Positions 1-64,000 of a stretch of DNA of 64,000 nucleotides are shown one piece after another. Position 1 is the stretch's first letter; each line of letters opens with the position of its first letter. The translations under genes were made by a program, and so were the position numbers. The stretch lies in NCBI RefSeq assembly GCF_004296335.1, contig NZ_SGIU01000001.1, positions 783,290 to 847,289 on the forward strand, in the 5' to 3' direction. The DNA comes from Flagellimonas allohymeniacidonis (GTDB taxonomy: Bacteria; Bacteroidota; Bacteroidia; Flavobacteriales; Flavobacteriaceae). The notes beneath the pieces were generated by a model that saw only the letters and a list, made by a program, of their open reading frames with translations, made no database searches and was not told the origin of the DNA.

Positions 1-548
1 TGACTGCTGGGCTGGAGTTGTACAGTGCTTTAAAAAAACAGGGGGTAAACGTTGGTTTTGTACCCACAGGACAAATAGGCATTACCCTTATGGGTAATGG
101 CATTCCCTTGGATGCTATAAAGGTGGACCAAGCGGCCGGCGCTGTGGAAGAGGCAGTCCTTAAGGAATCGGGCAGGGAAATTGTCATTATCGAAGGACAG
201 GGGTCTCTGGCACATCCGGGCAGCTCCGCCACCTTACCCCTTATTCGTGGTGCCCAGCCAACAAATTTCATTCTTTGCCATAAGGCTGCCCATGAAAATC
301 TGCGATATCCGGTTTCCCATATACCCATTCCTCCCTTGAACGAGTTTATCAAACTTAATGAAGCGGTAGCTGAAGTATGCGGTTCCCAAACAAAAGCAAA
401 GACTCTGGGAGTAGCGCTGAACACTACAGGTTTGGATGAGATAACCGCTAAAGAAAAAGTGGAGGAAGTTGAAAGGGTTACGGGACTTCCTGCCACCGAT
501 GTTATCCGATTTGGAGTGGAAAAATTGGTCGAAACCATAATTCTTTAA
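1..548 (+). CDS. DUF1611 family protein (DgcN-type), 3' part
   Basis: The reading frame is open to the left edge of the window, so the N-terminal part, including the expected P-loop (GKT) region, is missing. What remains is about 182 residues of the conserved C-terminal half of DUF1611 proteins: an E-G-Q-G-S-L motif, then H-P followed by a run of small residues, and an I-L-C-H-K segment. Members of this family include DgcN, reported as an N-acetyltransferase of D-glutamate catabolism, and are often next to a dipeptide epimerase. That neighbour would lie outside the window, so the specific role is inference. The stop is 63 bp before fhs on the same strand. Confidence 0.75.
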   Translation, partial: TAGLELYSALKKQGVNVGFVPTGQIGITLMGNGIPLDAIKVDQAAGAVEEAVLKESGREIVIIEGQGSLAHPGSSATLPLIRGAQPTNFILCHKAAHENLRYPVSHIPIPPLNEFIKLNEAVAEVCGSQTKAKTLGVALNTTGLDEITAKEKVEEVERVTGLPATDVIRFGVEKLVETIIL

Positions 549-611
549 CCAGAGGTTCTTACCTTGTTCATAATAGTCAATTTTACTCACTGATAGCAAA
601 ATTCAACCATC

Positions 612-2279
612 ATGACCGACTTACAAATCGCAAAAAAAACCGCACTTCAGCATATTACGACCATTGCAGAAAAATTCGGAGTCAGCTCAGACCAAATTGA
701 GATGTATGGCAAGTACAAAGCCAAATTACCCTTGCAGGCCATCGACAAAAAAAAGGCCGCGGAAAGCAACCTGATCCTTGTTTCGGCCATTTCCCCAACG
801 CCTGCGGGAGAGGGGAAAACAACCATGTCCATTGGCCTGTCCGAAGGCTTGAACCGCTTGAACAAAAAAACAACCGTTGTGTTGAGGGAACCATCTTTAG
901 GCCCCGTCTTCGGGATTAAAGGAGGTGCCACAGGAGGAGGATATTCCCAAGTGTTACCCATGGAGGATATCAATCTCCATTTTACTGGGGATTTCTCGGC
1001 CATCGAAAAAGCCCATAATCTGCTGGCCGCCCTTATTGATAATAACATTCAAAGCAAAACCAATTCCCTCCGTATTGATGCCAGGACTGTTAGCTGGAAA
1101 CGCGTTGTGGATGTGAACGACCGGGCATTACGTCATGTTATTGTGGGATTGGGAGGAACTACATCAGGAGTACCAAGGGAAACCGGTTTTGATATTACCG
1201 CTGCTTCAGAAATCATGGCCATTCTCTGTCTCGCCGAAAACCTCAGTGACCTCAAGAAGCGCTTGGGGAACATTTTTGTGGGATACACTTACGACAAGGA
1301 ACCCATTTATGCCAAGGACCTAAAAGCCCAAGGGGCCATGACCGCACTGTTGAAAGACGCCATAAAGCCCAATTTAGTGCAAACCATTGAAGGCAATCCG
1401 GCCATTATTCATGGTGGCCCCTTTGCCAACATTGCCCAGGGCACCAATTCTGTAATTGCTACAACTATGGGCATGTCCCATTCAGACTACACCGTAACCG
1501 AAGCTGGTTTTGGTTTTGATCTAGGTGCGGAAAAATTCTTTGATATCAAATGCCAAAGTGCGGGCCTAAAACCAAAAGCGGTTGTACTGACGGCTACGGT
1601 TCGAGCTCTAAAGTATCATGGGGGAGCTGATTTAAAATCCCTTACGGTTCCGAATGCCGAAGCCCTTAAAAAAGGGTTGCCCAATCTGGAAAAGCACCTT
1701 GAGAACATTGCCAAATTCAATATCGTACCTGTGATTGCCATCAATAAGTTTTTGACAGATACCGATGAAGAAATTGAGGTCATTCAAGAATTTGCCCAAT
1801 CCAAAGGGGTGCGGGTTGCCATAGCCGAAGTTTGGGCCAAAGGCGGTGAAGGAGCGTTGGACTTGGCACAGCATGTTATCCAAATCATTGAATCCAAGGC
1901 TTCGGACTTTCAACCACTATACGATTGGAAATCGACGGTAACCGACAAAATTGAGACCATTGCCAAGGAAATTTACGGAGCGGAACATGTGGACTATACC
2001 GGGAAAGCAAAGGCACATTTACGCAAGATTTCAAATTTGGGGCTCGATGGCTTACCTGTTTGTATTGCCAAAACCCAAAAATCATTATCCGACAATCCAA
2101 AACTTCTAGGTCGTCCCAAAGACTTCATCATCACGGTTCGGGAAATTGAAATTGCCGCAGGTGCGGGCTTTTTAATTCCCATTACCGGAGATATCATGCG
2201 GATGCCTGGACTGCCTGCCCATCCTGCTTCCGAGGGAATGGACATCAATGATGATGGGGAAATTATTGGGCTGTTTTAA
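612..2279 (+). CDS. fhs: Formate-tetrahydrofolate ligase
   Basis: ATP-dependent ligation of formate to tetrahydrofolate, giving 10-formyl-THF for purine and formyl-Met-tRNA synthesis in the cytoplasm. The 555-residue length is normal for the family. The ATP-binding loop PTPAGEGKTT is at residues 62-71, followed by the family segment G-I-K-G-G-A-T-G-G-G and a D-F-S-A-I-E-K-A-H-N block. The C-terminal D-I-M-R-M-P-G-L-P segment is also typical. The ATG is the first start after the upstream stop and gives the usual N-terminus. It could be cotranscribed with the DUF1611 gene (63-bp gap). Confidence 0.97.
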   Translation: MTDLQIAKKTALQHITTIAEKFGVSSDQIEMYGKYKAKLPLQAIDKKKAAESNLILVSAISPTPAGEGKTTMSIGLSEGLNRLNKKTTVVLREPSLGPVFGIKGGATGGGYSQVLPMEDINLHFTGDFSAIEKAHNLLAALIDNNIQSKTNSLRIDARTVSWKRVVDVNDRALRHVIVGLGGTTSGVPRETGFDITAASEIMAILCLAENLSDLKKRLGNIFVGYTYDKEPIYAKDLKAQGAMTALLKDAIKPNLVQTIEGNPAIIHGGPFANIAQGTNSVIATTMGMSHSDYTVTEAGFGFDLGAEKFFDIKCQSAGLKPKAVVLTATVRALKYHGGADLKSLTVPNAEALKKGLPNLEKHLENIAKFNIVPVIAINKFLTDTDEEIEVIQEFAQSKGVRVAIAEVWAKGGEGALDLAQHVIQIIESKASDFQPLYDWKSTVTDKIETIAKEIYGAEHVDYTGKAKAHLRKISNLGLDGLPVCIAKTQKSLSDNPKLLGRPKDFIITVREIEIAAGAGFLIPITGDIMRMPGLPAHPASEGMDINDDGEIIGLF

Positions 2280-2326
2280 TTGTAGCGACTTTGGGAATCA
2301 CCTTTTCAGGCTCCGCCCCAAAATCC

Positions 2327-2334
2327 TATCTTTG
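2327..2334 (+). promoter_or_regulatory. Bacteroidota -7 promoter box (TATCTTTG)
   Basis: TATCTTTG matches the TAnnTTTG consensus of the flavobacterial primary sigma factor. A T-rich stretch at about 2303-2306 is in the place of the -33 box but is a weak match. The box lies 18 bp before the mutS2-like start, so it would give a very short leader. Confidence 0.5.
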
Positions 2335-2352
2335 CGCTGCTAGAAAAAGACC

Positions 2353-4524
2353 ATGCAGCAGATACACGCCAAAACCCTTGAAGATTTAGAGTTTCCAACC
2401 GTATTGGAGCAGCTTTCATCGCGGTGCAATACCGAGTTGGGGAAAGAGGCGGCAATGAGCATAGCTCCGTTTACCGTTTTAGAGGAATTGCAGGCCATTC
2501 TTGGACAAACTTCGGAGTATCTCTCGTCCTTCACCAACGAAAACCGTATTCCGAACCACGGATTTGATGCCATCAATGGAGAACTTCGCCTGTTGAAAAT
2601 AGAAAACACGACTTTAGAAGTTTCCGGATTTCGGCGAATAGCTTCCCTTTGCAATACAGTTTCCCTTCACAAAAAGTTTCTAAAAAAGTTTAAAGAGTAC
2701 TATCCCCTGCTCTTCAAGTTTTCGGAACACTGGGAGGAAAACAAATCCATTCCTGAAGAGGTTGGCAATGTAATCGACAAATTTGGGGAAGTTCGGGACT
2801 CCGCTTCCGTCGAATTAAAACACATCCGCCAGCAAATCAACGAAGTCCGGGGTAAAATCAACCAAAGCTTTGGTGGGGCTTTGCAACGGTATCAATCCTC
2901 TGAGTTTTTAGATGAAATTCGCGAATCCGTAGTGGAAAACCGTAGGGTCTTGGCTGTGAAAGCCATGCATCGCCGTAAGGTAAAGGGTACGGTTATGGGC
3001 TCTTCAAAAACCGGGAGCATTGTCTACATCATCCCTGAGGCGACATTGCAGTACACCCGGGAGCTGAATAATTTGGAATATGATGAAAAGGAGGAAGTAC
3101 AACGTATTCTGAACGAACTCACCAATTTCATCCGACCGTATTCCGAGTTGCTCAAAGGCTATCAAGATTATCTGATTCATATCGATATCACAGCGGCCAA
3201 AGCGAAGTATGCTTCAGAAATGAATGCCATACTGCCGGAAATCAATCAAGAAAAACATCTGGAGCTCAAAGATGCCTATCATCCTTTGCTCTACTTGTCA
3301 AACAAAATCAACAACGAAAAAACCTGGCCCCAAACCATATCATTAAAGCCAGAAAATCGAATCATTGTCATTTCAGGGCCCAATGCGGGAGGAAAAAGTA
3401 TCACCCTCAAAACCATTGGCCTTTTGCAGGTGATGCTACAAAGTGGACTATTGATTCCTGTGCATGAACGCAGTACGGTATGCTTCTTTGAAAGAATTCT
3501 GACCGACATTGGCGACAACCAATCCATCGAAAATCATTTGAGCACTTATAGCTATCGTCTCAAAAACATGAATGCCTTTTTGAAAAAGTGCAATGGCAAG
3601 ACCTTGTTTTTGATAGACGAATTCGGTACCGGCTCCGACCCTGAATTGGGAGGCGCTTTGGCTGAGGCATTCTTGGAAGTATTTTACGAACGGGAGGCCT
3701 TTGGGGTCATCACAACCCACTACGCCAACCTAAAAGCATTGGCCGATGAGCTGCCCCATGCCACCAATGCCAATATGCGGTTCAATTCGAAAACCCTGGA
3801 GCCGACCTTTCAACTGGTTTTGGGAGAAGCGGGAAGCTCCTTCACCTTTGAGGTGGCCCAAAAAAATGGCATTCCCTATAATCTGATCAACAAGGCCAAA
3901 AAGAAAATCGAGCGGGGAAAGGTCCGCTTCGATGCTACCATTGCAAAATTGCAAAAGGAGCGCAGCAAAATGGCCCAGACGGGTTCCCGACTCGAAGAAG
4001 AGGAGGCCAAAGCCCGTGAGGAGGCCGAACGCTTGGAAAAATTGAACACCAAGATCAAGAGCAAGTTGGAGAACTATCAAGAGCTGTATGATCATAACCA
4101 ACGGATGATTCAATTGGGGAACAAGGTGAACACGGCCGCGGAGAACTACTTTCTGAACAATAAAAAACGTCCCTTGATTTCTGAGCTATTGCGCATTGTG
4201 GAAACGGAAAACAGCAAACGAAAAAAAACCAGTGCCAAACAAGCCAAGGCCAAACAGGCCCAACAAAAGCAGGTGGCACATGAGCTGGAAAAGAAAATGG
4301 TAAAGGTCCGGCAAGAAAAGAAAATCGAGAAAAAGAAGGCTGAAAAGGAGGAAAAGAACAAACCCCGACCAGTTTTTAAAATTGGGGACCGGGTCCGCAT
4401 GTTCGATGGCAAGGCTGTAGGTAGTATTGATACTTTGGAAAAGGGAAAAGCTGTTGTCAATTATGGCATGTTCACTACCAATGTGAGTGTAGACCAATTA
4501 GAACTTGTCGAAGCAAAAAAATGA
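2353..4524 (+). CDS. MutS2-like DNA-binding ATPase lacking the Smr domain
   Basis: MutS-family ATPase of the MutS2 type, probably acting on DNA junctions or stalled ribosomes as known for MutS2 proteins rather than in classical mismatch repair. Walker A SGPNAGGKS is at residues 341-349 and the Walker B/D-loop DEFGTGSDPE at about 421-430. A charged coiled coil follows (about 510-660, ending in very Lys/Glu-rich sequence), then a KOW-like segment (F-K-I-G-D-R-V-R) to the end. At 723 residues it stops where the Smr nuclease domain of about 785-residue MutS2 proteins would begin, and no Smr sequence follows in another frame. Its stop codon overlaps the next start (ATGA). Confidence 0.88.
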   Translation: MQQIHAKTLEDLEFPTVLEQLSSRCNTELGKEAAMSIAPFTVLEELQAILGQTSEYLSSFTNENRIPNHGFDAINGELRLLKIENTTLEVSGFRRIASLCNTVSLHKKFLKKFKEYYPLLFKFSEHWEENKSIPEEVGNVIDKFGEVRDSASVELKHIRQQINEVRGKINQSFGGALQRYQSSEFLDEIRESVVENRRVLAVKAMHRRKVKGTVMGSSKTGSIVYIIPEATLQYTRELNNLEYDEKEEVQRILNELTNFIRPYSELLKGYQDYLIHIDITAAKAKYASEMNAILPEINQEKHLELKDAYHPLLYLSNKINNEKTWPQTISLKPENRIIVISGPNAGGKSITLKTIGLLQVMLQSGLLIPVHERSTVCFFERILTDIGDNQSIENHLSTYSYRLKNMNAFLKKCNGKTLFLIDEFGTGSDPELGGALAEAFLEVFYEREAFGVITTHYANLKALADELPHATNANMRFNSKTLEPTFQLVLGEAGSSFTFEVAQKNGIPYNLINKAKKKIERGKVRFDATIAKLQKERSKMAQTGSRLEEEEAKAREEAERLEKLNTKIKSKLENYQELYDHNQRMIQLGNKVNTAAENYFLNNKKRPLISELLRIVETENSKRKKTSAKQAKAKQAQQKQVAHELEKKMVKVRQEKKIEKKKAEKEEKNKPRPVFKIGDRVRMFDGKAVGSIDTLEKGKAVVNYGMFTTNVSVDQLELVEAKK

Positions 4525-4874
4525 AAACTTCTTTTACATTATATAAAAAAGGACTGGCAGTAAGTGTTGACGTTTTCGTACACAATAAAAAAATATGTAT
4601 TCGCACTAACAGTAATAGTGGAGAACATCTGACACACATTGCAAACGATTCCGAAGCGGATTTATTAAAGGCCCTAGAAGCCAAGTCTTGGTTAAAGCGC
4701 CTATTTTCACCAAAGAAGCAGGAAAATTTGTCGGCAAAACACAGAATTCTTGAACTAATGGCAGAAAAATTCACCACTGTCGATAAAGACCCTACACCTG
4801 AGATTGATGCCTTTCTGAAACACCATCAAATTCAACATTCGAATTCGTATTGGCCAGATTCGGATAGGTTTTAA
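4521..4874 (+). CDS. Hypothetical 117-residue protein
   Basis: Not recognised. The ATG overlaps the mutS2-like stop (ATGA), which indicates translational coupling. The protein is soluble, with no signal peptide or membrane segment. It begins with a beta-rich part with alternating hydrophobic residues (residues 1-40), then has a basic patch K-R-L-F-S-P-K-K and a helical C-terminal half. The composition is that of a real gene and the start fits tightly, but function is unknown. Confidence 0.75.
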   Translation: MKTSFTLYKKGLAVSVDVFVHNKKICIRTNSNSGEHLTHIANDSEADLLKALEAKSWLKRLFSPKKQENLSAKHRILELMAEKFTTVDKDPTPEIDAFLKHHQIQHSNSYWPDSDRF

Positions 4875-4953
4875 TTGAAGGTCCTATAAAAATAACAGCC
4901 GGCATCAAGTTGTTGAACCCAACCTGAGCGGCCGACTGCCTAGCTAAATTATG

Positions 4954-7035
4954 TTATAATGCGTAGGGGCCTTCTTCATTTCCGGCTAGATCTCTCACCA
5001 CCAATAACCCATCAGGTGTAAAAAACAACATTCGCTGGATGGCACTGCCATTGATGTTTATTTTACACGCTGCTTCGACTGCTCCTCTAGATCCGGTGAC
5101 CTCTCTTTCCGATTCCCAACAATTGAAATCCCCAAAACCAACAGTACCACTTGGAACGGTTACTGAGTAGGGGTTGTAATAATTTCTTCCGCTATAGGTA
5201 GATCCGTTGGTGTCCATGGGATAAAAGTAAGATGACGTTACCTCACCAGTAATTATCCTTGTAGCGAAAGGCTCAGTATAAATACCCACAGGCTGGATGT
5301 ATCTATCACGTCTTACAGCCGCCTTAATACCTTTGCCGAACAGTGGAAAGGATACACAATCCACGTCTCGAGATTCCGGACCCACAAACGACCCGTCCGC
5401 AAAGTTACTGTTGACCCCATTTTCTTCAGAGAAATTATCATTCACCACCCATCTTCGGTTTGAGCCGTTACGTTGTCTATATTCCCCAATAGGCGATGTT
5501 GGGGTACTTCGAATTCCGTTATCATCGTATTCCAGAACTTCATATTCTGTTCCTTGCGCATTGAAAATGTAAATTTCATCCAAGAATTGCCGTAGTGCCG
5601 CCCCGACACTTTCAAAAGTTGTGGCACCTAGAGGCCCATTCGCATTATCGATGCTATACGGTTCAGAGACCGCGCCATCAGAGGCATTGAAAATGACATA
5701 TTGCGTACCTGCACCATTAAAAATGGCCGTGTACTCATTTTGTATTTGTGTGGCCGCGCCAATTCCATCTTCGAAAAGGTCTACAAGATTGGAATACAAA
5801 ACAGGAGGTAAAACTCCTTTTAACTGACATTCCACAACCTCCATTTCGGTGGAAATATTGGTACCTACCTGTTTTGATGGATCTTCCAACGAATAAATTT
5901 CATATGACAAGGGCAGCCCGGTTCTAATATCGGTGCTCTCCGCCAACATATCGGCAAGCGCACCAATATTGGTCTCTCCAAGTCCTGAAAATGTATTTTT
6001 CGAGTCACCGCCATAAGCAATCACCTTGATTTTAAGATTTTCCATCTTTTCCATACTATCGACTTCCAAGTTTCCGGAAATCTCCTTATCAAAGCTTTTG
6101 TAGGAGGCATCAATTTGGGTGTTCATCACTTCCAAGGAAGAAGTGGACTCAATAAGCATATAGAAAATTCTGCCATAGGTTACCTTTTTAATATATGTAG
6201 CAGGATTGTCAGGCTGTATAAACCTATTTAAATCATCAGGGGTGACACTGGGGTCAAAAACATCCTCATAACTGGTTGGAAAATCATAACTGACATCGTA
6301 GTAGGATTGATATAGCTTGACCAGGACACGATTATACGTTCTATCCTCACTAAACGATAGTTTCCCTTCCGCTTTTATTCCATAACCTTCAAATGACAGT
6401 CCCATTTGCAAAGCAACCTGCTGTTCTGAAAATACGTTTTCGTAGTCCAGATCAAAATTGGCAGGAACCACACCCGTACTTCCAGCTATGATGTCATTCA
6501 TTGCTTGGCGAACTTTAGATTCACTCATTTCAGTCAGGTCTTGTGAGGCCTCAGGATTGCCATCATTTAAATTATAGGAAATGCTACCCCCTGCCCTTTT
6601 CAAAGGAATACCCTGGGGTTTAACATTGTTTATCGTTTTTCCCTGCAACAAGGCTCCCGGGAAAATTTCACTGGCCACCCCACCTAAGGTTTGAAAGTCA
6701 CCCGTGCCATCGGTTACGCTTACCGTTCTTGAAGTACATATAAAACGTAAGGTCTCAGCATCAGAACCACTTCCACTGCCATAATCCTCTGGGTAGGGTT
6801 CACCTTCTGCCAATACATCATCAGTTCTGGATTGGGGCACTTCTGCAAATTCACCTCCTTGATCAATTACAGCTTTAAAAGTGCCAGTCGATACCGGGCC
6901 ATCATCATCTTGTGAAATGGGGTCATCGTCGGTGGGTACTTCGGGATCATCACTATCGCTGCTGCAAGAAAAAAAGAGTAGCACAAATAGGGCCACAAAG
7001 GTTAACAGCTTAACATGCGATTGGTTTGTTTTCAT
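4954..7035 (-). CDS. Thiol-activated cytolysin family lipoprotein (CDC-like pore former)
   Basis: Member of the cholesterol-dependent cytolysin superfamily. The ATG at 7035 is chosen over an in-frame TTG 24 bases upstream because it gives a clean lipoprotein signal ending L-L-F-F-S-C (Cys24), followed by an acidic linker. CDC landmarks follow in order: FPGALLQG at 125-132 (compare YPGAL in perfringolysin), the D-F-P...D-V-F-D-P-S-V-T-P-D-D-L segment, T-Y-G-R-I-F-Y-M-L-I-E-S-T-S-S at about 287-300, and A-Y-G-G-D at about 340-344. The core ends near residue 403. The remaining 290 residues do not contain the ECTGLAWEWWR undecapeptide or a recognisable domain 4; two short I-F-N-x-x-G-T-x-Y repeats are seen there. 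It would be lipid-anchored, probably on the outer membrane. The target is unknown; pairs of CDC-like proteins in other Bacteroidota act on bacteria. Divergent from the TPR-LuxR gene. Confidence 0.85.
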   Translation of the reverse strand: MKTNQSHVKLLTFVALFVLLFFSCSSDSDDPEVPTDDDPISQDDDGPVSTGTFKAVIDQGGEFAEVPQSRTDDVLAEGEPYPEDYGSGSGSDAETLRFICTSRTVSVTDGTGDFQTLGGVASEIFPGALLQGKTINNVKPQGIPLKRAGGSISYNLNDGNPEASQDLTEMSESKVRQAMNDIIAGSTGVVPANFDLDYENVFSEQQVALQMGLSFEGYGIKAEGKLSFSEDRTYNRVLVKLYQSYYDVSYDFPTSYEDVFDPSVTPDDLNRFIQPDNPATYIKKVTYGRIFYMLIESTSSLEVMNTQIDASYKSFDKEISGNLEVDSMEKMENLKIKVIAYGGDSKNTFSGLGETNIGALADMLAESTDIRTGLPLSYEIYSLEDPSKQVGTNISTEMEVVECQLKGVLPPVLYSNLVDLFEDGIGAATQIQNEYTAIFNGAGTQYVIFNASDGAVSEPYSIDNANGPLGATTFESVGAALRQFLDEIYIFNAQGTEYEVLEYDDNGIRSTPTSPIGEYRQRNGSNRRWVVNDNFSEENGVNSNFADGSFVGPESRDVDCVSFPLFGKGIKAAVRRDRYIQPVGIYTEPFATRIITGEVTSSYFYPMDTNGSTYSGRNYYNPYSVTVPSGTVGFGDFNCWESEREVTGSRGAVEAACKININGSAIQRMLFFTPDGLLVVRDLAGNEEGPYAL

Positions 7036-7104
7036 AACTTCTTGGTTTTTAAGATTCAACGGCTCGAAATTATCGCGAGGATGGCCCCATACCTAATTTT
7101 TGGC

Positions 7105-7267
7105 ATGGACAAAGTATGGACAAGCGATATGGATTGCCCTCAAAAAACACATGGACATAGCTTTTTTTTGCAAGGAACCTAATTTTGTTAAAGCTCAATA
7201 AAATCAATCTGTTTCAGGGGTTTTTCGTTAGTTTCGACACTCAAAATTCATGGACTTGATATGGACA
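7105..7267 (+). promoter_or_regulatory. Repeated ATGGACA boxes in the divergent intergenic region
   Basis: Copies of ATGGAC(A), all in the same orientation, start at 7105, 7116, 7151, 7250 and 7261, with a variant ATGGAT at 7129. Most distances are 11 bp or a multiple of 11 (11, 99, 11), as expected for sites on one face of the helix; 7116 to 7151 (35 bp) and the variant are off by about 2 bp. They lie between the divergent cytolysin-like gene and the TPR-LuxR regulator. Binding by that regulator is inference. Confidence 0.6.
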
Positions 7268-7346
7268 AGAGGTTTTCGAGCCAGGAAAGTGACTGCATTT
7301 CCCAGGGATTTAATTTCTATCTTGGAGGAAACCAACACGCTAGAAA

Positions 7347-9224
7347 ATGACCGTTAGAGTTTCAACCTTTTTGAATGTATCATCAGTCAGAACGCTCAAA
7401 TCAAAGTTTCGTCTAAAAACGGAATCTGGGTTTATTGAAAAAATCCGATTAAACCACTTACCTAAGCCACTTAAACCAAAGAACATTTTTGGTTTCTTTT
7501 TTTTGGTTCTTTCACTTCAGGCAAGCGCTCAAAATACTCCATTAGACAGTTTGAAAACTCAAGCTTTGTCTCAACCCGATTCAATTAAACTTTTCACATA
7601 TTCCGAAATCATTAACTCCATGCTCCGGGCCAATCCAAAAGAAGCTGCAGAATATGTTGGGTTGCAATCAGACCTAGCGGAGAAACTAAAGAAGGACTGG
7701 GCCGAAGCAGAGGCAAAGATGACAGAAGGGAATTTTTTTGCAGCAACAAATGACTACGAAAAGGCCGAAGAGGCCTATGAAATTGCAAAAAGCATATTCG
7801 AAAAGCGTTCAGATAGTCTACAACTATCAAAGTGTCTCAACAATCTAGCCCGTCCCTTGGTGGAGCAAGGCAAATATGAAAAAGCCTTGACCAATTCTAT
7901 AAAAGCTTTGAAAATCAATGAGATTTTGGGAGAAGACAAGTCCATGATAATTGGAAATTATATGGCAATAGGGAACATTCACTCCGTAATGGGAAGCTTT
8001 GACAAGTCGTTGGAGTACTACAAAATGGCAGAGAATATTGCTTTAGATGAAGGGCTTACTTTTAGACTCGCCCAGGTTCGACATAATATCGGCTCCAATA
8101 TGATGTGGTTAAAAAGAAATAAGGATGCGATAGACTATTTTGAGCAAAACTTGGCTTTTTTCGAAGAAGCGAAAAACCAATTACGTATCGCCATCACCTT
8201 AACCAGCATGGGGGCCAACTACTTTGAAATGGATAGCATTGCAAAAGCTAAACCCTGTTTTGAACGGTCTTTGAGAATAGCTGAAAAACTAGGAAATCCA
8301 GAGGGAGCAGCACATAACGCTAGAAATCTAGGGAGGATAGCCATGAAGGAAAACAACCCAAAAAAGGCATTGAACTATTATACCATAGGTATGAACACTT
8401 CTTTAAAAACCAATTCGAATGGGATATTGGCAGCAGACTATAACAATATTTCAAGCGCTTACCTCGCAATGTCTGACTATAAAAATGCCTACCATTATTT
8501 TGAAAAACACAAAAAGCTTAGTGATTCCCTTTTAAACGTGGAAAACACCAAGAAACTCAACGAGTTGGAAATTCAATACCAAACTGAAAAAAGAGAAGCA
8601 GAAATCGCTCTTCAAGATGAAGAGATAAAAACCCTCAACGAAAAAGCCAAGGTCGATAAATTGACCAAAGGTATCTATGCCGGAGGTATGGCGTCTGCCC
8701 TAGCCCTTTCAGGGCTGTTGGTGTTCGGGTTTCGGCAGCGAATCAAAAAGAACCAGATTGCGCGAGAGAAACAAGAAGAAATTTACAAACAAGAAATCGC
8801 CCACAAGAAAAAGGAACTGGCCAGCCAGACTTTGCACTTAGTGCAGAAGAACACCTTTATCCAGGAGCTGATGGAGAACCTCCAAAATATCAAAAACGAT
8901 CCCGAACGCTTTAAAGTGGAGTTCAGGCGCATTGTGATGCTACTAAAAAAAGAAAACGCCTCAGACAAGGACTGGGAAGTATTCAAGACCTATTTTGCCG
9001 AGGTGCATAACGACTTCGACCAAAAGTTGAAGACCCTTTACCCCGACATTTCGGAAAAAGAAATCAGGTTAGCAGCCTTTCTAAGGATGAATCTAACAAC
9101 CAAAGAAATAGCGGCTACGCTCAATGTACTGCCCGACAGTATCTTAAAATCCAAATACCGATTGAAAAAGAAATTGGGATTGGATAAGGAAACGGATTTG
9201 ACCTCATTCCTCAATGGCCTCTAG
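7347..9224 (+). CDS. TPR-repeat, membrane-anchored LuxR-type regulator
   Basis: 625 residues from the ATG at 7347. The first 40 or so residues are basic and atypical; a good signal sequence (F-G-F-F-F-L-V-L-S-L-Q-A-S-A-Q) ends near residue 62, so the true start may be downstream, but no ATG fits. Tetratricopeptide repeats fill about 95-400, with a coiled coil near 400-440, one membrane helix (about 443-463) and a second coiled coil rich in K/E. The C-terminal helix-turn-helix (about 560-620) has the LuxR-like pattern E-K-E-I-R-L-A-A...T-T-K-E-I-A. This architecture is common in flavobacteria for periplasmic-sensing, DNA-binding regulators. Being divergent from the cytolysin-like gene, it is a candidate regulator of it. 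Confidence 0.82.
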   Translation: MTVRVSTFLNVSSVRTLKSKFRLKTESGFIEKIRLNHLPKPLKPKNIFGFFFLVLSLQASAQNTPLDSLKTQALSQPDSIKLFTYSEIINSMLRANPKEAAEYVGLQSDLAEKLKKDWAEAEAKMTEGNFFAATNDYEKAEEAYEIAKSIFEKRSDSLQLSKCLNNLARPLVEQGKYEKALTNSIKALKINEILGEDKSMIIGNYMAIGNIHSVMGSFDKSLEYYKMAENIALDEGLTFRLAQVRHNIGSNMMWLKRNKDAIDYFEQNLAFFEEAKNQLRIAITLTSMGANYFEMDSIAKAKPCFERSLRIAEKLGNPEGAAHNARNLGRIAMKENNPKKALNYYTIGMNTSLKTNSNGILAADYNNISSAYLAMSDYKNAYHYFEKHKKLSDSLLNVENTKKLNELEIQYQTEKREAEIALQDEEIKTLNEKAKVDKLTKGIYAGGMASALALSGLLVFGFRQRIKKNQIAREKQEEIYKQEIAHKKKELASQTLHLVQKNTFIQELMENLQNIKNDPERFKVEFRRIVMLLKKENASDKDWEVFKTYFAEVHNDFDQKLKTLYPDISEKEIRLAAFLRMNLTTKEIAATLNVLPDSILKSKYRLKKKLGLDKETDLTSFLNGL

Positions 9225-9247
9225 ATACTAGCACGCCAATCAAGATG

Positions 9248-9637
9248 TCACTTTCCAAACATACCCGTTCTGGGTCTCATCTGGTTTCCGGTTGCTTCAG
9301 TACTTTCCATATCAATACCCGTTAATGGTCTGCCATGGCTTGCATTACTGTAAGCGCTCATCGGTCTCCCCGACCCTCCCGATGCACCCGAACCGCTAGA
9401 CCCAGAAGTCATTGGGGATTGTCCGGAAACGCTACTTCGCATGGAGTTTGGTCTTGATGAAGAACCACCGCTTGCCGTTGAGTGAGATCTGTTGGACCAT
9501 TGATTGTTTCGCGTGTTGGCTTCTACGCCTTCATCAAAAGTCTGGAGACTTTCGGTTTCTCCAACACTTTCTACACTGCAAGACACCATAGCTGTAAGGG
9601 CAAATCCTAATACAAATAAATAGATGAGTTTTTTCAT
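9248..9637 (-). CDS. Ser/Gly-rich small lipoprotein
   Basis: 129 residues. The lipoprotein signal M-K-K-L-I-Y-L-F-V-L-G-F-A-L-T-A-M-V-S-C puts the lipidated Cys at residue 20. The mature part is low-complexity, rich in Ser, Gly, Arg, Asn and Met, with no visible fold, and looks intrinsically disordered. It converges on the TPR-LuxR gene with 23 bp between stops. Function unknown; a surface-exposed linker-like protein is possible. Confidence 0.72.
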   Translation of the reverse strand: MKKLIYLFVLGFALTAMVSCSVESVGETESLQTFDEGVEANTRNNQWSNRSHSTASGGSSSRPNSMRSSVSGQSPMTSGSSGSGASGGSGRPMSAYSNASHGRPLTGIDMESTEATGNQMRPRTGMFGK

Positions 9638-9911
9638 TCTTTAAGTTTTATCGTCTTCTAATGTAGTTAAAATACTTCAAGTTATCTCATTGAATGTCTC
9701 AACCGCATTCCCTCGTCATTTCGAACTCTCTACTGCTCGGCAGGTAGAGCACGGAATCTTTTGATTGATTTTCTTCTTTCTCAAGAATAACGAAGAACCC
9801 GATCACCCAACAACTAGGTAGTACTAGTCCTGTCTGATTAACATTCTTCCATTTTTTTGATACAGAGGCATTCTATATTTTTAAAAGTATGTGATTCAAA
9901 ATAAGCCGGTT

Positions 9912-10541
9912 ATGAACCGAAGGTTGTTGTTAAGTGCGATCGGACTCAGTCCATTGGCACTGATTTCCGCTAAGATTCCCACCCTTGCCCAAGATTCCAT
10001 TGTGGAAACACTGATCAAACGATGGAAAAAATCCAAGGCATATACTTTGACCGTCTTCGATACCATGCCCGCCAACGATATCGAATTTTCACCCTCGGTG
10101 CAGCAGTTGAGCTTTGCGCAACATTTTATCCATTTAGGGTTTATCAATGTTACCTATATCGGTGTTTTGGTCGATACCCAAACCTATGCTGATTTTTATG
10201 CGCTTATGGAAGCCGATTTTGTAATGCAACCGCCCGATGGCATCAATGTATTTCAACCCGATCGGTTGAAGGAACGGGACGCCCAGGAAAACAAGGCCAG
10301 GGTCGCCCAATACATTTCGGATACCTTTGACTATGTAATCACCCAGTTGGGGAATTTACACGATGCCATGCTCACCCAAGGCGAGAACAAGGAAAAGCCC
10401 GATTACCTCTCTGGCCATAACAACCTAGATTTGATCTTGCGGGGTGAAAGCCACACGGCCCACCACCGCGCTCAGGCCATTGCCTATTTGCGGGCAAACG
10501 GCGTTCAACCCCCGGGGTATACCGTAAACAACAAATTTTAG
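9912..10541 (+). CDS. DinB-like four-helix protein with export signal
   Basis: The ATG at 9912 is preferred to an upstream GTG (9891) because it gives M-N-R-R-L-L-L-S-A, a twin-arginine-like signal with a hydrophobic stretch. The mature part has DinB/YfiT-type metal-ligand positions: His residues in Q-H-F-I-H-L-G near residue 70 and S-H-T-A-H-H-R-A-Q near residue 180. DinB-like proteins are metal-binding helical bundles, some of them thiol transferases; the substrate here is unknown. 209 residues is slightly longer than the family norm because of the signal. Confidence 0.75.
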   Translation: MNRRLLLSAIGLSPLALISAKIPTLAQDSIVETLIKRWKKSKAYTLTVFDTMPANDIEFSPSVQQLSFAQHFIHLGFINVTYIGVLVDTQTYADFYALMEADFVMQPPDGINVFQPDRLKERDAQENKARVAQYISDTFDYVITQLGNLHDAMLTQGENKEKPDYLSGHNNLDLILRGESHTAHHRAQAIAYLRANGVQPPGYTVNNKF

Positions 10542-10659
10542 ATTCCCACCTCTGCAGCAATGACAAAGAAAAAAGGGCCTTAGGGGTTTTTGGTCTTACG
10601 CCAAAATTCCACGAACTTCGTTCGCCTTTTACAAACCAATTCGAATAAACAATTCATCA

Positions 10660-11760
10660 ATGATCAAACACTTTTTAGGAATTCTGTTGGCAATCCTATG
10701 CACTACGAAATCCAACGGCCAAGAAAACCGAACACCTGAAGATAGCAGCGTTTTCGAAAAAACCGACGCTTATCTCAAATCCATGGTGGATAGCCTCGAG
10801 ATTGTCGGGCTGAACTATATGGTCCTTATCGACAATGAAATTGTACACCAAAAAGCCATGGGGTTGGCCCAAGCCCAGCTTCAAACGCCCATGACCTTGG
10901 AAAACTCCTTTCCTGTGGCCTCCATTTCAAAAATGTTCAGTTCCACTGCGCTGCATGGTTTGCTTGCTCAACATAACCGCAATGTTAACGAAACCGTGGC
11001 CGATTTTCTCCCCGACCGTACCGATTTGCCCGACTCGTGGCGGAAGTTGACCTTAAAACAATTGCTCTCCCACACCTCGGGAATTCCCGACCAGATTGAC
11101 TACGGAATCTATCTGGCCCCCGAAAGTGAAAAGGCAGTGATTGTTGCCATGAAGGACAAACCCTTTAGCTCGGAACCCGGCACGGAGTCAAAATACAATG
11201 CGACCGGATTCTTGCTGGTTCGCATCATTATCGAAAAGCTGGCCGGGCAAGATTTTGAGTCGTACATGCACGAACAGGTGTTTGACAAACTGAATTTACG
11301 TTCGGCTCAATACGGCGGATTCAAAAAAGTGATTCCCGGCAGGGTCACCTGCTATCAGAACGTGAACGGCGCCCTGGAAATGTTCCCCTTAAACTATTCC
11401 CCACCCATGTATGCCGGGGCGGGATTAAACATTACCATCAACGACTTGGCCCAATGGTTTCAGGCGGTGCAAAAGGGGGAATTATTGACCCAAGCACAGC
11501 TCAACGAAATTTGGGAACCTGTACAGCTCAACAATGGCAATGACGCGTACTTTGGCTTGGGCTGGGAGGCCTATCGCTTGCAGGGCAATTTTAAAATGGT
11601 GGGGCATGGCGGTGCCGGTATCTCCTCGTTTCGGCACTACTGGAATACCGAAACCAACAAAAGTGTCACGGTGATTCTGTTGACCAACGGAGCCCACAAC
11701 TGGGAGGTTCGGCCCAATCAAATCAATTTGCAGATTGCAAGCATGTTATTGACCGAATAG
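10660..11760 (+). CDS. Serine hydrolase, class C beta-lactamase family
   Basis: Exported serine hydrolase (signal peptide to about residue 20, ending S-N-G-Q). Catalytic Ser88 lies in S-I-S-K (SxxK) and the Tyr of Y-N-A near residue 180 is the second motif. H-G-G near residue 315 replaces the K-T-G triad. Such proteins act as D-aminopeptidases, esterases or penicillin-binding-like enzymes; the sequence does not tell which. The family paralogue at 26102 lies across the cassette region. Hexamer-like repeats follow the stop. Confidence 0.88.
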   Translation: MIKHFLGILLAILCTTKSNGQENRTPEDSSVFEKTDAYLKSMVDSLEIVGLNYMVLIDNEIVHQKAMGLAQAQLQTPMTLENSFPVASISKMFSSTALHGLLAQHNRNVNETVADFLPDRTDLPDSWRKLTLKQLLSHTSGIPDQIDYGIYLAPESEKAVIVAMKDKPFSSEPGTESKYNATGFLLVRIIIEKLAGQDFESYMHEQVFDKLNLRSAQYGGFKKVIPGRVTCYQNVNGALEMFPLNYSPPMYAGAGLNITINDLAQWFQAVQKGELLTQAQLNEIWEPVQLNNGNDAYFGLGWEAYRLQGNFKMVGHGGAGISSFRHYWNTETNKSVTVILLTNGAHNWEVRPNQINLQIASMLLTE

Positions 11761-11762
11761 AC

Positions 11763-11817
11763 CCAAAAGCACCAAGCACCAAGCACCAGACTTCGCGCAC
11801 CCAACACCCAACACCTA
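11763..11817. repeat. Short degenerate tandem repeats (AGCACCA and ACCCAAC units)
   Basis: Directly after the hydrolase stop, AGCACCA recurs three times with a 7-bp period, followed by two copies of a 7-bp ACCCAAC-type unit. This is simple sequence of the kind that arises by slippage, with no coding sense. It touches the stop of the small minus-strand reading frame. Confidence 0.6.
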
Positions 11818-11925
11818 ACCCCCTTTGCAAATTTCATCAATACACTCCCCAAGCAGCTTGATACTGTGCAGCGCATTTTTTTCGTCCTCATCAATGGGGT
11901 ACTGCCCTCTTGGCAATAGGGGCAT
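11815..11925 (-). CDS. Possible 36-residue small protein
   Basis: An ATG frame below usual length cut-offs. The product starts M-P-L-L-P-R-G-Q-Y-P-I-D-E-D-E-K and continues with an amphipathic helix containing two cysteines (G-E-C-I-D-E-I-C-K-G-G, stop). Composition and the absence of rare codons look protein-like. It lies behind a structured leader (11941-12104), which supports a real transcript. No homologue is recognised, and it could also be the tail of a lost gene. Confidence 0.4.
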   Translation of the reverse strand: MPLLPRGQYPIDEDEKNALHSIKLLGECIDEICKGG

Positions 11926-11940
11926 TGGTTTTGACCTTTT

Positions 11941-12104
11941 AAGTGTAGCATAACAAAAGAAGTATTGGTTAAAAAAGAGGACAGGTCACTGCTACACTCA
12001 TCAAAGCGGTGCCTTGAAGGTCTGGGGACTTTCACCCTTTTGCCTGTCCAATTTACAATTCAAATGAGGTTGGGGAAGGCACCTAAAAAACGATAAGTGT
12101 AGCA
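11941..12104 (-). ncRNA. Candidate structured 5' leader with alternative stems
   Basis: Read on the minus strand, CTGCTACACT (12104-12095) can pair perfectly over 10 bp with AGTGTAGCAG (about 11998-11989). Inside, GGTGCCTT (12083-12076) pairs with AAGGCACC (12015-12008). GGACAGG (12049-12043), in that loop, is complementary to CCTGTCC (11985-11979), a possible pseudoknot, and the latter is followed by a T-rich run. A third copy, TGCTACACTT (11950-11941), 15 bp before the small-gene ATG, competes for the same AGTGTAGCA. This is the layout of an RNA switch; no known riboswitch class was recognised. The strand is inferred from the downstream reading frame. Confidence 0.45.
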
Positions 12105-12228
12105 GGGCAAATATACGTTTTCTATGTAAATGGGATTTGGCAACCCCTAAAAATCGAAGTTGTGGATAAGCTGCTTATTTATAACAAGATTCACAATTAG
12201 TTGGTTATATGGTATTCGCCAAAAAGTA

Positions 12229-12295
12229 GGTTTTATCCGTCGGTTAGGGAAGGTTATCCGTATAAAATGGGGTAAATTGCGGATATAAACGAGTT
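12229..12295. other. Left junction of the cassette array, with an inverted repeat
   Basis: GGTTTTATCCG (12229-12239) is complementary to CGGATATAAAC (12280-12290) with one bulge, and GGTTATCCGTATAAA lies between. This sequence directly precedes the GTT (12293) that opens the first unit. It shares no arms with the R1 or R2 spacers, so it is the natural candidate for the non-cassette attachment side (attI-like position) or a promoter feeding the array. That role is inference. Confidence 0.35.
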
Positions 12296-12309
12296 GGCAT
12301 TAATATAAA

Positions 12310-14202
12310 ATGACTGAAGATTTAACCAAAAGAATAACCCAGTTTTTAGAAATTGACACTAACTACGCAGTCATAATTAGTGGTGATTATGGAATTGGAA
12401 AAACTTTCTATTTTAAAAACAAACTATTTCCTTTAGTTAGAAACATTAATGTTCCAAATTCTGAAAGCGAGGAAAAATATAGACCTATTTTAATTTCCTT
12501 ATTTGGAATAAAAAGTGTCGAAGAAATTCAAAAACAAATCTTTTTAGAATTGTTTCCTCTATTAAAAAACAAAGGAGTTAAAATTGCTTCAGATATTGGC
12601 AAATCTTTATTAAAAGTGTTTTCTGGCGTTGACATAGAACAATACGTTAATGATGCCGACACTTCTACATCAGATATAATAAATTATAACAAATTATTAC
12701 TCTGTTTTGATGACATAGATAGGAAAAGCGATGATTTACAAATCAAAGAATTATTTGGTTTCATTAATAACTTGGTGGAAAACTCAAATACCAAAGTCAT
12801 AATTATCGCAAATGAAGATGTATTAAGAAAAGAAGAATCAAATAATGATGAAGACACATATTCTGTTATAAGAGAAAAAGTTATAGGCATATCGATAAAG
12901 TTCAATACTGATGTAGTTTCAATTTACGGCCAAATAATCAATTCAAAATACAAAGATTCTCTTCCTGTTTATTTTAATTATTTAAAGGATTATAATCAAA
13001 GTATTATTGCAAGAATTGAGCAGAATAACAAAAACATACGAAATCTAGTTTTCTTTTTAGAACACTATAAAATCATTTTCAACTCTTTAGATGAATACTT
13101 GAAACCAGATGATAATTTAAATCCTTTTAGGAAAGAAATCTTTGAATTGATTTTGAATTTCACTTTACCAATTTCTATTGAGTACAAAATGGGTAGTCTT
13201 AAGCCCAAATATTTTAAAGACATTAAAGACTTACACATTGGAGGTTTATTTGACTTATCTGCATTTTTAAGTGATGGACCATCAATGAAAATAAAGTCAA
13301 AAGAAGAAAAAGTTGAAACATACCAAGAGATTTACAAAAGAAAATATCTTGACGACACTGTTCAAAGAAAAAAAGTTTTTTTCGAATCTATATTTAATTA
13401 TATAACTGGTAGTTCTTCGTTTTCTATTGACAAATTAATAGAGGAATTAAAATCAATATTTGTTATAGAAGACAACAAAGTTCCAAAAAGAGAGAAGGTT
13501 TTGAATACCCTTTCATATTGGCAATGTATTGACCTAAATACAAATGAATATAGAAAGCTCACTAATGAAATGCTGAAATTTGTTGACACAGGAGAGTATA
13601 AATTAGACCAATATCCAACGGTTTTCCATTATGCTACTAGATTCAACAATTTACTAAACTACAACCTAGAAAATCTGAAAAAAAGATTCAAAAGAGGAAT
13701 CAAAAAAGGAACTTTTGAATACAAGCCTAGTCTTCATTTTCATTTGCACATAAGTGCGAATACAGAATTCTATGAAGACCTCAAAGAGGTTGCGGAATAT
13801 TGTATTCAAATAAATAAGGAAATCAAAGTAAAATCTGAAAAAGAAGAGGTTGAAAACCTTTTCGAGTTATTTCAAAATAATTTTAAAGAGTTTTTGGAAA
13901 AGGTTAATGAGTCAAATACAGAATTAAGATATAAACCGATTTTTGCCAAATTCAATTTCAATAAGTTTTGGTCTACTTTGAAAAAAGCTAAAAATACTGA
14001 ATTAATAGAATTCGGTTTTGATATGGCGAGACGTTACACTAAATATGTCTACCCTGATTTAAATCCAGAAAAATATTTTCTAGAACAATTAAAAGAAAAA
14101 TTAGAATCGGAAATAGGTAAATCAAGAACAACTAAAATGGATAATATTGCTTATGAATTTTTAGTTTCAAAAATAAATGAATCAATTAATAATTTTGAAT
14201 AA
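12310..14202 (+). CDS. KAP-type P-loop NTPase (unit 1 cargo)
   Basis: 630-residue AT-rich gene. Walker A GDYGIGKT is at residues 25-32 and the Walker B-like L-L-C-F-D-D-I-D-R at about 130-138. The D-D-I-D-R ending and the spacing are those of KAP P-loop NTPases. Beyond about residue 330 the protein is long, helical, Lys/Glu-rich and unrecognised. No transmembrane insertion in the NTPase is evident, unlike animal KAP members, so it is probably cytoplasmic. KAP-like NTPases recur in mobile and phage-defence loci; a defence role here is inference only. The gene starts 17 bp after the opening GTT of its unit and ends 11 bp before the closing AAC. Confidence 0.72.
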   Translation: MTEDLTKRITQFLEIDTNYAVIISGDYGIGKTFYFKNKLFPLVRNINVPNSESEEKYRPILISLFGIKSVEEIQKQIFLELFPLLKNKGVKIASDIGKSLLKVFSGVDIEQYVNDADTSTSDIINYNKLLLCFDDIDRKSDDLQIKELFGFINNLVENSNTKVIIIANEDVLRKEESNNDEDTYSVIREKVIGISIKFNTDVVSIYGQIINSKYKDSLPVYFNYLKDYNQSIIARIEQNNKNIRNLVFFLEHYKIIFNSLDEYLKPDDNLNPFRKEIFELILNFTLPISIEYKMGSLKPKYFKDIKDLHIGGLFDLSAFLSDGPSMKIKSKEEKVETYQEIYKRKYLDDTVQRKKVFFESIFNYITGSSSFSIDKLIEELKSIFVIEDNKVPKREKVLNTLSYWQCIDLNTNEYRKLTNEMLKFVDTGEYKLDQYPTVFHYATRFNNLLNYNLENLKKRFKRGIKKGTFEYKPSLHFHLHISANTEFYEDLKEVAEYCIQINKEIKVKSEKEEVENLFELFQNNFKEFLEKVNESNTELRYKPIFAKFNFNKFWSTLKKAKNTELIEFGFDMARRYTKYVYPDLNPEKYFLEQLKEKLESEIGKSRTTKMDNIAYEFLVSKINESINNFE

Positions 14203-14213
14203 ATACTAATGCC

Positions 14214-14336
14214 AACAATGGCTATAAGTAATTGCTTGTACTCGCCTACTTCTGAAAATCCTCGTGGATTTTCAGTTTGGTGTGTACTTGCGAAGTTAAG
14301 TGCTAACCCACGCAACTACTCATAGCCGAGACCGTT
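14214..14336. repeat. R1 palindromic spacer, copy 1
   Basis: 123 bp from AAC to GTT. Outer arms GGCTATAAGTAATTGC (14220-14235) and GCAACTACTCATAGCC (14312-14327) pair in 14 of 16 positions; both mismatches are A/C on this strand and become G-T wobbles on the complementary strand. An inner perfect hairpin CTGAAAATCC/GGATTTTCAG (14252-14261, 14266-14275) has a 4-base loop. The 3' end CATAGCC-GAGACC-GTT is shared with the other R1 copies. It is about 95% identical to copy 2 and of the same length. Confidence 0.9.
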
Positions 14337-14363
14337 ATGTGGTATTAACAAAAGAACGAACAT

Positions 14364-15113
14364 ATGCCTATATCAAAACCATCAGTACAATCATTATTTC
14401 TTCAAATGCAATTTAACGGAAACAATATTGCTTCTGGCACTGGATTTATTGCAGACACACCTTCTGGTCCAGCACTTATTACTAACAGACATAATGTTAC
14501 TGGAAGAAATAATGTAACTAATGCCACTTTATCACCAAATGGACATACGCCAGACTCTGTTATGATTATGCATAATAGACAAGGACATCTAGGACAATGG
14601 TTAGGCAAAAATGAACCTTTATACGATGAAGATAATAATCCAAAATGGATAGAGCATCCGACTTTAGGGGCAACAGTTGATTTCGTTGCTTTACCTCTAA
14701 CTGAACTTGATGATGTCGAATTATTTCCACACACTCTAGGTGTAGGTGACCCACAGATTCTAGTAGCACCTTCAGATACTGTTAGTGTGGTAGGCTTTCC
14801 TTTCGGACTTGCTGGCGGTGGAGCACTCGCAATATGGGCAACTGGTTTTATGGCAACTGAACCTGAAATAAATCATAATAATCTTCCAACATTTTTAATT
14901 GATTGTAGAGCGCGACCTGGTCAATCAGGTTCAGCTGTTATTGCTCACAGAAATGGTGGAATGGTAGCAATGGAAGATGGAGGAAGTGCCGCTTTTAGTG
15001 GGCCTGTTACGAGATTTCTTGGAATTTATAGCGGTAGAATTAATGCACAATCTGATTTAGGCATTGTATGGAAAGGGTCAGCAATAAAAGAATTAACAGA
15101 TTCAATGAATTAA
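14364..15113 (+). CDS. Cytoplasmic trypsin-like serine protease (unit 2 cargo)
   Basis: 249 residues with a chymotrypsin-fold triad: His43 in T-N-R-H-N-V, Asp106 in T-V-D-F-V-A-L, and Ser188 in G-Q-S-G-S-A. There is no signal peptide or membrane segment, so it should act inside the cell, unlike most bacterial trypsin-like proteases. Such stand-alone or fused protease domains occur as effectors in phage-defence systems; no partner is encoded within this unit. The start is 30 bp after the opening GTT and the stop is 11 bp before the closing AAC. Confidence 0.82.
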   Translation: MPISKPSVQSLFLQMQFNGNNIASGTGFIADTPSGPALITNRHNVTGRNNVTNATLSPNGHTPDSVMIMHNRQGHLGQWLGKNEPLYDEDNNPKWIEHPTLGATVDFVALPLTELDDVELFPHTLGVGDPQILVAPSDTVSVVGFPFGLAGGGALAIWATGFMATEPEINHNNLPTFLIDCRARPGQSGSAVIAHRNGGMVAMEDGGSAAFSGPVTRFLGIYSGRINAQSDLGIVWKGSAIKELTDSMN

Positions 15114-15124
15114 AAACACCACAC

Positions 15125-15247
15125 AACAATGGCTATAAGTAATTACTTGTTCTCGCCTACTTCTGAAAATCCGCGAGGATTTTCAGTTTGGTGTGTACTT
15201 GCAAAGTTAAGTGCTAACCCACGCAACTACTCATAGCCGAAACCGTT
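15125..15247. repeat. R1 palindromic spacer, copy 2
   Basis: 123 bp, differing from copy 1 at 6 positions by eye. Two of the changes lie in the inner hairpin loop region, where the stem is kept. Outer arms are GGCTATAAGTAATTAC and the same 3' arm as copy 1. It separates the protease unit from the small membrane-protein unit. Confidence 0.9.
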
Positions 15248-15278
15248 GTGCGTAATTTGACGACCCCATAAATTATTC

Positions 15279-15740
15279 ATGGCAAAAAAAGACAAATTCA
15301 GAAAAAACCTATCAAAACCAAGAATAAAATCAGACAGTGATGAAATTGGAATAATAGGAATTAGTCTTGCGCTCACGGCTTTATCCGCCAGCTTCATTTT
15401 TGGAGATGAAACAAAACTTTTTGTGAAAGTTATTTGCGTGGCAATTTATATTCTGGGTGGACTTTCTACCAGTTTCCTATACTACACATATTTGACTAGT
15501 AAAATTCCAAAAACAATGAATTTATGGAACTCGAAGGGCGGATTGGGAATCAAAGGTTCTTTTTGGATTTTTATCTACTATGTTAGAATTTTTTTAAAAC
15601 AAATGCTTACGACTAAAGGTAATTCACTAGCAAAAATAAGAGAGTTAGGCTATCTTACTGTACTAGCAATTTTATTCATATTATGGATAACCTTTGGAAT
15701 TGTTATAGCAGATGTATTATTGGAATTAGTGAATAAATAA
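15279..15740 (+). CDS. Small integral membrane protein (unit 3 cargo)
   Basis: 153 residues, not recognised. A basic N-terminus is followed by three hydrophobic segments: about 23-43, 47-72 and 125-148. A hydrophilic, basic stretch lies between the second and third. There is no cleavable signal. The ATG lies 34 bp after the opening GTT of its unit and the stop directly abuts the closing motif (15741-15754). AT-rich like the other array genes. Function unknown. Confidence 0.72.
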   Translation: MAKKDKFRKNLSKPRIKSDSDEIGIIGISLALTALSASFIFGDETKLFVKVICVAIYILGGLSTSFLYYTYLTSKIPKTMNLWNSKGGLGIKGSFWIFIYYVRIFLKQMLTTKGNSLAKIRELGYLTVLAILFILWITFGIVIADVLLELVNK

Positions 15741-15751
15741 AAACTACGTAC

Positions 15752-15841
15752 AACAACAGCTATAATTCACCTGATCGCCGGTCATCGGTGGTCATAGCCT
15801 TTGGCGACGGCTCACAGGCAGGAACCATAGCCTAGACCGTT
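15752..15841. repeat. R1-type palindromic spacer, copy 3 (divergent interior)
   Basis: 90 bp from AAC to GTT. It keeps the R1 frame: 5' AACA-AGCTAT and 3' CATAGCC-TAGACC-GTT. The interior is unrelated to copies 1 and 2: CGCC...GGCG and CCTG...CAGG arms give a shorter stem. Conservation of ends and architecture with a changed interior is the pattern expected of sites recognised by structure. Confidence 0.75.
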
Positions 15842-15864
15842 AGGCTTAATTAAAAAAAGGAATT

Positions 15865-16374
15865 ATGGATCCTATAACTTGGGGGTTTATCGGAACATTA
15901 ATAGGGACAATCGTTGGGGCTTCGGCAAGTATAGTTACAACTAGAATAAATAGTAAGAATGCTATTCGAATTCAAGAAGGAATCGAAAGAAATGCCCGAG
16001 AAGAGCGATTCAGAAAATTCCAGAGGGACAACTTCCTTGAGCTTCAGGAAAAACTATCCGACGGAATGCGATTAATTGCCAAGGCTTTTGTAGTGGATTT
16101 AGAACATTATAAAAATACAAATGATTGGGCTTCTTCAACTTTGAGTTCCGAATTAAACAATGAAATTTCAGATTGCTTTAGGGAAGTGTCAATCCGAACA
16201 GAAAGAATTGATGATGACAAATTAAGAGAGGAAGTTAGACAATTTAGAATAAAAATGACTCAATGTTTGATAGCTAAGTCCTATGAATCTGGTAAAGAAA
16301 GAATGGCTGATTTAACAAAAAGGTTTGATGAAAAAATGCCAAAATTAGGCGCTGCCCTAAGAAAGAATTATTAA
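15865..16374 (+). CDS. Membrane-anchored coiled-coil protein (unit 4 cargo)
   Basis: 169 residues, not recognised. The N-terminal hydrophobic segment (about 5-25) is rich in Gly with G-x-x-x-G spacing (G-F-I-G-T-L-I-G-T-I-V-G) and likely serves as a membrane anchor. The rest is charged, helical and Arg/Glu-rich. The start is 26 bp after its opening GTT; the closing motif AAC-TAAACCT-AAC is at 16378-16390, 3 bp after the stop. Function unknown. Confidence 0.72.
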   Translation: MDPITWGFIGTLIGTIVGASASIVTTRINSKNAIRIQEGIERNAREERFRKFQRDNFLELQEKLSDGMRLIAKAFVVDLEHYKNTNDWASSTLSSELNNEISDCFREVSIRTERIDDDKLREEVRQFRIKMTQCLIAKSYESGKERMADLTKRFDEKMPKLGAALRKNY

Positions 16375-16387
16375 AATAACTAAACCT

Positions 16388-16483
16388 AACAACCCCGCGC
16401 TCCCGCAAGATTGTATCTTGTGGTCCGCGCTATAGGGCTAAAGCCCTTTTTGTATTTTGGTCAGGACCCTTGGCTTAATTGTT
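16388..16483. repeat. R2 palindromic spacer, copy 1
   Basis: 96 bp. Begins AACAACCCCGCG and contains the R2 hairpin CGCAAGAT-TGT-ATCTTGTGG, nested in CGCG/CGCG arms. A terminator-like stem AGGGCT/AGCCCT followed by TTTTTG comes next, then the R2 3' end TTGGCTTAATT-GTT. It takes the place that R1 has after units 1-3, so R1 and R2 are interchangeable spacers. Confidence 0.75.
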
Positions 16484-16499
16484 GCTGTGCAGATAAGAA

Positions 16500-17123
16500 A
16501 TGGTGAGTTCAATTAAATTTTCGATTTTCATTTTTCTGATTTTGGCAAATTTTAGTTGTCAAAATTCGGAGCAGAGAACTTCAAAAAAAGTGGAAAAGGA
16601 TTTCGGTCTTTTCCCAAACGAAAATGATAGCCTTGCGGTAGAGTTGAAATTTGCTGAGTATAATAACTGGAGAGAACTACTTGAACGAACCGAAAGAATT
16701 GTTTGTAATGATAGCCTTCCCAAAATAACCATTGAAAACGATAGTCTAATTAAACGGGTTTATTTCAAAAACCCATGTTGGGAAGAAGTAATTTGTGTTT
16801 TGACCAAACAAAGAAACATTATTCAAATACATAATGACACAATTAGTAAATATGACCAACTATTGTACCCGTTGGATAGTTTGGGTTCTGTTTTGAGGAG
16901 AGATTTTGAGAACAATGGAAAAGTACCATCGTTAAGTGAAACCTCTGAAAAACTAATGTTTGCCATATCTTACGACAATGACTGGATTGAAAGATTACCC
17001 GTGACATTGAAAAGGCTAACCAAGGAATATGAAAAAGTCACAGACAGCATTGTTTTAAAAGTATGGTTGAATGAAAAACTGGAAACTCCTCCACCTCCAC
17101 CTCCACCTGACTCCTTAGAGTAA
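16500..17123 (+). CDS. Lipoprotein with C-terminal polyproline
   Basis: 207 residues, not recognised. The signal M-V-S-S-I-K-F-S-I-F-I-F-L-I-L-A-N-F-S-C gives a lipidated Cys20. Two further Cys pairs suggest a folded periplasmic domain. It ends in seven consecutive prolines before D-S-L-E. The gene opens 17 bp after a GTT at the end of an R2 spacer, but the expected complementary closing block is not found: AACTGCCAAC at 17142-17151 does not match. This unit is therefore decayed or rearranged. Confidence 0.7.
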   Translation: MVSSIKFSIFIFLILANFSCQNSEQRTSKKVEKDFGLFPNENDSLAVELKFAEYNNWRELLERTERIVCNDSLPKITIENDSLIKRVYFKNPCWEEVICVLTKQRNIIQIHNDTISKYDQLLYPLDSLGSVLRRDFENNGKVPSLSETSEKLMFAISYDNDWIERLPVTLKRLTKEYEKVTDSIVLKVWLNEKLETPPPPPPPDSLE

Positions 17124-17301
17124 ATCTTTTGCTCCTCCAATAACTGCCAACGCCCTTTTCAAAAAATTCGTTTACAAGAAGAATAGCGTTTCATTTTTCC
17201 GATTTCCTTGACAGCTTTCCCTGCTCGTCCCCATTACTTCTTAATATTTACTATTTTAGTCGACTATGTCAATATTTATAGACCGCTGGATAGTTAAATA
17301 A

Positions 17302-19548
17302 ATGGAAACTACACCAAAAAAAGGTATTCAGGGATTAATTGAAAATTGGCAAAGTGATTTAATCGCAGCGGTGAGTGTCGCACTCATTGCGTTACCTCTT
17401 TCATTAGGTATTGCTTTGGCAGCAGGAGCACCTGCCATGTCCGGTGTCTTTTCAGCAATCGTTGGTGGTGTGGTCACAACCCTCTATCGGGGGGGTCACA
17501 TATCGGTCAACGGACCTGCCAAAGGAGTTATTGGGGTTATCCTTTTGGGTATTGCATTAATGGACGATGGTTCGGGCCAGGCGTTTAATTATGTATTGGC
17601 AGCAGTGGTGGTTTCGGGCGCAATTCAAATGCTATTGGGGATATTGAAATTGGGTCGATTGGCGGACATTTTTCATTCTTCGGTGATACACGGCATTTTG
17701 GCAGCCATCGGAATTATCATAGTTGCCAAACAGATCCATGTGGCCATGGGCACACATTCTGATAGTCCGAGCATTATACAAAACCTCATCGACGCGGTTG
17801 TACTCTTACCTCAAGCCAATCCTTTTGTGTTGATCATTGCTTTGGCCGGATTGCTTTTACTACTGTTTCATTCCAAAATCAGTTACCGGATATTCCATCT
17901 TTTACCCGCTCCCATGTGGGTCATAGCCCTTTCCATTCCCTTTGTCTACGCCTTCAACTTCTTTGACCAACAAACCCTTTCATTCTTTGGAAAAGCCTAT
18001 GAGGTGGGACCTCATCTGTTGTTGGACATTCCTGATACTATAATGGATTCAGTTATGCACCCCAACTTTGGCAAAATTGATACGCTTGAATTCTGGACCA
18101 CTGTATTTTCCATTTTGATCATAACCAGTATAGAATCCTTGGCCATTGCAAAAGCTGTGGACAAAATTGACCCCTATCAGCGAAAGACGGATTTGAACAA
18201 AGATTTAACGGGTATTGGATTGAGTACCATGGTGGCTGGTTTGATTGGAGGTTTGCCCATCATTGCCGTGATTATTCGAAGTACGGTCAATATCCACAAT
18301 GGTGCGAAAACAAAGTGGTCCAATATGTACCAAGGACTTTTGTTGCTACTTTTTATTGTGGTACTGAGCCCCATAATGAGACAGGTACCGCTATGTGCTT
18401 TTGCTATTTTACTCGTTTATACCGGATTTAAATTGGCATCGCCGGGGGTCTTCAAACAAGCTTACAATCAAGGAACTGAGCAACTCATATTCTTTATGGG
18501 AACGATGGTTTTAACCCTCTATACCAATTTATTAATTGGTTTACTTGGTGGATTATTATTGGCACTGGTCACCCACATGCTATTGGCGAGGCTTTCCATC
18601 CCTCAATTTTTTAAAATGGTGTATAAGTCTCGTACAAAATTGTTGAAACGTGAAGATGGCAGTTTCGATTTAAAAATTAGAGGGATTGCGAATTTCTTGG
18701 GCATTTTAAAAGTTGACAAACTAGTGGCTCAAATCCCTTCTGGGGCAGATGTCAATATTGATTTATCAGAAACAAGATTGGTAGGCATGACCTATATGGA
18801 CTATCTGGTGGAATACTTAAAGATACAAAAGGCTACGGGCGGTGAGGTCTATATAACAGGATTGGATTCACATGTTTCATCATCTACACACAATAGAGCT
18901 TTAAAAATTAGTTTGACCGGTTCTGCCACCAATTTATCACAAAGGCAAAAACGATTACGAAATTTAGCAAGTGAGAAAGGTTATCAATACACAAGTCAAG
19001 TTGATTGGAATACGATTTATCTAAAGAAGTTCCACTTTTTTGAAATAAGACCTATTGAACGCAAATACAATTGTCTCAAAGGAACATTTAAAGATTTGGG
19101 TGTGTCTTGGGAAATTGCGGATGTAATATTTAATGAAGGTCAGGCTTTTACAGCTGAAACGTTCAATACAACGCTAATGGTCTTAAAATTGAATAAAAAA
19201 ATACCCGTTTTCACGATGGAAAAAGAAAGGGTACTAGAAAAATTATTTGACCGGGTGATGGCATTTACGGGCTATAAAGACATTGATTTTGAGATGTATC
19301 CGGATTTTTCTAAAAAATTCCTGCTTATGGGGAACAATGAATCTGAGATTCGGTCATTTTTTACAGATGAAATCATTCGCTTTTTCGAAAATCATCAGAT
19401 TTATCATTTAGAAAGCAATGGTGAGGCACTGGTTATTTTTAATAAAATTAAATTGGCACGTACAGATGAAACCATTGCATTTATAGATTATGCCAAAGAA
19501 TTGGCCACGCTCTTAGATGCAAAAAAAAGCATAACAATTGGGGCTTAA
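17302..19548 (+). CDS. SulP/SLC26-family anion transporter
   Basis: 748 residues. The SulP membrane domain (about 15-430, 10 or more hydrophobic segments) has the family N-P/G-P-A-K-G-V-type motif near residue 71. A STAS-like domain follows at about 455-545. The final 190 residues form a soluble extension with no recognised domain. SulP proteins move sulfate, bicarbonate or other anions; the substrate is not determinable. The gene has a 178-bp upstream region of its own, is longer and less AT-rich than the cassette genes, and may be a resident gene within the region. An R2 element follows its stop. Confidence 0.88.
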   Translation: METTPKKGIQGLIENWQSDLIAAVSVALIALPLSLGIALAAGAPAMSGVFSAIVGGVVTTLYRGGHISVNGPAKGVIGVILLGIALMDDGSGQAFNYVLAAVVVSGAIQMLLGILKLGRLADIFHSSVIHGILAAIGIIIVAKQIHVAMGTHSDSPSIIQNLIDAVVLLPQANPFVLIIALAGLLLLLFHSKISYRIFHLLPAPMWVIALSIPFVYAFNFFDQQTLSFFGKAYEVGPHLLLDIPDTIMDSVMHPNFGKIDTLEFWTTVFSILIITSIESLAIAKAVDKIDPYQRKTDLNKDLTGIGLSTMVAGLIGGLPIIAVIIRSTVNIHNGAKTKWSNMYQGLLLLLFIVVLSPIMRQVPLCAFAILLVYTGFKLASPGVFKQAYNQGTEQLIFFMGTMVLTLYTNLLIGLLGGLLLALVTHMLLARLSIPQFFKMVYKSRTKLLKREDGSFDLKIRGIANFLGILKVDKLVAQIPSGADVNIDLSETRLVGMTYMDYLVEYLKIQKATGGEVYITGLDSHVSSSTHNRALKISLTGSATNLSQRQKRLRNLASEKGYQYTSQVDWNTIYLKKFHFFEIRPIERKYNCLKGTFKDLGVSWEIADVIFNEGQAFTAETFNTTLMVLKLNKKIPVFTMEKERVLEKLFDRVMAFTGYKDIDFEMYPDFSKKFLLMGNNESEIRSFFTDEIIRFFENHQIYHLESNGEALVIFNKIKLARTDETIAFIDYAKELATLLDAKKSITIGA

Positions 19549-19560
19549 GAGGAGTCAATA

Positions 19561-19666
19561 TGCCCCCCCCCGCTCCCTCAAGAAGGCATCTTGTGGCTTA
19601 CGTTAACACTGCTGAAACCCTTTTCGTAACTCGGTAAAGGCCATTTGAACTTTCCTTAGCTTTGTT
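19561..19666. repeat. R2 palindromic spacer, copy 2
   Basis: Follows the SulP stop. A C9 run, CGCTCC, then the hairpin CAAGA-AGGCA-TCTTG (19579-19593), a C-T-G-A-A-A-C-C-C-T-T-T-T segment, and the conserved 3' end CCTTAGCTTT-GTT, after which the hydrolase gene starts. Confidence 0.68.
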
Positions 19667-19687
19667 GCAGCAACCCATGAAATCTAA

Positions 19688-20509
19688 ATGGACCAAATAA
19701 ACTTTAAAAAGAAAACAGGCCTCGTTTTTTTAATCGTACTTCTTTCTATTGGTTTAGCCTATGCGCAAACTCAGAATGAAAATCACAACCCTAATCCCAA
19801 ACCCTCTGAATTATTTCATATACCCTATGTTAGTTCAGGAACATTGAATAGTCCAACACTGTTTTTGGTTCTTCATGGCGATGCGCCCTTTAACAATCCT
19901 TCATATCAATATGGCATCGCCAGACAAATAGCAAATGAGAATAATAATGTTGTTGCCGTAGGGGTTCTAAGACCCGGTTACACGGACAATGAGGGGAACC
20001 GTTCAAAAGGAGAACGGGGCTATACCACGGGAGATAATTATACCAAGGAGGTTTTGGAGTCAATACATAATCTGACTGCCGATTTGAAGAAAAAATACAA
20101 TCCTTCGAAAATAATTTTGGTGGGACATTCGGGCGGAGCCGCCATATCTGCCAACTTAATTGCGCAATATTCAAACACCTATTCCAAGGCGGTACTTGTC
20201 TCCTGCCCTTGTGACCTTCATTTATGGCGAAAGCACATGAAGGGATTACAGCCAGAAGCACGAATTTGGGATATCGAGGTGACAAGCCTTTCTCCCATTG
20301 AAGTGCTCGATAGCATCGATAGTTCAATAGAAATTGTTGTGGTCCATGGAGAGGATGATAAAACCGTACCTCTCAATATTGCTTCAAAATATGTAAAAGC
20401 ATTAAAGGAAAACAACAAGAAAGTCAACTTCGTTATTCTTGAAAACCGAGGTCACGAAATAGCTTTCAACAACAAAATATTTGAAATTATTAAAGCGCTT
20501 GTGGAATAA
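19688..20509 (+). CDS. Exported alpha/beta hydrolase
   Basis: 273 residues. The signal peptide ends near A-Y-A-Q (residue 27). The nucleophile elbow G-H-S-G-G is near residue 145, the acid in H-G-E-D-D near 220, and the catalytic His in N-R-G-H-E near 258. Substrate unknown; the fold is typical of periplasmic esterases or peptidases. It sits alone between two R2 spacers on the same strand, in the style of an array unit, but without a convincing complementary end pair. Confidence 0.8.
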   Translation: MDQINFKKKTGLVFLIVLLSIGLAYAQTQNENHNPNPKPSELFHIPYVSSGTLNSPTLFLVLHGDAPFNNPSYQYGIARQIANENNNVVAVGVLRPGYTDNEGNRSKGERGYTTGDNYTKEVLESIHNLTADLKKKYNPSKIILVGHSGGAAISANLIAQYSNTYSKAVLVSCPCDLHLWRKHMKGLQPEARIWDIEVTSLSPIEVLDSIDSSIEIVVVHGEDDKTVPLNIASKYVKALKENNKKVNFVILENRGHEIAFNNKIFEIIKALVE

Positions 20510-20520
20510 AACTGGTGGTA

Positions 20521-20627
20521 CGACCCCTTGCTATCACAGGATGGCATCTTTTGGTCCACGTTATTGGTGCTGAAGTCCTTTTTGTATCTTGGTAAGGACC
20601 CCAGTAATGCTACGTAGCTGAATTGTT
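20521..20627. repeat. R2 palindromic spacer, copy 3 (degenerate)
   Basis: The hairpin half is degenerate (CACAGGATGGCATCTTTTGG). The conserved block CTGAAGTCCTTTTTGTATCTTGGTAAGGAC (20570-20598) has GTCC/GGAC arms, and the 3' end is GTAGCTGAATT-GTT. An alternative TTG start of the next gene (20623) would overlap this element. Confidence 0.62.
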
Positions 20628-20649
20628 CCTCACAAGAAATCGAAAAAAA

Positions 20650-21543
20650 GTGTACAAAGTTTCAATACTTATAGCCGTTGTGCTGTTTCAAGCCAATTGG
20701 GCCTTGGGTCAACACAAAGCCGTATGGGTAGAAAGATGCCTTACCGAAACTACTCATGAAGACCGCTATGCCTCCTATTCCCCAAATGGGGAATGGATCG
20801 TATTCGAATCGAACCGAGATGGAAACTGGGACATCTATATGATGAATTCGCAAGGCGAGAATGTAAAAAGGCTTACCTACAATGAATCAGAGGATAGAAG
20901 ACCAAGTTGGCATCCTAATGGAGAAAAGGTGTTGTTCGAATCCAACAGAAATGGGAGCAATGAATTATTTACCCTTAACCTAAGAAGTGGGAAAGAAAAA
21001 AAATTAAAGCAAAACACCAAAGATGGGGAGTTTGTGTTTGCGTCCTATTCCCCCAATGGAAAAAGAATAGCGGTCAGCTTGAGGGAATCGGAACAAAAAA
21101 GCAAAATTGTCCTCCTTTCCAAAAAGGGCAAGAGGGTTAAAACAATAATTGAAAATGGGAAGCGGAATTTTTATCCAAGATGGTCTAAAGATGGAAAGGA
21201 AATTGTCTATTTCTCAAGAAAAGACACGGACAACAAGGACGATGAAATTTACGGCATAAATTTAGAGACAGGTGTGGAAGCCAGACTTACCCTTTGGAAA
21301 ACACACAACTTCTGTCCTTCATGGTCCTTTGACAATTCGCAGATAGTTTATGTGACATCCATGGAAGGTTCAAGACCCGAGATTTTTATTATGGATCGGG
21401 ATGGCAACAACAAAACGCAAATAACGCACAACGAAGAAGGGGACACATTACCCAATTGGCATCCTAAAGAAAATAGGATTTTGGTAACGGCCTATAGGAA
21501 TGGGAATTATCAAATTTGTGAATTGGAGTTGTCGGAGAAATGA
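20650..21543 (+). CDS. TolB-like beta-propeller (PD40) exported protein
   Basis: 297 residues from the GTG at 20650, chosen because it gives M-Y-K-V-S-I-L-I-A-V-V-L-F-Q-A-N-W-A-L-G-Q as signal; a TTG 27 bases upstream is possible. At least five blades repeat the PD40 pattern Y-S-P-N-G-x-x-I-x-F-x-S-N-R, with W-S-F-D and W-H-P variants. Such propellers bind partner proteins or carbohydrates in the periplasm. No partner is adjacent, as the gene is alone between R2 spacers. Confidence 0.85.
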   Translation: MYKVSILIAVVLFQANWALGQHKAVWVERCLTETTHEDRYASYSPNGEWIVFESNRDGNWDIYMMNSQGENVKRLTYNESEDRRPSWHPNGEKVLFESNRNGSNELFTLNLRSGKEKKLKQNTKDGEFVFASYSPNGKRIAVSLRESEQKSKIVLLSKKGKRVKTIIENGKRNFYPRWSKDGKEIVYFSRKDTDNKDDEIYGINLETGVEARLTLWKTHNFCPSWSFDNSQIVYVTSMEGSRPEIFIMDRDGNNKTQITHNEEGDTLPNWHPKENRILVTAYRNGNYQICELELSEK

Positions 21544-21546
21544 TAT

Positions 21547-21646
21547 CCCCCCCTACCACAAGATGATCTTGTGGTCCCGCTATAATCACTAAAGTCCTTT
21601 TTGTATCTTGCTAAAGACCTTAAAAACGGTCCTTAGCTTAGTTGTT
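21547..21646. repeat. R2 palindromic spacer, copy 4
   Basis: Contains the perfect hairpin CCACAAGAT-G-ATCTTGTGG (21556-21574). The AAGTCCTTTTTGTATCTTG block follows, then a second stem GACC/GGTC, and the 3' end CCTTAGCTTAGTT-GTT. The final GTT (21644-21646) opens unit 5, showing that an R2 element also ends exactly at a unit boundary. Confidence 0.8.
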
Positions 21647-21676
21647 GGGTAACATTAAAAAAATAATTACGCAATC

Positions 21677-22477
21677 ATGAAAAAAAATGATACGTTAACA
21701 TTATTGGCTGTGGGAGCAATTTGTTGGATATTAAGAGTTGTGACCCATGAAGTAATTGGTCATGGCGGATCAAATCTGTTCTTTGGAGGCAAAGCCATTT
21801 CTGTAAGTACAATGTTTTTCAAAGCAAGTCAACCTGATTTTTCTTTTTTACAGCAAAAAGTATTCATTGCTTCTGGTTCAATAATTAATTTGATATTAGG
21901 ATTCACCTCTTTCTATTTTTTTAAAAAACAAAAAACAAAAAACTCATGGAAAGGATACTTCTTATGGATAACATCAATAATATTTATTTTAAATACAGGA
22001 GGTTACATTGCTTTTAGCCAATTCTTGAGTTCTGGAATGGATTGGTCTGTATTTTTAAAAGGTTTATCACCTTTATGGCTATGGAAAACACTTGAACTTA
22101 TTGTTGGTGTTTCTCTTATTTATGTTGGATTTAAAATTGCTGTTAATTACAAAAGAGTCTTCTTTTTTAAGGGTATTACGAACCGGTATGAGAAAAAAAT
22201 CTTAGTCTTACCCTATATATCTGCAACACTTGTTTCAGTTATAGCAGCTTTAAATATGGTTTCTGACAATTTAGGCCTTTTAGTTTTAGGGGCGTTTGGA
22301 AATAGTTTTTTCTTCCTAAGCCCCATGCTAATTGCAGCTTTCATAAAAGTACCCACAACTTTAAATAAAGAAATTGCAGATAAACCAACATTGACAAGAA
22401 ATTATTGGCTAATTTCCATAGCCTCTTTTCTTACATTACTGTTTATTTTGGTATTATCTAGAGAAATATATTTTTAA
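21677..22477 (+). CDS. Integral membrane protein with HExxxH motif (unit 5 cargo)
   Basis: 266 residues with about six hydrophobic segments. T-H-E-V-I-G-H-G-G near residues 27-35 lies inside or next to the first one. This resembles membrane metalloprotease motifs (HExxH), but with three residues between Glu and His, so catalysis is uncertain. AT-rich. The unit is bracketed by GTT-GGGTAAC-ATT (21644-21656) and AAC-GTTGCCC-AAC (22532-22544), with 6 of 7 complementary. The 54 bp between stop and closing motif is longer than in other units. Confidence 0.7.
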   Translation: MKKNDTLTLLAVGAICWILRVVTHEVIGHGGSNLFFGGKAISVSTMFFKASQPDFSFLQQKVFIASGSIINLILGFTSFYFFKKQKTKNSWKGYFLWITSIIFILNTGGYIAFSQFLSSGMDWSVFLKGLSPLWLWKTLELIVGVSLIYVGFKIAVNYKRVFFFKGITNRYEKKILVLPYISATLVSVIAALNMVSDNLGLLVLGAFGNSFFFLSPMLIAAFIKVPTTLNKEIADKPTLTRNYWLISIASFLTLLFILVLSREIYF

Positions 22478-22541
22478 GTTGACAATTAGTAGTACATACA
22501 AATAGTTATTTAGATAGTGGAGCAGTTTAAAAACGTTGCCC

Positions 22542-22723
22542 AACAAGGCTATAAGTAACCAGCCCGAAAGACCCGGTCTGGCGGGTTGCTAGTTCTCGCT
22601 TACTTCTGAATCCCAATAGCTATCGGGACGCGGATTTTCAACTTGGTGTGTACCTGCCTGCCGGCAGGCAGGCTTGCAAAAGTTAATTACTAAAACACAC
22701 AACTACTCATAGCCCAGACCGTT
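22542..22723. repeat. R1 palindromic spacer, copy 4, enlarged by nested palindromes
   Basis: 182 bp from AAC to GTT. It keeps the R1 outer arms (GGCTATAAGTAA and AACTACTCATAGCC), T-A-C-T-T-C-T-G-A-A and G-G-T-G-T-G-T-A-C stretches, and the 3' end CATAGCC-CAGACC-GTT. Relative to copy 1, three extra palindromes are inserted: an AACCAGCCCG...CGGGTT block, CCCAATAGCTATCGGG, and the 20-bp perfect palindrome CCTGCCTGCCGGCAGGCAGG (22653-22672). Confidence 0.85.
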
Positions 22724-22745
22724 GTAACCAATACAAAAAAGTGAA

Positions 22746-23336
22746 ATGAAAAAAACAATTTTGAACTGCATAATTCTTTTACTTCTGTTCTCAAGTTGTA
22801 ATAGTCAAACTAAATCAAGTCCGGAAACTCTTAAAATAGAAGAATTTAATTGGACTGTAAATATTCCTGAAAATTTTGAACCAATAAATCAAGCAGTATG
22901 GAATAAAACTTTAAAAAAAGGAATAAATGCGATTGAAAACACTTTTGAAGAAGAAGTAGATAATCAAGCAACAACTATTTTCACATATAAAAATGGGCAG
23001 TTTAATAACTTTGGAGCAAATTGGCAACCCTTTGATATTGAAATTGACGGGGATTACATGGAAACATATTCTGAAGTAAATGAGATGATATATCAAACTT
23101 TTGAGACACAAATGCCTGATGCAAAACTTGACTCTATATCGTCAACTCAAAAAGTAAGCGGATTGGAATTCCAAAGGTTTGATATTTCAATAGATTTCCC
23201 TAATGGCATAAAAATGAAAACCATTGGTTTTAGTCGATTATTTGATAAAAAAGAATTCACAATGAATATTACCTCTGTTGATGAAATAATTGGACAAAAA
23301 ATGTTAGACGCATTTCTAAACTCCAAATTTGAATAA
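22746..23336 (+). CDS. Small lipoprotein (unit 6 cargo)
   Basis: 196 residues, not recognised. The signal M-K-K-T-I-L-N-C-I-I-L-L-L-L-F-S-S-C gives lipidated Cys18. The remainder alternates beta-like hydrophobic stretches and looks like a compact periplasmic domain. Unit ends GTT-GTAACCA-ATA (22721-22733) and TAC-TGGTTAC-AAT (23338-23350) are complementary in 7 of 7 block positions, although the closing AAC has become AAT. AT-rich. Function unknown. Confidence 0.72.
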   Translation: MKKTILNCIILLLLFSSCNSQTKSSPETLKIEEFNWTVNIPENFEPINQAVWNKTLKKGINAIENTFEEEVDNQATTIFTYKNGQFNNFGANWQPFDIEIDGDYMETYSEVNEMIYQTFETQMPDAKLDSISSTQKVSGLEFQRFDISIDFPNGIKMKTIGFSRLFDKKEFTMNITSVDEIIGQKMLDAFLNSKFE

Positions 23337-23350
23337 ATACTGGTTACAAT

Positions 23351-23395
23351 ACGGTATATAGCCCCCGCTCCCACAAGATTACATCTTGTGGTTCC
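23351..23395. repeat. R2 spacer, copy 5 (5' half only)
   Basis: CGGTATATAGCC runs straight into CCCGCTCC and the perfect hairpin CCACAAGAT-TAC-ATCTTGTGG (23371-23391). The terminator-like and 3' parts of R2 are absent. The element begins exactly at the closing motif of unit 6, so the right half and the next opening GTT have been lost. Confidence 0.7.
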
Positions 23396-23542
23396 ATGTT
23401 CTTACCTTTAGTGCTTTCCGGCCTTGTTTTCCACCCCCTAAATACCGCTCGAATCATGACGGTTGTCATCGTTAATTCGATGGTAATTCCGTATTATCCG
23501 ACATCTATTTCCTTTAGTATCAATCGAATAAAATCTTCAGTC

Positions 23543-25377
23543 ATGAGGTACAACACTATCATAATTGGGGGTGGCCTTGCTGGATTGACCGCAGGAGCCA
23601 CCTTGACCAAATTCGGAAAGAAAGTCCTATTACTGGAACAACACTACAAGCCTGGAGGCTGTGCCACCACTTTTAAGCGGGGCGATTTCATCATTGAGGT
23701 CGGCCTGCATGAAATGAGCGGCTTGGTAGAGAACGGCAACGTCAGAAACGTCTTTAAGATGTTGGACGTGGATAAACATGTCGAATTTTTGCAGGTACCC
23801 GAGTTCTATGGGGTGGTATCGGACGGAGAAGACTTTGTTTTTCCGCATGGCTTTGATGCTGCGACCCAAGCGCTCCTAGACAAATATCCTGAGGAGGAAA
23901 AGGGCATAAAAAAGTTTATAAAACTCATTCAGGGCATCCGAAAGGAAGCGCACAGCTTACCGCGTTCGCCCTTAAAGCGCAAGTTGATCTATCCGCTGAT
24001 GCCTTTGCTTTGCCCCAACCTAGTATCAGCAACGAAACATACGGTGGGCTCGTGGCTGGATAAACACATCAACAATGAAAACGCAAAACTGGACCTCGTG
24101 GCCCATATTGCCTACTGGGGCGATGACCCCTACACCTTGTCGATGTTCTATTTTGGGCTACCTTTTTCGGGCTTTATCGAAAGGGGGGGCATTTTATAAA
24201 AGGGGGGTCGCAAAAGCTGTCCGATCATCTGGCGGCCTATATTGAGAAGCATGGCGGCACCGTTTTATTGGGTAAAAAGGTGCAGAAAATTGTTACCAAC
24301 AACGGGCAAGCAACAGGTGTAACCTTTCGCGATACCTTTAGAAAGGAAGACCCACCCGTAACCGTGAATTGTGACAATGTCATTGCGAATTGTGCCATGC
24401 CCATAGTGCCGAGCTTACTGGATGAGCCCTATGCCAGTGCGCTTGGGAAAAAGATAGATGCACACCCCAATTCCACCTCGTTGCTCTGTATGTATTTGGG
24501 CTTTAAGCAAAAAGTAGATCAGTTTGGGGTTAAATACTATTCGAACTTTATTCAAGGTGATGATGTAAAACGTCTAAAAGATGTACACCCCAATCAATTG
24601 GGCGATTGGGCCAAACGCAGTTTCATCTTTGTGGATTATGAAAAGGTCGATGCCGGGCTAGCACCCCCGGATAAAGCTGCCGGGGTAATCTGTGCGGTGG
24701 ATTATCTGAAACAATGGGAAGGTCTTAGCGATGAAGACTATAAGGCCAAAAAAGAAGAAGTGGCCCAGATCTTACTACAACGATTGGATGAAAAATTCCC
24801 TGGAATCAAAGAAAGTGTGGAATACTATGAAGTCTCGACTCCGAAGACCATTAAGCGATACACTTCCAACCCCGGAGGCGCGGTTTACGGTTTTGCACAG
24901 ACGTTGGACTTGACCGCATCCAAACGGTTTCGAAATAATTTCTTGATTCCCAATCTGTATTTTGCTTCGGCCTGGGCATTTCCCGGCGGTGGTTTTGAGG
25001 GCAGCATAATGGCTGGATTCTTGGCGGCCTTGCAAATGAACAAAGACAAGATTTGGACCCCATGTGATGATGCAAAGTTTTCCGATAGCAGAATTGTCGC
25101 GGTAACTGGGCTCGAAACCCTTGACGATGAAACCCTCGAACTACGGTTTGAAAAACCAGACGCGTTTGACCACCAAGAAGGGCAATACGCTATCCTCAAT
25201 CTTAAAGACCCCCAAGTAACAGCACTGGATGTACCCTATCGCTGGCTTCCTTTGGCATCCAATGGTGAGGAGGACCAGTTAAAGTTTAAGATTCAACTCG
25301 ATGGCAGTAGCTTTTCAAAAAGCTGTGAGCGAATCGATATCGGTGATGAGGCAATGGTATTTGGGCCTATGGGCTAG
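23543..25377 (+). pseudogene. CrtI-like NAD(P)/FAD oxidoreductase, frameshifted, with truncated FNR-like C-terminus
   Basis: The ATG at 23543 starts a dinucleotide-binding motif G-G-G-L-A-G-L-T-A and P-G-G-C-A-T-T, as in phytoene desaturase/retinol saturase-type enzymes. The frame stops at 24199. The rest continues in another frame to 25377 with F-I-K-G-G-S-Q-K-L-S and the C-terminal G-S-I-M-A-G-F. One extra G in the G7 run at 24183-24189 would restore E-R-G-G-H-F-I-K-G-G across the junction, so a single base appears lost. After about 500 residues a ferredoxin-reductase-like FAD barrel begins (G-Q-Y-A-I-L, R-W-L-P-L-A-S) but ends at V-F-G-P-M-G, where an NAD-binding half would normally continue; an R2 hairpin follows within 10 bp. 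Sequencing error, phase variation or true decay are all possible. Confidence 0.75.
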
Positions 25378-25384
25378 TAGGAAC

Positions 25385-25420
25385 TCCCCCGCTCCCGCAA
25401 GATTGAATCTCGTAGTCCAC
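25385..25420. repeat. R2 hairpin, copy 6 (5' part)
   Basis: CCCCCGCTCCCGCAAGAT-TGA-ATCTCGTAG: the R2 start and hairpin with two mismatches. It lies between the converging ends of the oxidoreductase and the cupin remnant and marks the point where the oxidoreductase is truncated. Confidence 0.65.
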
Positions 25421-25421
25421 G

Positions 25422-25891
25422 TCAGTCGTTAAGTTTTTGGGCTACACTATCATAGTATTCCCGTGAGAGCTTTTCGGTCCAAACGGTGGGTTCTTTCCCA
25501 TAAACAGCGATATAAGAAACCTTGTTGTCCACAGATGAGGTGTGCCAATGTTCTGTGCCCTTTGCGCATCGGATCACATCCCCTTTTTTCATGATAATGG
25601 GTTCCTTGCCTCTTTCTTGATAATACCCCTCACCTTCAACAACAATAATTACCTGAACTGTGGTGTGCTTGTGCCAATCTAAGGTGGAGTTGGCACTAAA
25701 GGTTGCTTCGGTAATGTTATAATCGAAATCCTCATCCGATTCTATTAAAAAGTTTAACCAAGCATCACCCAGATGATGGGTATTGGGAGCTTTGACCCCT
25801 TCACTTAATATGAGCTTAGATTGTACTCCGAGCTTTGGGCTTGTATTAAAAAGGGCACTGTAACGAGTAAAAGGGTAACTAAATTTTTCAT
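25422..25891 (-). pseudogene. Exported cupin-domain protein, frameshifted
   Basis: The ATG (25891) begins a good signal peptide, M-K-N-L-V-T-L-L-L-V-T-V-P-F-L-I-Q-A-Q, whose frame soon stops. The next frame then carries a complete cupin of about 130 residues: D-W-H-K-H-T-T-V-Q metal-ligand motif, V-E-G-E-G, K-K-G-D-V, then T-E-H-W-H. One added base near 25827-25830 would join the two parts as S-S-E-V-Q-S-K-L-I-L-S-E-G. The 470-base span, not a multiple of three, fits one lost base. It is the only minus-strand gene inside the accessory region. Function of the intact protein is unknown. Confidence 0.72.
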
Positions 25892-25969
25892 CGATGGAAC
25901 TTTAAATAAAAAATGTCTCAATTGAATACAAGATAGAAATTTCAGTTCAGTATCAAGATTTGGTGGATA

Positions 25970-26055
25970 TCCCCAGCTACCGCAAGATTGTATCTTACGG
26001 TCCCGCGATAGGTGTTGAACCCCTTTTCATTTTAGGGAAGCATTCTTTTCCCAAC
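25970..26055. repeat. R2 palindromic spacer, copy 7
   Basis: ATCCCCAGCTACCGCAAGAT-TGT-ATCTTACGG (hairpin 25980-26000, 8 of 9 paired), then CGCGATAGGTGTTGAACCCC and TTTTCATTTTAGGG. It ends near CCCAACAGG, about 45 bp before the serine hydrolase start. The 3' end is not preserved. Confidence 0.65.
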
Positions 26056-26101
26056 AGGTAACATTATTCCGCATCGGTCGTCCTCTAGGTAAACCAACAC
26101 C

Positions 26102-27244
26102 ATGGGACGACTTGTCATACTCCTTATACCCTTTTTACTTTTCATCAGCTGTAACATTCTTGATCAGAATAAGAACCAAAAGGCTGTAGAATATCTTGAA
26201 CAGGAAATGGAACAACAAGGAATCCCCGGATTGCAGGCTATTGTGATCCAAAAAAACGAAATTGTACTGTCTGAGAACTTGGGATTTGCAAACGTGCCCT
26301 TTTCGATACGAACACAAGAAAACACGATTTTCTCTATCAACTCCATAGCCAAAGTTTTTGCCGCCACAGCCATAATGCAACTGGTTGAAAAAGGAAAATT
26401 CCAAATTTCGGAACCCATTTCAATGCACATTGATGGTCTTCCTGACGATTGGAGCGAGATTACCATTGAACAACTCCTGAGTCATACTTCCGGACTTCCC
26501 GATATTGAAGACCCCAACACCGAAGGCCTCATTGGAGGAAAAGGACCGGATTCGGCTTGGGTAAAAGTGCGGAAAATGCCACTACAGTTTAAAGCTGGGG
26601 CAAAATTCAACTACAATGCCACCAATTACCTCTTGATTCAAAAACTCATTGAAAAGTATGGCGAAAGCTCCTTTGAAGCATTCGTTAAAAAAAATCAATT
26701 TGACATTGCACAAATGCACAAAACCGTATTCGGAAATTCCTTTGACGTGGTCGAAAACAAAAGCCCTACCTACAGCTATTATCTAATGGATAAAGCCATT
26801 GGAGATTACGTAAAAGGTGACCAGCTTTTAGAAGTAAGCGAAGAATTCCCTTCAATGCTTAGGGCTGATGCGGGTGCTTTCAGTTCTGCCCATGAAATGG
26901 CTAAGTGGGTGTTGGCTCTGCAATCGGGTAAGTTTTTACAGAACAACACTTCCATAGAAAAAATGTGGCAAGCCGTTCAGCTTGACGATGGCAGCTACGG
27001 GGGTTTTGGGGATATCTTTAATGGCTATGGCCTGGGATGGCCGGTGGTGAATCGCGAAAATCATCCAGCGGTATTGCCCATCGGTGGTGGTAGGGCTGCG
27101 TTCGCCATTTATCCAGAAGACAAGCTCACGATTATTCTATTCACCAATCTATCAGGTGTTCTGGTTCATGAAATCGTTGAAAGCCTATCCAAAATTTACC
27201 TAGACAACACCGATTCAAGCCCATACTGGACTACCCCACACTGA
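26102..27244 (+). CDS. Serine hydrolase lipoprotein, class C beta-lactamase family
   Basis: 380 residues. The lipoprotein signal ends L-F-I-S-C (Cys17). SxxK catalytic motif S-I-A-K has Ser81, Y-N-A-T is near residue 175, and the third motif is probably the G-G-G-R near 330. It shares the L-L-S-H-T-S-G-L-P-D block with the paralogue at 10660 but is lipid-anchored and clearly distinct elsewhere. It lies between an R2 spacer and a miniature R1-like palindrome. Confidence 0.87.
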   Translation: MGRLVILLIPFLLFISCNILDQNKNQKAVEYLEQEMEQQGIPGLQAIVIQKNEIVLSENLGFANVPFSIRTQENTIFSINSIAKVFAATAIMQLVEKGKFQISEPISMHIDGLPDDWSEITIEQLLSHTSGLPDIEDPNTEGLIGGKGPDSAWVKVRKMPLQFKAGAKFNYNATNYLLIQKLIEKYGESSFEAFVKKNQFDIAQMHKTVFGNSFDVVENKSPTYSYYLMDKAIGDYVKGDQLLEVSEEFPSMLRADAGAFSSAHEMAKWVLALQSGKFLQNNTSIEKMWQAVQLDDGSYGGFGDIFNGYGLGWPVVNRENHPAVLPIGGGRAAFAIYPEDKLTIILFTNLSGVLVHEIVESLSKIYLDNTDSSPYWTTPH

Positions 27245-27289
27245 AATCTGGGATCAACCAGGCTTTCTGGTTAAATCTCTGTAACTTAT

Positions 27290-27345
27290 AACAGGCTATT
27301 ATAGGGCGATAGCCCGCATCCCTTGGTTACAACCTAAGGTTGTCA
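27290..27345. repeat. Miniature R1/R2-like palindrome at the right end of the region
   Basis: AACA-GGCTAT (27294-27299) pairs with ATAGCC (27309-27314), repeating the R1 outer-arm core with almost no interior. CCGCATCCC and an imperfect CCTTGGTT/AACCTAAGG stem follow. It probably marks the right margin of the array-type DNA. Confidence 0.4.
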
Positions 27346-27384
27346 CATTCGCCAAAAGCGATCGTCCTTATAAAAACAACCTGT

Positions 27385-28635
27385 ATGAAAAATACAATCC
27401 TTTGGCTTGTCCTCACCTTGTTTTTGTTTTCCTTTCAGCCAAAAACTCCTGACCCGCAACCTAAAAGTATGAGCATGGAGCTTACCAACGGTCGTTGGTT
27501 CAATGGCCATACTTTTGAGCAACGAACCGTATGGGTCAACAACGGAGTTTTAAGTTTTACCCAAGGGAATATCCAAAACGACACGGTGATAGACCTCACA
27601 GGCAAGTATGTAATACCCCCTTTTGCCGAGGCCCATAACCACAATCTGGAAAGCGATTACGGACTGGAGAAACGCATTAAGGCTTATCTGGATAATGGAG
27701 TGTTTTATGTAAAACATCTTTCATCCATAAAGAAGCGAGTGGATCCCTTGCTACACCACTACAATAAACCAACGGGTTTGGACGTAAGTTGGGCCCATGC
27801 TCCTCTTACCGCAACCGGCGGGCATCCTGTTGCCCTTAGAAAACGATTTTTGGATTACGGGTATTTCGATGGGCTATTCAATTCCTTGGAAGAGATTGAG
27901 TCACATGGCTTCTTTATTGTGGACACGGAGGAGGACCTCAACCGTAAATGGGACCAAGTACTATCGTTTCAACCTGATTTCATCAAAATCAACCTCCTCT
28001 ATTCCGAAGAGTACCAAAAGCGAAAAAACGATACGGCTTATTTTGGCCAAAAGGGCCTTGATCCAAACTTGGTTCCGAAAATCGTTTCAAAAGCACATAA
28101 CGATAATTTAAGGGTAAGCGCCCATGTGGCCACGGCCCATGATTTTCATGTGGCGGTGACCTCCGGGGTCGATGAAATTGCACATCTACCTGAGATTCAT
28201 AATGGGAAGCTTATTTCGGCCAAAGATGCAAAATTGGCGAAAGAAAATGAGGTGGTTGTGGTGACCACGGCATCCTTGGTGACGAAAAACAAGAAAAAAC
28301 CGAATTACGAACAGCTGCTGGCCAATATTGCTTCGAACCTTAAGATCTTGAAAGATGCTGGTGTTCAAATTGCCATTGGCTCGGATATGTACAACGACAC
28401 TTCTGCTGAGGAATTCAAACTTTTACATTCCCTCAAGGTCTTCGACAATCGCGAACTCCTTAAAATGTGGTGCGAAAACTCAGCAACCACCACCTTTCCC
28501 AATAGAAAAATTGGTTTTTTAAAAGAAGGCTATGACGCCAGCTTTTTGGTATTGAATACCAATCCTTTGGATAGTATTGAGGACATCAACGACCAAATCA
28601 GTTTAAAAGTGAAGCAGGGTACCATCTTGCCATAA
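27385..28635 (+). CDS. Exported amidohydrolase
   Basis: 416 residues from the ATG at 27385, which gives M-K-N-T-I-L-W-L-V-L-T-L-F-L-F-S-F as export signal. Metal ligands of the amidohydrolase barrel are seen: H-N-H near residues 84-86, the Lys in D-F-I-K-I-N near 200, two His (S-A-H-V and A-H-L-P), and the Asp in I-G-S-D-M near 333. The C-terminal D-A-S-F-L-V-L-N-T-N-P-L is typical of this family. The substrate is unknown; imidazolonepropionase/prolidase-like members hydrolyse cyclic amides or peptides. Confidence 0.85.
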   Translation: MKNTILWLVLTLFLFSFQPKTPDPQPKSMSMELTNGRWFNGHTFEQRTVWVNNGVLSFTQGNIQNDTVIDLTGKYVIPPFAEAHNHNLESDYGLEKRIKAYLDNGVFYVKHLSSIKKRVDPLLHHYNKPTGLDVSWAHAPLTATGGHPVALRKRFLDYGYFDGLFNSLEEIESHGFFIVDTEEDLNRKWDQVLSFQPDFIKINLLYSEEYQKRKNDTAYFGQKGLDPNLVPKIVSKAHNDNLRVSAHVATAHDFHVAVTSGVDEIAHLPEIHNGKLISAKDAKLAKENEVVVVTTASLVTKNKKKPNYEQLLANIASNLKILKDAGVQIAIGSDMYNDTSAEEFKLLHSLKVFDNRELLKMWCENSATTTFPNRKIGFLKEGYDASFLVLNTNPLDSIEDINDQISLKVKQGTILP

Positions 28636-28719
28636 TTAGAATTTGCAGCTCGCGAATGCGGATTTCCGTGCCCTTTGCCCAGACTAGGGTTTTACTCTTC
28701 CAGTGCGTATCTTTACACT

Positions 28720-29127
28720 GTGGAAAAGGACAAAAAAGTGATACTTTTTGACGGTGTTTGCAACCTCTGTAACGGTGCCATTCAATTTATCATTAAACGC
28801 GACAAAAAAGATGTGTTTCGCTATGCTGCTCTTCAAAGTGAGATTGGCAAGGAGCTTATCCAAGAGCGTTCTATCGATACTACCAAAGTGGATTCCATCA
28901 TACTTATCGAGCCAGGCGTGGCCTATTTCACCAAATCGGATGCAGCTCTTAGAATTGCCCAGGATTTTGGAGGTCTTTGGAAAGGTTTGGCCCTCTTCAC
29001 ATGGATTCCGAAAGTCTTTCGAGATGCCATCTACGACCTTATCGCCCGAAACCGCTACAAGTGGTTCGGCCGAAAAGATGCCTGTATGATTCCTACTCCT
29101 GAACTGCAGGCTAAGTTTTTGGGTTAA
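28720..29127 (+). CDS. DCC-family thiol-disulfide protein (DUF393)
   Basis: 135 residues from a GTG giving M-E-K-D-K-K-V-I-L-F. The family motif D-G-V-C-N-L-C has Cys14 and Cys17. R-Y-A-A-L-Q-S and the later D-A-A-L-R and R-Y-K-W-F-G-R-K-D-A-C-M-I-P blocks are diagnostic. A TATCTTTA box (28708-28715) lies directly before the start, which implies an almost leaderless message. An upstream TTG (28675) would precede that box and is less likely. Confidence 0.87.
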   Translation: MEKDKKVILFDGVCNLCNGAIQFIIKRDKKDVFRYAALQSEIGKELIQERSIDTTKVDSIILIEPGVAYFTKSDAALRIAQDFGGLWKGLALFTWIPKVFRDAIYDLIARNRYKWFGRKDACMIPTPELQAKFLG

Positions 29128-29235
29128 CTCACCCAAAGCACCCTCTTCCTCTCCAAAAAAGCCCCGTAGATCATTGCTGGTTTTAAATAAGTGGGTTGAA
29201 TTTTAGGTTTGGGTTATAATTCTAATCCGACCGTT

Positions 29236-31332
29236 ATGAAAAATCTAATCATTCTCTTTTTTACGCTCCCCTTTCTTTTGTTCGCCAACGAACGAAAAGT
29301 ACCTTCAAAAATCAAGGAAGTAACTGTGTACTTAAGCGGGGCACAGATCACAAGAACGGCCCAATGCCATCTCTTGGAAGGGTCCAATGAGGTCATTTTC
29401 ACCGGCCTGTCTCACAAAATTGATGAAAGCAGCATTCAAGTTTCGGGCCTTAGCGCAGTTTCAATTCTTTCCATTGCCTACGACATCAACTATCTGGACC
29501 AAAAGGAAAGCAATCCACAAGTGCAGACCTGGGAAGACGAAATAAAAAGCTTGGAATACAAAATGGCTCTCTTAAAAAACAAAATTCTGGGATTGCAGGA
29601 AGAGGAAAAAGTCATTAATACCAATCGATTGGTCAGTACCGACAACCAAGCGCTTAGCCTAGAAAAGGTAAAACAGATAAGCCAGTACTACCGCGAGCGC
29701 ATTACCGGCATTAAAAACGAAATCTTTAAGACCCAACTCGAAATCACTGAGCTGAACTTGGAGAAGAACGCCTTGCAAAAACAAATCGCCGAGGCCAATC
29801 AAGTTCCAGAAAAAGAACAAGGGGAAATTACCATTAAGTTTGATGCGCCCATCACCACTGACCTTAATATCACCTTAAACTATATGGTGAAGGATGCTGG
29901 CTGGGTGCCCAATTACGATATTAAGTCCACCTCCCTCAACGCACCGCTCAACTTGGCCTATAAGGCCAACGTTTACCAAAATACAGGTCAAGACTGGGAG
30001 GACGTTAAAGTGGTCTTGTCCACGGGCAACCCTAATTACAACATAGCCAAGCCCAATGTGGAGACCCAGTATCTGAATTTTGTGAGCTCCTATCAAAAAA
30101 GATATGCTCCCTCTGCCAAGAAAAAGGGCTATGCTTTTAATCCCAATGTAAAAAAGGTGGCCGGTACGGTGACGGATGCTTCTGGACTGCCCTTACCTGG
30201 GGTCAATGTTGTGATCAAAGGCACCTCAACAGGTACTGCCACCGACTTTGATGGTAATTACACGCTAGACGTTCCCTTCGGGCAAGAGTTGGTCTTCTCC
30301 TATATCGGCCAAGTCACCCAAGAGCTTCCTTTATATTCCTCCATCATGAACGTTCGTATGGAGGAGGATTTCCAAGCTTTGGATGAGGTGGTGGTTGTTG
30401 GTTATGGCCAATCGAATAGCAACAATATAACAGGAGCAGTATACTCTGTTAGTCCTGAACGATTGATTCAGGGTAAAACTGCGGGTGTTCAAATACGAGG
30501 TACCTCAGGGTTAGCAGGCGCAACTTCTAAAATTCGATACCAAGAACCCACTCCATTATACATTGTGGATGGTATTCCTGTTGAAGGATTTTCTGAAGGG
30601 GATTTGGATGCGAGTGAAATACAAAATATTGAAATACTAAAGGGTTCCAATACTGCCATTTATGGAAGCCGAGGCAGCAATGGAGTGGTTTTGATTACCA
30701 CTAAAAAGAGCAGCGTTAAGGAAGGGGCTACCAAAACGGAGTTCGCAATCAAAAAACCATATTCGGTGGTTTCGGATGGAGATATTACCGCTATTGAGAT
30801 CAACACCTTTAAGATGCCTGCCAATTACGAGTACTTTGCTACACCACTTATTAATGAAAATGTCTTTTTGACTGCTAGTTTTAAGGATTGGGAAAAACAT
30901 CAACTATTGCCCGGGGAGGCCAACATCTACTTCGAGGGTACCTATGCCGGGAAAACTGTGCTGGACCCCTACACCACCAAAAAGAAAATGGTACTTTCCT
31001 TGGGGATAGATCCCAACATCACTGTAACCCGGACGCAGGAACGGAACTTTAAGCGGAAATCCTTTACGGGCAATAATCGCATCTTGGACCGAACCTATAT
31101 ATTGGAAGTTAAAAACAACAAAAATGTGGCGGTTGACTTTAAATTAATGGACCGCATTCCAAAATCACAAAACAAAGAAATCAAGGTGGAGGATATCGTA
31201 ACCAACTCCGCAGACTATGATCAGAAAAAGGGATTGTTAACTTGGAAAATGAAATTAAATTCCAAACAAACCCAAACGGAGACCTTTTCGTTTCAGGTGA
31301 AATATCCGAGAGGGAGGTATATTTCCCTCTAA
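29236..31332 (+). CDS. MuiA/DUF4139-type protein with inserted CarboxypepD-like and TonB-plug modules
   Basis: 698 residues from the ATG at 29236 (signal ends near L-L-F-A-N). The N-terminal DUF4140-like part starts V-T-V-Y-L-S-G-A-Q-I and is followed by a coiled coil (about 95-190). The DUF4139 beta region (V-K-D-A-G-W-V-P-N-Y-D) is interrupted near residue 305 by a CarboxypepD-regulatory-like domain (V-A-G-T-V-T-D, D-F-D-G-N-Y-T). A TonB plug-like piece comes next (E-V-V-V-V-G-Y-G, L-Y-I-V-D-G, A-I-Y-G-S-R-G-S-N-G-V) to about 491. DUF4139 then resumes to the end. There is no beta-barrel, so it is not a transporter. The insert may recruit it to outer-membrane or TonB partners (inference). 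Confidence 0.85.
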   Translation: MKNLIILFFTLPFLLFANERKVPSKIKEVTVYLSGAQITRTAQCHLLEGSNEVIFTGLSHKIDESSIQVSGLSAVSILSIAYDINYLDQKESNPQVQTWEDEIKSLEYKMALLKNKILGLQEEEKVINTNRLVSTDNQALSLEKVKQISQYYRERITGIKNEIFKTQLEITELNLEKNALQKQIAEANQVPEKEQGEITIKFDAPITTDLNITLNYMVKDAGWVPNYDIKSTSLNAPLNLAYKANVYQNTGQDWEDVKVVLSTGNPNYNIAKPNVETQYLNFVSSYQKRYAPSAKKKGYAFNPNVKKVAGTVTDASGLPLPGVNVVIKGTSTGTATDFDGNYTLDVPFGQELVFSYIGQVTQELPLYSSIMNVRMEEDFQALDEVVVVGYGQSNSNNITGAVYSVSPERLIQGKTAGVQIRGTSGLAGATSKIRYQEPTPLYIVDGIPVEGFSEGDLDASEIQNIEILKGSNTAIYGSRGSNGVVLITTKKSSVKEGATKTEFAIKKPYSVVSDGDITAIEINTFKMPANYEYFATPLINENVFLTASFKDWEKHQLLPGEANIYFEGTYAGKTVLDPYTTKKKMVLSLGIDPNITVTRTQERNFKRKSFTGNNRILDRTYILEVKNNKNVAVDFKLMDRIPKSQNKEIKVEDIVTNSADYDQKKGLLTWKMKLNSKQTQTETFSFQVKYPRGRYISL

Positions 31333-31352
31333 CTGGAATTCATTTAAAAATT

Positions 31353-31389
31353 ATCCCTAAAATGGTAGGTTCTTTACCATTTTAGGGAT
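31353..31389. terminator. Strong hairpin after the MuiA-like gene
   Basis: ATCCCTAAAATGGTA and TACCATTTTAGGGAT form a perfect 15-bp stem with a 7-base loop, 20 bp after the stop. There is no long T-run, so termination may be weaker than the stem suggests; it could also protect the 3' end. The rest of the gap to 31617 holds nothing convincing. Confidence 0.65.
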
Positions 31390-31617
31390 TATTCGCTAAT
31401 ATCCCTGATGTATTAACTAAAAATTAATTTTTTCATTGGATTTTTGGCAATAACTGGCACCGAATTTGTGACGTTTTTATTACGGTTCCACCGAATTTTT
31501 TGGCTCTTCTTTTTCCATTCAAGACCCCATGAGCAATCTTCTGGGAAAAGGCTTCATGAATTTCGTGGATACTCGGTGTGCGTAGCCTTTTACTAACAAA
31601 AAAAATCAAAATTGAAA

Positions 31618-32472
31618 ATGAAAAAGTTATTTCTACTCTTATTTCTGCCACTTGCATTTGTGGCCTTTGCCCAAACCGGCAACAACGACATTCTATTCAC
31701 CAACTCCGGTGAAATCATCCAAGGAAAGGTGGTTAAGGTAACGGCCTCCTCCATCAGTTTTAGTTATCCGGGGGAAACCTTGATCAATGAGTTAAGTACA
31801 ACCAACCTGCAAAAGATTGTTTTTTCCAGTGGGCGTACCCAAAACTTTTCGGGTTCCCCAGAAAGTTCTAGTGCCACTAAAATGGTAGCAAAAGAAAATT
31901 TTATACCAGAACAAACGAAAGAACCTATTCCAACGGAAGAAATCTTTTTGGGCCCTGGCGTAGAAAACAACAAGTTGGTTGTGGTGCCTTCCAGTTTTAC
32001 CAAAAATGGAGGTTTTGACAAGGATACCTCAAGCCAAATCACACGATTCGCAACGACCTATTTAGCGGATAAGAACCAATCACAACCCATAGAAGTGCAA
32101 GAGATGTCAAAGACGATCAGCATGTTGGTCGATGCAGGTATTGGCTTTCAACAATTGGCCACCTCCCCCATCGACAAATTACAAGCAGCTTTAAAAGCTG
32201 AGCATCTGGTCATTATTACTGTGAGTGAAACCAAGAATCAATCTAAACCCAAAAGCTCCGGATTTTATGATGATGCTCCTGCCCAAGAAGCAGAGTCAAG
32301 CTTAAAATACGATATTGAACTAATCGTCTATGGTGGTGAGGGCAAAGAAACCTATTCCACGAAGCTTTCGGATGAGCGTTCATATAAATCCAACTTGGCA
32401 AGTGGGGGCCAAGAATGGAAAACAGGATTGAAGTATGTCTTAGATCAAGTATTGACCTCTGCCAATCTATAA
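31618..32472 (+). CDS. Exported protein of unknown function
   Basis: 284 residues from the ATG at 31618 (signal M-K-K-L-F-L-L-L-F-L-P-L-A-F-V-A-F-A-Q). The first mature 60 residues (I-L-F-T-N-S-G-E-I-I-Q-G-K-V-V-K-V) resemble short beta-barrel domains common in Bacteroidota exported proteins. A low-complexity linker then leads to an alpha/beta domain from about 130 to the end. No catalytic motif recognised. A strong terminator follows. Confidence 0.72.
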   Translation: MKKLFLLLFLPLAFVAFAQTGNNDILFTNSGEIIQGKVVKVTASSISFSYPGETLINELSTTNLQKIVFSSGRTQNFSGSPESSSATKMVAKENFIPEQTKEPIPTEEIFLGPGVENNKLVVVPSSFTKNGGFDKDTSSQITRFATTYLADKNQSQPIEVQEMSKTISMLVDAGIGFQQLATSPIDKLQAALKAEHLVIITVSETKNQSKPKSSGFYDDAPAQEAESSLKYDIELIVYGGEGKETYSTKLSDERSYKSNLASGGQEWKTGLKYVLDQVLTSANL

Positions 32473-32480
32473 AAAAATTA

Positions 32481-32508
32481 AGGCGGACCTTAGAGTCCGC
32501 CTTTTTTT
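32481..32508. terminator. Rho-independent terminator, probably bidirectional
   Basis: AGGCGGAC-CTTAGA-GTCCGCCT followed by a T-run on the plus strand and preceded by an A-run. It therefore serves both convergent genes ending at 32472 and 32515. Confidence 0.9.
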
Positions 32509-32514
32509 ATTCCA

Positions 32515-33246
32515 TTATTCAAAAGAAATGGGTGTTGTAAGTAACTCAATAACCTCCTCATCTCCTTCAAATTGCTTTTCCCAGTTGTACACTACTTGTT
32601 TATAGGGATTATATCCCATGAGCACCAATTTTTGGTTGCGGTGGGCTTCCACCATGCTACGTACCCTAAATCGTGATGTTTCTGGGTCCTGTTCCATTAT
32701 AGCTTTTATGGTCTCTCCTAATTCCTCCCGCCAAGAAAGGGACTTGATCAAATCGTCCCGAGTAATTTCATCAAGCCCGGGCGCCATTTCAATCTCATTC
32801 TTTTTTGAATTCGAATACATGTGTTGAATCTCTAGTTTGGCAAGAGAGGAATATTCCTTGGCTTTGTATTTCGCTTCCACTTCCTCCACTGTGTTTCCTT
32901 GAATAGGTGCACTGAAAACCGCTACCTCCCCTGGCACCAATATTTCTCGGTGCAGCAGCCCAACCCCGGGCATATTGCTCCGACCAATAATAAAATCGTT
33001 CGCTCCCAAACGTTTATGGATAATCAATGTGTCCATTCGAATTTTATCATATTCTTCAATGGGTTCCCGTTCATCTTTGGAAAGGAACATGTTTTCCATT
33101 TCGACCATGCTTCGGACATCTCCATTTCTATCAAAACCATAAGCTTTAAGGGGAAATCGTTTTTCTATGTCCTGTTGGGCCAGACCATTCAATATAAGGG
33201 CAAAAAAGGCGACAAGGCCCACAATGGGGGCTTTCAAATTTTTCAT
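32515..33246 (-). CDS. Exported protein of unknown function
   Basis: 243 residues. The signal peptide ends L-N-G-L-A-Q (about residue 23). The mature part is acidic and mixed alpha/beta; G-V-G-L-L-H-R-E-I-L-V-P-G-E is the most conserved-looking stretch. No family recognised. It starts 13 bp after the stop of the QEGLA carboxypeptidase gene, so it may be the last gene of that minus-strand cluster. Confidence 0.7.
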   Translation of the reverse strand: MKNLKAPIVGLVAFFALILNGLAQQDIEKRFPLKAYGFDRNGDVRSMVEMENMFLSKDEREPIEEYDKIRMDTLIIHKRLGANDFIIGRSNMPGVGLLHREILVPGEVAVFSAPIQGNTVEEVEAKYKAKEYSSLAKLEIQHMYSNSKKNEIEMAPGLDEITRDDLIKSLSWREELGETIKAIMEQDPETSRFRVRSMVEAHRNQKLVLMGYNPYKQVVYNWEKQFEGDEEVIELLTTPISFE

Positions 33247-33259
33247 AAGGTATTGGTTC

Positions 33260-34432
33260 TTATCTTAGGTTGTTCAAGATAAAATCCAAAGTCTTATTGG
33301 TATTCAACTTTTGTGTGAAAGAAAGGGTTTTGTGTGTAATTGGCTGGGCCAGTCCCAAAGTATGAAGGTATTTAATGGTGTCCTCGTCTTCGAGGGCCAC
33401 CTTGCCGGAAAGTAGAATGTCAAGACTTTCCTCCCTTTGGTACCGTTTATAGATTTTGCGCAACCCGCTTAAGTATAATCGGTCTTTTGTAAAACCTCCA
33501 CCCCTATGGGCCCGAAGTGTGATGCCAAAAGCCTCATCTCGATTGAGCTTGTAATGGCCATGGATCAAATCAAAAGTATCGGCAAAAGAATAGCCCTTAA
33601 TCAAACTATCGGCGGCCAGCACGCGATAGGCCAGCTCCTTAAGCCGTTTCAAGGTCAGGGCCCCTCCCATATATTCGCTGAAAACCGCCAAACCTTCTTG
33701 GGTTTCCACATTTTTGGGAAATCCGTTTGAGAATACTTTCAAAGGTTGAAGCAACCCATTATAAGTGGTCACCAAGTGTATGCCTATTTCGTGATTGGCG
33801 AGAGTGAGCAGCTGGTTTTTACTGAATTTGACGTTCTTTTTTATTAGAAGAGCCTGAGCGCTATTACTCACCATGGCCTCGGCAGCAATATTTGTGGAAT
33901 ACTTAATGTTAATCGGGAAATCGTATTGCTTGGCAAAATCTTCAAAATAGGAACAGGCCTCATGGGGGGTATATACCTTTTCCATATCGGCGGAAGTGGG
34001 TTCATCAGCAAAATGGAGAATGAAGCGCGCATTTTGAACATCTTTTTCCGTAGGCGTGCCATATACGCTTAGTGAATTGTAATAAAAATGCCTCCCTTTT
34101 CCAATAGTCTCTATGCACTGGATCATATTGGAGTAATAGTTGATAACATCCATATACATTTTACAGATGGTATCATCTTGAATGCGCTCTAAACGTTGGG
34201 CAAAGAAAAGCCGCTGTAGCTTAAATGGATTGAATTGAACCTTCGGATAGGTAAATTCGGGGTCAATAGCGTACTTCGAGGTAAAAAAACGATGCTTTTC
34301 CTTCTCTATGTTCTTCGGATTCACATAGCTCAGCAACTCAATACTCTTAATCAAGCGGTCGAGATTGGCATCGACCTCAAAAACATGGCCGTATTGCCTT
34401 TCCAACTCCTGTATTTGTTCTGTCTTCATCAT
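33260..34432 (-). CDS. DUF1704/QEGLA-motif metallocarboxypeptidase-like protein
   Basis: 390 residues. It has the QEGLA motif (T-Q-E-G-L-A-V-F-S-E-Y) that names the family (TIGR02421, DUF1704) and the zinc site H-E-I-G-I-H (HExxxH) near residue 222. Eukaryotic relatives are tyrosine carboxypeptidases of the MATCAP group. The bacterial substrate is unknown. The start overlaps the stop of the N-formylglutamate amidohydrolase gene (ATGATGA), so the two are translationally coupled. Confidence 0.87.
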   Translation of the reverse strand: MMKTEQIQELERQYGHVFEVDANLDRLIKSIELLSYVNPKNIEKEKHRFFTSKYAIDPEFTYPKVQFNPFKLQRLFFAQRLERIQDDTICKMYMDVINYYSNMIQCIETIGKGRHFYYNSLSVYGTPTEKDVQNARFILHFADEPTSADMEKVYTPHEACSYFEDFAKQYDFPINIKYSTNIAAEAMVSNSAQALLIKKNVKFSKNQLLTLANHEIGIHLVTTYNGLLQPLKVFSNGFPKNVETQEGLAVFSEYMGGALTLKRLKELAYRVLAADSLIKGYSFADTFDLIHGHYKLNRDEAFGITLRAHRGGGFTKDRLYLSGLRKIYKRYQREESLDILLSGKVALEDEDTIKYLHTLGLAQPITHKTLSFTQKLNTNKTLDFILNNLR

Positions 34433-35256
34433 TTAACTCCCCTATGAAACTCTTTGACCATTTCTGGAATCATTGTTCGTAATTGATGTTCCACACTTCG
34501 AACCACTTCTGGAAAGATGATTCCGGTATGTTCATCACAATATACTTTCGATATTTCCGTGGCGAGCACTAAGGTATTTTCAAAATTTCGGGTCATATAC
34601 TTCAAAAAATAGCCATTGCCCTGAAAGGTATCATTGATCCTTGAAAGGTTGCCAATACCATTGGGCAGGTTCATCGTACCCAATTTACGGCTCCAAAATT
34701 CGGCCAAATCCCCAAAACGGTCCATATCAATATTGGAGGTGCCTAGATTCCAAACAGGCACTTCCCTATCCCATCGTTTCCAATTGTAACTGTGCATATC
34801 AAAAACAATGATATGCTTAAACTTAGCCTCTAGCTTTTCAATCAAAACTTTAACTACCCTATAAAAGTTGGTGTGCTTTGAAAGGCTTAGGTTCTTCTCA
34901 TCTTCCATTAGCGGCTTCTTCCACAATTGTTTGCCCCAAGCATCCTCATAAATAGCCCGTTCAGGTTCTCGATTTAAATCGTATTCAAATCGACTGTCCA
35001 AACCGGCAATCAAGATGGGAAACGTATTTACCATCTGTTTGGTACATGGATCCTCTTCATACCACCTTTCGTATTCGGTATGGAGGCAATTGTCCCACAA
35101 TGCATGCCGAAAATGGTGCCCGTCATGGACGGCTCCGCAAACAAAGGGAACATATTCAGAGATTTTTAGGGTAAAGGAATAATCGGAGGAAACCGCCTCA
35201 AAGCAGGTTTCCTTTTCAATTAAACCAATGATTTCATCCGTGGTCAGTCTAAGCAT
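34429..35256 (-). CDS. N-formylglutamate amidohydrolase family protein
   Basis: 275 residues, cytoplasmic. Family features include G-A-V-H-D-G-H-H-F near residue 40, D-S-R-F-E-Y-D-L-N-R near 100, and V-F-D-M-H-S-Y-N near 160, supplying metal-binding His/Glu. The classical reaction releases formate from N-formylglutamate. Here, coupled to an ATP-grasp ligase and a carboxypeptidase, it more likely trims a peptide-like conjugate (inference). Overlaps both neighbours by 4 and 8 bp. Confidence 0.87.
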   Translation of the reverse strand: MLRLTTDEIIGLIEKETCFEAVSSDYSFTLKISEYVPFVCGAVHDGHHFRHALWDNCLHTEYERWYEEDPCTKQMVNTFPILIAGLDSRFEYDLNREPERAIYEDAWGKQLWKKPLMEDEKNLSLSKHTNFYRVVKVLIEKLEAKFKHIIVFDMHSYNWKRWDREVPVWNLGTSNIDMDRFGDLAEFWSRKLGTMNLPNGIGNLSRINDTFQGNGYFLKYMTRNFENTLVLATEISKVYCDEHTGIIFPEVVRSVEHQLRTMIPEMVKEFHRGVK

Positions 35257-36283
35257 TTTCTACTTCACTACGCAATCTAGACCTCCGGTCGAAGGCCTGA
35301 AGTTTATCAACTACCTTACTTTCTATAAAATCGATGACCTTGCATTGCGCCTTGGTCTTATATACTTTGTTGATATAGGTTATCCCTCCGGGGGACATAA
35401 CGTTCACCTCCACCAATTTACCACCGATTACATCTATCCCAACAAAATAAAGTCCGTCGTTGACCAATTTGGGTCCAATCTGTTTGCAAAGTGCCTTTTC
35501 TTCCTTGGTGAGGGAATGTTTGGCCACCGAACCACCTGCTGATACGTTGGAGCGATGATCATCTGACCCAGGTATGCGTCGCATGGCACCAATGGGTTCT
35601 CCGTTCAACAATAAAATACGAACATCTCCCTGATCAGCACCTTCAATGTACTCCTGGAGGATGACATAGTTGGAACTTCCATCCGAATTGGTCACATAAA
35701 AATCCAACAAGGAATTGATGTTGGACATAGCCGATTTCTCGATCAAAATAACCCCAGAGCCCCCAAAACCGTTAAGTGGTTTTAATATCATCTTGTCCGC
35801 TGAAGATTCCTTGATCTGTTGAACCAAATATCGTTTGTTTTTGGAGACATGGGTAGCGGGGATGATATTACTATGGCTGTCCCCAAAGGCAGCGGTGTAC
35901 AGCTTATTGTTCGCTTCCCGTAGACCCTGCAAGGAATTGACAATAAACACATCATCCTTTACAGAATCAAGAAAATTGAGCATCAAAGGATCTAAAGGTG
36001 GGTTGGCCCTCATAAAAATGACATCAAAACCTGCCAAGGGCAACATCTCCTCCCTTAAGGAGGCCTGTTTGTAAAAAGTTTTAAGACTGCTGGACACCTT
36101 TTCCATCCGATTGATCACCGTGCAAAAAGCACTGGTCACACTATTTCGTATGGTAAGGTTCGCCGGAGAGCAAATAGCTACCCCGTGATTTCGCTTTACG
36201 CATTCATGAATCAATGCAAGACTGGTATCGTTTTCGGGTTGGCGAATCTCATCCCATGGATACATTAAAAAACAGATGTTCAT
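35249..36283 (-). CDS. Glutathione-synthetase-like ATP-grasp ligase
   Basis: 344 residues. Prokaryotic GshB-type features: F-M-R-A-N-P-P-L-D-P near residue 95, the glycine loop G-F-G-G-S-G-V near 185, G-D-V-R-I-L-L-L-N-G, and the C-terminal E-V-N-V-M-S-P-G-G. It should join a carboxylate to an amine with ATP. No glutamate-cysteine ligase is nearby, so glutathione itself may not be the product. Downstream it is coupled to the N-formylglutamate amidohydrolase-like gene. Confidence 0.87.
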   Translation of the reverse strand: MNICFLMYPWDEIRQPENDTSLALIHECVKRNHGVAICSPANLTIRNSVTSAFCTVINRMEKVSSSLKTFYKQASLREEMLPLAGFDVIFMRANPPLDPLMLNFLDSVKDDVFIVNSLQGLREANNKLYTAAFGDSHSNIIPATHVSKNKRYLVQQIKESSADKMILKPLNGFGGSGVILIEKSAMSNINSLLDFYVTNSDGSSNYVILQEYIEGADQGDVRILLLNGEPIGAMRRIPGSDDHRSNVSAGGSVAKHSLTKEEKALCKQIGPKLVNDGLYFVGIDVIGGKLVEVNVMSPGGITYINKVYKTKAQCKVIDFIESKVVDKLQAFDRRSRLRSEVENA

Positions 36284-36302
36284 GACCGATTATTTTTGAA
36301 GG

Positions 36303-37628
36303 TTATCTTACTTCTTCCAAGTGGTCGTCCCACTCCCGCACCTTGGGTTTCCCCAGTTTACCGACAGATTTGGCAACGATCATCGATACCGTGGCATCAC
36401 CCGTAACGTTCACCACAGTTCTACACATATCCAAAGGCCGATCTACCGCAAATATCAAAGCAAGACCAATAGCCAATTTATCCGCAGGGAAACCAATGGA
36501 TTCCAACACAATGACCAACATGACCATACCTGCACCAGGAACTGCTGCTGACCCAATCGACGCCAGAAGTGCGGTTAAAACTATGGTCAATTGATCCCCA
36601 AAACTCAAGTCAAACCCGAGTGCTTGGGAAATAAATACCGCGGCGACCCCCTGGTAAAGACTTGTACCGTCCATATTGATGGTTGCTCCAACGGGCAGCA
36701 CAAAACTGGATACTTCCTTATCGACGCCTATATGTTCCTCTACCCTTTCCATGGTGACCGGCAAGGTAGCTGCACTTGAGCTGGTTGAAAAGGCTAGCAA
36801 TTGTGCAGGACTAATTTCTTTTAGGAACCAAAATGGATTCTTTTTAGTAAAGGTTGATACCACGACCGAGTAAAAAACAATCATCAACACAAGACCCAAC
36901 ACCACAACTCCGGCATAGCGCAATAAAGCATAGAGCAAATCGGGGTCACCGGAAGAAACCACAACACCTGCCAAAAGAGCAAATACCGCATAAGGTGCCG
37001 TCAACATGATCAGATCAACCATTTTTAGTATGACATCATTCAGGGAATCGAAGAATTTTTTGAGTGGCTTGGCATTTTTCTCACCAATCAGCAACATGGA
37101 AATGCCCAAGAAAATCGTAAAAAATATAACCTGAAGCATCAATTTATTGTCGCTCATGGCTGCCAAGGCATTTTCCGGAACCATATCCACAAGAAATTGA
37201 AGCGGCCCACTACTTTTCTGTCGGGACGCTTCCTCCAATTTGGAGGTTACCGCCGTGTCACTGGCATAGGTTTCAGTAAGTTGAGTAATGGTTTCCTCAG
37301 AAATTCCATTTCCTGGGGTCATCACATTTACCATTAAAAGTCCAATAGTAATGGCCACAACAGTTGTTGTGATATAGATAAGAATGGTGCGAACTCCAAT
37401 ATTGCGAAACTTCGAAATGTCCTTTAAATCAGAGATTCCTTTTACCAATGAGGCAATAATCAATGGAATGGCTATTAGTTTTAAGAGCTTTACGAAGATG
37501 GTACCGATGGGTTGTATCCAATCAGAAACAAATCCCTTTCCCCAATAGATCTGGGTCATCAAAAACCCAAAAATCACCCCCAATACCATTCCAATCAGAA
37601 TCTGCCAGTGCAGTTCGAGTTTGCGCAT
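36303..37628 (-). CDS. Dicarboxylate/amino acid:cation symporter
   Basis: 441 residues, eight or more membrane segments plus re-entrant loops. Diagnostic motifs of the DAACS (GltP/DctA) family are the serine-rich S-T-S-S-S-A-A-T-L-P and N-M-D-G-T near residues 280 and 310. It takes up glutamate, aspartate or C4-dicarboxylates with Na+ or H+. It sits 19 bp before the ATP-grasp gene on the same strand, which suggests that its substrate feeds that pathway (inference). Confidence 0.93.
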   Translation of the reverse strand: MRKLELHWQILIGMVLGVIFGFLMTQIYWGKGFVSDWIQPIGTIFVKLLKLIAIPLIIASLVKGISDLKDISKFRNIGVRTILIYITTTVVAITIGLLMVNVMTPGNGISEETITQLTETYASDTAVTSKLEEASRQKSSGPLQFLVDMVPENALAAMSDNKLMLQVIFFTIFLGISMLLIGEKNAKPLKKFFDSLNDVILKMVDLIMLTAPYAVFALLAGVVVSSGDPDLLYALLRYAGVVVLGLVLMIVFYSVVVSTFTKKNPFWFLKEISPAQLLAFSTSSSAATLPVTMERVEEHIGVDKEVSSFVLPVGATINMDGTSLYQGVAAVFISQALGFDLSFGDQLTIVLTALLASIGSAAVPGAGMVMLVIVLESIGFPADKLAIGLALIFAVDRPLDMCRTVVNVTGDATVSMIVAKSVGKLGKPKVREWDDHLEEVR

Positions 37629-37683
37629 GTGTGTCTTTTAGCGAGTTAAGATACTATTTTGAAGGGAAAAATTAATAACGGCC

Positions 37684-38748
37684 TTACATTTTGTTGGTTC
37701 GGGCCAAAAGGTAATAGTCTGCCATCACTAAAGCGGCCATGGCCTCCACAATTGGGACTGCTCTTGGAACCACGCAGGGATCATGCCTTCCTTTGCCTTG
37801 GGTGGTTACCTTCTCCCCTTCCTTATTTATGGTTTCATAGGCCTGAAGAACAGTGGCCACGGGTTTGAATGCTACATTGAAGTAAATATCCATTCCGTTG
37901 GAAATGCCTCCTTGAACCCCACCACTTCGATTGGTTGTGGTTGTACCGTCTGAATTGAAAGAATCGTTATGCTCACTACCCTTCATTAAAACGCCATCAA
38001 AACCGCTTCCATACTCAAAACCTTTCACCGCATTAATGGAGAGCATCGCCGCTCCCAACTTGGCATGGAGCTTATCAAAAACAGGTTCGCCCAGACCGAT
38101 GGGTACATTTTGGATGACCCCTGTGATCACACCGCCTATGGTATCACCTTGTTTTTTGATTTTCTTGATATACTCCTCCATCCGTAGCGCGGTATCCGGG
38201 TCTGGGCAACGCACAGGATTGCTTTCAATTTGGGAAAAATCCAATTCGCTGTAATTCCTATCGAGCTTAATTTCGCCCACTTGGGAAACAAAAGCATTGA
38301 TGCTTACCTCAGAAAGTAGCTGCTTTGCAATGGCTCCGGCAACCACACGGCTAGCTGTTTCACGAGCGGAGCTTCTACCGCCACCACGATAATCACGAAA
38401 ACCATATTTTTTATCATACACATAATCGGCATGTGAAGGGCGATATGAATCTTTGATATGGGAATAGTCTTTTGATTTCTGATTGGTGTTGTGAATAGCG
38501 AACCCGATGGGGGTACCTGTCGTTTTTCCCTCAAAAAGTCCAGAAAAAAACTCAACGGTATCCGGTTCCTTGCGCTGGGTCACAATTGCAGATTGACCGG
38601 GCTTTCTTCGGTCAAGTTCGGATTGGATTTTAGTCAAATCCAATTCCAGACCTGCCGGGCAACCATCAATGACACCCCCAATGGCCTTACCATGGGATTC
38701 CCCAAAAGTGGTAAGCCGAAATATTTGACCAAATGTGTTCCCTGCCAT
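37684..38748 (-). CDS. aroC: Chorismate synthase
   Basis: Last step of the shikimate pathway: EPSP to chorismate with reduced FMN. 354 residues from the ATG at 38748, which gives the canonical [20 protein letters not shown]; an in-frame upstream start at 38769 adds residues not found in the family. Family signatures G-G-R-S-S-A-R-E-T and the R-H-D-P-C near the C-terminus are present. 55 bp separates it from the symporter gene downstream. Confidence 0.97.
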
Positions 38749-38937
38749 ATCAAATAGGATAAGCGCCAAAGTTAGCGGTTATGCTGGTTTTAAAAAAACA
38801 GCTGTTCCAGTTAATCTTTAACTAACATACCCTTGGCTTTGTTGATGTTTTATTAACCGTATGCTTAGGAATTATTGAAATGAAATTCATTTACAGTTTA
38901 TTCCTACGCTGTTATTTTGCATTTAAATCCATTCAAT

Positions 38938-39843
38938 TTGAAAAAGAGGAAGATAGAGTTGGCGGTTATCTCCGATGTCCATTTGGGTACATATGGTTGT
39001 CACGCTGATGAACTTATTGCCTACTTGAACAGCATAGAGCCCAAAAAATTGGTACTCAACGGCGATATCATTGATATTTGGCAATTTAGCAAACGGTATT
39101 TTCCCGCTTCTCATCTCAAAGTGCTCAAGAAACTAATTGGAATGGCCTCAAAAGGTACTGAGGTTTTCTATATCACTGGAAATCATGATGAAATGCTTAG
39201 GAAGTTCAGTGATGCTTCAATGGGAAATTTTAAAGTAGCGAACAAATTGGTATTGAATTTAGACGGAAAAAAAGCCTGGATTTTCCATGGGGATGTTTTT
39301 GACATATCAATTCAAAATGCAAAATGGTTGGCCAAGCTTGGTGGCTATGGATATGACGTGCTCATCATGCTCAACAATTTTGTGAACTGGTGTCTTGTGA
39401 AAACCGGAAGGGAAAAATACTCGCTCTCCAAACGCATTAAAAATGGCGTGAAAGGTGCTGTCAAATATATCAATGACTTTGAAAAGACTGCTGCAGAACT
39501 AGCCATCGAAAATGGATATGACTATGTGGTTTGTGGACATATCCATCAGCCAAAAAAGGAACATTTTGAAAACAAAAATGGAAAATGTCTCTATTTAAAT
39601 TCTGGGGATTGGGTAGAAAACCTGACTGCTTTGGAGTATTCATTCAAGAGATGGCGAATTTACCATTACAATCATGATAAGCTTTCTCCATTTTTTGTCG
39701 ATGAGGACTTAAAAGAAATGGACATGAATGAGCTAATTGCCTCGATAACGGATAAAGAAGTTGATGCGGAAAAGGTTAATCTTGAAAAAACCGAAGATGA
39801 AAATCTAGGTAATTTGGGCAACCAAGGCCTCGCGCAAGATTGA
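38938..39843 (+). CDS. UDP-2,3-diacylglucosamine pyrophosphatase-like metallophosphoesterase
   Basis: 301 residues from the TTG at 38938 (M-K-K-R-K-I-E-L-A-V-I-S-D-V-H-L-G); a TTG at 38917 is the alternative and no ATG fits. The metallophosphoesterase set is S-D-V-H-L-G, N-G-D-I-I-D, G-N-H-D-E and G-H-I-H-Q-P. The Y-G-C-H-A context is typical of LpxH2-like proteins of lipid A synthesis. The Asp/Glu-rich tail overlaps the convergent gene by 39 bp. Confidence 0.85.
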   Translation: MKKRKIELAVISDVHLGTYGCHADELIAYLNSIEPKKLVLNGDIIDIWQFSKRYFPASHLKVLKKLIGMASKGTEVFYITGNHDEMLRKFSDASMGNFKVANKLVLNLDGKKAWIFHGDVFDISIQNAKWLAKLGGYGYDVLIMLNNFVNWCLVKTGREKYSLSKRIKNGVKGAVKYINDFEKTAAELAIENGYDYVVCGHIHQPKKEHFENKNGKCLYLNSGDWVENLTALEYSFKRWRIYHYNHDKLSPFFVDEDLKEMDMNELIASITDKEVDAEKVNLEKTEDENLGNLGNQGLAQD

Positions 39844-42726
39844 TGCCGGGTGCTTCGCTTTTCTTCCCGTCCCATCAAAAATCTGATGTCGGCAACTCGT
39901 GCCATTGGCCGCAATTATTACATCTTCTTCTGATTTTCTAACTGCCGGAAACAATTTGAGTTCTCCCACCTGCATACTGGTTTCATAATGTTCCTTTTCG
40001 TACCCAAAAGAACCGGCCATGCCACAGCATCCTGAAGGAATGATGGAAACTTTGTAATTTTTCGGAAGATTGAGCACATCAAAGGTGATTTTTTGATTGG
40101 ACAGCGCCTTTTGATGACAATGGTTATGTATTTTCACTACCCTTTCCTCTTGGGTAAAGGTCTCGGAAGACAGCTTACCATTGCCGATTTCCTCGGATAA
40201 GAACTCCTCGAGCAAATAGGTGTTGGCATTTAATTTTTCCAATGCCTTTTCATCGTGATAAAGTCTCTTGTACTCATCGCGAAATGTCAACACCGAAGAA
40301 GGTTCCAAACCTACGATAGGGAGGTCTTCCCCCAAAATTGAAGCTAACTTTACCATGTTTTTTGCAACCAACTTTTTTGCTTGTTTTAGGTAGCCTTTGG
40401 AGAGATAGGTTCGGCCACTTTCTGCAAAAAATAGGCGCACTTCATAACCTAAGCCACATAATAGCGCAATGGCATCCTTACCCACCTCAACATCTAAAAA
40501 ACGGGTGAATTCATCAATATATAGCACCACTTTTTGCCGCTTTATTGAAGATTTTGATTGGTGCCTTCCCAAAAATTTTTCAAAATTGAAGCGATACACT
40601 TTGGGCAAACTCCGTTGTTCCGCGACACCCGAGCCGCGTTTTAACAATCCCCCAAGGGTCTTTGATTCGTAAATGGCATTGGTCAAGGGAGCTACAAGGC
40701 TGCCTAAGGCATTTAGTTTGGAATTATGGGCGAAAAGCTTGCTGCGCAAAGAATATCCGTTCGCTTCTTGATATTGAAATTGAAATTCCGCTTTTAGTGT
40801 GGCCACATCCACATTGCTGGGACATTCACTAGCGCAGGCTTTACAACTTAAACAGAGATCAAACACCTCTTTGAGTTCCTTATGATCAAAGTTATTGTTC
40901 TTATCAGAATTCGTCAAAAACTCTCTTAACGCATTAGCCCTGGCCCTTGTTGTATCCTTTTCATTTTTGGTGGCTTGATAGCTTGGACACATGCCTCCAC
41001 TCATATGATGGCTCTTCCTGCAATCCCCACTGCCATTACACTTTTCAGCGGCTTTAAGGATGCCCTCGCTGTCGGAAAAATCCATAAGCGTGCTTACCTC
41101 CGGTTCTGAGCGATCTATCTCATAACGTAGGGACTCATCCATGGGAAAGGCTTCTACAATTTTACCTGGGTTAAAGACATTTTTGGGATCAAAAGCAGAC
41201 TTTATTTGTTTTAACAGTTCATAGTTTTTATCCCCAATCATCAAAGGAATAAACTCAGCCCTTACAATACCATCACCATGTTCTCCGCTAAAACTTCCTT
41301 TGTATTTTTTGGTCAATTGGGCCACTTCGGTGGTAATGGACCTAAAAAGCGTGACATCTTTCGATTTTTTTAGATTAAGAATAGGCCTTAGATGGAGTTC
41401 CCCAGCACCTGCATGGGCATAGTAAACGGCTTCTTGCCCATACCCCCTCATAATCTCGGTGAATTCTCCAATGAAATCCTTAAGGTCATTCAAGGCCACT
41501 GCAGTATCCTCGATACAAGCAACTGCCTTTCTATCACCGACCATATTTCCCAGCAAACCAAGACCGGCTTTTCTCAACTCTAGAGCCTTATTGATATCGG
41601 ATTCATAAAGCACCGGGCTCGCATAGCTCAACCCCGATTTTTTGATGGTCGATAGAAGTTCACTAATTTGCTTATCTAGGTTTTCTTTCGATTGCGCTTT
41701 TACCTCCAGCATTAAAATCCCGGCAGGGTCACCTTCCACAAAAAAACGATTTTCAAGCTGTGATCTATTATTTTTGGTACAGTCCAAAATAACCTTGTCC
41801 ATCATCTCACAGGTATGTAGATTATGCTCCATAACCGGAGCAACGTCTGCAAGACAATCTTCCAATGTGTGGTAGTGGGTGCAGACCATGGCAGCCATGG
41901 TCGGGGGCAAATCATCCAACTGAAGGGTGATTTCTGTGGTGAAGGCCAAGGTTCCTTCACTGCCTGCAAGTAGCTTACATAAATTGATTCCGTCCGTATT
42001 GCCTCCAAATACATTGCTCTTCAAAAGCTCGTCTACGGCATATCCGGTATTTCTTCGGTGTATCTCTGGTTTTGGGAATTCCTCAACAATACTTTTTTGA
42101 ACCTCATCCTTCGAAAGCTCACCCAATAAGAAGTTGTAAATCCCAGCTTCCAAGGTACTTTCATTAGTTTTAGCTGCCAGTTCGTTTTTTGAAAGATTGG
42201 AGAAATATGCTTCGCTTCCATCCGAAAGAACACATTGTAAAGCCACTACTTTATCACGGGTTACGCCATATTGGATTGAGGTCGTACCTGACGAATTATT
42301 GCCGACCATCCCGCCTATCATGCAACGATTTGCCGTAGAGGTGTTAGGTCCAAAAAAGAGTCTATGGGGCTTTAGGTATTGATTGAGTTCATCACGAACG
42401 ACCCCAGGTTGCACCCGAATTTGCTTTTTGTCCACGTCCAAGTCTATGATCTTGGTAAAATGTTTGGAGACATCCACTATGATACCATCGCCTACACATT
42501 GTCCCGCCAGTGAAGTTCCAGCGGTTCTTGGAATTAGTCCCACACCATTTTCATTGGCCGCTTTCACCAGAGATTTAATGTCCCCTACGGTTTTAGGGTA
42601 TGCCACGGCCATGGGCAGCTTTCGGTAGACCGAAGCATCCGTTGCGTAAAGCGCTTTAATTAAATCATCGAACAGCAATTCACCTTCAAGGTTTTTTTCA
42701 AGGGTTGCTAAGAAAGAATTATCCAA
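39805..42726 (-). CDS. FAD-linked oxidase with 4Fe-4S and CCG domains (D-lactate/glycolate dehydrogenase type)
   Basis: 973 residues in one chain. The FAD-binding PCMH domain is at about 20-200 (P-R-T-A-G-T-S-L-A-G-Q-C-V-G), FAD-oxidase C-terminal domain at about 290-530 (S-G-E-H-G-D-G), and a 4Fe-4S region with C-L-S-C-K-A-C-A-S-E-C-P near 640. The C-terminal CCG domain has H-C-H-Q-K-A and G-C-C-G-M-A-G-S-F-G. This fusion oxidises 2-hydroxy acids such as D-lactate, delivering electrons to the respiratory chain. Monocistronic; its promoter region faces the gene at 42813. Confidence 0.93.
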   Translation of the reverse strand: MDNSFLATLEKNLEGELLFDDLIKALYATDASVYRKLPMAVAYPKTVGDIKSLVKAANENGVGLIPRTAGTSLAGQCVGDGIIVDVSKHFTKIIDLDVDKKQIRVQPGVVRDELNQYLKPHRLFFGPNTSTANRCMIGGMVGNNSSGTTSIQYGVTRDKVVALQCVLSDGSEAYFSNLSKNELAAKTNESTLEAGIYNFLLGELSKDEVQKSIVEEFPKPEIHRRNTGYAVDELLKSNVFGGNTDGINLCKLLAGSEGTLAFTTEITLQLDDLPPTMAAMVCTHYHTLEDCLADVAPVMEHNLHTCEMMDKVILDCTKNNRSQLENRFFVEGDPAGILMLEVKAQSKENLDKQISELLSTIKKSGLSYASPVLYESDINKALELRKAGLGLLGNMVGDRKAVACIEDTAVALNDLKDFIGEFTEIMRGYGQEAVYYAHAGAGELHLRPILNLKKSKDVTLFRSITTEVAQLTKKYKGSFSGEHGDGIVRAEFIPLMIGDKNYELLKQIKSAFDPKNVFNPGKIVEAFPMDESLRYEIDRSEPEVSTLMDFSDSEGILKAAEKCNGSGDCRKSHHMSGGMCPSYQATKNEKDTTRARANALREFLTNSDKNNNFDHKELKEVFDLCLSCKACASECPSNVDVATLKAEFQFQYQEANGYSLRSKLFAHNSKLNALGSLVAPLTNAIYESKTLGGLLKRGSGVAEQRSLPKVYRFNFEKFLGRHQSKSSIKRQKVVLYIDEFTRFLDVEVGKDAIALLCGLGYEVRLFFAESGRTYLSKGYLKQAKKLVAKNMVKLASILGEDLPIVGLEPSSVLTFRDEYKRLYHDEKALEKLNANTYLLEEFLSEEIGNGKLSSETFTQEERVVKIHNHCHQKALSNQKITFDVLNLPKNYKVSIIPSGCCGMAGSFGYEKEHYETSMQVGELKLFPAVRKSEEDVIIAANGTSCRHQIFDGTGRKAKHPASILREALVAQIT

Positions 42727-42765
42727 ACTGGAACAATTTTTGGTGGAGTAACTGAGTTTTAAACT

Positions 42766-42786
42766 AAATAGTTTACAAAACTATTT
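42766..42786. promoter_or_regulatory. Perfect 9-3-9 palindrome in a divergent promoter region
   Basis: AAATAGTTT-ACA-AAACTATTT lies between the divergent starts at 42726 and 42813. It could be a dimeric repressor site; the regulator is unknown. Confidence 0.45.
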
Positions 42787-42812
42787 CAAATTTTCAACTA
42801 AAGGAGAAACAT

Positions 42813-43307
42813 ATGAAGATTACCACATTATTTACCGCACTTTTTTTATTCGTAACGATTGGAGGTTACGCTCAAGACGTTTCTGAACATGCGCTCGGAC
42901 TTCGTCTTGGCGACAGTGACGGCTTTGGAGCCGAAATTTCTTATCAAAAATCGATTGGACGCTACAACCGCGCGGAGTTCAATTTGGGCTGGAGGGACAG
43001 TCGCGAGTTTGATGCCTTTAAGCTTACAGGGGTCTACCAATGGGTACATCATATTGAGGGGAACTTCAATTGGTATTATGGCGTTGGTGGCGGACTTGGT
43101 AGTGTCGAGTTTGAACCTGTTCCAAATGGGGAGGATAATGATGGACTTTTTGTTTTTGCCGCCGGAGACATAGGGGTAGAATACAATTTCGACATTCCCC
43201 TGTTGCTATCCCTAGACTTTCGCCCCGAAATAGGCCTTTTGGGGTATGACGGCTTTGATGACGGCTTCGATTTTGACATTGCCCTAGGTATCCGCTATCA
43301 ATTTTGA
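42813..43307 (+). CDS. Small outer-membrane beta-barrel-like protein
   Basis: 164 residues. The signal peptide ends G-G-Y-A-Q. Alternating aromatic and hydrophobic strands, Gly- and Asp-rich turns and a C-terminal Phe (R-Y-Q-F) point to an eight-strand outer-membrane barrel. AAAGGAG stands 6 bp before the ATG, a Shine-Dalgarno match that is unusual among the genes here. Role unknown. Confidence 0.77.
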   Translation: MKITTLFTALFLFVTIGGYAQDVSEHALGLRLGDSDGFGAEISYQKSIGRYNRAEFNLGWRDSREFDAFKLTGVYQWVHHIEGNFNWYYGVGGGLGSVEFEPVPNGEDNDGLFVFAAGDIGVEYNFDIPLLLSLDFRPEIGLLGYDGFDDGFDFDIALGIRYQF

Positions 43308-43393
43308 TAGCTTGCTATTTTCGATGACCGTAACTGTGCTTGTTTTTTTTTGCCACAACTAATGAATACCTTAGCGGCTTAAACGAATGTAGA

Positions 43394-44503
43394 ATGAAAA
43401 ACATAGTAGCAATCACCCTAATCATGCTGGTCTTGGCTTCATGCAGTTCTAAGCCTGAAGGATTTGTGATCAACGCCAAAGTAAGTGGTGAATTGGAAAA
43501 TGGAACGAAAGTTTTCTTGAAAACCACTGATTCATTAAATCAATTGGTAGATGTGGACACCACAACCGTGGAAAATGGTCTTTTCAGTTTTAATGGGGAC
43601 CAACAGCAACCCAAGCTTTATTATATCTTTTTGGAATCCAACCGAGGGAACATTCCCGTTTTTATTGAAAATGGAGAAATTGGGTTAAAATTCCAGAAAG
43701 ACAGTTTAAATTATGCCGAACTTAAAGGAACACCACAGAATGAAATTTTTATGAATTTCTTAGGTGAATCCCGAAAAATGGCGGACCGTGCACGGTCCAT
43801 GCAACGTGATCTGCGAGATGCTTCCCAGCAACGAGATACCGCAACAGTGACCTCACTTCGGGAAGAGTATTTGGAGCTGCAGGATGAAGTGAAGACTTAT
43901 AATATTGATTTTGCCAAGGAGAACCCAAATGCTTTGATTTCGGTATTGATCATTGGGAACCTCATGCAAAGTAAGGCCATTCCAACCGAAGAGGTTGAAA
44001 AAATGTACGAGGCCTTAACCCCAGAGATGAAGGCGTCCGAACCTGGAGAAACCCTTAAGAAGCAACTTGACAAGTCAAAGGTCACCGACATTGGTGGGGT
44101 GGCCCCTGAGTTTTCCGCTCCAACTCCAGAGGGAGACATCTTAGCATTGAGCGATGTAAAAGGGAAGGTTACTTTGGTGGACTTTTGGGCTGCCTGGTGC
44201 AGACCTTGCCGTGCCGAAAACCCCAATATTGTTTCCGTTTACAATAAGTATCACGAAAAAGGACTAAACGTCATAGGCGTTTCCTTGGATACCCGAGCCG
44301 AAGATTGGACACGGGCCATAGAAGCGGACGGATTGGCGTGGAACCACATCAGTAACTTGAAACGATTTCAAGATCCGATTGCGCAATTGTATAACATCAA
44401 TGCCATTCCTGCCGCATTCTTATTGGATGAAAACGGTGTGATTGTGGCCAAAAATTTACGTGGTGCTGCTTTAGAACAAAAAGTCGCAGAACTTTTAAAC
44501 TAA
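43394..44503 (+). CDS. TlpA-family thioredoxin-like lipoprotein with DUF4369
   Basis: 369 residues from the ATG at 43394, which gives the lipoprotein signal ending L-V-L-A-S-C (an upstream frame start lacks a signal). The N-terminal DUF4369-type beta domain spans about 20-130 and a helical linker about 130-215. The AhpC/TSA-type thioredoxin domain has W-A-A-W-C-R-P-C near residues 266-272. It acts as a periplasmic disulfide reductase. A strong terminator follows. Confidence 0.92.
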   Translation: MKNIVAITLIMLVLASCSSKPEGFVINAKVSGELENGTKVFLKTTDSLNQLVDVDTTTVENGLFSFNGDQQQPKLYYIFLESNRGNIPVFIENGEIGLKFQKDSLNYAELKGTPQNEIFMNFLGESRKMADRARSMQRDLRDASQQRDTATVTSLREEYLELQDEVKTYNIDFAKENPNALISVLIIGNLMQSKAIPTEEVEKMYEALTPEMKASEPGETLKKQLDKSKVTDIGGVAPEFSAPTPEGDILALSDVKGKVTLVDFWAAWCRPCRAENPNIVSVYNKYHEKGLNVIGVSLDTRAEDWTRAIEADGLAWNHISNLKRFQDPIAQLYNINAIPAAFLLDENGVIVAKNLRGAALEQKVAELLN

Positions 44504-44522
44504 AAAATCAAAAATTTCTAAC

Positions 44523-44553
44523 AAGGCCCAGGGTAGTCCTCTGGGCCTTTTTT
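44523..44553. terminator. Rho-independent terminator
   Basis: AAGGCCCAG-GGTAGTCCT-CTGGGCCTT followed by TTTT, between the convergent genes ending at 44503 and 44556. It probably serves the plus strand mainly. Confidence 0.9.
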
Positions 44554-44555
44554 AT

Positions 44556-45206
44556 TTATATTTTTCCGGTTTTCTCCAAAATGAACAGAATTACAATAGG
44601 AATGGCCAATACTACGACAATAAAAGTTTCATTCACAAACAAGTCAGGTTTAAAAAGCAATGTCATCACATAGCCACCTACGGCTCCTCCGAAATGGGCA
44701 GTGTGCCCAATATTCCCTAATCGGCTCTTCATCCCATAAATGGAATACAGCAAATACGCAATACCCAAAACATAGGCGGGAATCGGAATCGGAATGAACA
44801 TGATTCCCAATTGCATATCGGGTCTTAACAAAATGGCCGCATACAAAATTCCTGTAACAGCACCACTTGCGCCAACAGCACTGTAGTAAGGCTCATTTTT
44901 ATGAAAGAAAAGGGCCAACAAACTCCCTCCTATCAAGCTGATAAAATAAATGATGACAAACTTACTTGCGCCAAACCACTGAATAACCACATTGGCAAAG
45001 AAGAAAAGGGTAAACATATTGAAAAACAGATGGGAAATATCAACATGTAAAAATCCGGAGGTAACCGTTCGTTCCCGTTGTCCGGCCTGTATTCCCCCAA
45101 TACTAAATTTATATCTCTCAAAGAAAGTGGTATCGCTGAAACCTCTAAGGGTCACAAGAACGTTTGCAGCGATTATGGCGATGGTCACCAAATGCAAATT
45201 GTACAT
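44556..45206 (-). CDS. Rhomboid-family intramembrane serine protease
   Basis: 216 residues, six membrane segments. The catalytic dyad is Ser in G-A-S-G-A-V-T-G (near residue 113) and His in H-T-A-H-F-G-G (near 165-170). The preceding loop with D-I-S-H-L-F-F-N-M is the usual L1/TM2 motif. It cleaves membrane-protein substrates within the bilayer; the substrate is unknown. Divergent from the acyltransferase gene. Confidence 0.93.
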   Translation of the reverse strand: MYNLHLVTIAIIAANVLVTLRGFSDTTFFERYKFSIGGIQAGQRERTVTSGFLHVDISHLFFNMFTLFFFANVVIQWFGASKFVIIYFISLIGGSLLALFFHKNEPYYSAVGASGAVTGILYAAILLRPDMQLGIMFIPIPIPAYVLGIAYLLYSIYGMKSRLGNIGHTAHFGGAVGGYVMTLLFKPDLFVNETFIVVVLAIPIVILFILEKTGKI

Positions 45207-45235
45207 ATACCGTAAGGTTTGGGTTCAAATATAGC

Positions 45236-45243
45236 TATATTTG
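45236..45243 (+). promoter_or_regulatory. -7 promoter box TATATTTG
   Basis: Exact TAnnTTTG, 16 bp before the acyltransferase ATG. A TTTG at 45218-45221 is closer than the usual -33 spacing, so only the -7 element is well supported. Confidence 0.45.
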
Positions 45244-45259
45244 ACCACAAGAAATTTCG

Positions 45260-46177
45260 ATGCAGTTGCTTGTTTATCTCATTGCCTACCCCCTGCTCTG
45301 GTTGGTTTCCAGACTTCCTTTTAAAATTATCTATCTCATTTCGGATGGGGTGTATTTCTTGCTATACCATGTCGTTGGCTATCGTAAAAAAGTAGTGCGA
45401 CAAAACTTGGAGCTTGTATTTCCTGAGAAATCCATGGAAGAGCGTCTTCAAATTGAAAAGAAGTTCTATGCCCACATGTGCGATATGTTTCTGGAGATGA
45501 TCAAAACGATGGGTATCTCCAACAAACAATTGCAGAAAAGATTCGTTTTTACCCAGCTTGAGGTGCTACACCAATTGGAGGCAAAAAACAAGAGTGTCAT
45601 GCTGATGTTTCCCCATTATGGCAGCTGGGAGTGGGTGATTGCCTTGGATGCCCATATACAATCCAAAGGATATGCCATCTATCAAAAGATTGGCAATAAG
45701 TACTTTGATAAGTTGGTACGAGACATAAGACAAAAGTTTGGAACGACCTTGATAACGACGAAAGATACCAAGGACATCGTTTCCAGCAACAAGATGAACG
45801 GGCAGCTTAGCATGTATGGGATTTTGAGCGACCAATCGCCCATGGTCAAAAAGGCTCTTTTGTGGGCTCCTTTTATGGGGATTACCGTTCCCGTCCATAC
45901 AGGGGCAGAGTTCCTTTGCCGAAAGTTGGATTTGCCAGCAGTCTATCTTAAAGTGACCAAACTGAAAAGAGGCCACTATCAAGGTTCTTTCCATTTGCTT
46001 ACTGACAATCCAAGGGAGCAGAGTGAATTTGAACTTACTAAAGCTTTCCTAAAAAATGTGGAGTCTTCCATAAGGGAAGCTCCTGAATATTATTTTTGGA
46101 CCCATAAACGCTGGAAACACAGAGATAAAGTACCAGAAGCATTCAAACATGTCCAAAACTCCCAAACAAAACCGTAA
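45260..46177 (+). CDS. LpxL/HtrB-like lipid A acyltransferase
   Basis: 305 residues with an N-terminal membrane helix and the acyltransferase motif H-Y-G-S-W-E-W near residue 120. Y-F-W-T-H-K-R-W-K near the C-terminus is typical of the lysophospholipid/lipid A acyltransferase family. It adds a secondary acyl chain to lipid A at the inner membrane. The 3' end overlaps the next gene by 29 bp. Confidence 0.9.
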   Translation: MQLLVYLIAYPLLWLVSRLPFKIIYLISDGVYFLLYHVVGYRKKVVRQNLELVFPEKSMEERLQIEKKFYAHMCDMFLEMIKTMGISNKQLQKRFVFTQLEVLHQLEAKNKSVMLMFPHYGSWEWVIALDAHIQSKGYAIYQKIGNKYFDKLVRDIRQKFGTTLITTKDTKDIVSSNKMNGQLSMYGILSDQSPMVKKALLWAPFMGITVPVHTGAEFLCRKLDLPAVYLKVTKLKRGHYQGSFHLLTDNPREQSEFELTKAFLKNVESSIREAPEYYFWTHKRWKHRDKVPEAFKHVQNSQTKP

Positions 46178-47027
46178 ACGGTTTAAGAAACGGCACATTC
46201 TCTTGACCTTGGGGTTTGGATATTTGCTATTTGCCAATTCATGCATGACCATGCGCACCTCTGCCAAGAACACCAAAGCTTTTTTCGGACAATACGAGGT
46301 TGCGTATGAGGATAAAACGGAAGTTATCCTTGATAGGGAAGTTCATTACATTCAAACAGGAAAAGAAGACGGTCACAATCTAGTCTTTTTACATGGGTCA
46401 CCCGGTAGTTGGGATGCGTACAAGAATTATTTAACAGACTCTACCCTATTGTCCAGGTATAGAATCATAGCGCCCGATCGTCCAGGGTTTGGAAAAAGTG
46501 GTTTTCGGAAAAGTAGCTCGCTACGAGAGCAGTCCATGTTGCTAAACCAACTATTGGAGCGTTTGGACAACGGCCAACCCACCACTCTTATAGGCCATTC
46601 ATACGGAGGGCCCTTGATTGTTCAAATGGCTGTGGACAGGCCTGAGCTATATCAAAATCTCGTTATTTTGGCCGGTGCTTTGGACCCTGCGGCCGAAAAG
46701 CCTGAAAAATGGCGGAAACCCTTGACCTGGATTCCTTTGAAATATTTGGTTCCCGGTGCTTTAAAACCTTCCAACGATGAACTTTGGTTTTTGAAGAATG
46801 ACCTAAAGGAATTGGAACCCCGATTAAGTCAAATCCGTCAACGGACACTGATCATACATGGTAAAAAAGACAAACTGGTTCCCTACCAAAACGTTGATTT
46901 TATGAAGAGTCGTTTTTCCCAAGTGGACAGCTTGAAAATAGTTCCCTTGGAAAATGAAAACCATTTTATCGTTTGGACCCAAGAACAGCTTATCAAAGCG
47001 TCTTTGTTGAACTGGGTCAGTGAATAG
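46149..47027 (+). CDS. Alpha/beta hydrolase, membrane-associated
   Basis: 292 residues. A very basic N-terminus is followed by one hydrophobic segment ending F-A-N-S-C, a possible lipobox. The oxyanion segment is F-L-H-G-S-P-G-S, nucleophile G-H-S-Y-G-G near residue 155, Asp in H-G-K-K-D-K near 240, and His in E-N-H-F near 272. Overlaps the acyltransferase gene by 29 bp and so is translated from the same message. Substrate unknown. Confidence 0.87.
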   Translation: MSKTPKQNRKRFKKRHILLTLGFGYLLFANSCMTMRTSAKNTKAFFGQYEVAYEDKTEVILDREVHYIQTGKEDGHNLVFLHGSPGSWDAYKNYLTDSTLLSRYRIIAPDRPGFGKSGFRKSSSLREQSMLLNQLLERLDNGQPTTLIGHSYGGPLIVQMAVDRPELYQNLVILAGALDPAAEKPEKWRKPLTWIPLKYLVPGALKPSNDELWFLKNDLKELEPRLSQIRQRTLIIHGKKDKLVPYQNVDFMKSRFSQVDSLKIVPLENENHFIVWTQEQLIKASLLNWVSE

Positions 47028-47120
47028 TTTCTTCTCACCGCAACAGAAAACCTATTCTTTTCTTAAAGTCTTCCTGGTTTGTATTTAGTTTCATAAATTT
47101 TATGTGCTAAAAATCAAAAA

Positions 47121-47651
47121 ATGAAACAGTTATTCACATTCACATTGGTATTGTTCTGCAGTATTTCTTTCGGGCAGCGGCAAAAAACCGAGGTCCCTGA
47201 AGCACTACTTGAGGCCATCAAAACAGATGTATGGACCCCTTTCATGGAAGCTTATGATGAGTTGGACCCGCAAAAGCTTAAGTCTTTTCATTCTGACGAT
47301 ATTATAAGGATTTCCATTAATCAAAATGACATACGATCTGGCCAAACCTATTTGGAAAGCTTTGGTGGTTTCCTTGTTGGCGTCAAAGAGCGAGGGGCCA
47401 AAGTTCGAATTGCCTTCGCCATTTTATCCACGGCTATTGATTCATCCGGAGAAATGGCATATCAAACCGGATACTATAGATTTAGCTCAAAACGGGCCGG
47501 AGAATCTGATTTTGTGCATCGAGGTTATGGCTATTTCAATGTCGGACTTAAAAAAGTAGATGGCCAATGGAAAATCTGGTTGGATTCTGATAAAAGAGCT
47601 GACATAACGGATGAGGATTTTGCCAACCATGAGCTAGTCTACGAATTGTAG
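47121..47651 (+). CDS. Exported SnoaL/NTF2-like protein
   Basis: 176 residues. The signal peptide ends S-I-S-F-G-Q. The mature domain has the NTF2-like pattern: an N-terminal helix (F-M-E-A-Y-D-E-L-D-P), a strand with H-S-D-D-I-I-R, and the final strands G-Q-W-K-I-W-L-D-S-D. DUF4440-type domains bind small ligands; some are enzymes. Ends two bases before the convergent glmM-like stop. Confidence 0.75.
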   Translation: MKQLFTFTLVLFCSISFGQRQKTEVPEALLEAIKTDVWTPFMEAYDELDPQKLKSFHSDDIIRISINQNDIRSGQTYLESFGGFLVGVKERGAKVRIAFAILSTAIDSSGEMAYQTGYYRFSSKRAGESDFVHRGYGYFNVGLKKVDGQWKIWLDSDKRADITDEDFANHELVYEL

Positions 47652-47652
47652 A

Positions 47653-49044
47653 CTAATCGATTCCAGCTACTTCCTTGATTTCAGAAATAATTTTGTCCGC
47701 TAAACCGTCTGCTTCTGCTTGACTTTTTGCTTCGGTATAGATTCGAATGATAGGTTCGGTGTTCGACTTTCTTAAGTGTACCCAATTATCCGGGAAATCT
47801 ATCTTGACCCCATCAATGGTCGAGACCTGTTCATTCGCATATTTTTGATGCATGGCATCCAACAAAGCATCCACATTTAAATCTGGCGTCAATTGTATTT
47901 TCTTTTTGCTCATAAAGTAACTGGGATAGCTTGCCCTTAAATCAGCAACCGTGCCTCCACGTTCTGCCATAAGCATCAAAAAAAGTGCAGTTCCCACAAG
48001 AGAATCCCGACCGTAATGACTTTTAGGATATATGATTCCGCCATTTCCTTCACCTCCTATTATGGCGTTGGTAGCCTTCATTTTGGTCACCACGTTCACC
48101 TCACCTACAGCCGCAGCCTCATAACTGCCCCCATGCTTTTCTGTGATATCCCGTAGGGCCCGTGAGGACGAAAGATTGGAAACCGTATTGCCCGGGGTTT
48201 TACCCAACACATAGTCAGCACAGGCGACTAACGTATATTCTTCACCAAACATCTCACCATCATTGCTAATAAACGCAAGGCGGTCAACATCTGGGTCGAC
48301 CACAATGCCAAAGTCAGCTCTCTCTTTTACCACAAGCTCACAAATATCTTGCAGATGCTCCTTTAAGGGTTCGGGATTATGAGGAAAATGACCCGTAGGG
48401 TCACAATACAATTTTATGACCTCTACCCCCAGTGCTTCCAAAAGCTTGGGTATGGCAATACCCCCTGTTGAGTTCACGCCGTCTACTACCACCTTAAAAC
48501 CCGCTTTTTTGATAACGTCCTTATCCACAAGGGGAAGTTTTAATACTTCATCAACATGAACATCGATATAAGTGTCGTTTTTTATCACTTTTCCCAAATC
48601 GTCCACTTGGGCAAAATCAAATTCATCACTTTCAGCGATTTCCAAAATCTTCTTTCCCTGTTCTCCATCCAAAAACTCACCTTTTTCATTCAATAACTTC
48701 AAAGCGTTCCATTGTTTTGGATTGTGGCTCGCTGTCAGAATAATTCCACCGTCAGCTTTTTCCAGCGGTACGGCGATTTCAACCGTGGGAGTTGTAGAAA
48801 GTCCTAAATCAATGACATCGATTCCCAAACCAACGATGGTAGAAACCACCAAATTCTGAATCATTTCACCCGATAGCCGAGCATCCCTTCCGATAACAAC
48901 TTTTAGATTTTCTTTTCCTGAATAGGACTTGAGCCATGTACCATAAGCCGCTGCAAACTTAACAGCATCTATAGGGGTAAGATTTTCACCAGTGTTACCT
49001 CCGATAGTTCCACGGATTCCTGAAATGGATTTGATCAGTGTCAT
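47653..49044 (-). CDS. glmM: Phosphoglucosamine mutase
   Basis: 463 residues from the ATG at 49044, the start consistent with the family N-terminus (L-I-K-S-I-S-G-I-R-G-T); an upstream start at 49077 adds an atypical piece. The phosphoserine loop is T-A-S-H-N-P near residue 100, metal loop D-P-D-V-D-R-L near 240, sugar loop G-E-G-N-G-G near 325, and phosphate loop R-K-S-N-T-E-P-I-I-R. It interconverts glucosamine-6-P and -1-P for cell-wall precursors. Bacteroidota members are sometimes annotated phosphomannomutase. Confidence 0.9.
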   Translation of the reverse strand: MTLIKSISGIRGTIGGNTGENLTPIDAVKFAAAYGTWLKSYSGKENLKVVIGRDARLSGEMIQNLVVSTIVGLGIDVIDLGLSTTPTVEIAVPLEKADGGIILTASHNPKQWNALKLLNEKGEFLDGEQGKKILEIAESDEFDFAQVDDLGKVIKNDTYIDVHVDEVLKLPLVDKDVIKKAGFKVVVDGVNSTGGIAIPKLLEALGVEVIKLYCDPTGHFPHNPEPLKEHLQDICELVVKERADFGIVVDPDVDRLAFISNDGEMFGEEYTLVACADYVLGKTPGNTVSNLSSSRALRDITEKHGGSYEAAAVGEVNVVTKMKATNAIIGGEGNGGIIYPKSHYGRDSLVGTALFLMLMAERGGTVADLRASYPSYFMSKKKIQLTPDLNVDALLDAMHQKYANEQVSTIDGVKIDFPDNWVHLRKSNTEPIIRIYTEAKSQAEADGLADKIISEIKEVAGID

Positions 49045-49134
49045 GTAAATTCTAATTTTGTGCAAATATAATGGCATGGTACCTATTCCATGTTTTGAAT
49101 TCGTAAATTTCGTGACGGAAACAGAATTTTATCC

Positions 49135-49728
49135 ATGAACTTCTTGGCGCACATTTATTTGTCCTTTGGAGACAAGGAAATAACCCTTGGCAATTTTTTT
49201 GCCGATCATATTCGTGGCAACAAGTTCAAACACTTTCCAGATAAAATTCAGAAGGGCATTTTGCTCCATCGCGAAATTGATACGTTTACGGATTCCCATC
49301 CCATTGCCAAGCAAAGCAGCAAAAGGCTCCATAAAAATTATAGCCATTACAGCAGAGTGATTGTAGATATATTTTATGACCATTTTCTGGCCAAAAACTG
49401 GGAAGATTATTCTGAAACTCCGCTCGAGGAATTCGTTGATGGATTCTATGATTTGCTGGAAGAAAACTACGATATCCTTCCACGGGGCACGCAACGCATG
49501 CTTCCCTATATGATTGCTGATAACTGGCTTGTCAACTACGCCAACCTTGAAGGAATTTCCCGAGTTTTGAACGGAATGAACCGAAGGACCCAGAATAAAT
49601 CCAAAATGAATTATGCCATTTTAGATTTGGAGGAACATTATGAAGCATTTGAAAAAGAGTTCAAAGAATTTTTTGAAGAATTGATTACCTTTTCGCGGCA
49701 AAAATTTGACTCCCTATGCGAAAACTAA
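49135..49728 (+). CDS. ACP phosphodiesterase (AcpH/DUF479)
   Basis: 197 residues. The family start M-N-F-L-A-H-I-Y-L-S is followed by G-N-F-F-A-D and G-I-L-L-H-R-E-I-D-T-F-T-D-S-H-P. The His/Asp pattern is that of HD-like metal enzymes that remove phosphopantetheine from acyl carrier protein. The 3' end overlaps the ggt start by 13 bp, indicating an operon. Confidence 0.9.
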   Translation: MNFLAHIYLSFGDKEITLGNFFADHIRGNKFKHFPDKIQKGILLHREIDTFTDSHPIAKQSSKRLHKNYSHYSRVIVDIFYDHFLAKNWEDYSETPLEEFVDGFYDLLEENYDILPRGTQRMLPYMIADNWLVNYANLEGISRVLNGMNRRTQNKSKMNYAILDLEEHYEAFEKEFKEFFEELITFSRQKFDSLCEN

Positions 49729-51398
49729 TTCTATTTCTCCCCTTCCTACTTTTTATTCATTGCAAAAAACAACCCGCTCCCCCGACTGGTCTCGTCACTG
49801 AGAAGGCCATGGTGGTTTCCGCCCGGGTGGAAGCGTCCCGAATAGGCTCAGAAATCATGGAAAAAGGAGGCAATGCCTTCGATGCCATGGTCGCCACGGA
49901 AATGGCGCTCGCCGTAGCCTATCCTTTCGCAGGAAATTTAGGAGGTGGCGGTTTTATGGTTTATCGGAAGCAAAACGGTGAAATTGGAGGATTGGATTAT
50001 CGTGAGAAAGCCCCCTTGTCTGCCCACAAGGATATGTATCTTGATTCATTGGGTAATGTGGTTCCAGATATGAGCACGGTTGGCGCAACTGCTGTTGGTG
50101 TGCCGGGTACTGTGGCCGGCGTTATCGAAGTACATGAAAAATTTGGGTCGTTGCCCCTTTCGGACATCCTTACCCCTGTAATAGAATTGGCCAAAAGAGG
50201 CGTAATTGTAACAGAGAAGCAGGAAAAACGATTGGAGAATTACAAAGAACGGTTTGTAAAGGTAAACGGCGATAGCACAAAGTTTGCTTCAAATTTCAAA
50301 GCTGGTGACACCATAAAATACCCCGAACTGGCGGCCACACTCCAAAAAATCATGGAACAAGGAAGGGACGGATTTTATAAGGGCGAAGTGGCCCAAAAAC
50401 TGGCAGATTTTATTCAAGAAAAGGGCGGGTTTATTACGGAAGAAGACTTGGAAAGGTACGAAGCCAAGTGGCGTCAGCCTGTTGTTTTCAATTATAAGGA
50501 CATCAAAATAATTTCAATGAGCCCACCCAGTAGCGGAGGTGTGACCATGAATCAGATTTTTAAAATGATGGAACCTTATAAAGTTTCCAGATACGGCCAT
50601 AATTCGGCTAAATCCATTCAATTGTTTACGGAGGCGTCACGGCGTGCCTATGCAGACAGGAACTACTTTTTGGGTGATCCAGATTTTGTTGACATTCCAT
50701 TGGATGTGCTATTGAGCGATGCCTATCTCACCGAACGAATGGCAGATTTTTCCTTTGATAAGGCCACCCTCTCCTCAGCAGTTTCCCATGGGGAGGTAGA
50801 AATCGTGGAGAGCAGCGAAACCACCCATTATTCCATTGTGGATGCTTCGGGCAACGCCATTTCAGCAACGACAACACTAAATGGCGGTTATGGCTCTAAG
50901 CTCTACGCTACGGAATTGGGCTTTTTTCTCAACAATGAAATGGACGATTTCAGTTCCAAACCGGGAGTGCCCAATATGTTCGGACTTATTGGTGCAGAAG
51001 CCAACAGTATTGCCGCAGAAAAGCGAATGCTGAGCAGCATGACACCCACTATTGTAGAAAAGGATGGGGAACTTTATATGGTTGTTGGCACCCCTGGCGG
51101 TTCTACCATTATCACGGCAGTGGCACAAACGATTTTAAATGTTTACGAGTTCAATTTTAGTATGCAAGACGCCGTAAATGCTCCGAGATTTCATCATCAA
51201 TGGCTTCCTGATGTAATTACTTTTGAAGAAGAAGGGTTTACCGAAGACCTATTGACCGAATTGAAGGAAAAGGGTTATCGAATCTACGCGGGTCGCAATA
51301 GAATCATTGGCAAGGTAGACGCCGTACGTGTTTTATCCGATGGGAAATTGGAAGGTGGTGCCGACAAAAGAGGAGATGATACCGCCGTTGGATTTTAA
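49716..51398 (+). CDS. ggt: Gamma-glutamyltransferase, lipoprotein
   Basis: 560 residues. The lipoprotein signal ends L-F-I-H-C. The proenzyme is cleaved before the catalytic Thr in E-T-T-H-Y-S near residue 371; downstream G-G-Y-G-S-K and the substrate-site S-S-M-T-P-T (near 447) and G-T-P-G-G-S are present. It hydrolyses or transfers gamma-glutamyl groups in the periplasm. The ATP-grasp gene starts 14 bp after its stop. Confidence 0.95.
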   Translation: MRKLILFLPFLLFIHCKKQPAPPTGLVTEKAMVVSARVEASRIGSEIMEKGGNAFDAMVATEMALAVAYPFAGNLGGGGFMVYRKQNGEIGGLDYREKAPLSAHKDMYLDSLGNVVPDMSTVGATAVGVPGTVAGVIEVHEKFGSLPLSDILTPVIELAKRGVIVTEKQEKRLENYKERFVKVNGDSTKFASNFKAGDTIKYPELAATLQKIMEQGRDGFYKGEVAQKLADFIQEKGGFITEEDLERYEAKWRQPVVFNYKDIKIISMSPPSSGGVTMNQIFKMMEPYKVSRYGHNSAKSIQLFTEASRRAYADRNYFLGDPDFVDIPLDVLLSDAYLTERMADFSFDKATLSSAVSHGEVEIVESSETTHYSIVDASGNAISATTTLNGGYGSKLYATELGFFLNNEMDDFSSKPGVPNMFGLIGAEANSIAAEKRMLSSMTPTIVEKDGELYMVVGTPGGSTIITAVAQTILNVYEFNFSMQDAVNAPRFHHQWLPDVITFEEEGFTEDLLTELKEKGYRIYAGRNRIIGKVDAVRVLSDGKLEGGADKRGDDTAVGF

Positions 51399-51411
51399 AA
51401 AGAAACTGTCA

Positions 51412-52341
51412 ATGGCCTACGACCTTGTTATTCTTACCGAACCCAGATATCTAAATCCAAAGGAAAGTAATCCTTACGTGGATAATGTTATTTTGGAGGA
51501 TACATTAGTTCGCGAAGCCCTGGAAAAATTGGGTTTGAAAGTGACCCGAAAATCGTGGGATGATAACGTTTTCGATTGGACTTCCTCCAAACATGCCCTT
51601 TTTCGAGCGACGTGGGATTACTTTGACCGCTATGACGAATTTTTCAAATGGTTTCAAAAGGCAAAATCCCAGACCAACTTTATTAATTCCGCTGAATTAA
51701 TTTCTTGGAATATTGACAAGCATTATTTAAGGGATTTGGAAAATAAGGGCGTACGAATCCCAACGACCATGTATGTGGAACCTAGCACCCAAACTACTTT
51801 GGAAAGATCCATCCATGATGCCAAAACCAATCTAGGATTCAAAACCGAAGAGTTGGTGCTAAAACCTTGTATTGCGGGTGCAGCCCGACATACGTATAAG
51901 TTTAATGTTTCCGAATGGACAAAATACGAGAACATTTTTCAGGAATTGATTTCCAATGAGGCCATGATGCTACAGGAATTTCAGAAAAATATTGTGGACG
52001 AAGGTGAAATCTCAATGATGGTATTTGATGGAAAATTCACCCACGCCGTTCTGAAGATTGCCAAGGCCGGGGATTTTCGCGTACAAGATGACTATGGGGG
52101 AACGGTGCATTCCTATCTGCCCTCCGCAGAAGAAATCGCTTTTGCCGAAAAGGTGGTCAAAGCCTGCTCCGAAATGCCTTTGTACGCAAGAGTAGATATT
52201 TTTAAGGATAATGATGGACACTGGGCACTAGCAGAGTTGGAAATCTTTGAGCCCGAGCTTTGGTTCAGACTTCATCCGGAAGCGGCCAAAGTTTTAGCAG
52301 AGTCCATTTATTCAAAAATGATGCATGAAAAGGCTTTTTAA
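51412..52341 (+). CDS. ATP-grasp domain protein
   Basis: 309 residues from the ATG at 51412; a longer frame would overlap ggt by 71 bp and adds unrelated sequence. It has the RimK/GshB-like ATP-grasp layout: L-V-L-K-P near residue 145, M-L-Q-E-F-Q near 185, and a final A-E-L-E-I-F-E-P-E-L metal-binding strand near 285. Relatives in Bacteroidota are annotated as glutathione synthase-like. Operon with ggt and the two genes after it; the product may be a gamma-glutamyl-type peptide (inference). Confidence 0.8.
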   Translation: MAYDLVILTEPRYLNPKESNPYVDNVILEDTLVREALEKLGLKVTRKSWDDNVFDWTSSKHALFRATWDYFDRYDEFFKWFQKAKSQTNFINSAELISWNIDKHYLRDLENKGVRIPTTMYVEPSTQTTLERSIHDAKTNLGFKTEELVLKPCIAGAARHTYKFNVSEWTKYENIFQELISNEAMMLQEFQKNIVDEGEISMMVFDGKFTHAVLKIAKAGDFRVQDDYGGTVHSYLPSAEEIAFAEKVVKACSEMPLYARVDIFKDNDGHWALAELEIFEPELWFRLHPEAAKVLAESIYSKMMHEKAF

Positions 52342-53032
52342 AGTTTTAGGAATCGTCATAGGGATTGGCCTGCTTGTTTTAATCATCTCACTTTTTGCCA
52401 TTCATGAACCTTTGCCCCAGGCCCAAACAGGAAGAGAGGCAGATGTACTGGCAGAGAAGATGTTGGAGGCCTTAAACTACAAAACCTATGAGGAAACCCG
52501 TTTTTTGGAATGGTCCTATCGAAATGGAGCCAATCAATACAAATGGGATAAGGAGCTAGGGAAAGTCGAGGTAGAATGGGGTGACAACCATGTAAAACTG
52601 GACGTGGTACATTTGGAGAAAAGTTTGGCATACAAAAATGGTAAAAGCCTAGCTTTTGATGAGAAGGAAAAACTGGTTGATAAGGCCTTAAAAAACTTCA
52701 ATAATGATTCGTTCTGGCTGGTAGCCCCCTATAAGGTTTTTGATCTGGGCACAGAGCGTTCCATTGTAACATTGCCAGATGGAACTGAAGCGCTATTGGT
52801 CACCTATACTTCGGGTGGGACTACTCCTGGAGATAGTTATCTTTGGTTGTTGAATGAGAATGCTTTTCCAAGAGCATTTAAAATGTGGGTCAACATTATA
52901 CCGATTGGCGGCCTTGAGGCTTCATGGGATGACTGGATCGTTACCCAAAGTGGTGCCTTTCTCCCAAAATCGCACGCCTTGGGCCCGGTTAACTTAAGCA
53001 TGGGAAACGTAAAAGCATACAATACAAAATGA
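52325..53032 (+). CDS. Membrane-anchored protein of unknown function
   Basis: 235 residues with an uncleaved N-terminal hydrophobic helix (about 7-26). The periplasmic-side domain has many Trp/Tyr and K/D residues (Y-K-W-D-K-E-L-G-K-V-E-V-E-W-G). Not recognised. Overlaps the ATP-grasp gene by 17 bp and the next gene by 4 bp (ATGA), so it belongs to the ggt operon. Confidence 0.75.
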   Translation: MKRLFKVLGIVIGIGLLVLIISLFAIHEPLPQAQTGREADVLAEKMLEALNYKTYEETRFLEWSYRNGANQYKWDKELGKVEVEWGDNHVKLDVVHLEKSLAYKNGKSLAFDEKEKLVDKALKNFNNDSFWLVAPYKVFDLGTERSIVTLPDGTEALLVTYTSGGTTPGDSYLWLLNENAFPRAFKMWVNIIPIGGLEASWDDWIVTQSGAFLPKSHALGPVNLSMGNVKAYNTK

Positions 53033-53631
53033 AAATAGTTTTAGTAGGTGGACATGGCACCATTGGAAAAAAAGTTGCTGCAAGGCTTTCAGAAAAAGCA
53101 CAAGTACTAGTGGCTGGGCGACAAAAGGGTGATGTCTTGGTGGACATTTCCGATAGCACTTCCATTACAAAAATGTTTGATGAAATAGGAGAAGTTGATG
53201 CCATTGTTTGCACCGCGGGGGAAGCTAAATGGGCTCCTTTTGACGATTTGACCGAAGAAGACTTCTATATCGGCATCAAGAGCAAACTAATGGGGCAAGT
53301 CAATTTGGTACGCCTTGGGCAGAAGAATCTGAAAGATGGTGGCTCTTTCACGCTAACCACCGGAATTTTGGCCGATGACCCTGTTCTTCAGACAACCAGC
53401 GCGGCTATGGTGAACGGTGCCCTTCACAGTTTTGTGTTGGCTGCTGCCCTAGAATTGAAAAAGGGGCATCGCATTAATGTTGTCGCATCAGGACTGGTGG
53501 AAGATGCTTACGAACGCTACAAAGATTATTTCCCAGGGCACAATCCTATCCCTATGACCAAAATGGCTAACGCTTATATCCGAAGTGTTTTCGGAAAAGG
53601 GAATGGGGAAATCATTCGCCTATACGACTGA
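53029..53631 (+). CDS. Short-chain dehydrogenase/reductase
   Basis: 200 residues. The nucleotide-binding motif G-G-H-G-T-I-G-K-K is at about residues 6-14. The usual S-x-n-Y-x-x-x-K catalytic set is not clear: the position after T-T-G-I-L-A-D-D holds A-A-M-V-N-G-A instead of Y-x-x-x-K, as in the divergent SDR subfamily that lacks the Tyr. Last gene of the ggt operon, coupled through ATGA. Confidence 0.83.
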   Translation: MKIVLVGGHGTIGKKVAARLSEKAQVLVAGRQKGDVLVDISDSTSITKMFDEIGEVDAIVCTAGEAKWAPFDDLTEEDFYIGIKSKLMGQVNLVRLGQKNLKDGGSFTLTTGILADDPVLQTTSAAMVNGALHSFVLAAALELKKGHRINVVASGLVEDAYERYKDYFPGHNPIPMTKMANAYIRSVFGKGNGEIIRLYD

Positions 53632-53751
53632 ACCCACCCTAGTTTGATTTAGTTAGACGAATCGGTACGCCTTAAGTCTACAATAAATCAAAAAGTTATA
53701 AGAAACTTTAGTGGAGTGACTTGTATCATATAGATGTGTAGAAAGGAGAAA

Positions 53752-53759
53752 TACCTTTG
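53752..53759 (+). promoter_or_regulatory. -7 promoter box TACCTTTG
   Basis: Exact TAnnTTTG, 18 bp upstream of the chosen ATG at 53778. It overlaps the alternative upstream start (53757), which makes that start unlikely. Confidence 0.5.
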
Positions 53760-53777
53760 TACTCTAAATGTGAAGTC

Positions 53778-54227
53778 ATGAAAAATTTTATGCTTTTTTT
53801 ATTCTTAGTTGCCTTGGCAGGCCCTTTAACCACCTTGAATGCCCAAAAAGGAATGGGTGAATCTGAAGGTATTGCAAAAACTGGAGAGATTCCAGAAATG
53901 CAGACCATTTCAGGTCTTGTTACCGAAATTAAGAAAGGACCTTGTACCTATACGGTTGGAAAATCTGTTTCAGGTACACATCTTATGGTCCAAACAGAGG
54001 ATGATGTGGTTTTGAACATTCATCTGGGGCCTACTGCCAAAATATTTGACTTTATTGAAGACGCAAAAGGTCATCACTTGGAAGCTATCGTGTTCACAAC
54101 GGAAAAACTACCTGAAAATCATTTCATTGCCAAGGAAGTGACATATAATGAAAATAAATTGGTGCTACGGAATGGATATCTAAAACCATTTTGGGCTCAC
54201 AAAAAAGGTAGAGAATACTGGAAGTGA
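53778..54227 (+). CDS. Small exported protein of unknown function
   Basis: 149 residues from the ATG at 53778 (signal ends T-L-N-A-Q). The mature part has an OB-like strand pattern (S-G-L-V-T-E-I-K-K-G-P-C-T-Y-T-V) and a basic tail. One Cys. No family recognised; the strand pattern suggests a DNA/ligand-binding barrel in the periplasm. Convergent with the S24 repressor gene. Confidence 0.72.
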   Translation: MKNFMLFLFLVALAGPLTTLNAQKGMGESEGIAKTGEIPEMQTISGLVTEIKKGPCTYTVGKSVSGTHLMVQTEDDVVLNIHLGPTAKIFDFIEDAKGHHLEAIVFTTEKLPENHFIAKEVTYNENKLVLRNGYLKPFWAHKKGREYWK

Positions 54228-54270
54228 AACGTCAAGAACTGTTTCTCCTTCTCAAAAGAATGGGGTAGAA

Positions 54271-55032
54271 TCAATTCTTTACTTGGCCCACCTGTCTCTT
54301 TAACTCTTCCATCGATTGCTGTAGTTGCCTTAGCAGTCCTGTTTCGGTATTGGCATCCACATTAAAGGTCAATTTACTGCTCACTTCCCAAATTTCCTGA
54401 ATTTGAAATGGTTTGATATCGTAAGGTGGATAGGATTCATTCAAGGAAACCAAAGTAATATTATTTGAATTCGGCCTTTTCTCAATCTTTTTGACCATGA
54501 CAGAATCCTGCAATACCACCACATACATTTTATTGGCACTTACATGATCAATGTGCTCAATAGCCCTTGCCAATACCCATTCACCAGGTCTTAAGTTGGG
54601 CAACATACTATCCCCTTCTACTTGAAAACCGCGATAGGTAGCGTTTCGAAACTCTGGAATTGGTAAATCAAAAGCAGGGAGTTGTTGGTACCAACTGGTG
54701 TCTTGAATATTCTGTGGATATCCCGCGGCCGCTTTTGCATTCACAAGTACCATGTTATCCCTATCTGCAGAATCTACGGTAACAACCTTGGGAATAACAT
54801 TGGTATGGGAAGTCTCCAAATACTTTTCCTCACTTTCTCCAAAAAGCCAAAGGGGATTTATCTTGAACTGCTTCAAGAGCTCAGCCACAACCTTACCGGA
54901 TAATTTGGTCCGTCCTCTTTCAATATCAGCAGTGGTACTGGATATTCCCAGTAATTTGGCAAACTCAGCTTGGGTATGCCCCAGCTCTCGACGAATATCC
55001 GTAAACCGTTTTAAAGTGATTTCATTTTCCAT
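54271..55032 (-). CDS. XRE-HTH/S24 LexA-CI-like self-cleaving repressor
   Basis: 253 residues. The XRE helix-turn-helix is at about 8-60 (T-Q-A-E-F-A-K-L-L-G-I). The S24 peptidase domain has the Ala103-Gly104 cleavage bond in K-A-A-A-G-Y, catalytic Ser142 in E-G-D-S-M, and Lys181 in V-M-V-K-K. This is the LexA/CI architecture, in which RecA-stimulated self-cleavage relieves repression. Divergent from a DNA-repair trio across an intergenic region with repeated operator-like sites, so it is the likely damage-responsive repressor of those genes and itself. Confidence 0.9.
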   Translation of the reverse strand: MENEITLKRFTDIRRELGHTQAEFAKLLGISSTTADIERGRTKLSGKVVAELLKQFKINPLWLFGESEEKYLETSHTNVIPKVVTVDSADRDNMVLVNAKAAAGYPQNIQDTSWYQQLPAFDLPIPEFRNATYRGFQVEGDSMLPNLRPGEWVLARAIEHIDHVSANKMYVVVLQDSVMVKKIEKRPNSNNITLVSLNESYPPYDIKPFQIQEIWEVSSKLTFNVDANTETGLLRQLQQSMEELKRQVGQVKN

Positions 55033-55070
55033 AGATACTTCTAGGTTGAGTTATTTCAAATATAGGTAAT

Positions 55071-55140
55071 TTGGATTATTTCCAAAAATATTTTGGATTA
55101 TTTCCATAATTAGGAATATTTCCATAATTTTGGATTAATT
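55071..55140. promoter_or_regulatory. Three to four operator-like palindromes
   Basis: TTGGATTATTTCCAA (55071-55085), TTGGATTATTTCCAT (55093-55107), TAGGAATATTTCCAT (55111-55125), then a half site TTGGATTAA near 55130. Arms GGA/TCC are about 9 bp apart centre to centre, and sites repeat every 18-22 bp. They fill the space between the S24 repressor and the radical-SAM gene. Confidence 0.72.
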
Positions 55141-55152
55141 ACAACCTCTGCT

Positions 55153-56415
55153 ATGAATTTTGAAAGAATCCGTGAAAAATTGAACATCTTGGCCGATGCA
55201 GCAAAATATGATGTTTCCTGTGCCAGTAGTGGCAGTAACCGTTCGAACAAAAACAAAGGCTTGGGAAACAGTACAAGCATGGGTATTTGTCATAGCTACA
55301 CAGAAGATGGGCGTTGTATATCCCTTCTCAAAATCCTATTGACCAACCATTGCATTTATGATTGTGCTTACTGCGTTACCCGAAAGAGCAATGATGTTAA
55401 AAGGGCTGCTTTTAAGATTCAGGAGGTGGTGGACCTTACCATTAATTTTTACCGAAGAAATTATATTGAGGGCCTTTTTTTGAGTTCGGGCATTTTCAAA
55501 AATCCGGATTATACCATGGAGCGGTTGATTGCAGTGGCAAAAAAGCTGAGGGAAGAAGAGAATTTTAATGGCTACATCCATTTAAAGTCTATACCGGGCG
55601 CTAGTGACGAACTTATGTACGAAGCTGGTCTTTACGCGGATCGGCTTTCTGTGAATATTGAAGTTCCTACCGTTTCAGGTTTGAAACTTTTGGCTCCTGA
55701 TAAAAAACATGAGGACTTTACAAATCCCATGTTGAAGGTCAAAAATGAATTGATTCGCTATAAAAACGAACACAAGGTTATCAAAAGCACACCAAAGTAC
55801 GCCCCTGCCGGACAGAGCACCCAAATGATTGTGGGAGCAACCAACGAGACAGATAAGGATGTAATGTATTCTGCTACCTACTACTATAAAGAGTATCATA
55901 TGAAACGGGTTTATTACTCAGGATATGTTCCCGTGGCCGAAGACCACCGTTTACCCTCCATAGGTTCACAAGTACCCATGCTAAGGGAGAATCGCCTTTA
56001 TCAAACAGATTGGTTGCTACGTTTTTACGGTTTTGCGGTAAATGAGATTCTAAATGACAATCATCCAAATTTAGACGTGGACATCGACCCAAAACTCTCT
56101 TGGGCTTTGCGAAACCTCCATTTATTCCCAGTGAATATCAACAAAGCGGAGAAGCGAATGCTAGCTCGTATCCCAGGTTTCGGTATGCTTTCCGTCGAAA
56201 AAATCATAAAGGCTAGAAAGTTTCGAAAATTGAACTGGGACCACCTGAAAAAAATTGGGGTAGCACTCAATCGTGCCAAATATTTCATTGTCTGCGATTC
56301 CCGTCAATGGGAAAAACGTGATTTGGAAGCGGAAAGAATAAAGGGCCTAATTCTTCAAAATTCAAATGGAAAGTTTAGGTCCCAGTATAGTAATCAATTG
56401 CAACTGTTCAATTGA
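55153..56415 (+). CDS. Putative DNA modification/repair radical SAM protein
   Basis: 420 residues. Radical-SAM cluster motif C-I-Y-D-C-A-Y-C has Cys67, Cys71 and Cys74 (CxxxCxxC), typical of the TIGR03916 family. A helix-hairpin-helix DNA-binding segment (I-P-G-F-G-M-L-S-V-E-K-I) lies near residue 338. The family is genomically paired with the TIGR03915 glycosylase-like protein, which is indeed next. Expression is probably held by the S24 repressor. Confidence 0.93.
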   Translation: MNFERIREKLNILADAAKYDVSCASSGSNRSNKNKGLGNSTSMGICHSYTEDGRCISLLKILLTNHCIYDCAYCVTRKSNDVKRAAFKIQEVVDLTINFYRRNYIEGLFLSSGIFKNPDYTMERLIAVAKKLREEENFNGYIHLKSIPGASDELMYEAGLYADRLSVNIEVPTVSGLKLLAPDKKHEDFTNPMLKVKNELIRYKNEHKVIKSTPKYAPAGQSTQMIVGATNETDKDVMYSATYYYKEYHMKRVYYSGYVPVAEDHRLPSIGSQVPMLRENRLYQTDWLLRFYGFAVNEILNDNHPNLDVDIDPKLSWALRNLHLFPVNINKAEKRMLARIPGFGMLSVEKIIKARKFRKLNWDHLKKIGVALNRAKYFIVCDSRQWEKRDLEAERIKGLILQNSNGKFRSQYSNQLQLFN

Positions 56416-56446
56416 AAAAAGTATAAACATCAAAAAACAATAGATC

Positions 56447-57223
56447 ATGAACCCTTCAAAAATCCTCATCTACGACGGTAGCTTCAACGGCTTCCTCACT
56501 TCAGTCTTTGTAGCCTTCGAAGAGAAAATCAATGTGGTGGACATTCAACCCAACCACCAACAGCAAAGTGGTCTCTTCTCGGAGACGGAGACCATTTTCA
56601 CCCATGTTTCCAAAGCCAAAAGGGTATGGAATGGCGTTCGAAACAAAAGTCATTCCGCCATCTCCAATATTTACTTCACCTTTCTAAGTGAGACCGAGGG
56701 TGTTGAGCTCCTCTTATTTCGTTACATTCAAAAGTTAATGCTGTCCAAGCATCAAAAGCACAGTGATTTCTCTGATGAAACTGTATTACGCATCAGCCAG
56801 CTCGCCCGTTCCGTCGGCCGGGAGAAACACCGTATGGAGGCTTTTGTACGTTTTCAATTGACCAAGGACAATATCTATTTTGCCAACATCGAGCCTGACT
56901 TCAATGTGTTGCCTTTAATATCCAAGCACTTTAGAAACCGATACGCGGACCAGCAATGGTTGATTTACGATGTGAAACGCAAATATGGGATTTTCTATGA
57001 CCTGGAACGTGTTGAACTGGTATCCCTGAATTTAAGCGAAATACATTATAATAAAATCAGAAAAAGTGATGCTTTCCGCACTGAGGAATATGATTACCAA
57101 ACCCTCTGGAACGATTACTTTAAAAGTACGGGCATCAAATCGAGAATCAACAGAAAATTGCATACGCAACATGTTCCGAAAAGATATTGGAAGTATCTTT
57201 CGGAGAAAAAGGAAACTGCCTAG
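56447..57223 (+). CDS. TIGR03915-family putative DNA glycosylase/metabolism protein
   Basis: 258 residues. The family start I-L-I-Y-D-G-S-F-N-G-F-L-T is followed by I-S-Q-L-A-R-S-V-G-R-E-K-H-R-M-E-A-F-V-R-F near residue 110 and F-R-N-R-Y-A-D-Q-Q-W-L-I-Y-D near 165. The fold has been linked to uracil-DNA-glycosylase-like enzymes. 31 bp after the radical-SAM gene and 12 bp before the AlkD-like gene, so the three form one operon. Confidence 0.9.
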   Translation: MNPSKILIYDGSFNGFLTSVFVAFEEKINVVDIQPNHQQQSGLFSETETIFTHVSKAKRVWNGVRNKSHSAISNIYFTFLSETEGVELLLFRYIQKLMLSKHQKHSDFSDETVLRISQLARSVGREKHRMEAFVRFQLTKDNIYFANIEPDFNVLPLISKHFRNRYADQQWLIYDVKRKYGIFYDLERVELVSLNLSEIHYNKIRKSDAFRTEEYDYQTLWNDYFKSTGIKSRINRKLHTQHVPKRYWKYLSEKKETA

Positions 57224-57235
57224 GTTACGCTTCGT

Positions 57236-58006
57236 ATGGCCTACAAACAATTAAAACTTTGGTTTGATGCAGAACTAGCCGAATTATTGGCAGAAAAACT
57301 TCTTTCACAGGCGGTCAGTTTTGATAAGGCCTCGTTTGTAAAATCCGTTTCGAAAAAGGTCAGTGCCTTGGAATTGAAAGACAGGGTGGAGTGCATCGCC
57401 GACGAGTTGAACGTTCATCTTTTAGGAAACTATCAGAAAAAGGTGCATTACTTGCAAAACATTCTTGGACCTGAAAATGAAAAAGAAACAGGAATGTTCA
57501 AAGAGTTTTATTGGGTGATGCCGATTGCCAAGTTTGTGGAAAAGTATGGTCTGGAACATTTCGACCTTTCCATGCAAGCTGTTTACGAAATCACCAAGCG
57601 AAATACAGGGGAGTACACCATCCGCCCGTATCTGGAAAAGTTTCCCGAAAAAACCCTGGATACCATGTTACGGTGGTCGCAGAATCCGAATAAACATGTT
57701 CGACGTTTGGCAAGTGAGGGGGTGCGGCCCCGATTACCGTGGGCCAGTAAATTGGATGACTTTGTTGAAGATCCTTCCCCTATTCTACCCATTTTGGAAA
57801 ATCTCAAAGATGATCCAAGCAAGTATGTGCAAAAATCCGTGGCCAATTGTGTAAATGACATTTTAAAGGACAATCCAGAGATAGCAAAAACCTTAGTGGA
57901 AAGTTGGGTGACCGATGCTTCCAAGGAACGGAAGTGGATTATTAAACATGCGCTTAGAAACTTGATTAAGAAACAAGACCCATGGGCATTGCGTGTTGTT
58001 TCCTAA
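57236..58006 (+). CDS. AlkD-like DNA alkylation repair protein
   Basis: 256 residues of helical HEAT-like repeats without a signal peptide. R-R-L-A-S-E-G-V-R-P-R-L-P-W and W-I-I-K-H-A-L-R-N-L-I-K are family landmarks of the DNA alkylation repair (AlkD) group, which excises alkylated bases without base flipping. Position in an apparently damage-inducible operon agrees with the family function. Confidence 0.87.
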   Translation: MAYKQLKLWFDAELAELLAEKLLSQAVSFDKASFVKSVSKKVSALELKDRVECIADELNVHLLGNYQKKVHYLQNILGPENEKETGMFKEFYWVMPIAKFVEKYGLEHFDLSMQAVYEITKRNTGEYTIRPYLEKFPEKTLDTMLRWSQNPNKHVRRLASEGVRPRLPWASKLDDFVEDPSPILPILENLKDDPSKYVQKSVANCVNDILKDNPEIAKTLVESWVTDASKERKWIIKHALRNLIKKQDPWALRVVS

Positions 58007-58092
58007 TTTGTGGTAAACACCGTCATCTCCTTTAATCCAAAACTTGCTAGCTAAAATTCGGACCAAGAATTGTATCTTGGCGTTGAGTTTTT

Positions 58093-58530
58093 ATGATTGC
58101 ACGTAGATTAATAGCATTTGTTTTTATTGCCATTGCCCTCATATTAGGCATCATCTTCTATTCCCAAATTGAATTCCCCGTGGATGTTAGGTCCTATTTC
58201 CGATTCAGCACCTATGATAGGTTTGGGCCACTTGCCATTAGCATAGAGTTGTTGGTGGCAGGTTGGTATTTGTTTACAGGTCATTCGAAAGCCAACTTTG
58301 CTTTGGCCTTGTTTGCTTTCACCGCGCTACTCGACCCCTTCTTTAACCTTACTGGAATTTTTACCAGTATGGTCCCCCTCTATGCTACCCTCCTGTTTGT
58401 GGCATGTGCACTGGTCGCTCTCTATATTGCGTTTTCCAACGCGTTTGGTACCGGTAGAATCTCATTCCTCACAGCTATGGGGAGCTTTGTCCTTGGGGCT
58501 GCAGTTGAGCTTTTCTTCAATTATTGGTAG
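58093..58530 (+). CDS. Four-helix membrane protein of unknown function
   Basis: 145 residues with four hydrophobic segments (about 7-26, 47-62, 72-98, 104-122 and possibly 128-143). No cytoplasmic domain or motif recognised. It has its own gap of 86 bp from the AlkD-like gene, with TATCTTGG (58073-58080) as a weak -7 box. Function unknown. Confidence 0.75.
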   Translation: MIARRLIAFVFIAIALILGIIFYSQIEFPVDVRSYFRFSTYDRFGPLAISIELLVAGWYLFTGHSKANFALALFAFTALLDPFFNLTGIFTSMVPLYATLLFVACALVALYIAFSNAFGTGRISFLTAMGSFVLGAAVELFFNYW

Positions 58531-58574
58531 GGCGAGGAAGTGAGTTTTGCATCAAAGTATTCGGTATGAAGCAC

Positions 58575-59288
58575 TTAGCTTCCCTTTACAGCTCGAAGCG
58601 CCATAAACGCGGGAAATTCGTTTAATTCCTTGAAATGTTTGGGGTCTAAATGCTGAAATTCAGCGACAGGCTTGGGCTCCACCAGTTTTTCGATTAAGAA
58701 CCCATTATCAATAAAAGGCTGAATAATTTCAAAAAGAGGTCTTCTATAACTATTTATCTCTATTGGTTTTCCAAAACTGTTCCAAGTACATTTTACAGGT
58801 TCGACTTCAAAATATTTTTTGGACTTGAAATAGGTATATTCAAAAAAGGGATGTTCAATGGATATGACCACTTTTCCTTTTGGTTTTAAAACTCGGTAAA
58901 ACTCTTGAATGGTCGCATTCCAATCCTTTACGTAATGCATCGCCAATGCACAAAGGACCGTGTCGAAGGTTTTCTTCTTGAACATGGTTAAAGGTTTTTC
59001 CAAATCGTGGACAAAAAAATCCGATGCGTTGGAATTGCGCCTTTGTGCCAGTTCTATCATTTTTGGGCTAAGGTCAAAGCCCTTTATCAGAGCTCCTTCT
59101 TTAAGAAGGATCTCGGCATATTTTCCGGGGCCGCATGCTGCATCCAGAATGGATTTTCCCTTCACATCTTCAAGTAATGCAAGGGTGCTGGGCCGATCAT
59201 AATAGGCATTATGGGGTTTATGGTCAATTTGAGCGTTGTACTCCTCTGCAAGAGACTCGTAGGCCTTGAGTATTTTTTCCTTAAGCAT
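58575..59288 (-). CDS. Class I SAM-dependent methyltransferase
   Basis: 237 residues. SAM-binding motif I is L-D-A-A-C-G-P-G-K-Y near residue 50, acidic loop G-F-D-L-S-P-K near 72, and V-L-C-A-L-A-M-H-Y near 115. The UbiE/COQ5-like pattern suggests a small-molecule substrate, unknown here. It follows the 174-residue hypothetical gene by 5 bp on the same strand. Confidence 0.88.
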   Translation of the reverse strand: MLKEKILKAYESLAEEYNAQIDHKPHNAYYDRPSTLALLEDVKGKSILDAACGPGKYAEILLKEGALIKGFDLSPKMIELAQRRNSNASDFFVHDLEKPLTMFKKKTFDTVLCALAMHYVKDWNATIQEFYRVLKPKGKVVISIEHPFFEYTYFKSKKYFEVEPVKCTWNSFGKPIEINSYRRPLFEIIQPFIDNGFLIEKLVEPKPVAEFQHLDPKHFKELNEFPAFMALRAVKGS

Positions 59289-59293
59289 CGGAT

Positions 59294-59818
59294 TTATTTG
59301 CTTCTTTCCCCAATAAACTGATCGCCCTTGTTCTTAAAAAGCACATTAAATGAGGTGAGGCTACCATAAATTCGGGTAATGTATTGTTGCAAATCAACTT
59401 TCTCTTGATCATCCACGTTTTTGCTGCTGTTGATTTTCTGCTCCATCACTCGAATTCGGTCCCGTACCATAACAATTTTATGAAAAAAGGTTTCAATGGG
59501 CATTTCCTTGTTGGCCAAGTTGTCCCCAGGCTCCAAAATAAGCTTACCCCCTTTCCATTTGTCGGCCAAGGCCACTTTTTCGTGCGTGTCGCTCCATTTT
59601 TCCAATATTTTCACCAAGGAACGTTCCACATCAAAAAAGCTCACCGAGTCCACTTCATCCTCAACCGCTTCGATTACTTCAAAATCGGAATCCAAATCGA
59701 TGGTTTCCAATCCATTTTCCAAAAAGGTGACCCAATAGTGCTTGGAAGATACGTTGGTGACCACTCCCTTTCCGAAATCGGCGTGATCAATTCGAGAACC
59801 AATACCCAATAATTTCAT
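59294..59818 (-). CDS. Hypothetical protein with UvrD-tail-like N-terminus
   Basis: 174 residues, cytoplasmic. The N-terminal 40 residues (I-G-S-R-I-D-H-A-D-F-G-K-G-V-V) resemble the Tudor-like tail of UvrD/PcrA helicases that binds RNA polymerase. The remainder is helical and acidic with a predicted coiled coil near 125-150. Function unknown; precedes the methyltransferase gene in a two-gene unit. Confidence 0.77.
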   Translation of the reverse strand: MKLLGIGSRIDHADFGKGVVTNVSSKHYWVTFLENGLETIDLDSDFEVIEAVEDEVDSVSFFDVERSLVKILEKWSDTHEKVALADKWKGGKLILEPGDNLANKEMPIETFFHKIVMVRDRIRVMEQKINSSKNVDDQEKVDLQQYITRIYGSLTSFNVLFKNKGDQFIGERSK

Positions 59819-59897
59819 AGCTGTTAGAAAAGATTTAAAGTTCTTAGCAAATCAGCACGATTTGCTTTCATTTTTTTCGCGAAGCCTCAAAAATAAT

Positions 59898-60800
59898 CTA
59901 CTCCTTTTCAAAAGCCAATAGGGTTTCGTAAAAATCCTGATAAATGGCTTCGGAATCTATTTCGCTATAAAACTTGATTTTTCGATTTCCATTATCCCTT
60001 GACGTTTGCACCTCGGTGAGGGTTCCAAAGTCTGGATAAATAAATGCAGAGATCAAGACTAAATCCCAAAGAATCCGACTTTTTCTAGAGCCGTCAAGGT
60101 GGTTGGTCCATCGGTCCAATAGAAATTTTCCCAGAAAGTGATCTTGGGTTTTCGCCTGAAGTTCATCAAAGTCAATCTCCATAGCAACAGCAACATTAAT
60201 GGGCATAATAAACATCTCAGCTTCCGAATTCAACAAAACGTCCAAAGCGTAAGGATCCATTAATGGGTTGAAATCATCCCTTTTAAGCACTCTGTTTGCA
60301 AAATCCATAGTCGTGCCCAACCAATACACCTTCAATTTCTTAGCAATCTCCGGTTCCAAGTAAATTGCAGATGCCACATTGGTCAACGCTCCAAGTACTA
60401 AAATTGTTAATTCATCTTTCTCCTTGGCTTGTCTAATAATCTCGTAGGTGGCTGCTGAATGTTGTGCCCTATCTCCCCAATCGTACATCCTAGCGGTAGC
60501 ACCACGAAGGGTTTTTAGATTGAGGTTCATCTCTCCCAAGAGTTGCTGATTCAAGCGATGACTGTTTTCCATGGAATTGGGAACGGCCCAATGGCTAGTC
60601 TGCCAATGCGCAGAGTTCAATGCCGTAATTTCGACCGAGGGCTCCATGAAAATTCGGGCCAATGCATAAAAATCGTCTACCTCATTCCCGGTGTCGGCAT
60701 CAACAATGACCGAACGAACTTCTTGGGCTTGTATGGTACTTGTGCTAAAAGCAAGGCAAACCATCATAGCACACAGAAAAACTCTAACAAATATAGACAT
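59898..60800 (-). CDS. Exported nucleoside hydrolase
   Basis: 300 residues with a signal peptide ending I-Q-A-Q. The calcium-binding D-A-D-T-G-N-E-V-D-D-F signature of nucleoside hydrolases is near residues 34-44. The second metal site Asp is in N-P-L-M-D-P-Y-A near 185 (D-D-F-N-P-L-M-D). It cleaves nucleosides to ribose and base, here in the periplasm. Divergent from uvrA. Confidence 0.9.
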   Translation of the reverse strand: MSIFVRVFLCAMMVCLAFSTSTIQAQEVRSVIVDADTGNEVDDFYALARIFMEPSVEITALNSAHWQTSHWAVPNSMENSHRLNQQLLGEMNLNLKTLRGATARMYDWGDRAQHSAATYEIIRQAKEKDELTILVLGALTNVASAIYLEPEIAKKLKVYWLGTTMDFANRVLKRDDFNPLMDPYALDVLLNSEAEMFIMPINVAVAMEIDFDELQAKTQDHFLGKFLLDRWTNHLDGSRKSRILWDLVLISAFIYPDFGTLTEVQTSRDNGNRKIKFYSEIDSEAIYQDFYETLLAFEKE

Positions 60801-60887
60801 AGGAAATGTTTTCTTAGAAGGTGGTTGTACATGGTCAATTTACAAAATAGAAAACTAAGGTAGCTTCATTTTTACATGCCAAATCGT

Positions 60888-60895
60888 TACTTTTG
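60888..60895 (+). promoter_or_regulatory. -7 promoter box TACTTTTG before uvrA
   Basis: Exact TAnnTTTG, 10 bp upstream of the uvrA ATG. Its position rules against the longer frame beginning at 60876. A T-run at 60867-60873 is in the -33 area. Confidence 0.6.
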
Positions 60896-60905
60896 CGGTT
60901 TTGCT

Positions 60906-63767
60906 ATGATTAACTACGAAGAGCACATTGAGGTACGGGGAGCACGGGTTCATAACTTGAAAAATATAGATGTCACCATCCCCAGAGAAAAGCTTGTGGT
61001 CATCACTGGACTTTCAGGAAGTGGAAAATCTTCCTTGGCGTTTGACACCATTTATGCGGAGGGTCAACGTCGCTATATTGAAACGTTTTCTGCCTACGCC
61101 CGTCAGTTTTTAGGGGGTCTTGAGCGACCCGATGTTGACAAAATCGATGGGCTGTCACCGGTTATTGCCATTGAGCAGAAGACCACTTCCAAGTCACCTC
61201 GTTCCACCGTGGGAACCATTACCGAAGTGTACGATTTTCTTCGTTTACTTTTTGCCAGGGCAGGAGATGCTTATAGTTATAACACCGGAGAAAAAATGGT
61301 CAGCTATAGCGATGAACAAATCAAGGATTTGATCATCGATGCTTATCGTGATAAGAAAATCAACATTCTCTCACCTGTCGTAAAATCGCGCAAGGGCCAT
61401 TATCGGGAACTTTTTGAGCAAATATCCAAACAAGGTTTTGTGAAGGTTCGAGTGGATGGTGAAATTGTGGATATCGTTCAAGGAATGAAGGTGGACCGTT
61501 ACAAGACCCACGATATCGAAATCGTAATAGATCGGTTGAAGGTTGTGGAAAGTGAAGACTTCCATAAACGGTTATCCGAAACCATCAATACAGCCATGTA
61601 TAGCGGAAATAATGTGCTCATGGCCTTGGAAGAAGGAGAAAAAGAGCCGAGATATTTTAGTAGGGACCTTATGTGTCCATCTACGGGGATCTCCTATCCC
61701 ACTCCTGAGCCCAACACTTTTTCCTTTAATTCCCCAAAAGGTATGTGTCCTACTTGCAATGGCCTTGGGCATGTACATGAGGTAAATGAGCAAAAGATTT
61801 TTCCGAATAAAAAACTATCCATAAAGTCTGGCGGTATAGCACCCTTGGGGGAATACAAGAAATCCTGGGCCTTCAAGCAATTGGAAACCATCGCGCAACG
61901 CTACAATTTTGAATTGTCTGACCCTCTTGAAAAAATCCCAGCTGAAGCCATGGAAATCATCCTTAATGGTGGAAAGGACAGTTTTGAGGTAGATTCAAAG
62001 ACCCTGGGTGTAAAAAGAAGTTACAAAATCGATTACGAAGGTATTTCCAACTTCATAAAAACCCAGTTTGAAGAAGCTAATTCCACTTCCATAAAACGTT
62101 GGGCCAAAGATTATATGGACAAAGTTTCCTGCCCCAGTTGCAAAGGAGCCCGGTTACGGAAAGAATCCCTGTATTTCAAAATTGGAGAAAAAAACATCGC
62201 AGAGCTTGCCCATTTAGATATTGCTGAACTTGCAGACCTTTTCCAAAATCTTGAAAATACCCTTGAAGGGAACCAGAAGAGAATTGCTGAAGAAATCATT
62301 AAGGAAATAAGGACCCGAATTCAATTCTTACTGGATGTGGGGCTTGATTATTTGTCCTTAAATCGAAGTTCAAAGTCGTTATCAGGTGGGGAAGCACAAC
62401 GTATTAGGCTAGCTACGCAAATCGGTTCCCAGCTGGTAGGGGTACTTTACATCTTGGATGAACCCAGTATAGGCTTGCACCAACGGGATAACGCAAGGCT
62501 TATTAACTCCTTGGTTTCGTTAAGGGACATCGGGAATTCTGTAATTGTTGTTGAGCACGACAAGGACATGATTGAACATGCGGACCATGTAATCGATATT
62601 GGTCCCCATGCCGGTCGCCATGGAGGTGAGATCATCTCTGAGGGAAAACCCAAAGACCTGAGTAGTCATGATACCCTAACGGCGCAATACCTTTCGGGCG
62701 AATTGGAAATCCCAGTTCCGATGAATCGCAGAAAGGGTACAGGTAAGAAAATTGTGCTAACGGGCTGTACCGGAAACAATTTGAAGAACGTTTCCGTGGA
62801 GTTTCCTTTAGGAAAACTCGTAGGAGTAACAGGTGTTTCCGGTAGTGGTAAATCTACCTTGATCAACGAAACGCTCTACCCTATTATGAACGCCCATTAT
62901 TTTAATGGGGTGAAAAAGCCAATGCCCTATAAAAAAATTACAGGGCTACAACATATTGACAAGGTCATTGATATCAACCAATCTCCCATAGGGCGAACTC
63001 CAAGATCTAATCCAGCTACATACACCGGAGTATTCAGTGAAATTCGTTCGCTTTTTGCCAAAACCACCGAAGCCACCATTCGGGGGTACAAACCTGGCCG
63101 TTTTAGTTTTAACGTCACCGGAGGTCGATGTGAGACTTGTCAAGGTGGCGGTTTAAAGGTGATTGAAATGAATTTTTTGCCAGATGTCTATGTGGAATGT
63201 GAAACCTGCAATGGCAAACGTTTTAATCGAGAGACCCTAGAAATAAGGTACAAGGGAAAATCGATAGCCGATATTTTGGAGATGACCATTAACGAAGCGG
63301 TTGACTTTTTTGAGAACATTCCGAAAATACATCGCAAGCTTAAGACAATAAAAGACGTTGGTTTGGGTTATATTTCATTAGGGCAGCAGTCCACTACCCT
63401 ATCTGGTGGCGAAGCGCAACGCGTTAAGTTGGCAACCGAACTATCCAAGCGCGACACCGGAAACACATTTTATATCCTCGACGAACCTACTACCGGACTC
63501 CATTTTGAAGATATTCGTGTACTAATGGAAGTTTTGAACCAGCTGGTGGACAAAGGAAATACCATCTTGGTCATTGAACACAATATGGACGTTATTAAAA
63601 TGATGGATCACATCATAGATATTGGCTACGAAGGAGGCCGAGGGGGTGGCGCAATTGTTGCTGCCGGGACTCCAGAAGAAGTGGCAAAGGACAAAAAAAG
63701 CCATACGGCTCGATTCTTGAAGAAAGAACTTGAAAATACAAAGCAAAAAATAGCACGAGCTGTTTAA
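60906..63767 (+). CDS. uvrA: UvrABC excinuclease subunit A
   Basis: 953 residues from the ATG at 60906. DNA-damage recognition ATPase of nucleotide excision repair. Two ABC modules: Walker A GLSGSGKSS at residues 35-43 and GVSGSGKST near 645, each with an L-S-G-G-E-A-Q-R signature (near 495 and 837). Zinc-binding Cys pairs lie near 256/283 and in the C-P-S-C-K-G and C-E-T-C-N-G-K-R segments. Full family length. No LexA-type palindrome is evident before it. Confidence 0.97.
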   Translation: MINYEEHIEVRGARVHNLKNIDVTIPREKLVVITGLSGSGKSSLAFDTIYAEGQRRYIETFSAYARQFLGGLERPDVDKIDGLSPVIAIEQKTTSKSPRSTVGTITEVYDFLRLLFARAGDAYSYNTGEKMVSYSDEQIKDLIIDAYRDKKINILSPVVKSRKGHYRELFEQISKQGFVKVRVDGEIVDIVQGMKVDRYKTHDIEIVIDRLKVVESEDFHKRLSETINTAMYSGNNVLMALEEGEKEPRYFSRDLMCPSTGISYPTPEPNTFSFNSPKGMCPTCNGLGHVHEVNEQKIFPNKKLSIKSGGIAPLGEYKKSWAFKQLETIAQRYNFELSDPLEKIPAEAMEIILNGGKDSFEVDSKTLGVKRSYKIDYEGISNFIKTQFEEANSTSIKRWAKDYMDKVSCPSCKGARLRKESLYFKIGEKNIAELAHLDIAELADLFQNLENTLEGNQKRIAEEIIKEIRTRIQFLLDVGLDYLSLNRSSKSLSGGEAQRIRLATQIGSQLVGVLYILDEPSIGLHQRDNARLINSLVSLRDIGNSVIVVEHDKDMIEHADHVIDIGPHAGRHGGEIISEGKPKDLSSHDTLTAQYLSGELEIPVPMNRRKGTGKKIVLTGCTGNNLKNVSVEFPLGKLVGVTGVSGSGKSTLINETLYPIMNAHYFNGVKKPMPYKKITGLQHIDKVIDINQSPIGRTPRSNPATYTGVFSEIRSLFAKTTEATIRGYKPGRFSFNVTGGRCETCQGGGLKVIEMNFLPDVYVECETCNGKRFNRETLEIRYKGKSIADILEMTINEAVDFFENIPKIHRKLKTIKDVGLGYISLGQQSTTLSGGEAQRVKLATELSKRDTGNTFYILDEPTTGLHFEDIRVLMEVLNQLVDKGNTILVIEHNMDVIKMMDHIIDIGYEGGRGGGAIVAAGTPEEVAKDKKSHTARFLKKELENTKQKIARAV

Positions 63768-63778
63768 AACCGAATACT

Positions 63779-64000
63779 ATGCAAATGCGAAAGGAGCAAC
63801 ACACCAAAGGGTGGAACGAAATTAAGACCAACGACTCTTGGGCCATATTCAAAATAATGGGAGAGTTTGTGAATGGTTTTGAGAAAATGAGCGAAATAGG
63901 TCCTTGCGTATCTATTTTTGGGTCAGCACGAACCCGCCCTGGCGACCTGTACTATGACCTTGCCGTGGATGTAGCCAAAACGGTTTCAGAAGCAGGATAT
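63779..64000 (+). CDS. LOG-family protein (TIGR00730), 5' part
   Basis: The ATG is 11 bp after the uvrA stop and the frame is open to the window end (74 residues). V-S-I-F-G-S-A-R-T-R-P-G-D starts the Rossmann fold of LOG/lysine-decarboxylase-like nucleotide 5'-monophosphate phosphoribohydrolases. The P-G-G-x-G-T catalytic motif would lie beyond the window. Probably in an operon with uvrA. Confidence 0.87.
   Translation, partial: MQMRKEQHTKGWNEIKTNDSWAIFKIMGEFVNGFEKMSEIGPCVSIFGSARTRPGDLYYDLAVDVAKTVSEAGY

Follow-up and report, generated by a model that had tools for sequence, protein, structure and literature searches.

Here we examine a 64,000-nucleotide stretch of the Flagellimonas allohymeniacidonis genome (contig NZ_SGIU01000001.1, positions 783,290 to 847,289; hereafter the window), in which six forward-strand genes each sit between GTT with a seven-base tag and the complement of that tag followed by AAC. 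Cassette 1 (GTT-GGCATTA-A ... C-TAATGCC-AAC, 12293..14216; tags 7/7) carries a gene at 12310-14202 that matches the PADLOC candidate PDC-S49 (E 5e-62). Cassettes 2 (14334..15127, gene 14364-15113), 3 (15245..15754, gene 15279-15740), 4 (15839..16390, gene 15865-16374) and 5 (21644..22544, gene 21677-22477) follow with tags agreeing at 6/7 places, and cassette 6 (22721..23350, gene 22746-23336), which closes with AAT, again agrees at 7/7. The cassette 2 gene encodes a Trypsin_2 domain and matches PADLOC PDC-S45 (E 1e-17), while the cassette 3 gene gave no family at E 0.001 and none in PADLOC. Candidate anti-phage genes number 2/6 in the window and 2/10 among others picked from 33 listed.

Directly before the first GTT lies an attI-like site (12254..12292, forward strand), recognised by a 26-base pattern and blastn, its left end being drawn by eye. 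Attached to the cassettes, 3' of stop codons on the same strand, are attC-like hairpin elements running from AAC to GTT: elements 1 (14214..14336) and 3 (15752..15841; short, 90 bp, E 2.4e-6), matched by a covariance model, R1, that had been trained on them among others; element 2 (15125..15247), from R1 search and fold comparison; and element 5 (22542..22723, 182 bp), from fold comparison. After cassette 4 a different repeat occupies the place expected for the hairpin, between units 4 and 5 stand four genes that have no tags and come with a different repeat, and cassette 6 is followed by about 12 bases of hairpin-like sequence and then another repeat. The four hairpins, the attI-like site and the untagged genes had been missing from the initial annotation, which had otherwise placed the six units correctly, with own-tag matches of 7, 6, 6, 6, 6 and 7 of 7 and A against C at position 11 in 6/6. 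Its reading of most other mismatches as G-T pairs on one strand holds for the window's four (two per strand) and fails as a general rule: among 28 mismatches in six-of-seven cassettes, nine are A.C, C.A, G.T or T.G and 12 are A.A.

Private tags and shared hairpins

The true pairing of openings with closings scores 38/42, more than any other of the 720 possible (mean 17.8). A blind scan of the window at a threshold of at least 6/7 recovered five of the six units with no other forward-strand match, and gave one match on the reverse strand; the sixth unit escaped the AAC pattern because it closes with AAT. Chosen loci totalling 736,804 bases contain 77 exact 7/7 pairs (a few share one end), with control counts of 0, 2, 1 and 0, and the Persicobacter plasmid pPP2, which holds 60 tagged cassettes over about 100 kb, yields 62 exact pairs where its controls give 0, 0 and 1. 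Tags of neighbouring units agree no more often than in shuffles, in line with the first claim (2.42/7 over 81 pairs, shuffled 2.55 +- 0.16); own tags average 6.77/7 in cassettes that had been accepted on 6 or 7 matches.

Two simpler origins of the tags can be set against these numbers. The matches might be due to chance or to intergenic terminator repeats, which would suit hairpins that sit after stop codons; this is already refuted by the controls, which bear out the initial annotation in that they give 0-2 pairs where real loci give 77, and by one joint tag change described below. Alternatively, each gene could represent its own family of small transposons, with the tags as terminal inverted repeats, as inverted-repeat ends in general and those of L121, L142 and L181 in particular would allow, where the inverted match runs to 20 bases with one mismatch. 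This is very improbable, given that the tags are private whereas the hairpin is shared, that units are consecutive with hairpins between them, that the longest frame lies on the tag strand in 160/175 cassettes and that repeated copies carry the hairpin along as far as the next GTT.

The site consists mainly of the hairpin between units, whose layout is that of attC, with AAC and GTT ends and a bottom-strand bias in predicted fold energy. By such predictions the bottom strand is more stable than the top in 80/81 elements, element 1 among them and element 3 being the sole exception, in part a result of requiring A.C; the circle form is more stable than the array form in 79/81, in part a result of selecting matched tags. 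Predicted stems carry no single-base bulge in 57/81 cases and one or two in 24/81, so that the lack of extrahelical bases is not absolute, and the L-box stems vary by element type yet remain paired. RNAalifold found no structure on a mixed alignment, and a two-helix structure was therefore supplied by hand and applied to 23/32 rows, leaving out eight rows (right spacer not 6 nt, or GTT misaligned) and the long element 5; cell counts and the covariation score exceed shuffles, and pairs with double changes are not in excess (242/500 shuffles reach their number). Rfam at gathering scores gave no match in the window, nor did a search for the site in phages.

Variation of cassettes as units

Variation of cassettes as whole units, for which the initial annotation proposed a comparison of strains, is seen elsewhere than at the window. 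On pPP2, 22/29 pairs of repeated cassettes break near GTT at both ends and 28/29 at the right end (left within 18 bases of GTT; right no more than a few bases from the following GTT), and the repeats extend through the hairpin to the next GTT; one gene also varies as an exact unit in two genomes of the genus. Of three genomes that share one homologous cassette, two show the tag GTAAGTA and the third GTGGTTA, with the partner tag altered to match and place 14 likewise changed from C-G to T-A.

At the window itself, the flank genes have matches in 7/40 and 5/40 genomes including this one, elsewhere at 29-38% identity except for 70% in one genome whose region shares only a single gene with the window. 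The flank genes are thus not conserved, which makes an empty-site comparison impossible here. For cassettes 2-4, the DNA matches listed in 57/71 genomes of the genus fall on and just beside hairpin element 2, with four candidates scored per genome, a depth that leaves room for relatives of the genes. Element 2 has a 96.7% identical copy on pPP2 of Persicobacter, a member of the Cytophagales, and the same type of site occurs in Winogradskyella (L136), which together show wide traffic; site and recombinase are found on plasmids as well.

Recombinases beside tagged arrays

The window holds no tyrosine recombinase, in agreement with the initial annotation (zero PF00589 matches, against seven in the genome at E <= 0.001). 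Profile and homology searches of this genome for an array-type recombinase returned only XerC- and XerD-level matches, so that its arrays look orphaned and the recombinase seems to have been lost; tblastn for a remnant before the window array gave only chance-level pieces. The 26-base pattern (site bases plus GTT) has two copies in this genome, one before the window array and one opening a second array (C2:1307140-1307165), and also adjoins the recombinase gene of a relative, G004 (at most 3 mismatches; backward control 0). Both of this genome's arrays, together with two in G004, share an attI-like start. The site further matches locus L061 (blastn 33 bp, 90.9%, E 9e-9). Judged by sequence, relatives have an attI-like site beside the recombinase at the array head, and this genome has the site without the gene.

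In other genomes tyrosine recombinases do lie at array ends, where the initial annotation had proposed to look for them. Nine loci in 18 contiguous genomes form a recombinase group at E<1e-120, present alongside XerC/D, and exact tagged cassettes adjoin the gene in 8/8 of those fetched (8/9), the tag scan having covered the loci of this recombinase. More broadly, a 7/7 tag pair opens within 450 bp of the gene in 42/103 recombinase loci (reversed-tag control 7), and place 11 is A.C in 34/42 of these, where nothing was required at that place. A strict first-cassette test with A.C is passed by 23/80 loci chosen by homology and 11/23 loci from relatives, many of the failing loci being short contigs or from other phyla. 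In 26/34 linked loci, 46-172 bp separate the gene from the first cassette; weak members of this set are L129, L153 and L159. The nearest tagged unit is 2.0-3.2 kb from the gene in L119, L120 and L148, and the 3.7 kb after the gene in L151 contain no tagged cassette.

In a fold search XerA was the best match to the recombinase, and the closest solved relatives are 4a8e and 5hxy. NF040815, titled 'site-specific tyrosine recombinase/integron integrase', is the best or second-best NCBIfam name for the eight proteins scanned, seven of which fall below its cut-off of 220 bits (190-214) and only L109 above (236); Pfam gave nothing over cut-off when run with the N-terminal regions of four long recombinases. 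The unrooted tree keeps 98/106 rows, omitting L139, L168, L175 and L176 (<220 aa) and also L154, L155, L159 and L190, of which L159 and L190 have tagged first cassettes. The tagged label needs 19 changes on this tree compared with 32.3 in shuffles, and some labels are surely chance tag matches, so the tree does not establish a single origin of the linkage.

These data bear on two further explanations. An ordinary IntI integron with drifted integrase and sites would share the AAC...GTT layout, the predicted bottom-strand preference, the single orientation of cassettes and an attI beside the gene; TIGR02249 is matched, and IntI4 (2a3v) follows XerA among the top fold matches. We nevertheless consider it unlikely. 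The TIGR02249 matches stay below cut-off in 59 genomes, and the additional (I2) domain of IntI is absent, residues 180-243 of IntI4 (64) facing only 21 in the family profile. The KG.KDR-to-HxLRH spacing is 64-66 where measured against 107 in IntI1, L196 and L197, the only members of the IntI clade for which the motif search, which returned no value for many rows, gave that spacing. IntI1 and eight other rows form a 100/100 clade without any Bacteroidota array recombinase, and most predicted stems lack the single-base bulges. Quite improbable, too, is that host XerC/XerD move the cassettes, as in IMEX elements, and that the linked recombinase is incidental. Xer-level matches are the only ones in this genome and in others with arrays, and the 11-bp boxes with a 6-nt spacer correspond to those of dif; against this, the extra recombinase adjoins the first cassette in every fetched locus of its group and has an attI-like site next to it in G004.

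A proposed second type of integron

We consider it very likely that the array in the window is an orphan belonging to an integron-like Bacteroidota system, in which matched tags meet in a circle and which is served by a non-IntI tyrosine recombinase; the initial suggestion of a chromosomal array of a non-classical integron gains support from the unit-wise variation and the array-end recombinases seen elsewhere. A cassette would comprise one gene and its hairpin site, from the TT of its opening GTT to the G of the next. In the free circle the two tags would meet in a 14-place stem, with 13 places paired and an A.C mismatch at place 11, followed by an asymmetric spacer (3 nt versus 5-6) and then the L-box stem inward of it; as A.C becomes a G.T wobble on the bottom strand, that strand should fold better. 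A recombinase resembling XerA and IntI, lacking the IntI additional domain, may bind the hairpin and insert it at GTT, with the attI-like site next to the recombinase gene as target; new cassettes would thus enter at the array head. After insertion, the tags on either side of a site would come from different cassettes and could no longer form the outer stem, which should favour keeping over excision. In this genome XerC/D or a visiting copy of the recombinase could still act. The tag, which the initial annotation described as seven bases plus a conserved part outside, is real, and the best reading of it is a lengthened attC R box (GTT + 7 + A.C + 3), not an ordinary box with something added outside.

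Sedentary chromosomal integrons and CALINs share with this system single-gene cassettes that all point the same way, hairpin sites running from AAC to GTT, a predicted preference for the bottom strand, a boundary at GTT, arrays that start at attI by the recombinase, integrase-less arrays and dozens of cassettes. The definition of CALIN asks for at least two attC sites less than 4 kb from one another and no integrase (PMC9668308); elements 1-3, attC-like by sequence, are spaced <4 kb apart in a genome where no such recombinase was found. XerCD/dif, XerA and IMEX (CTXphi) systems belong to the same recombinase superfamily and include the closest solved relatives, and the CTXphi site is described in PMC4792948 as a folded single strand without extrahelical bases; the present system differs in having its own recombinase gene, its own attI and cassette arrays. 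Unlike IntI integrons, it has a Bacteroidota recombinase without the I2 domain and outside the IntI clade, predicted stems that mostly lack extrahelical bases, and an R box of 14 places, seven of them private to the cassette and one a constant A.C that reads G.T on the bottom strand, where IntI sites share GTTRRRY.

We lean slightly towards a broader reading, in which Bacteroidota carry a second integron class on its own XerA/IntI branch, with folded single-stranded sites used without the domain regarded as necessary for this in IntI, a G.T-wobbled double-length R box and private tags that would allow the full site to form in the free circle alone and so act as a one-way valve; the papers listed in the literature searches describe no non-IntI integron type of this kind. 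For Bacteroidetes proper, IntegronFinder 2.0 names one complete integron, that of Salinibacter ruber M1, and its IntI profile probably does not see this recombinase family. If the whole phylum has a parallel system, integrons would be far commoner than counted. The role that PMC4792948 assigns to the I2 domain and extrahelical bases could then be tested against a natural system largely without both. A very small yardstick is available from the IntI clade: a first search for its cassettes gave none and a looser one few convincing pairs, and the four convincing cassette ends, picked by judgement (two of L186, sharing one tag, and two of L187), match over 8, 8, 8 and 10 bases.

Tagged cassettes and the hairpins between them

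Six cassettes, each a gene opened by GTT-N7-AT and closed by AC-N7'-AAC (AAT in unit 6), lie in the window at 12293-14216, 14334-15127, 15245-15754, 15839-16390, 21644-22544 and 22721-23350 (units 1 to 6). The initial annotation, which described six genes tightly enclosed by private complementary end tags, is borne out: start codons are located 17-34 bases from the opening GTT, and pairing the tags by unit gives 38/42 matches, the single best result among all 720 pairings of the twelve. Chance matching had been named as a possible objection. A blind rule (GTT-N7-AT ... AC-N7'-AAC, ends 250-4500 bases apart) was applied to the window and to 41 loci preselected for a hairpin or TIGR02249 match, and returned 77 exact reverse-complement tag pairs, a few of which share an end, versus 0, 2, 1 and 0 with reversed, complemented, identical and rotated control tags. 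With matches of at least 6/7 allowed, there were 120 true pairs and 22, 18, 21 and 24 in the same controls. The own tags of classical cassettes are reportedly matched over a 7-base core.

The elements separating the units start with AAC, end with GTT and have the ends GGCTATAA...TCATAGCC in common. Their stem, composed of AAC/GTT and inner boxes, has 96% of cells paired in 23 sequences, compared with 17-40% when slid. Two stem pairs are changed on both sides, which half of the shuffles equalled, and nine cells are changed on both sides, a number reached by no shuffle. A covariance model of this attC-like hairpin (R1) detected it in 18/18 genomes, picked for few contigs from 36 of the genus; in the window's own genome, two single matches (contig C1, 217282-217405; C2, 1060774-1060899) lie outside both arrays. 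DNA matches to the stretch of cassettes 2-4 are present in 57/71 genus genomes and, among the matches listed, lie at hairpin 2 and in its immediate flanks. The same layout recurs, with different stem letters, in other element types (e.g., GTGTAT/ATACAC and GTATAA/TTATAC), and eight of nine Rufibacter elements are 58-60 bases long.

Within an array, the closing tag of a cassette lies on one side of a hairpin and the opening tag of the following cassette on the other; the own tags of a cassette face each other across a hairpin only in a circle. Neighbouring tags match at the level of shuffles (2.42/7 on average over 81 neighbours, versus 2.55 ± 0.16), as had been claimed for the window. The own-tag average of 6.77/7 is not a test, because a cassette needed 6 or 7 matches to be accepted; the actual test is the 77 exact pairs against their controls. 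Under an energy model with DNA parameters, mean predicted folds were -30.7 (circle, bottom strand), -26.4 (circle, top), -23.7 (array, bottom) and -21.0 kcal/mol (array, top). The bottom strand beats the top in 80/81 cases, which partly follows from requiring A.C at place 11 of the 14-place stem formed by the own tags, and the circle beats the array in 79/81, which partly follows from choosing matched tags. Read on the bottom strand, this constant A.C is a G.T pair.

One gene found in three genomes carries the tag GTAAGTA in two loci (L067 and L108) and GTGGTTA in the third (L119). There the closing tag is altered correspondingly, and place 14 has changed as well, from C-G to T-A. This single case suggests that selection keeps the tags paired. 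The tagged-cassette system works like an integron, with the recombination reaction, the strand it would use, its direction and a possible valve as we infer them.

A distinct recombinase lies beside arrays in other genomes

The initial annotation had pointed to array ends as the place to look for a tyrosine recombinase, and in relatives TIGR02249 matches do adjoin arrays. Across the 18 contiguous genomes, a distinct group at E < 1e-120 comprises nine loci, besides XerC- and XerD-level matches. A model R1 element lies within 7 kb in at least six of the nine (among the matches listed), and all eight fetched loci contain exact tagged cassettes (the ninth, G021:C13, is outside this count). A wider survey combined the 80 highest-ranking loci, out of at least 590 found by protein homology, with 23 loci from relatives. 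A 7/7 tag pair opens within 450 bases of the recombinase gene in 42/103 loci, versus 7/103 with reversed tags. This first-cassette test set no condition at place 11, which is A.C in 34/42 loci, and places 12, 13 and 14 are paired in 34/42, 35/42 and 28/42. Weaker cases among these 34 include L129, L153 and L159. Homology-chosen loci account for 23 of the 34, and no IntI-clade row, of which that set has eight, is one of them; 20 of the 23 carry Bacteroidota names, and the others are L127 (without phylum), L142 (a Spirochaetota MAG) and L181 (a proteobacterium MAG). The first units of L121 (2710-4745), L142 (10926-11686) and L181 (1187-2069) have paired ends of 20 bases with A.C at place 11 as the sole mismatch. 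The distance from recombinase to first cassette, measured to the match or frame end, is 46-172 bp in 26/34 loci. Short-form recombinase genes, together with those of L057, L101, L150 and L153, are oriented divergently from the array; in the remaining long forms the gene precedes the array in the same orientation.

All 18 aligned recombinases share the R-K-H-R-H residues, and nearly all have the catalytic tyrosine. The family falls outside the IntI clade (clade support 100/100), counts 21 residues in a region that spans 64 in IntI4, and shows a spacing of 64-66 residues where measured, versus 107 in IntI1. The AlphaFold model of a Winogradskyella recombinase (pLDDT 85.8, pTM 0.60) best matches XerA, then IntI4. 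Long forms possess an extra N-terminal domain (~80-100 residues) containing an almost invariant W and a 'KWS....W'-like motif (e.g., L057, 15469-15735), which sits where an arm-binding domain would; four such domains gave no Pfam match over the cut-off. Since two defining tests of the IntI family came out negative, we class the system, on sequence features, as a non-IntI integron, in agreement with the non-classical array first proposed. No earlier description of such a system was found in the accessible part of the open-access literature (PMC, preprints excluded). The available part of PMC8138268 calls the insertion of the integron-like group 'not fully conserved', so such proteins had already been observed, though without arrays in that account.

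Repeated cassettes and recombinases on plasmids

The Persicobacter psychrovividus plasmid pPP2 (404 kb) contains a ~100-kb stretch whose genes are mostly hypothetical and almost all share one strand; it forms a superintegron-like array at 302000-403500 of the record (loci L201, L214 and L215). The array strand yielded 62 exact tag pairs versus 0, 0 and 1 in controls, the opposite strand 5 versus 0, 1 and 4, and the adjoining 42 kb 1 versus 0. Sixty non-overlapping cassettes with 32 different tags cover 45 kb of 101.5 kb. The expectation that cassettes behave as exact units with GTT breakpoints held here for most of the 29 repeat pairs, which are not mutually independent and whose in-register alignments span 70% or more. 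The left end lies no more than 18 bases from GTT in 23 pairs, the right end lies 117-124 or 186-187 bases past AAC in 28 (the place of the next GTT in that array's elements), and 22 fit at both ends. In the parts of pPP2 covered (1-50000 and 210001-404592), no recombinase of the array family is annotated; a homolog was counted in seven Persicobacter plasmid records.

On the mobilizable Flagellimonas marinaquae plasmid NZ_CP092416.1 (L199), an array-family recombinase lies near erm(F) and a type A hairpin adjoins a dihydrofolate-reductase-family gene; a 6/7 scan of the region found no tagged unit. At least 13 Acinetobacter plasmid rows (among H55-H68) encode a recombinase, named TnpF in one uncultured record, whose C-terminal 227 residues share 53% identity with the array recombinase; from this identity, the family may have left Bacteroidota.

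The probable head of the window array and its untagged genes

Directly 5' of the first GTT, several codirectional loci carry a motif (GTATATAAACAA or GTTTATCCAATT, for example), by eye six bases past an L-like box; in the window, GGGTAAATTGCGGATATAAACGA precedes the GTT at 12293. The second array of the same genome opens with the same attI-like site (12254-12292 in the window), and two arrays in G004, a related genome, begin with close variants of it, one of them beside a recombinase gene. With the pattern run backward as a control, 39 genomes yielded no match. The window's genome returned only XerC- and XerD-level matches of the recombinase family, and the search for a remnant before the attI-like site only chance-level pieces. 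With the site shared by these arrays and no recombinase of this kind found in the genome, the window has the look of an integron head that has lost its recombinase. Two attI-like sites have no recombinase shown beside them: a tagged cassette comes next in L222 (G004:C2:759645), and none was found within L219 (G021:C8:201755).

Four untagged genes (unknown, sulfate permease family, alpha/beta hydrolase and PD40 beta-propeller) occupy 16500-21543, between units 4 and 5. A second repeat, CCCGCTCCCGCAAGATTGTATCTTGTGG..., at 16391-16486, 19567-, 20525-, 21549-21645, 23362-, 25386- and 25971-, separates untagged genes and also occurs in or at the sites of cassettes 4 and 6. Within the window's genome it was found only in this stretch, with weak pieces in 2/12 relatives; it is perhaps an insertion targeting attC-like hairpins. 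As for cargo, cassette genes in L060 (11304-12245) and L112 (8934-9815) resemble TIR-type and LmuA-type defence proteins.
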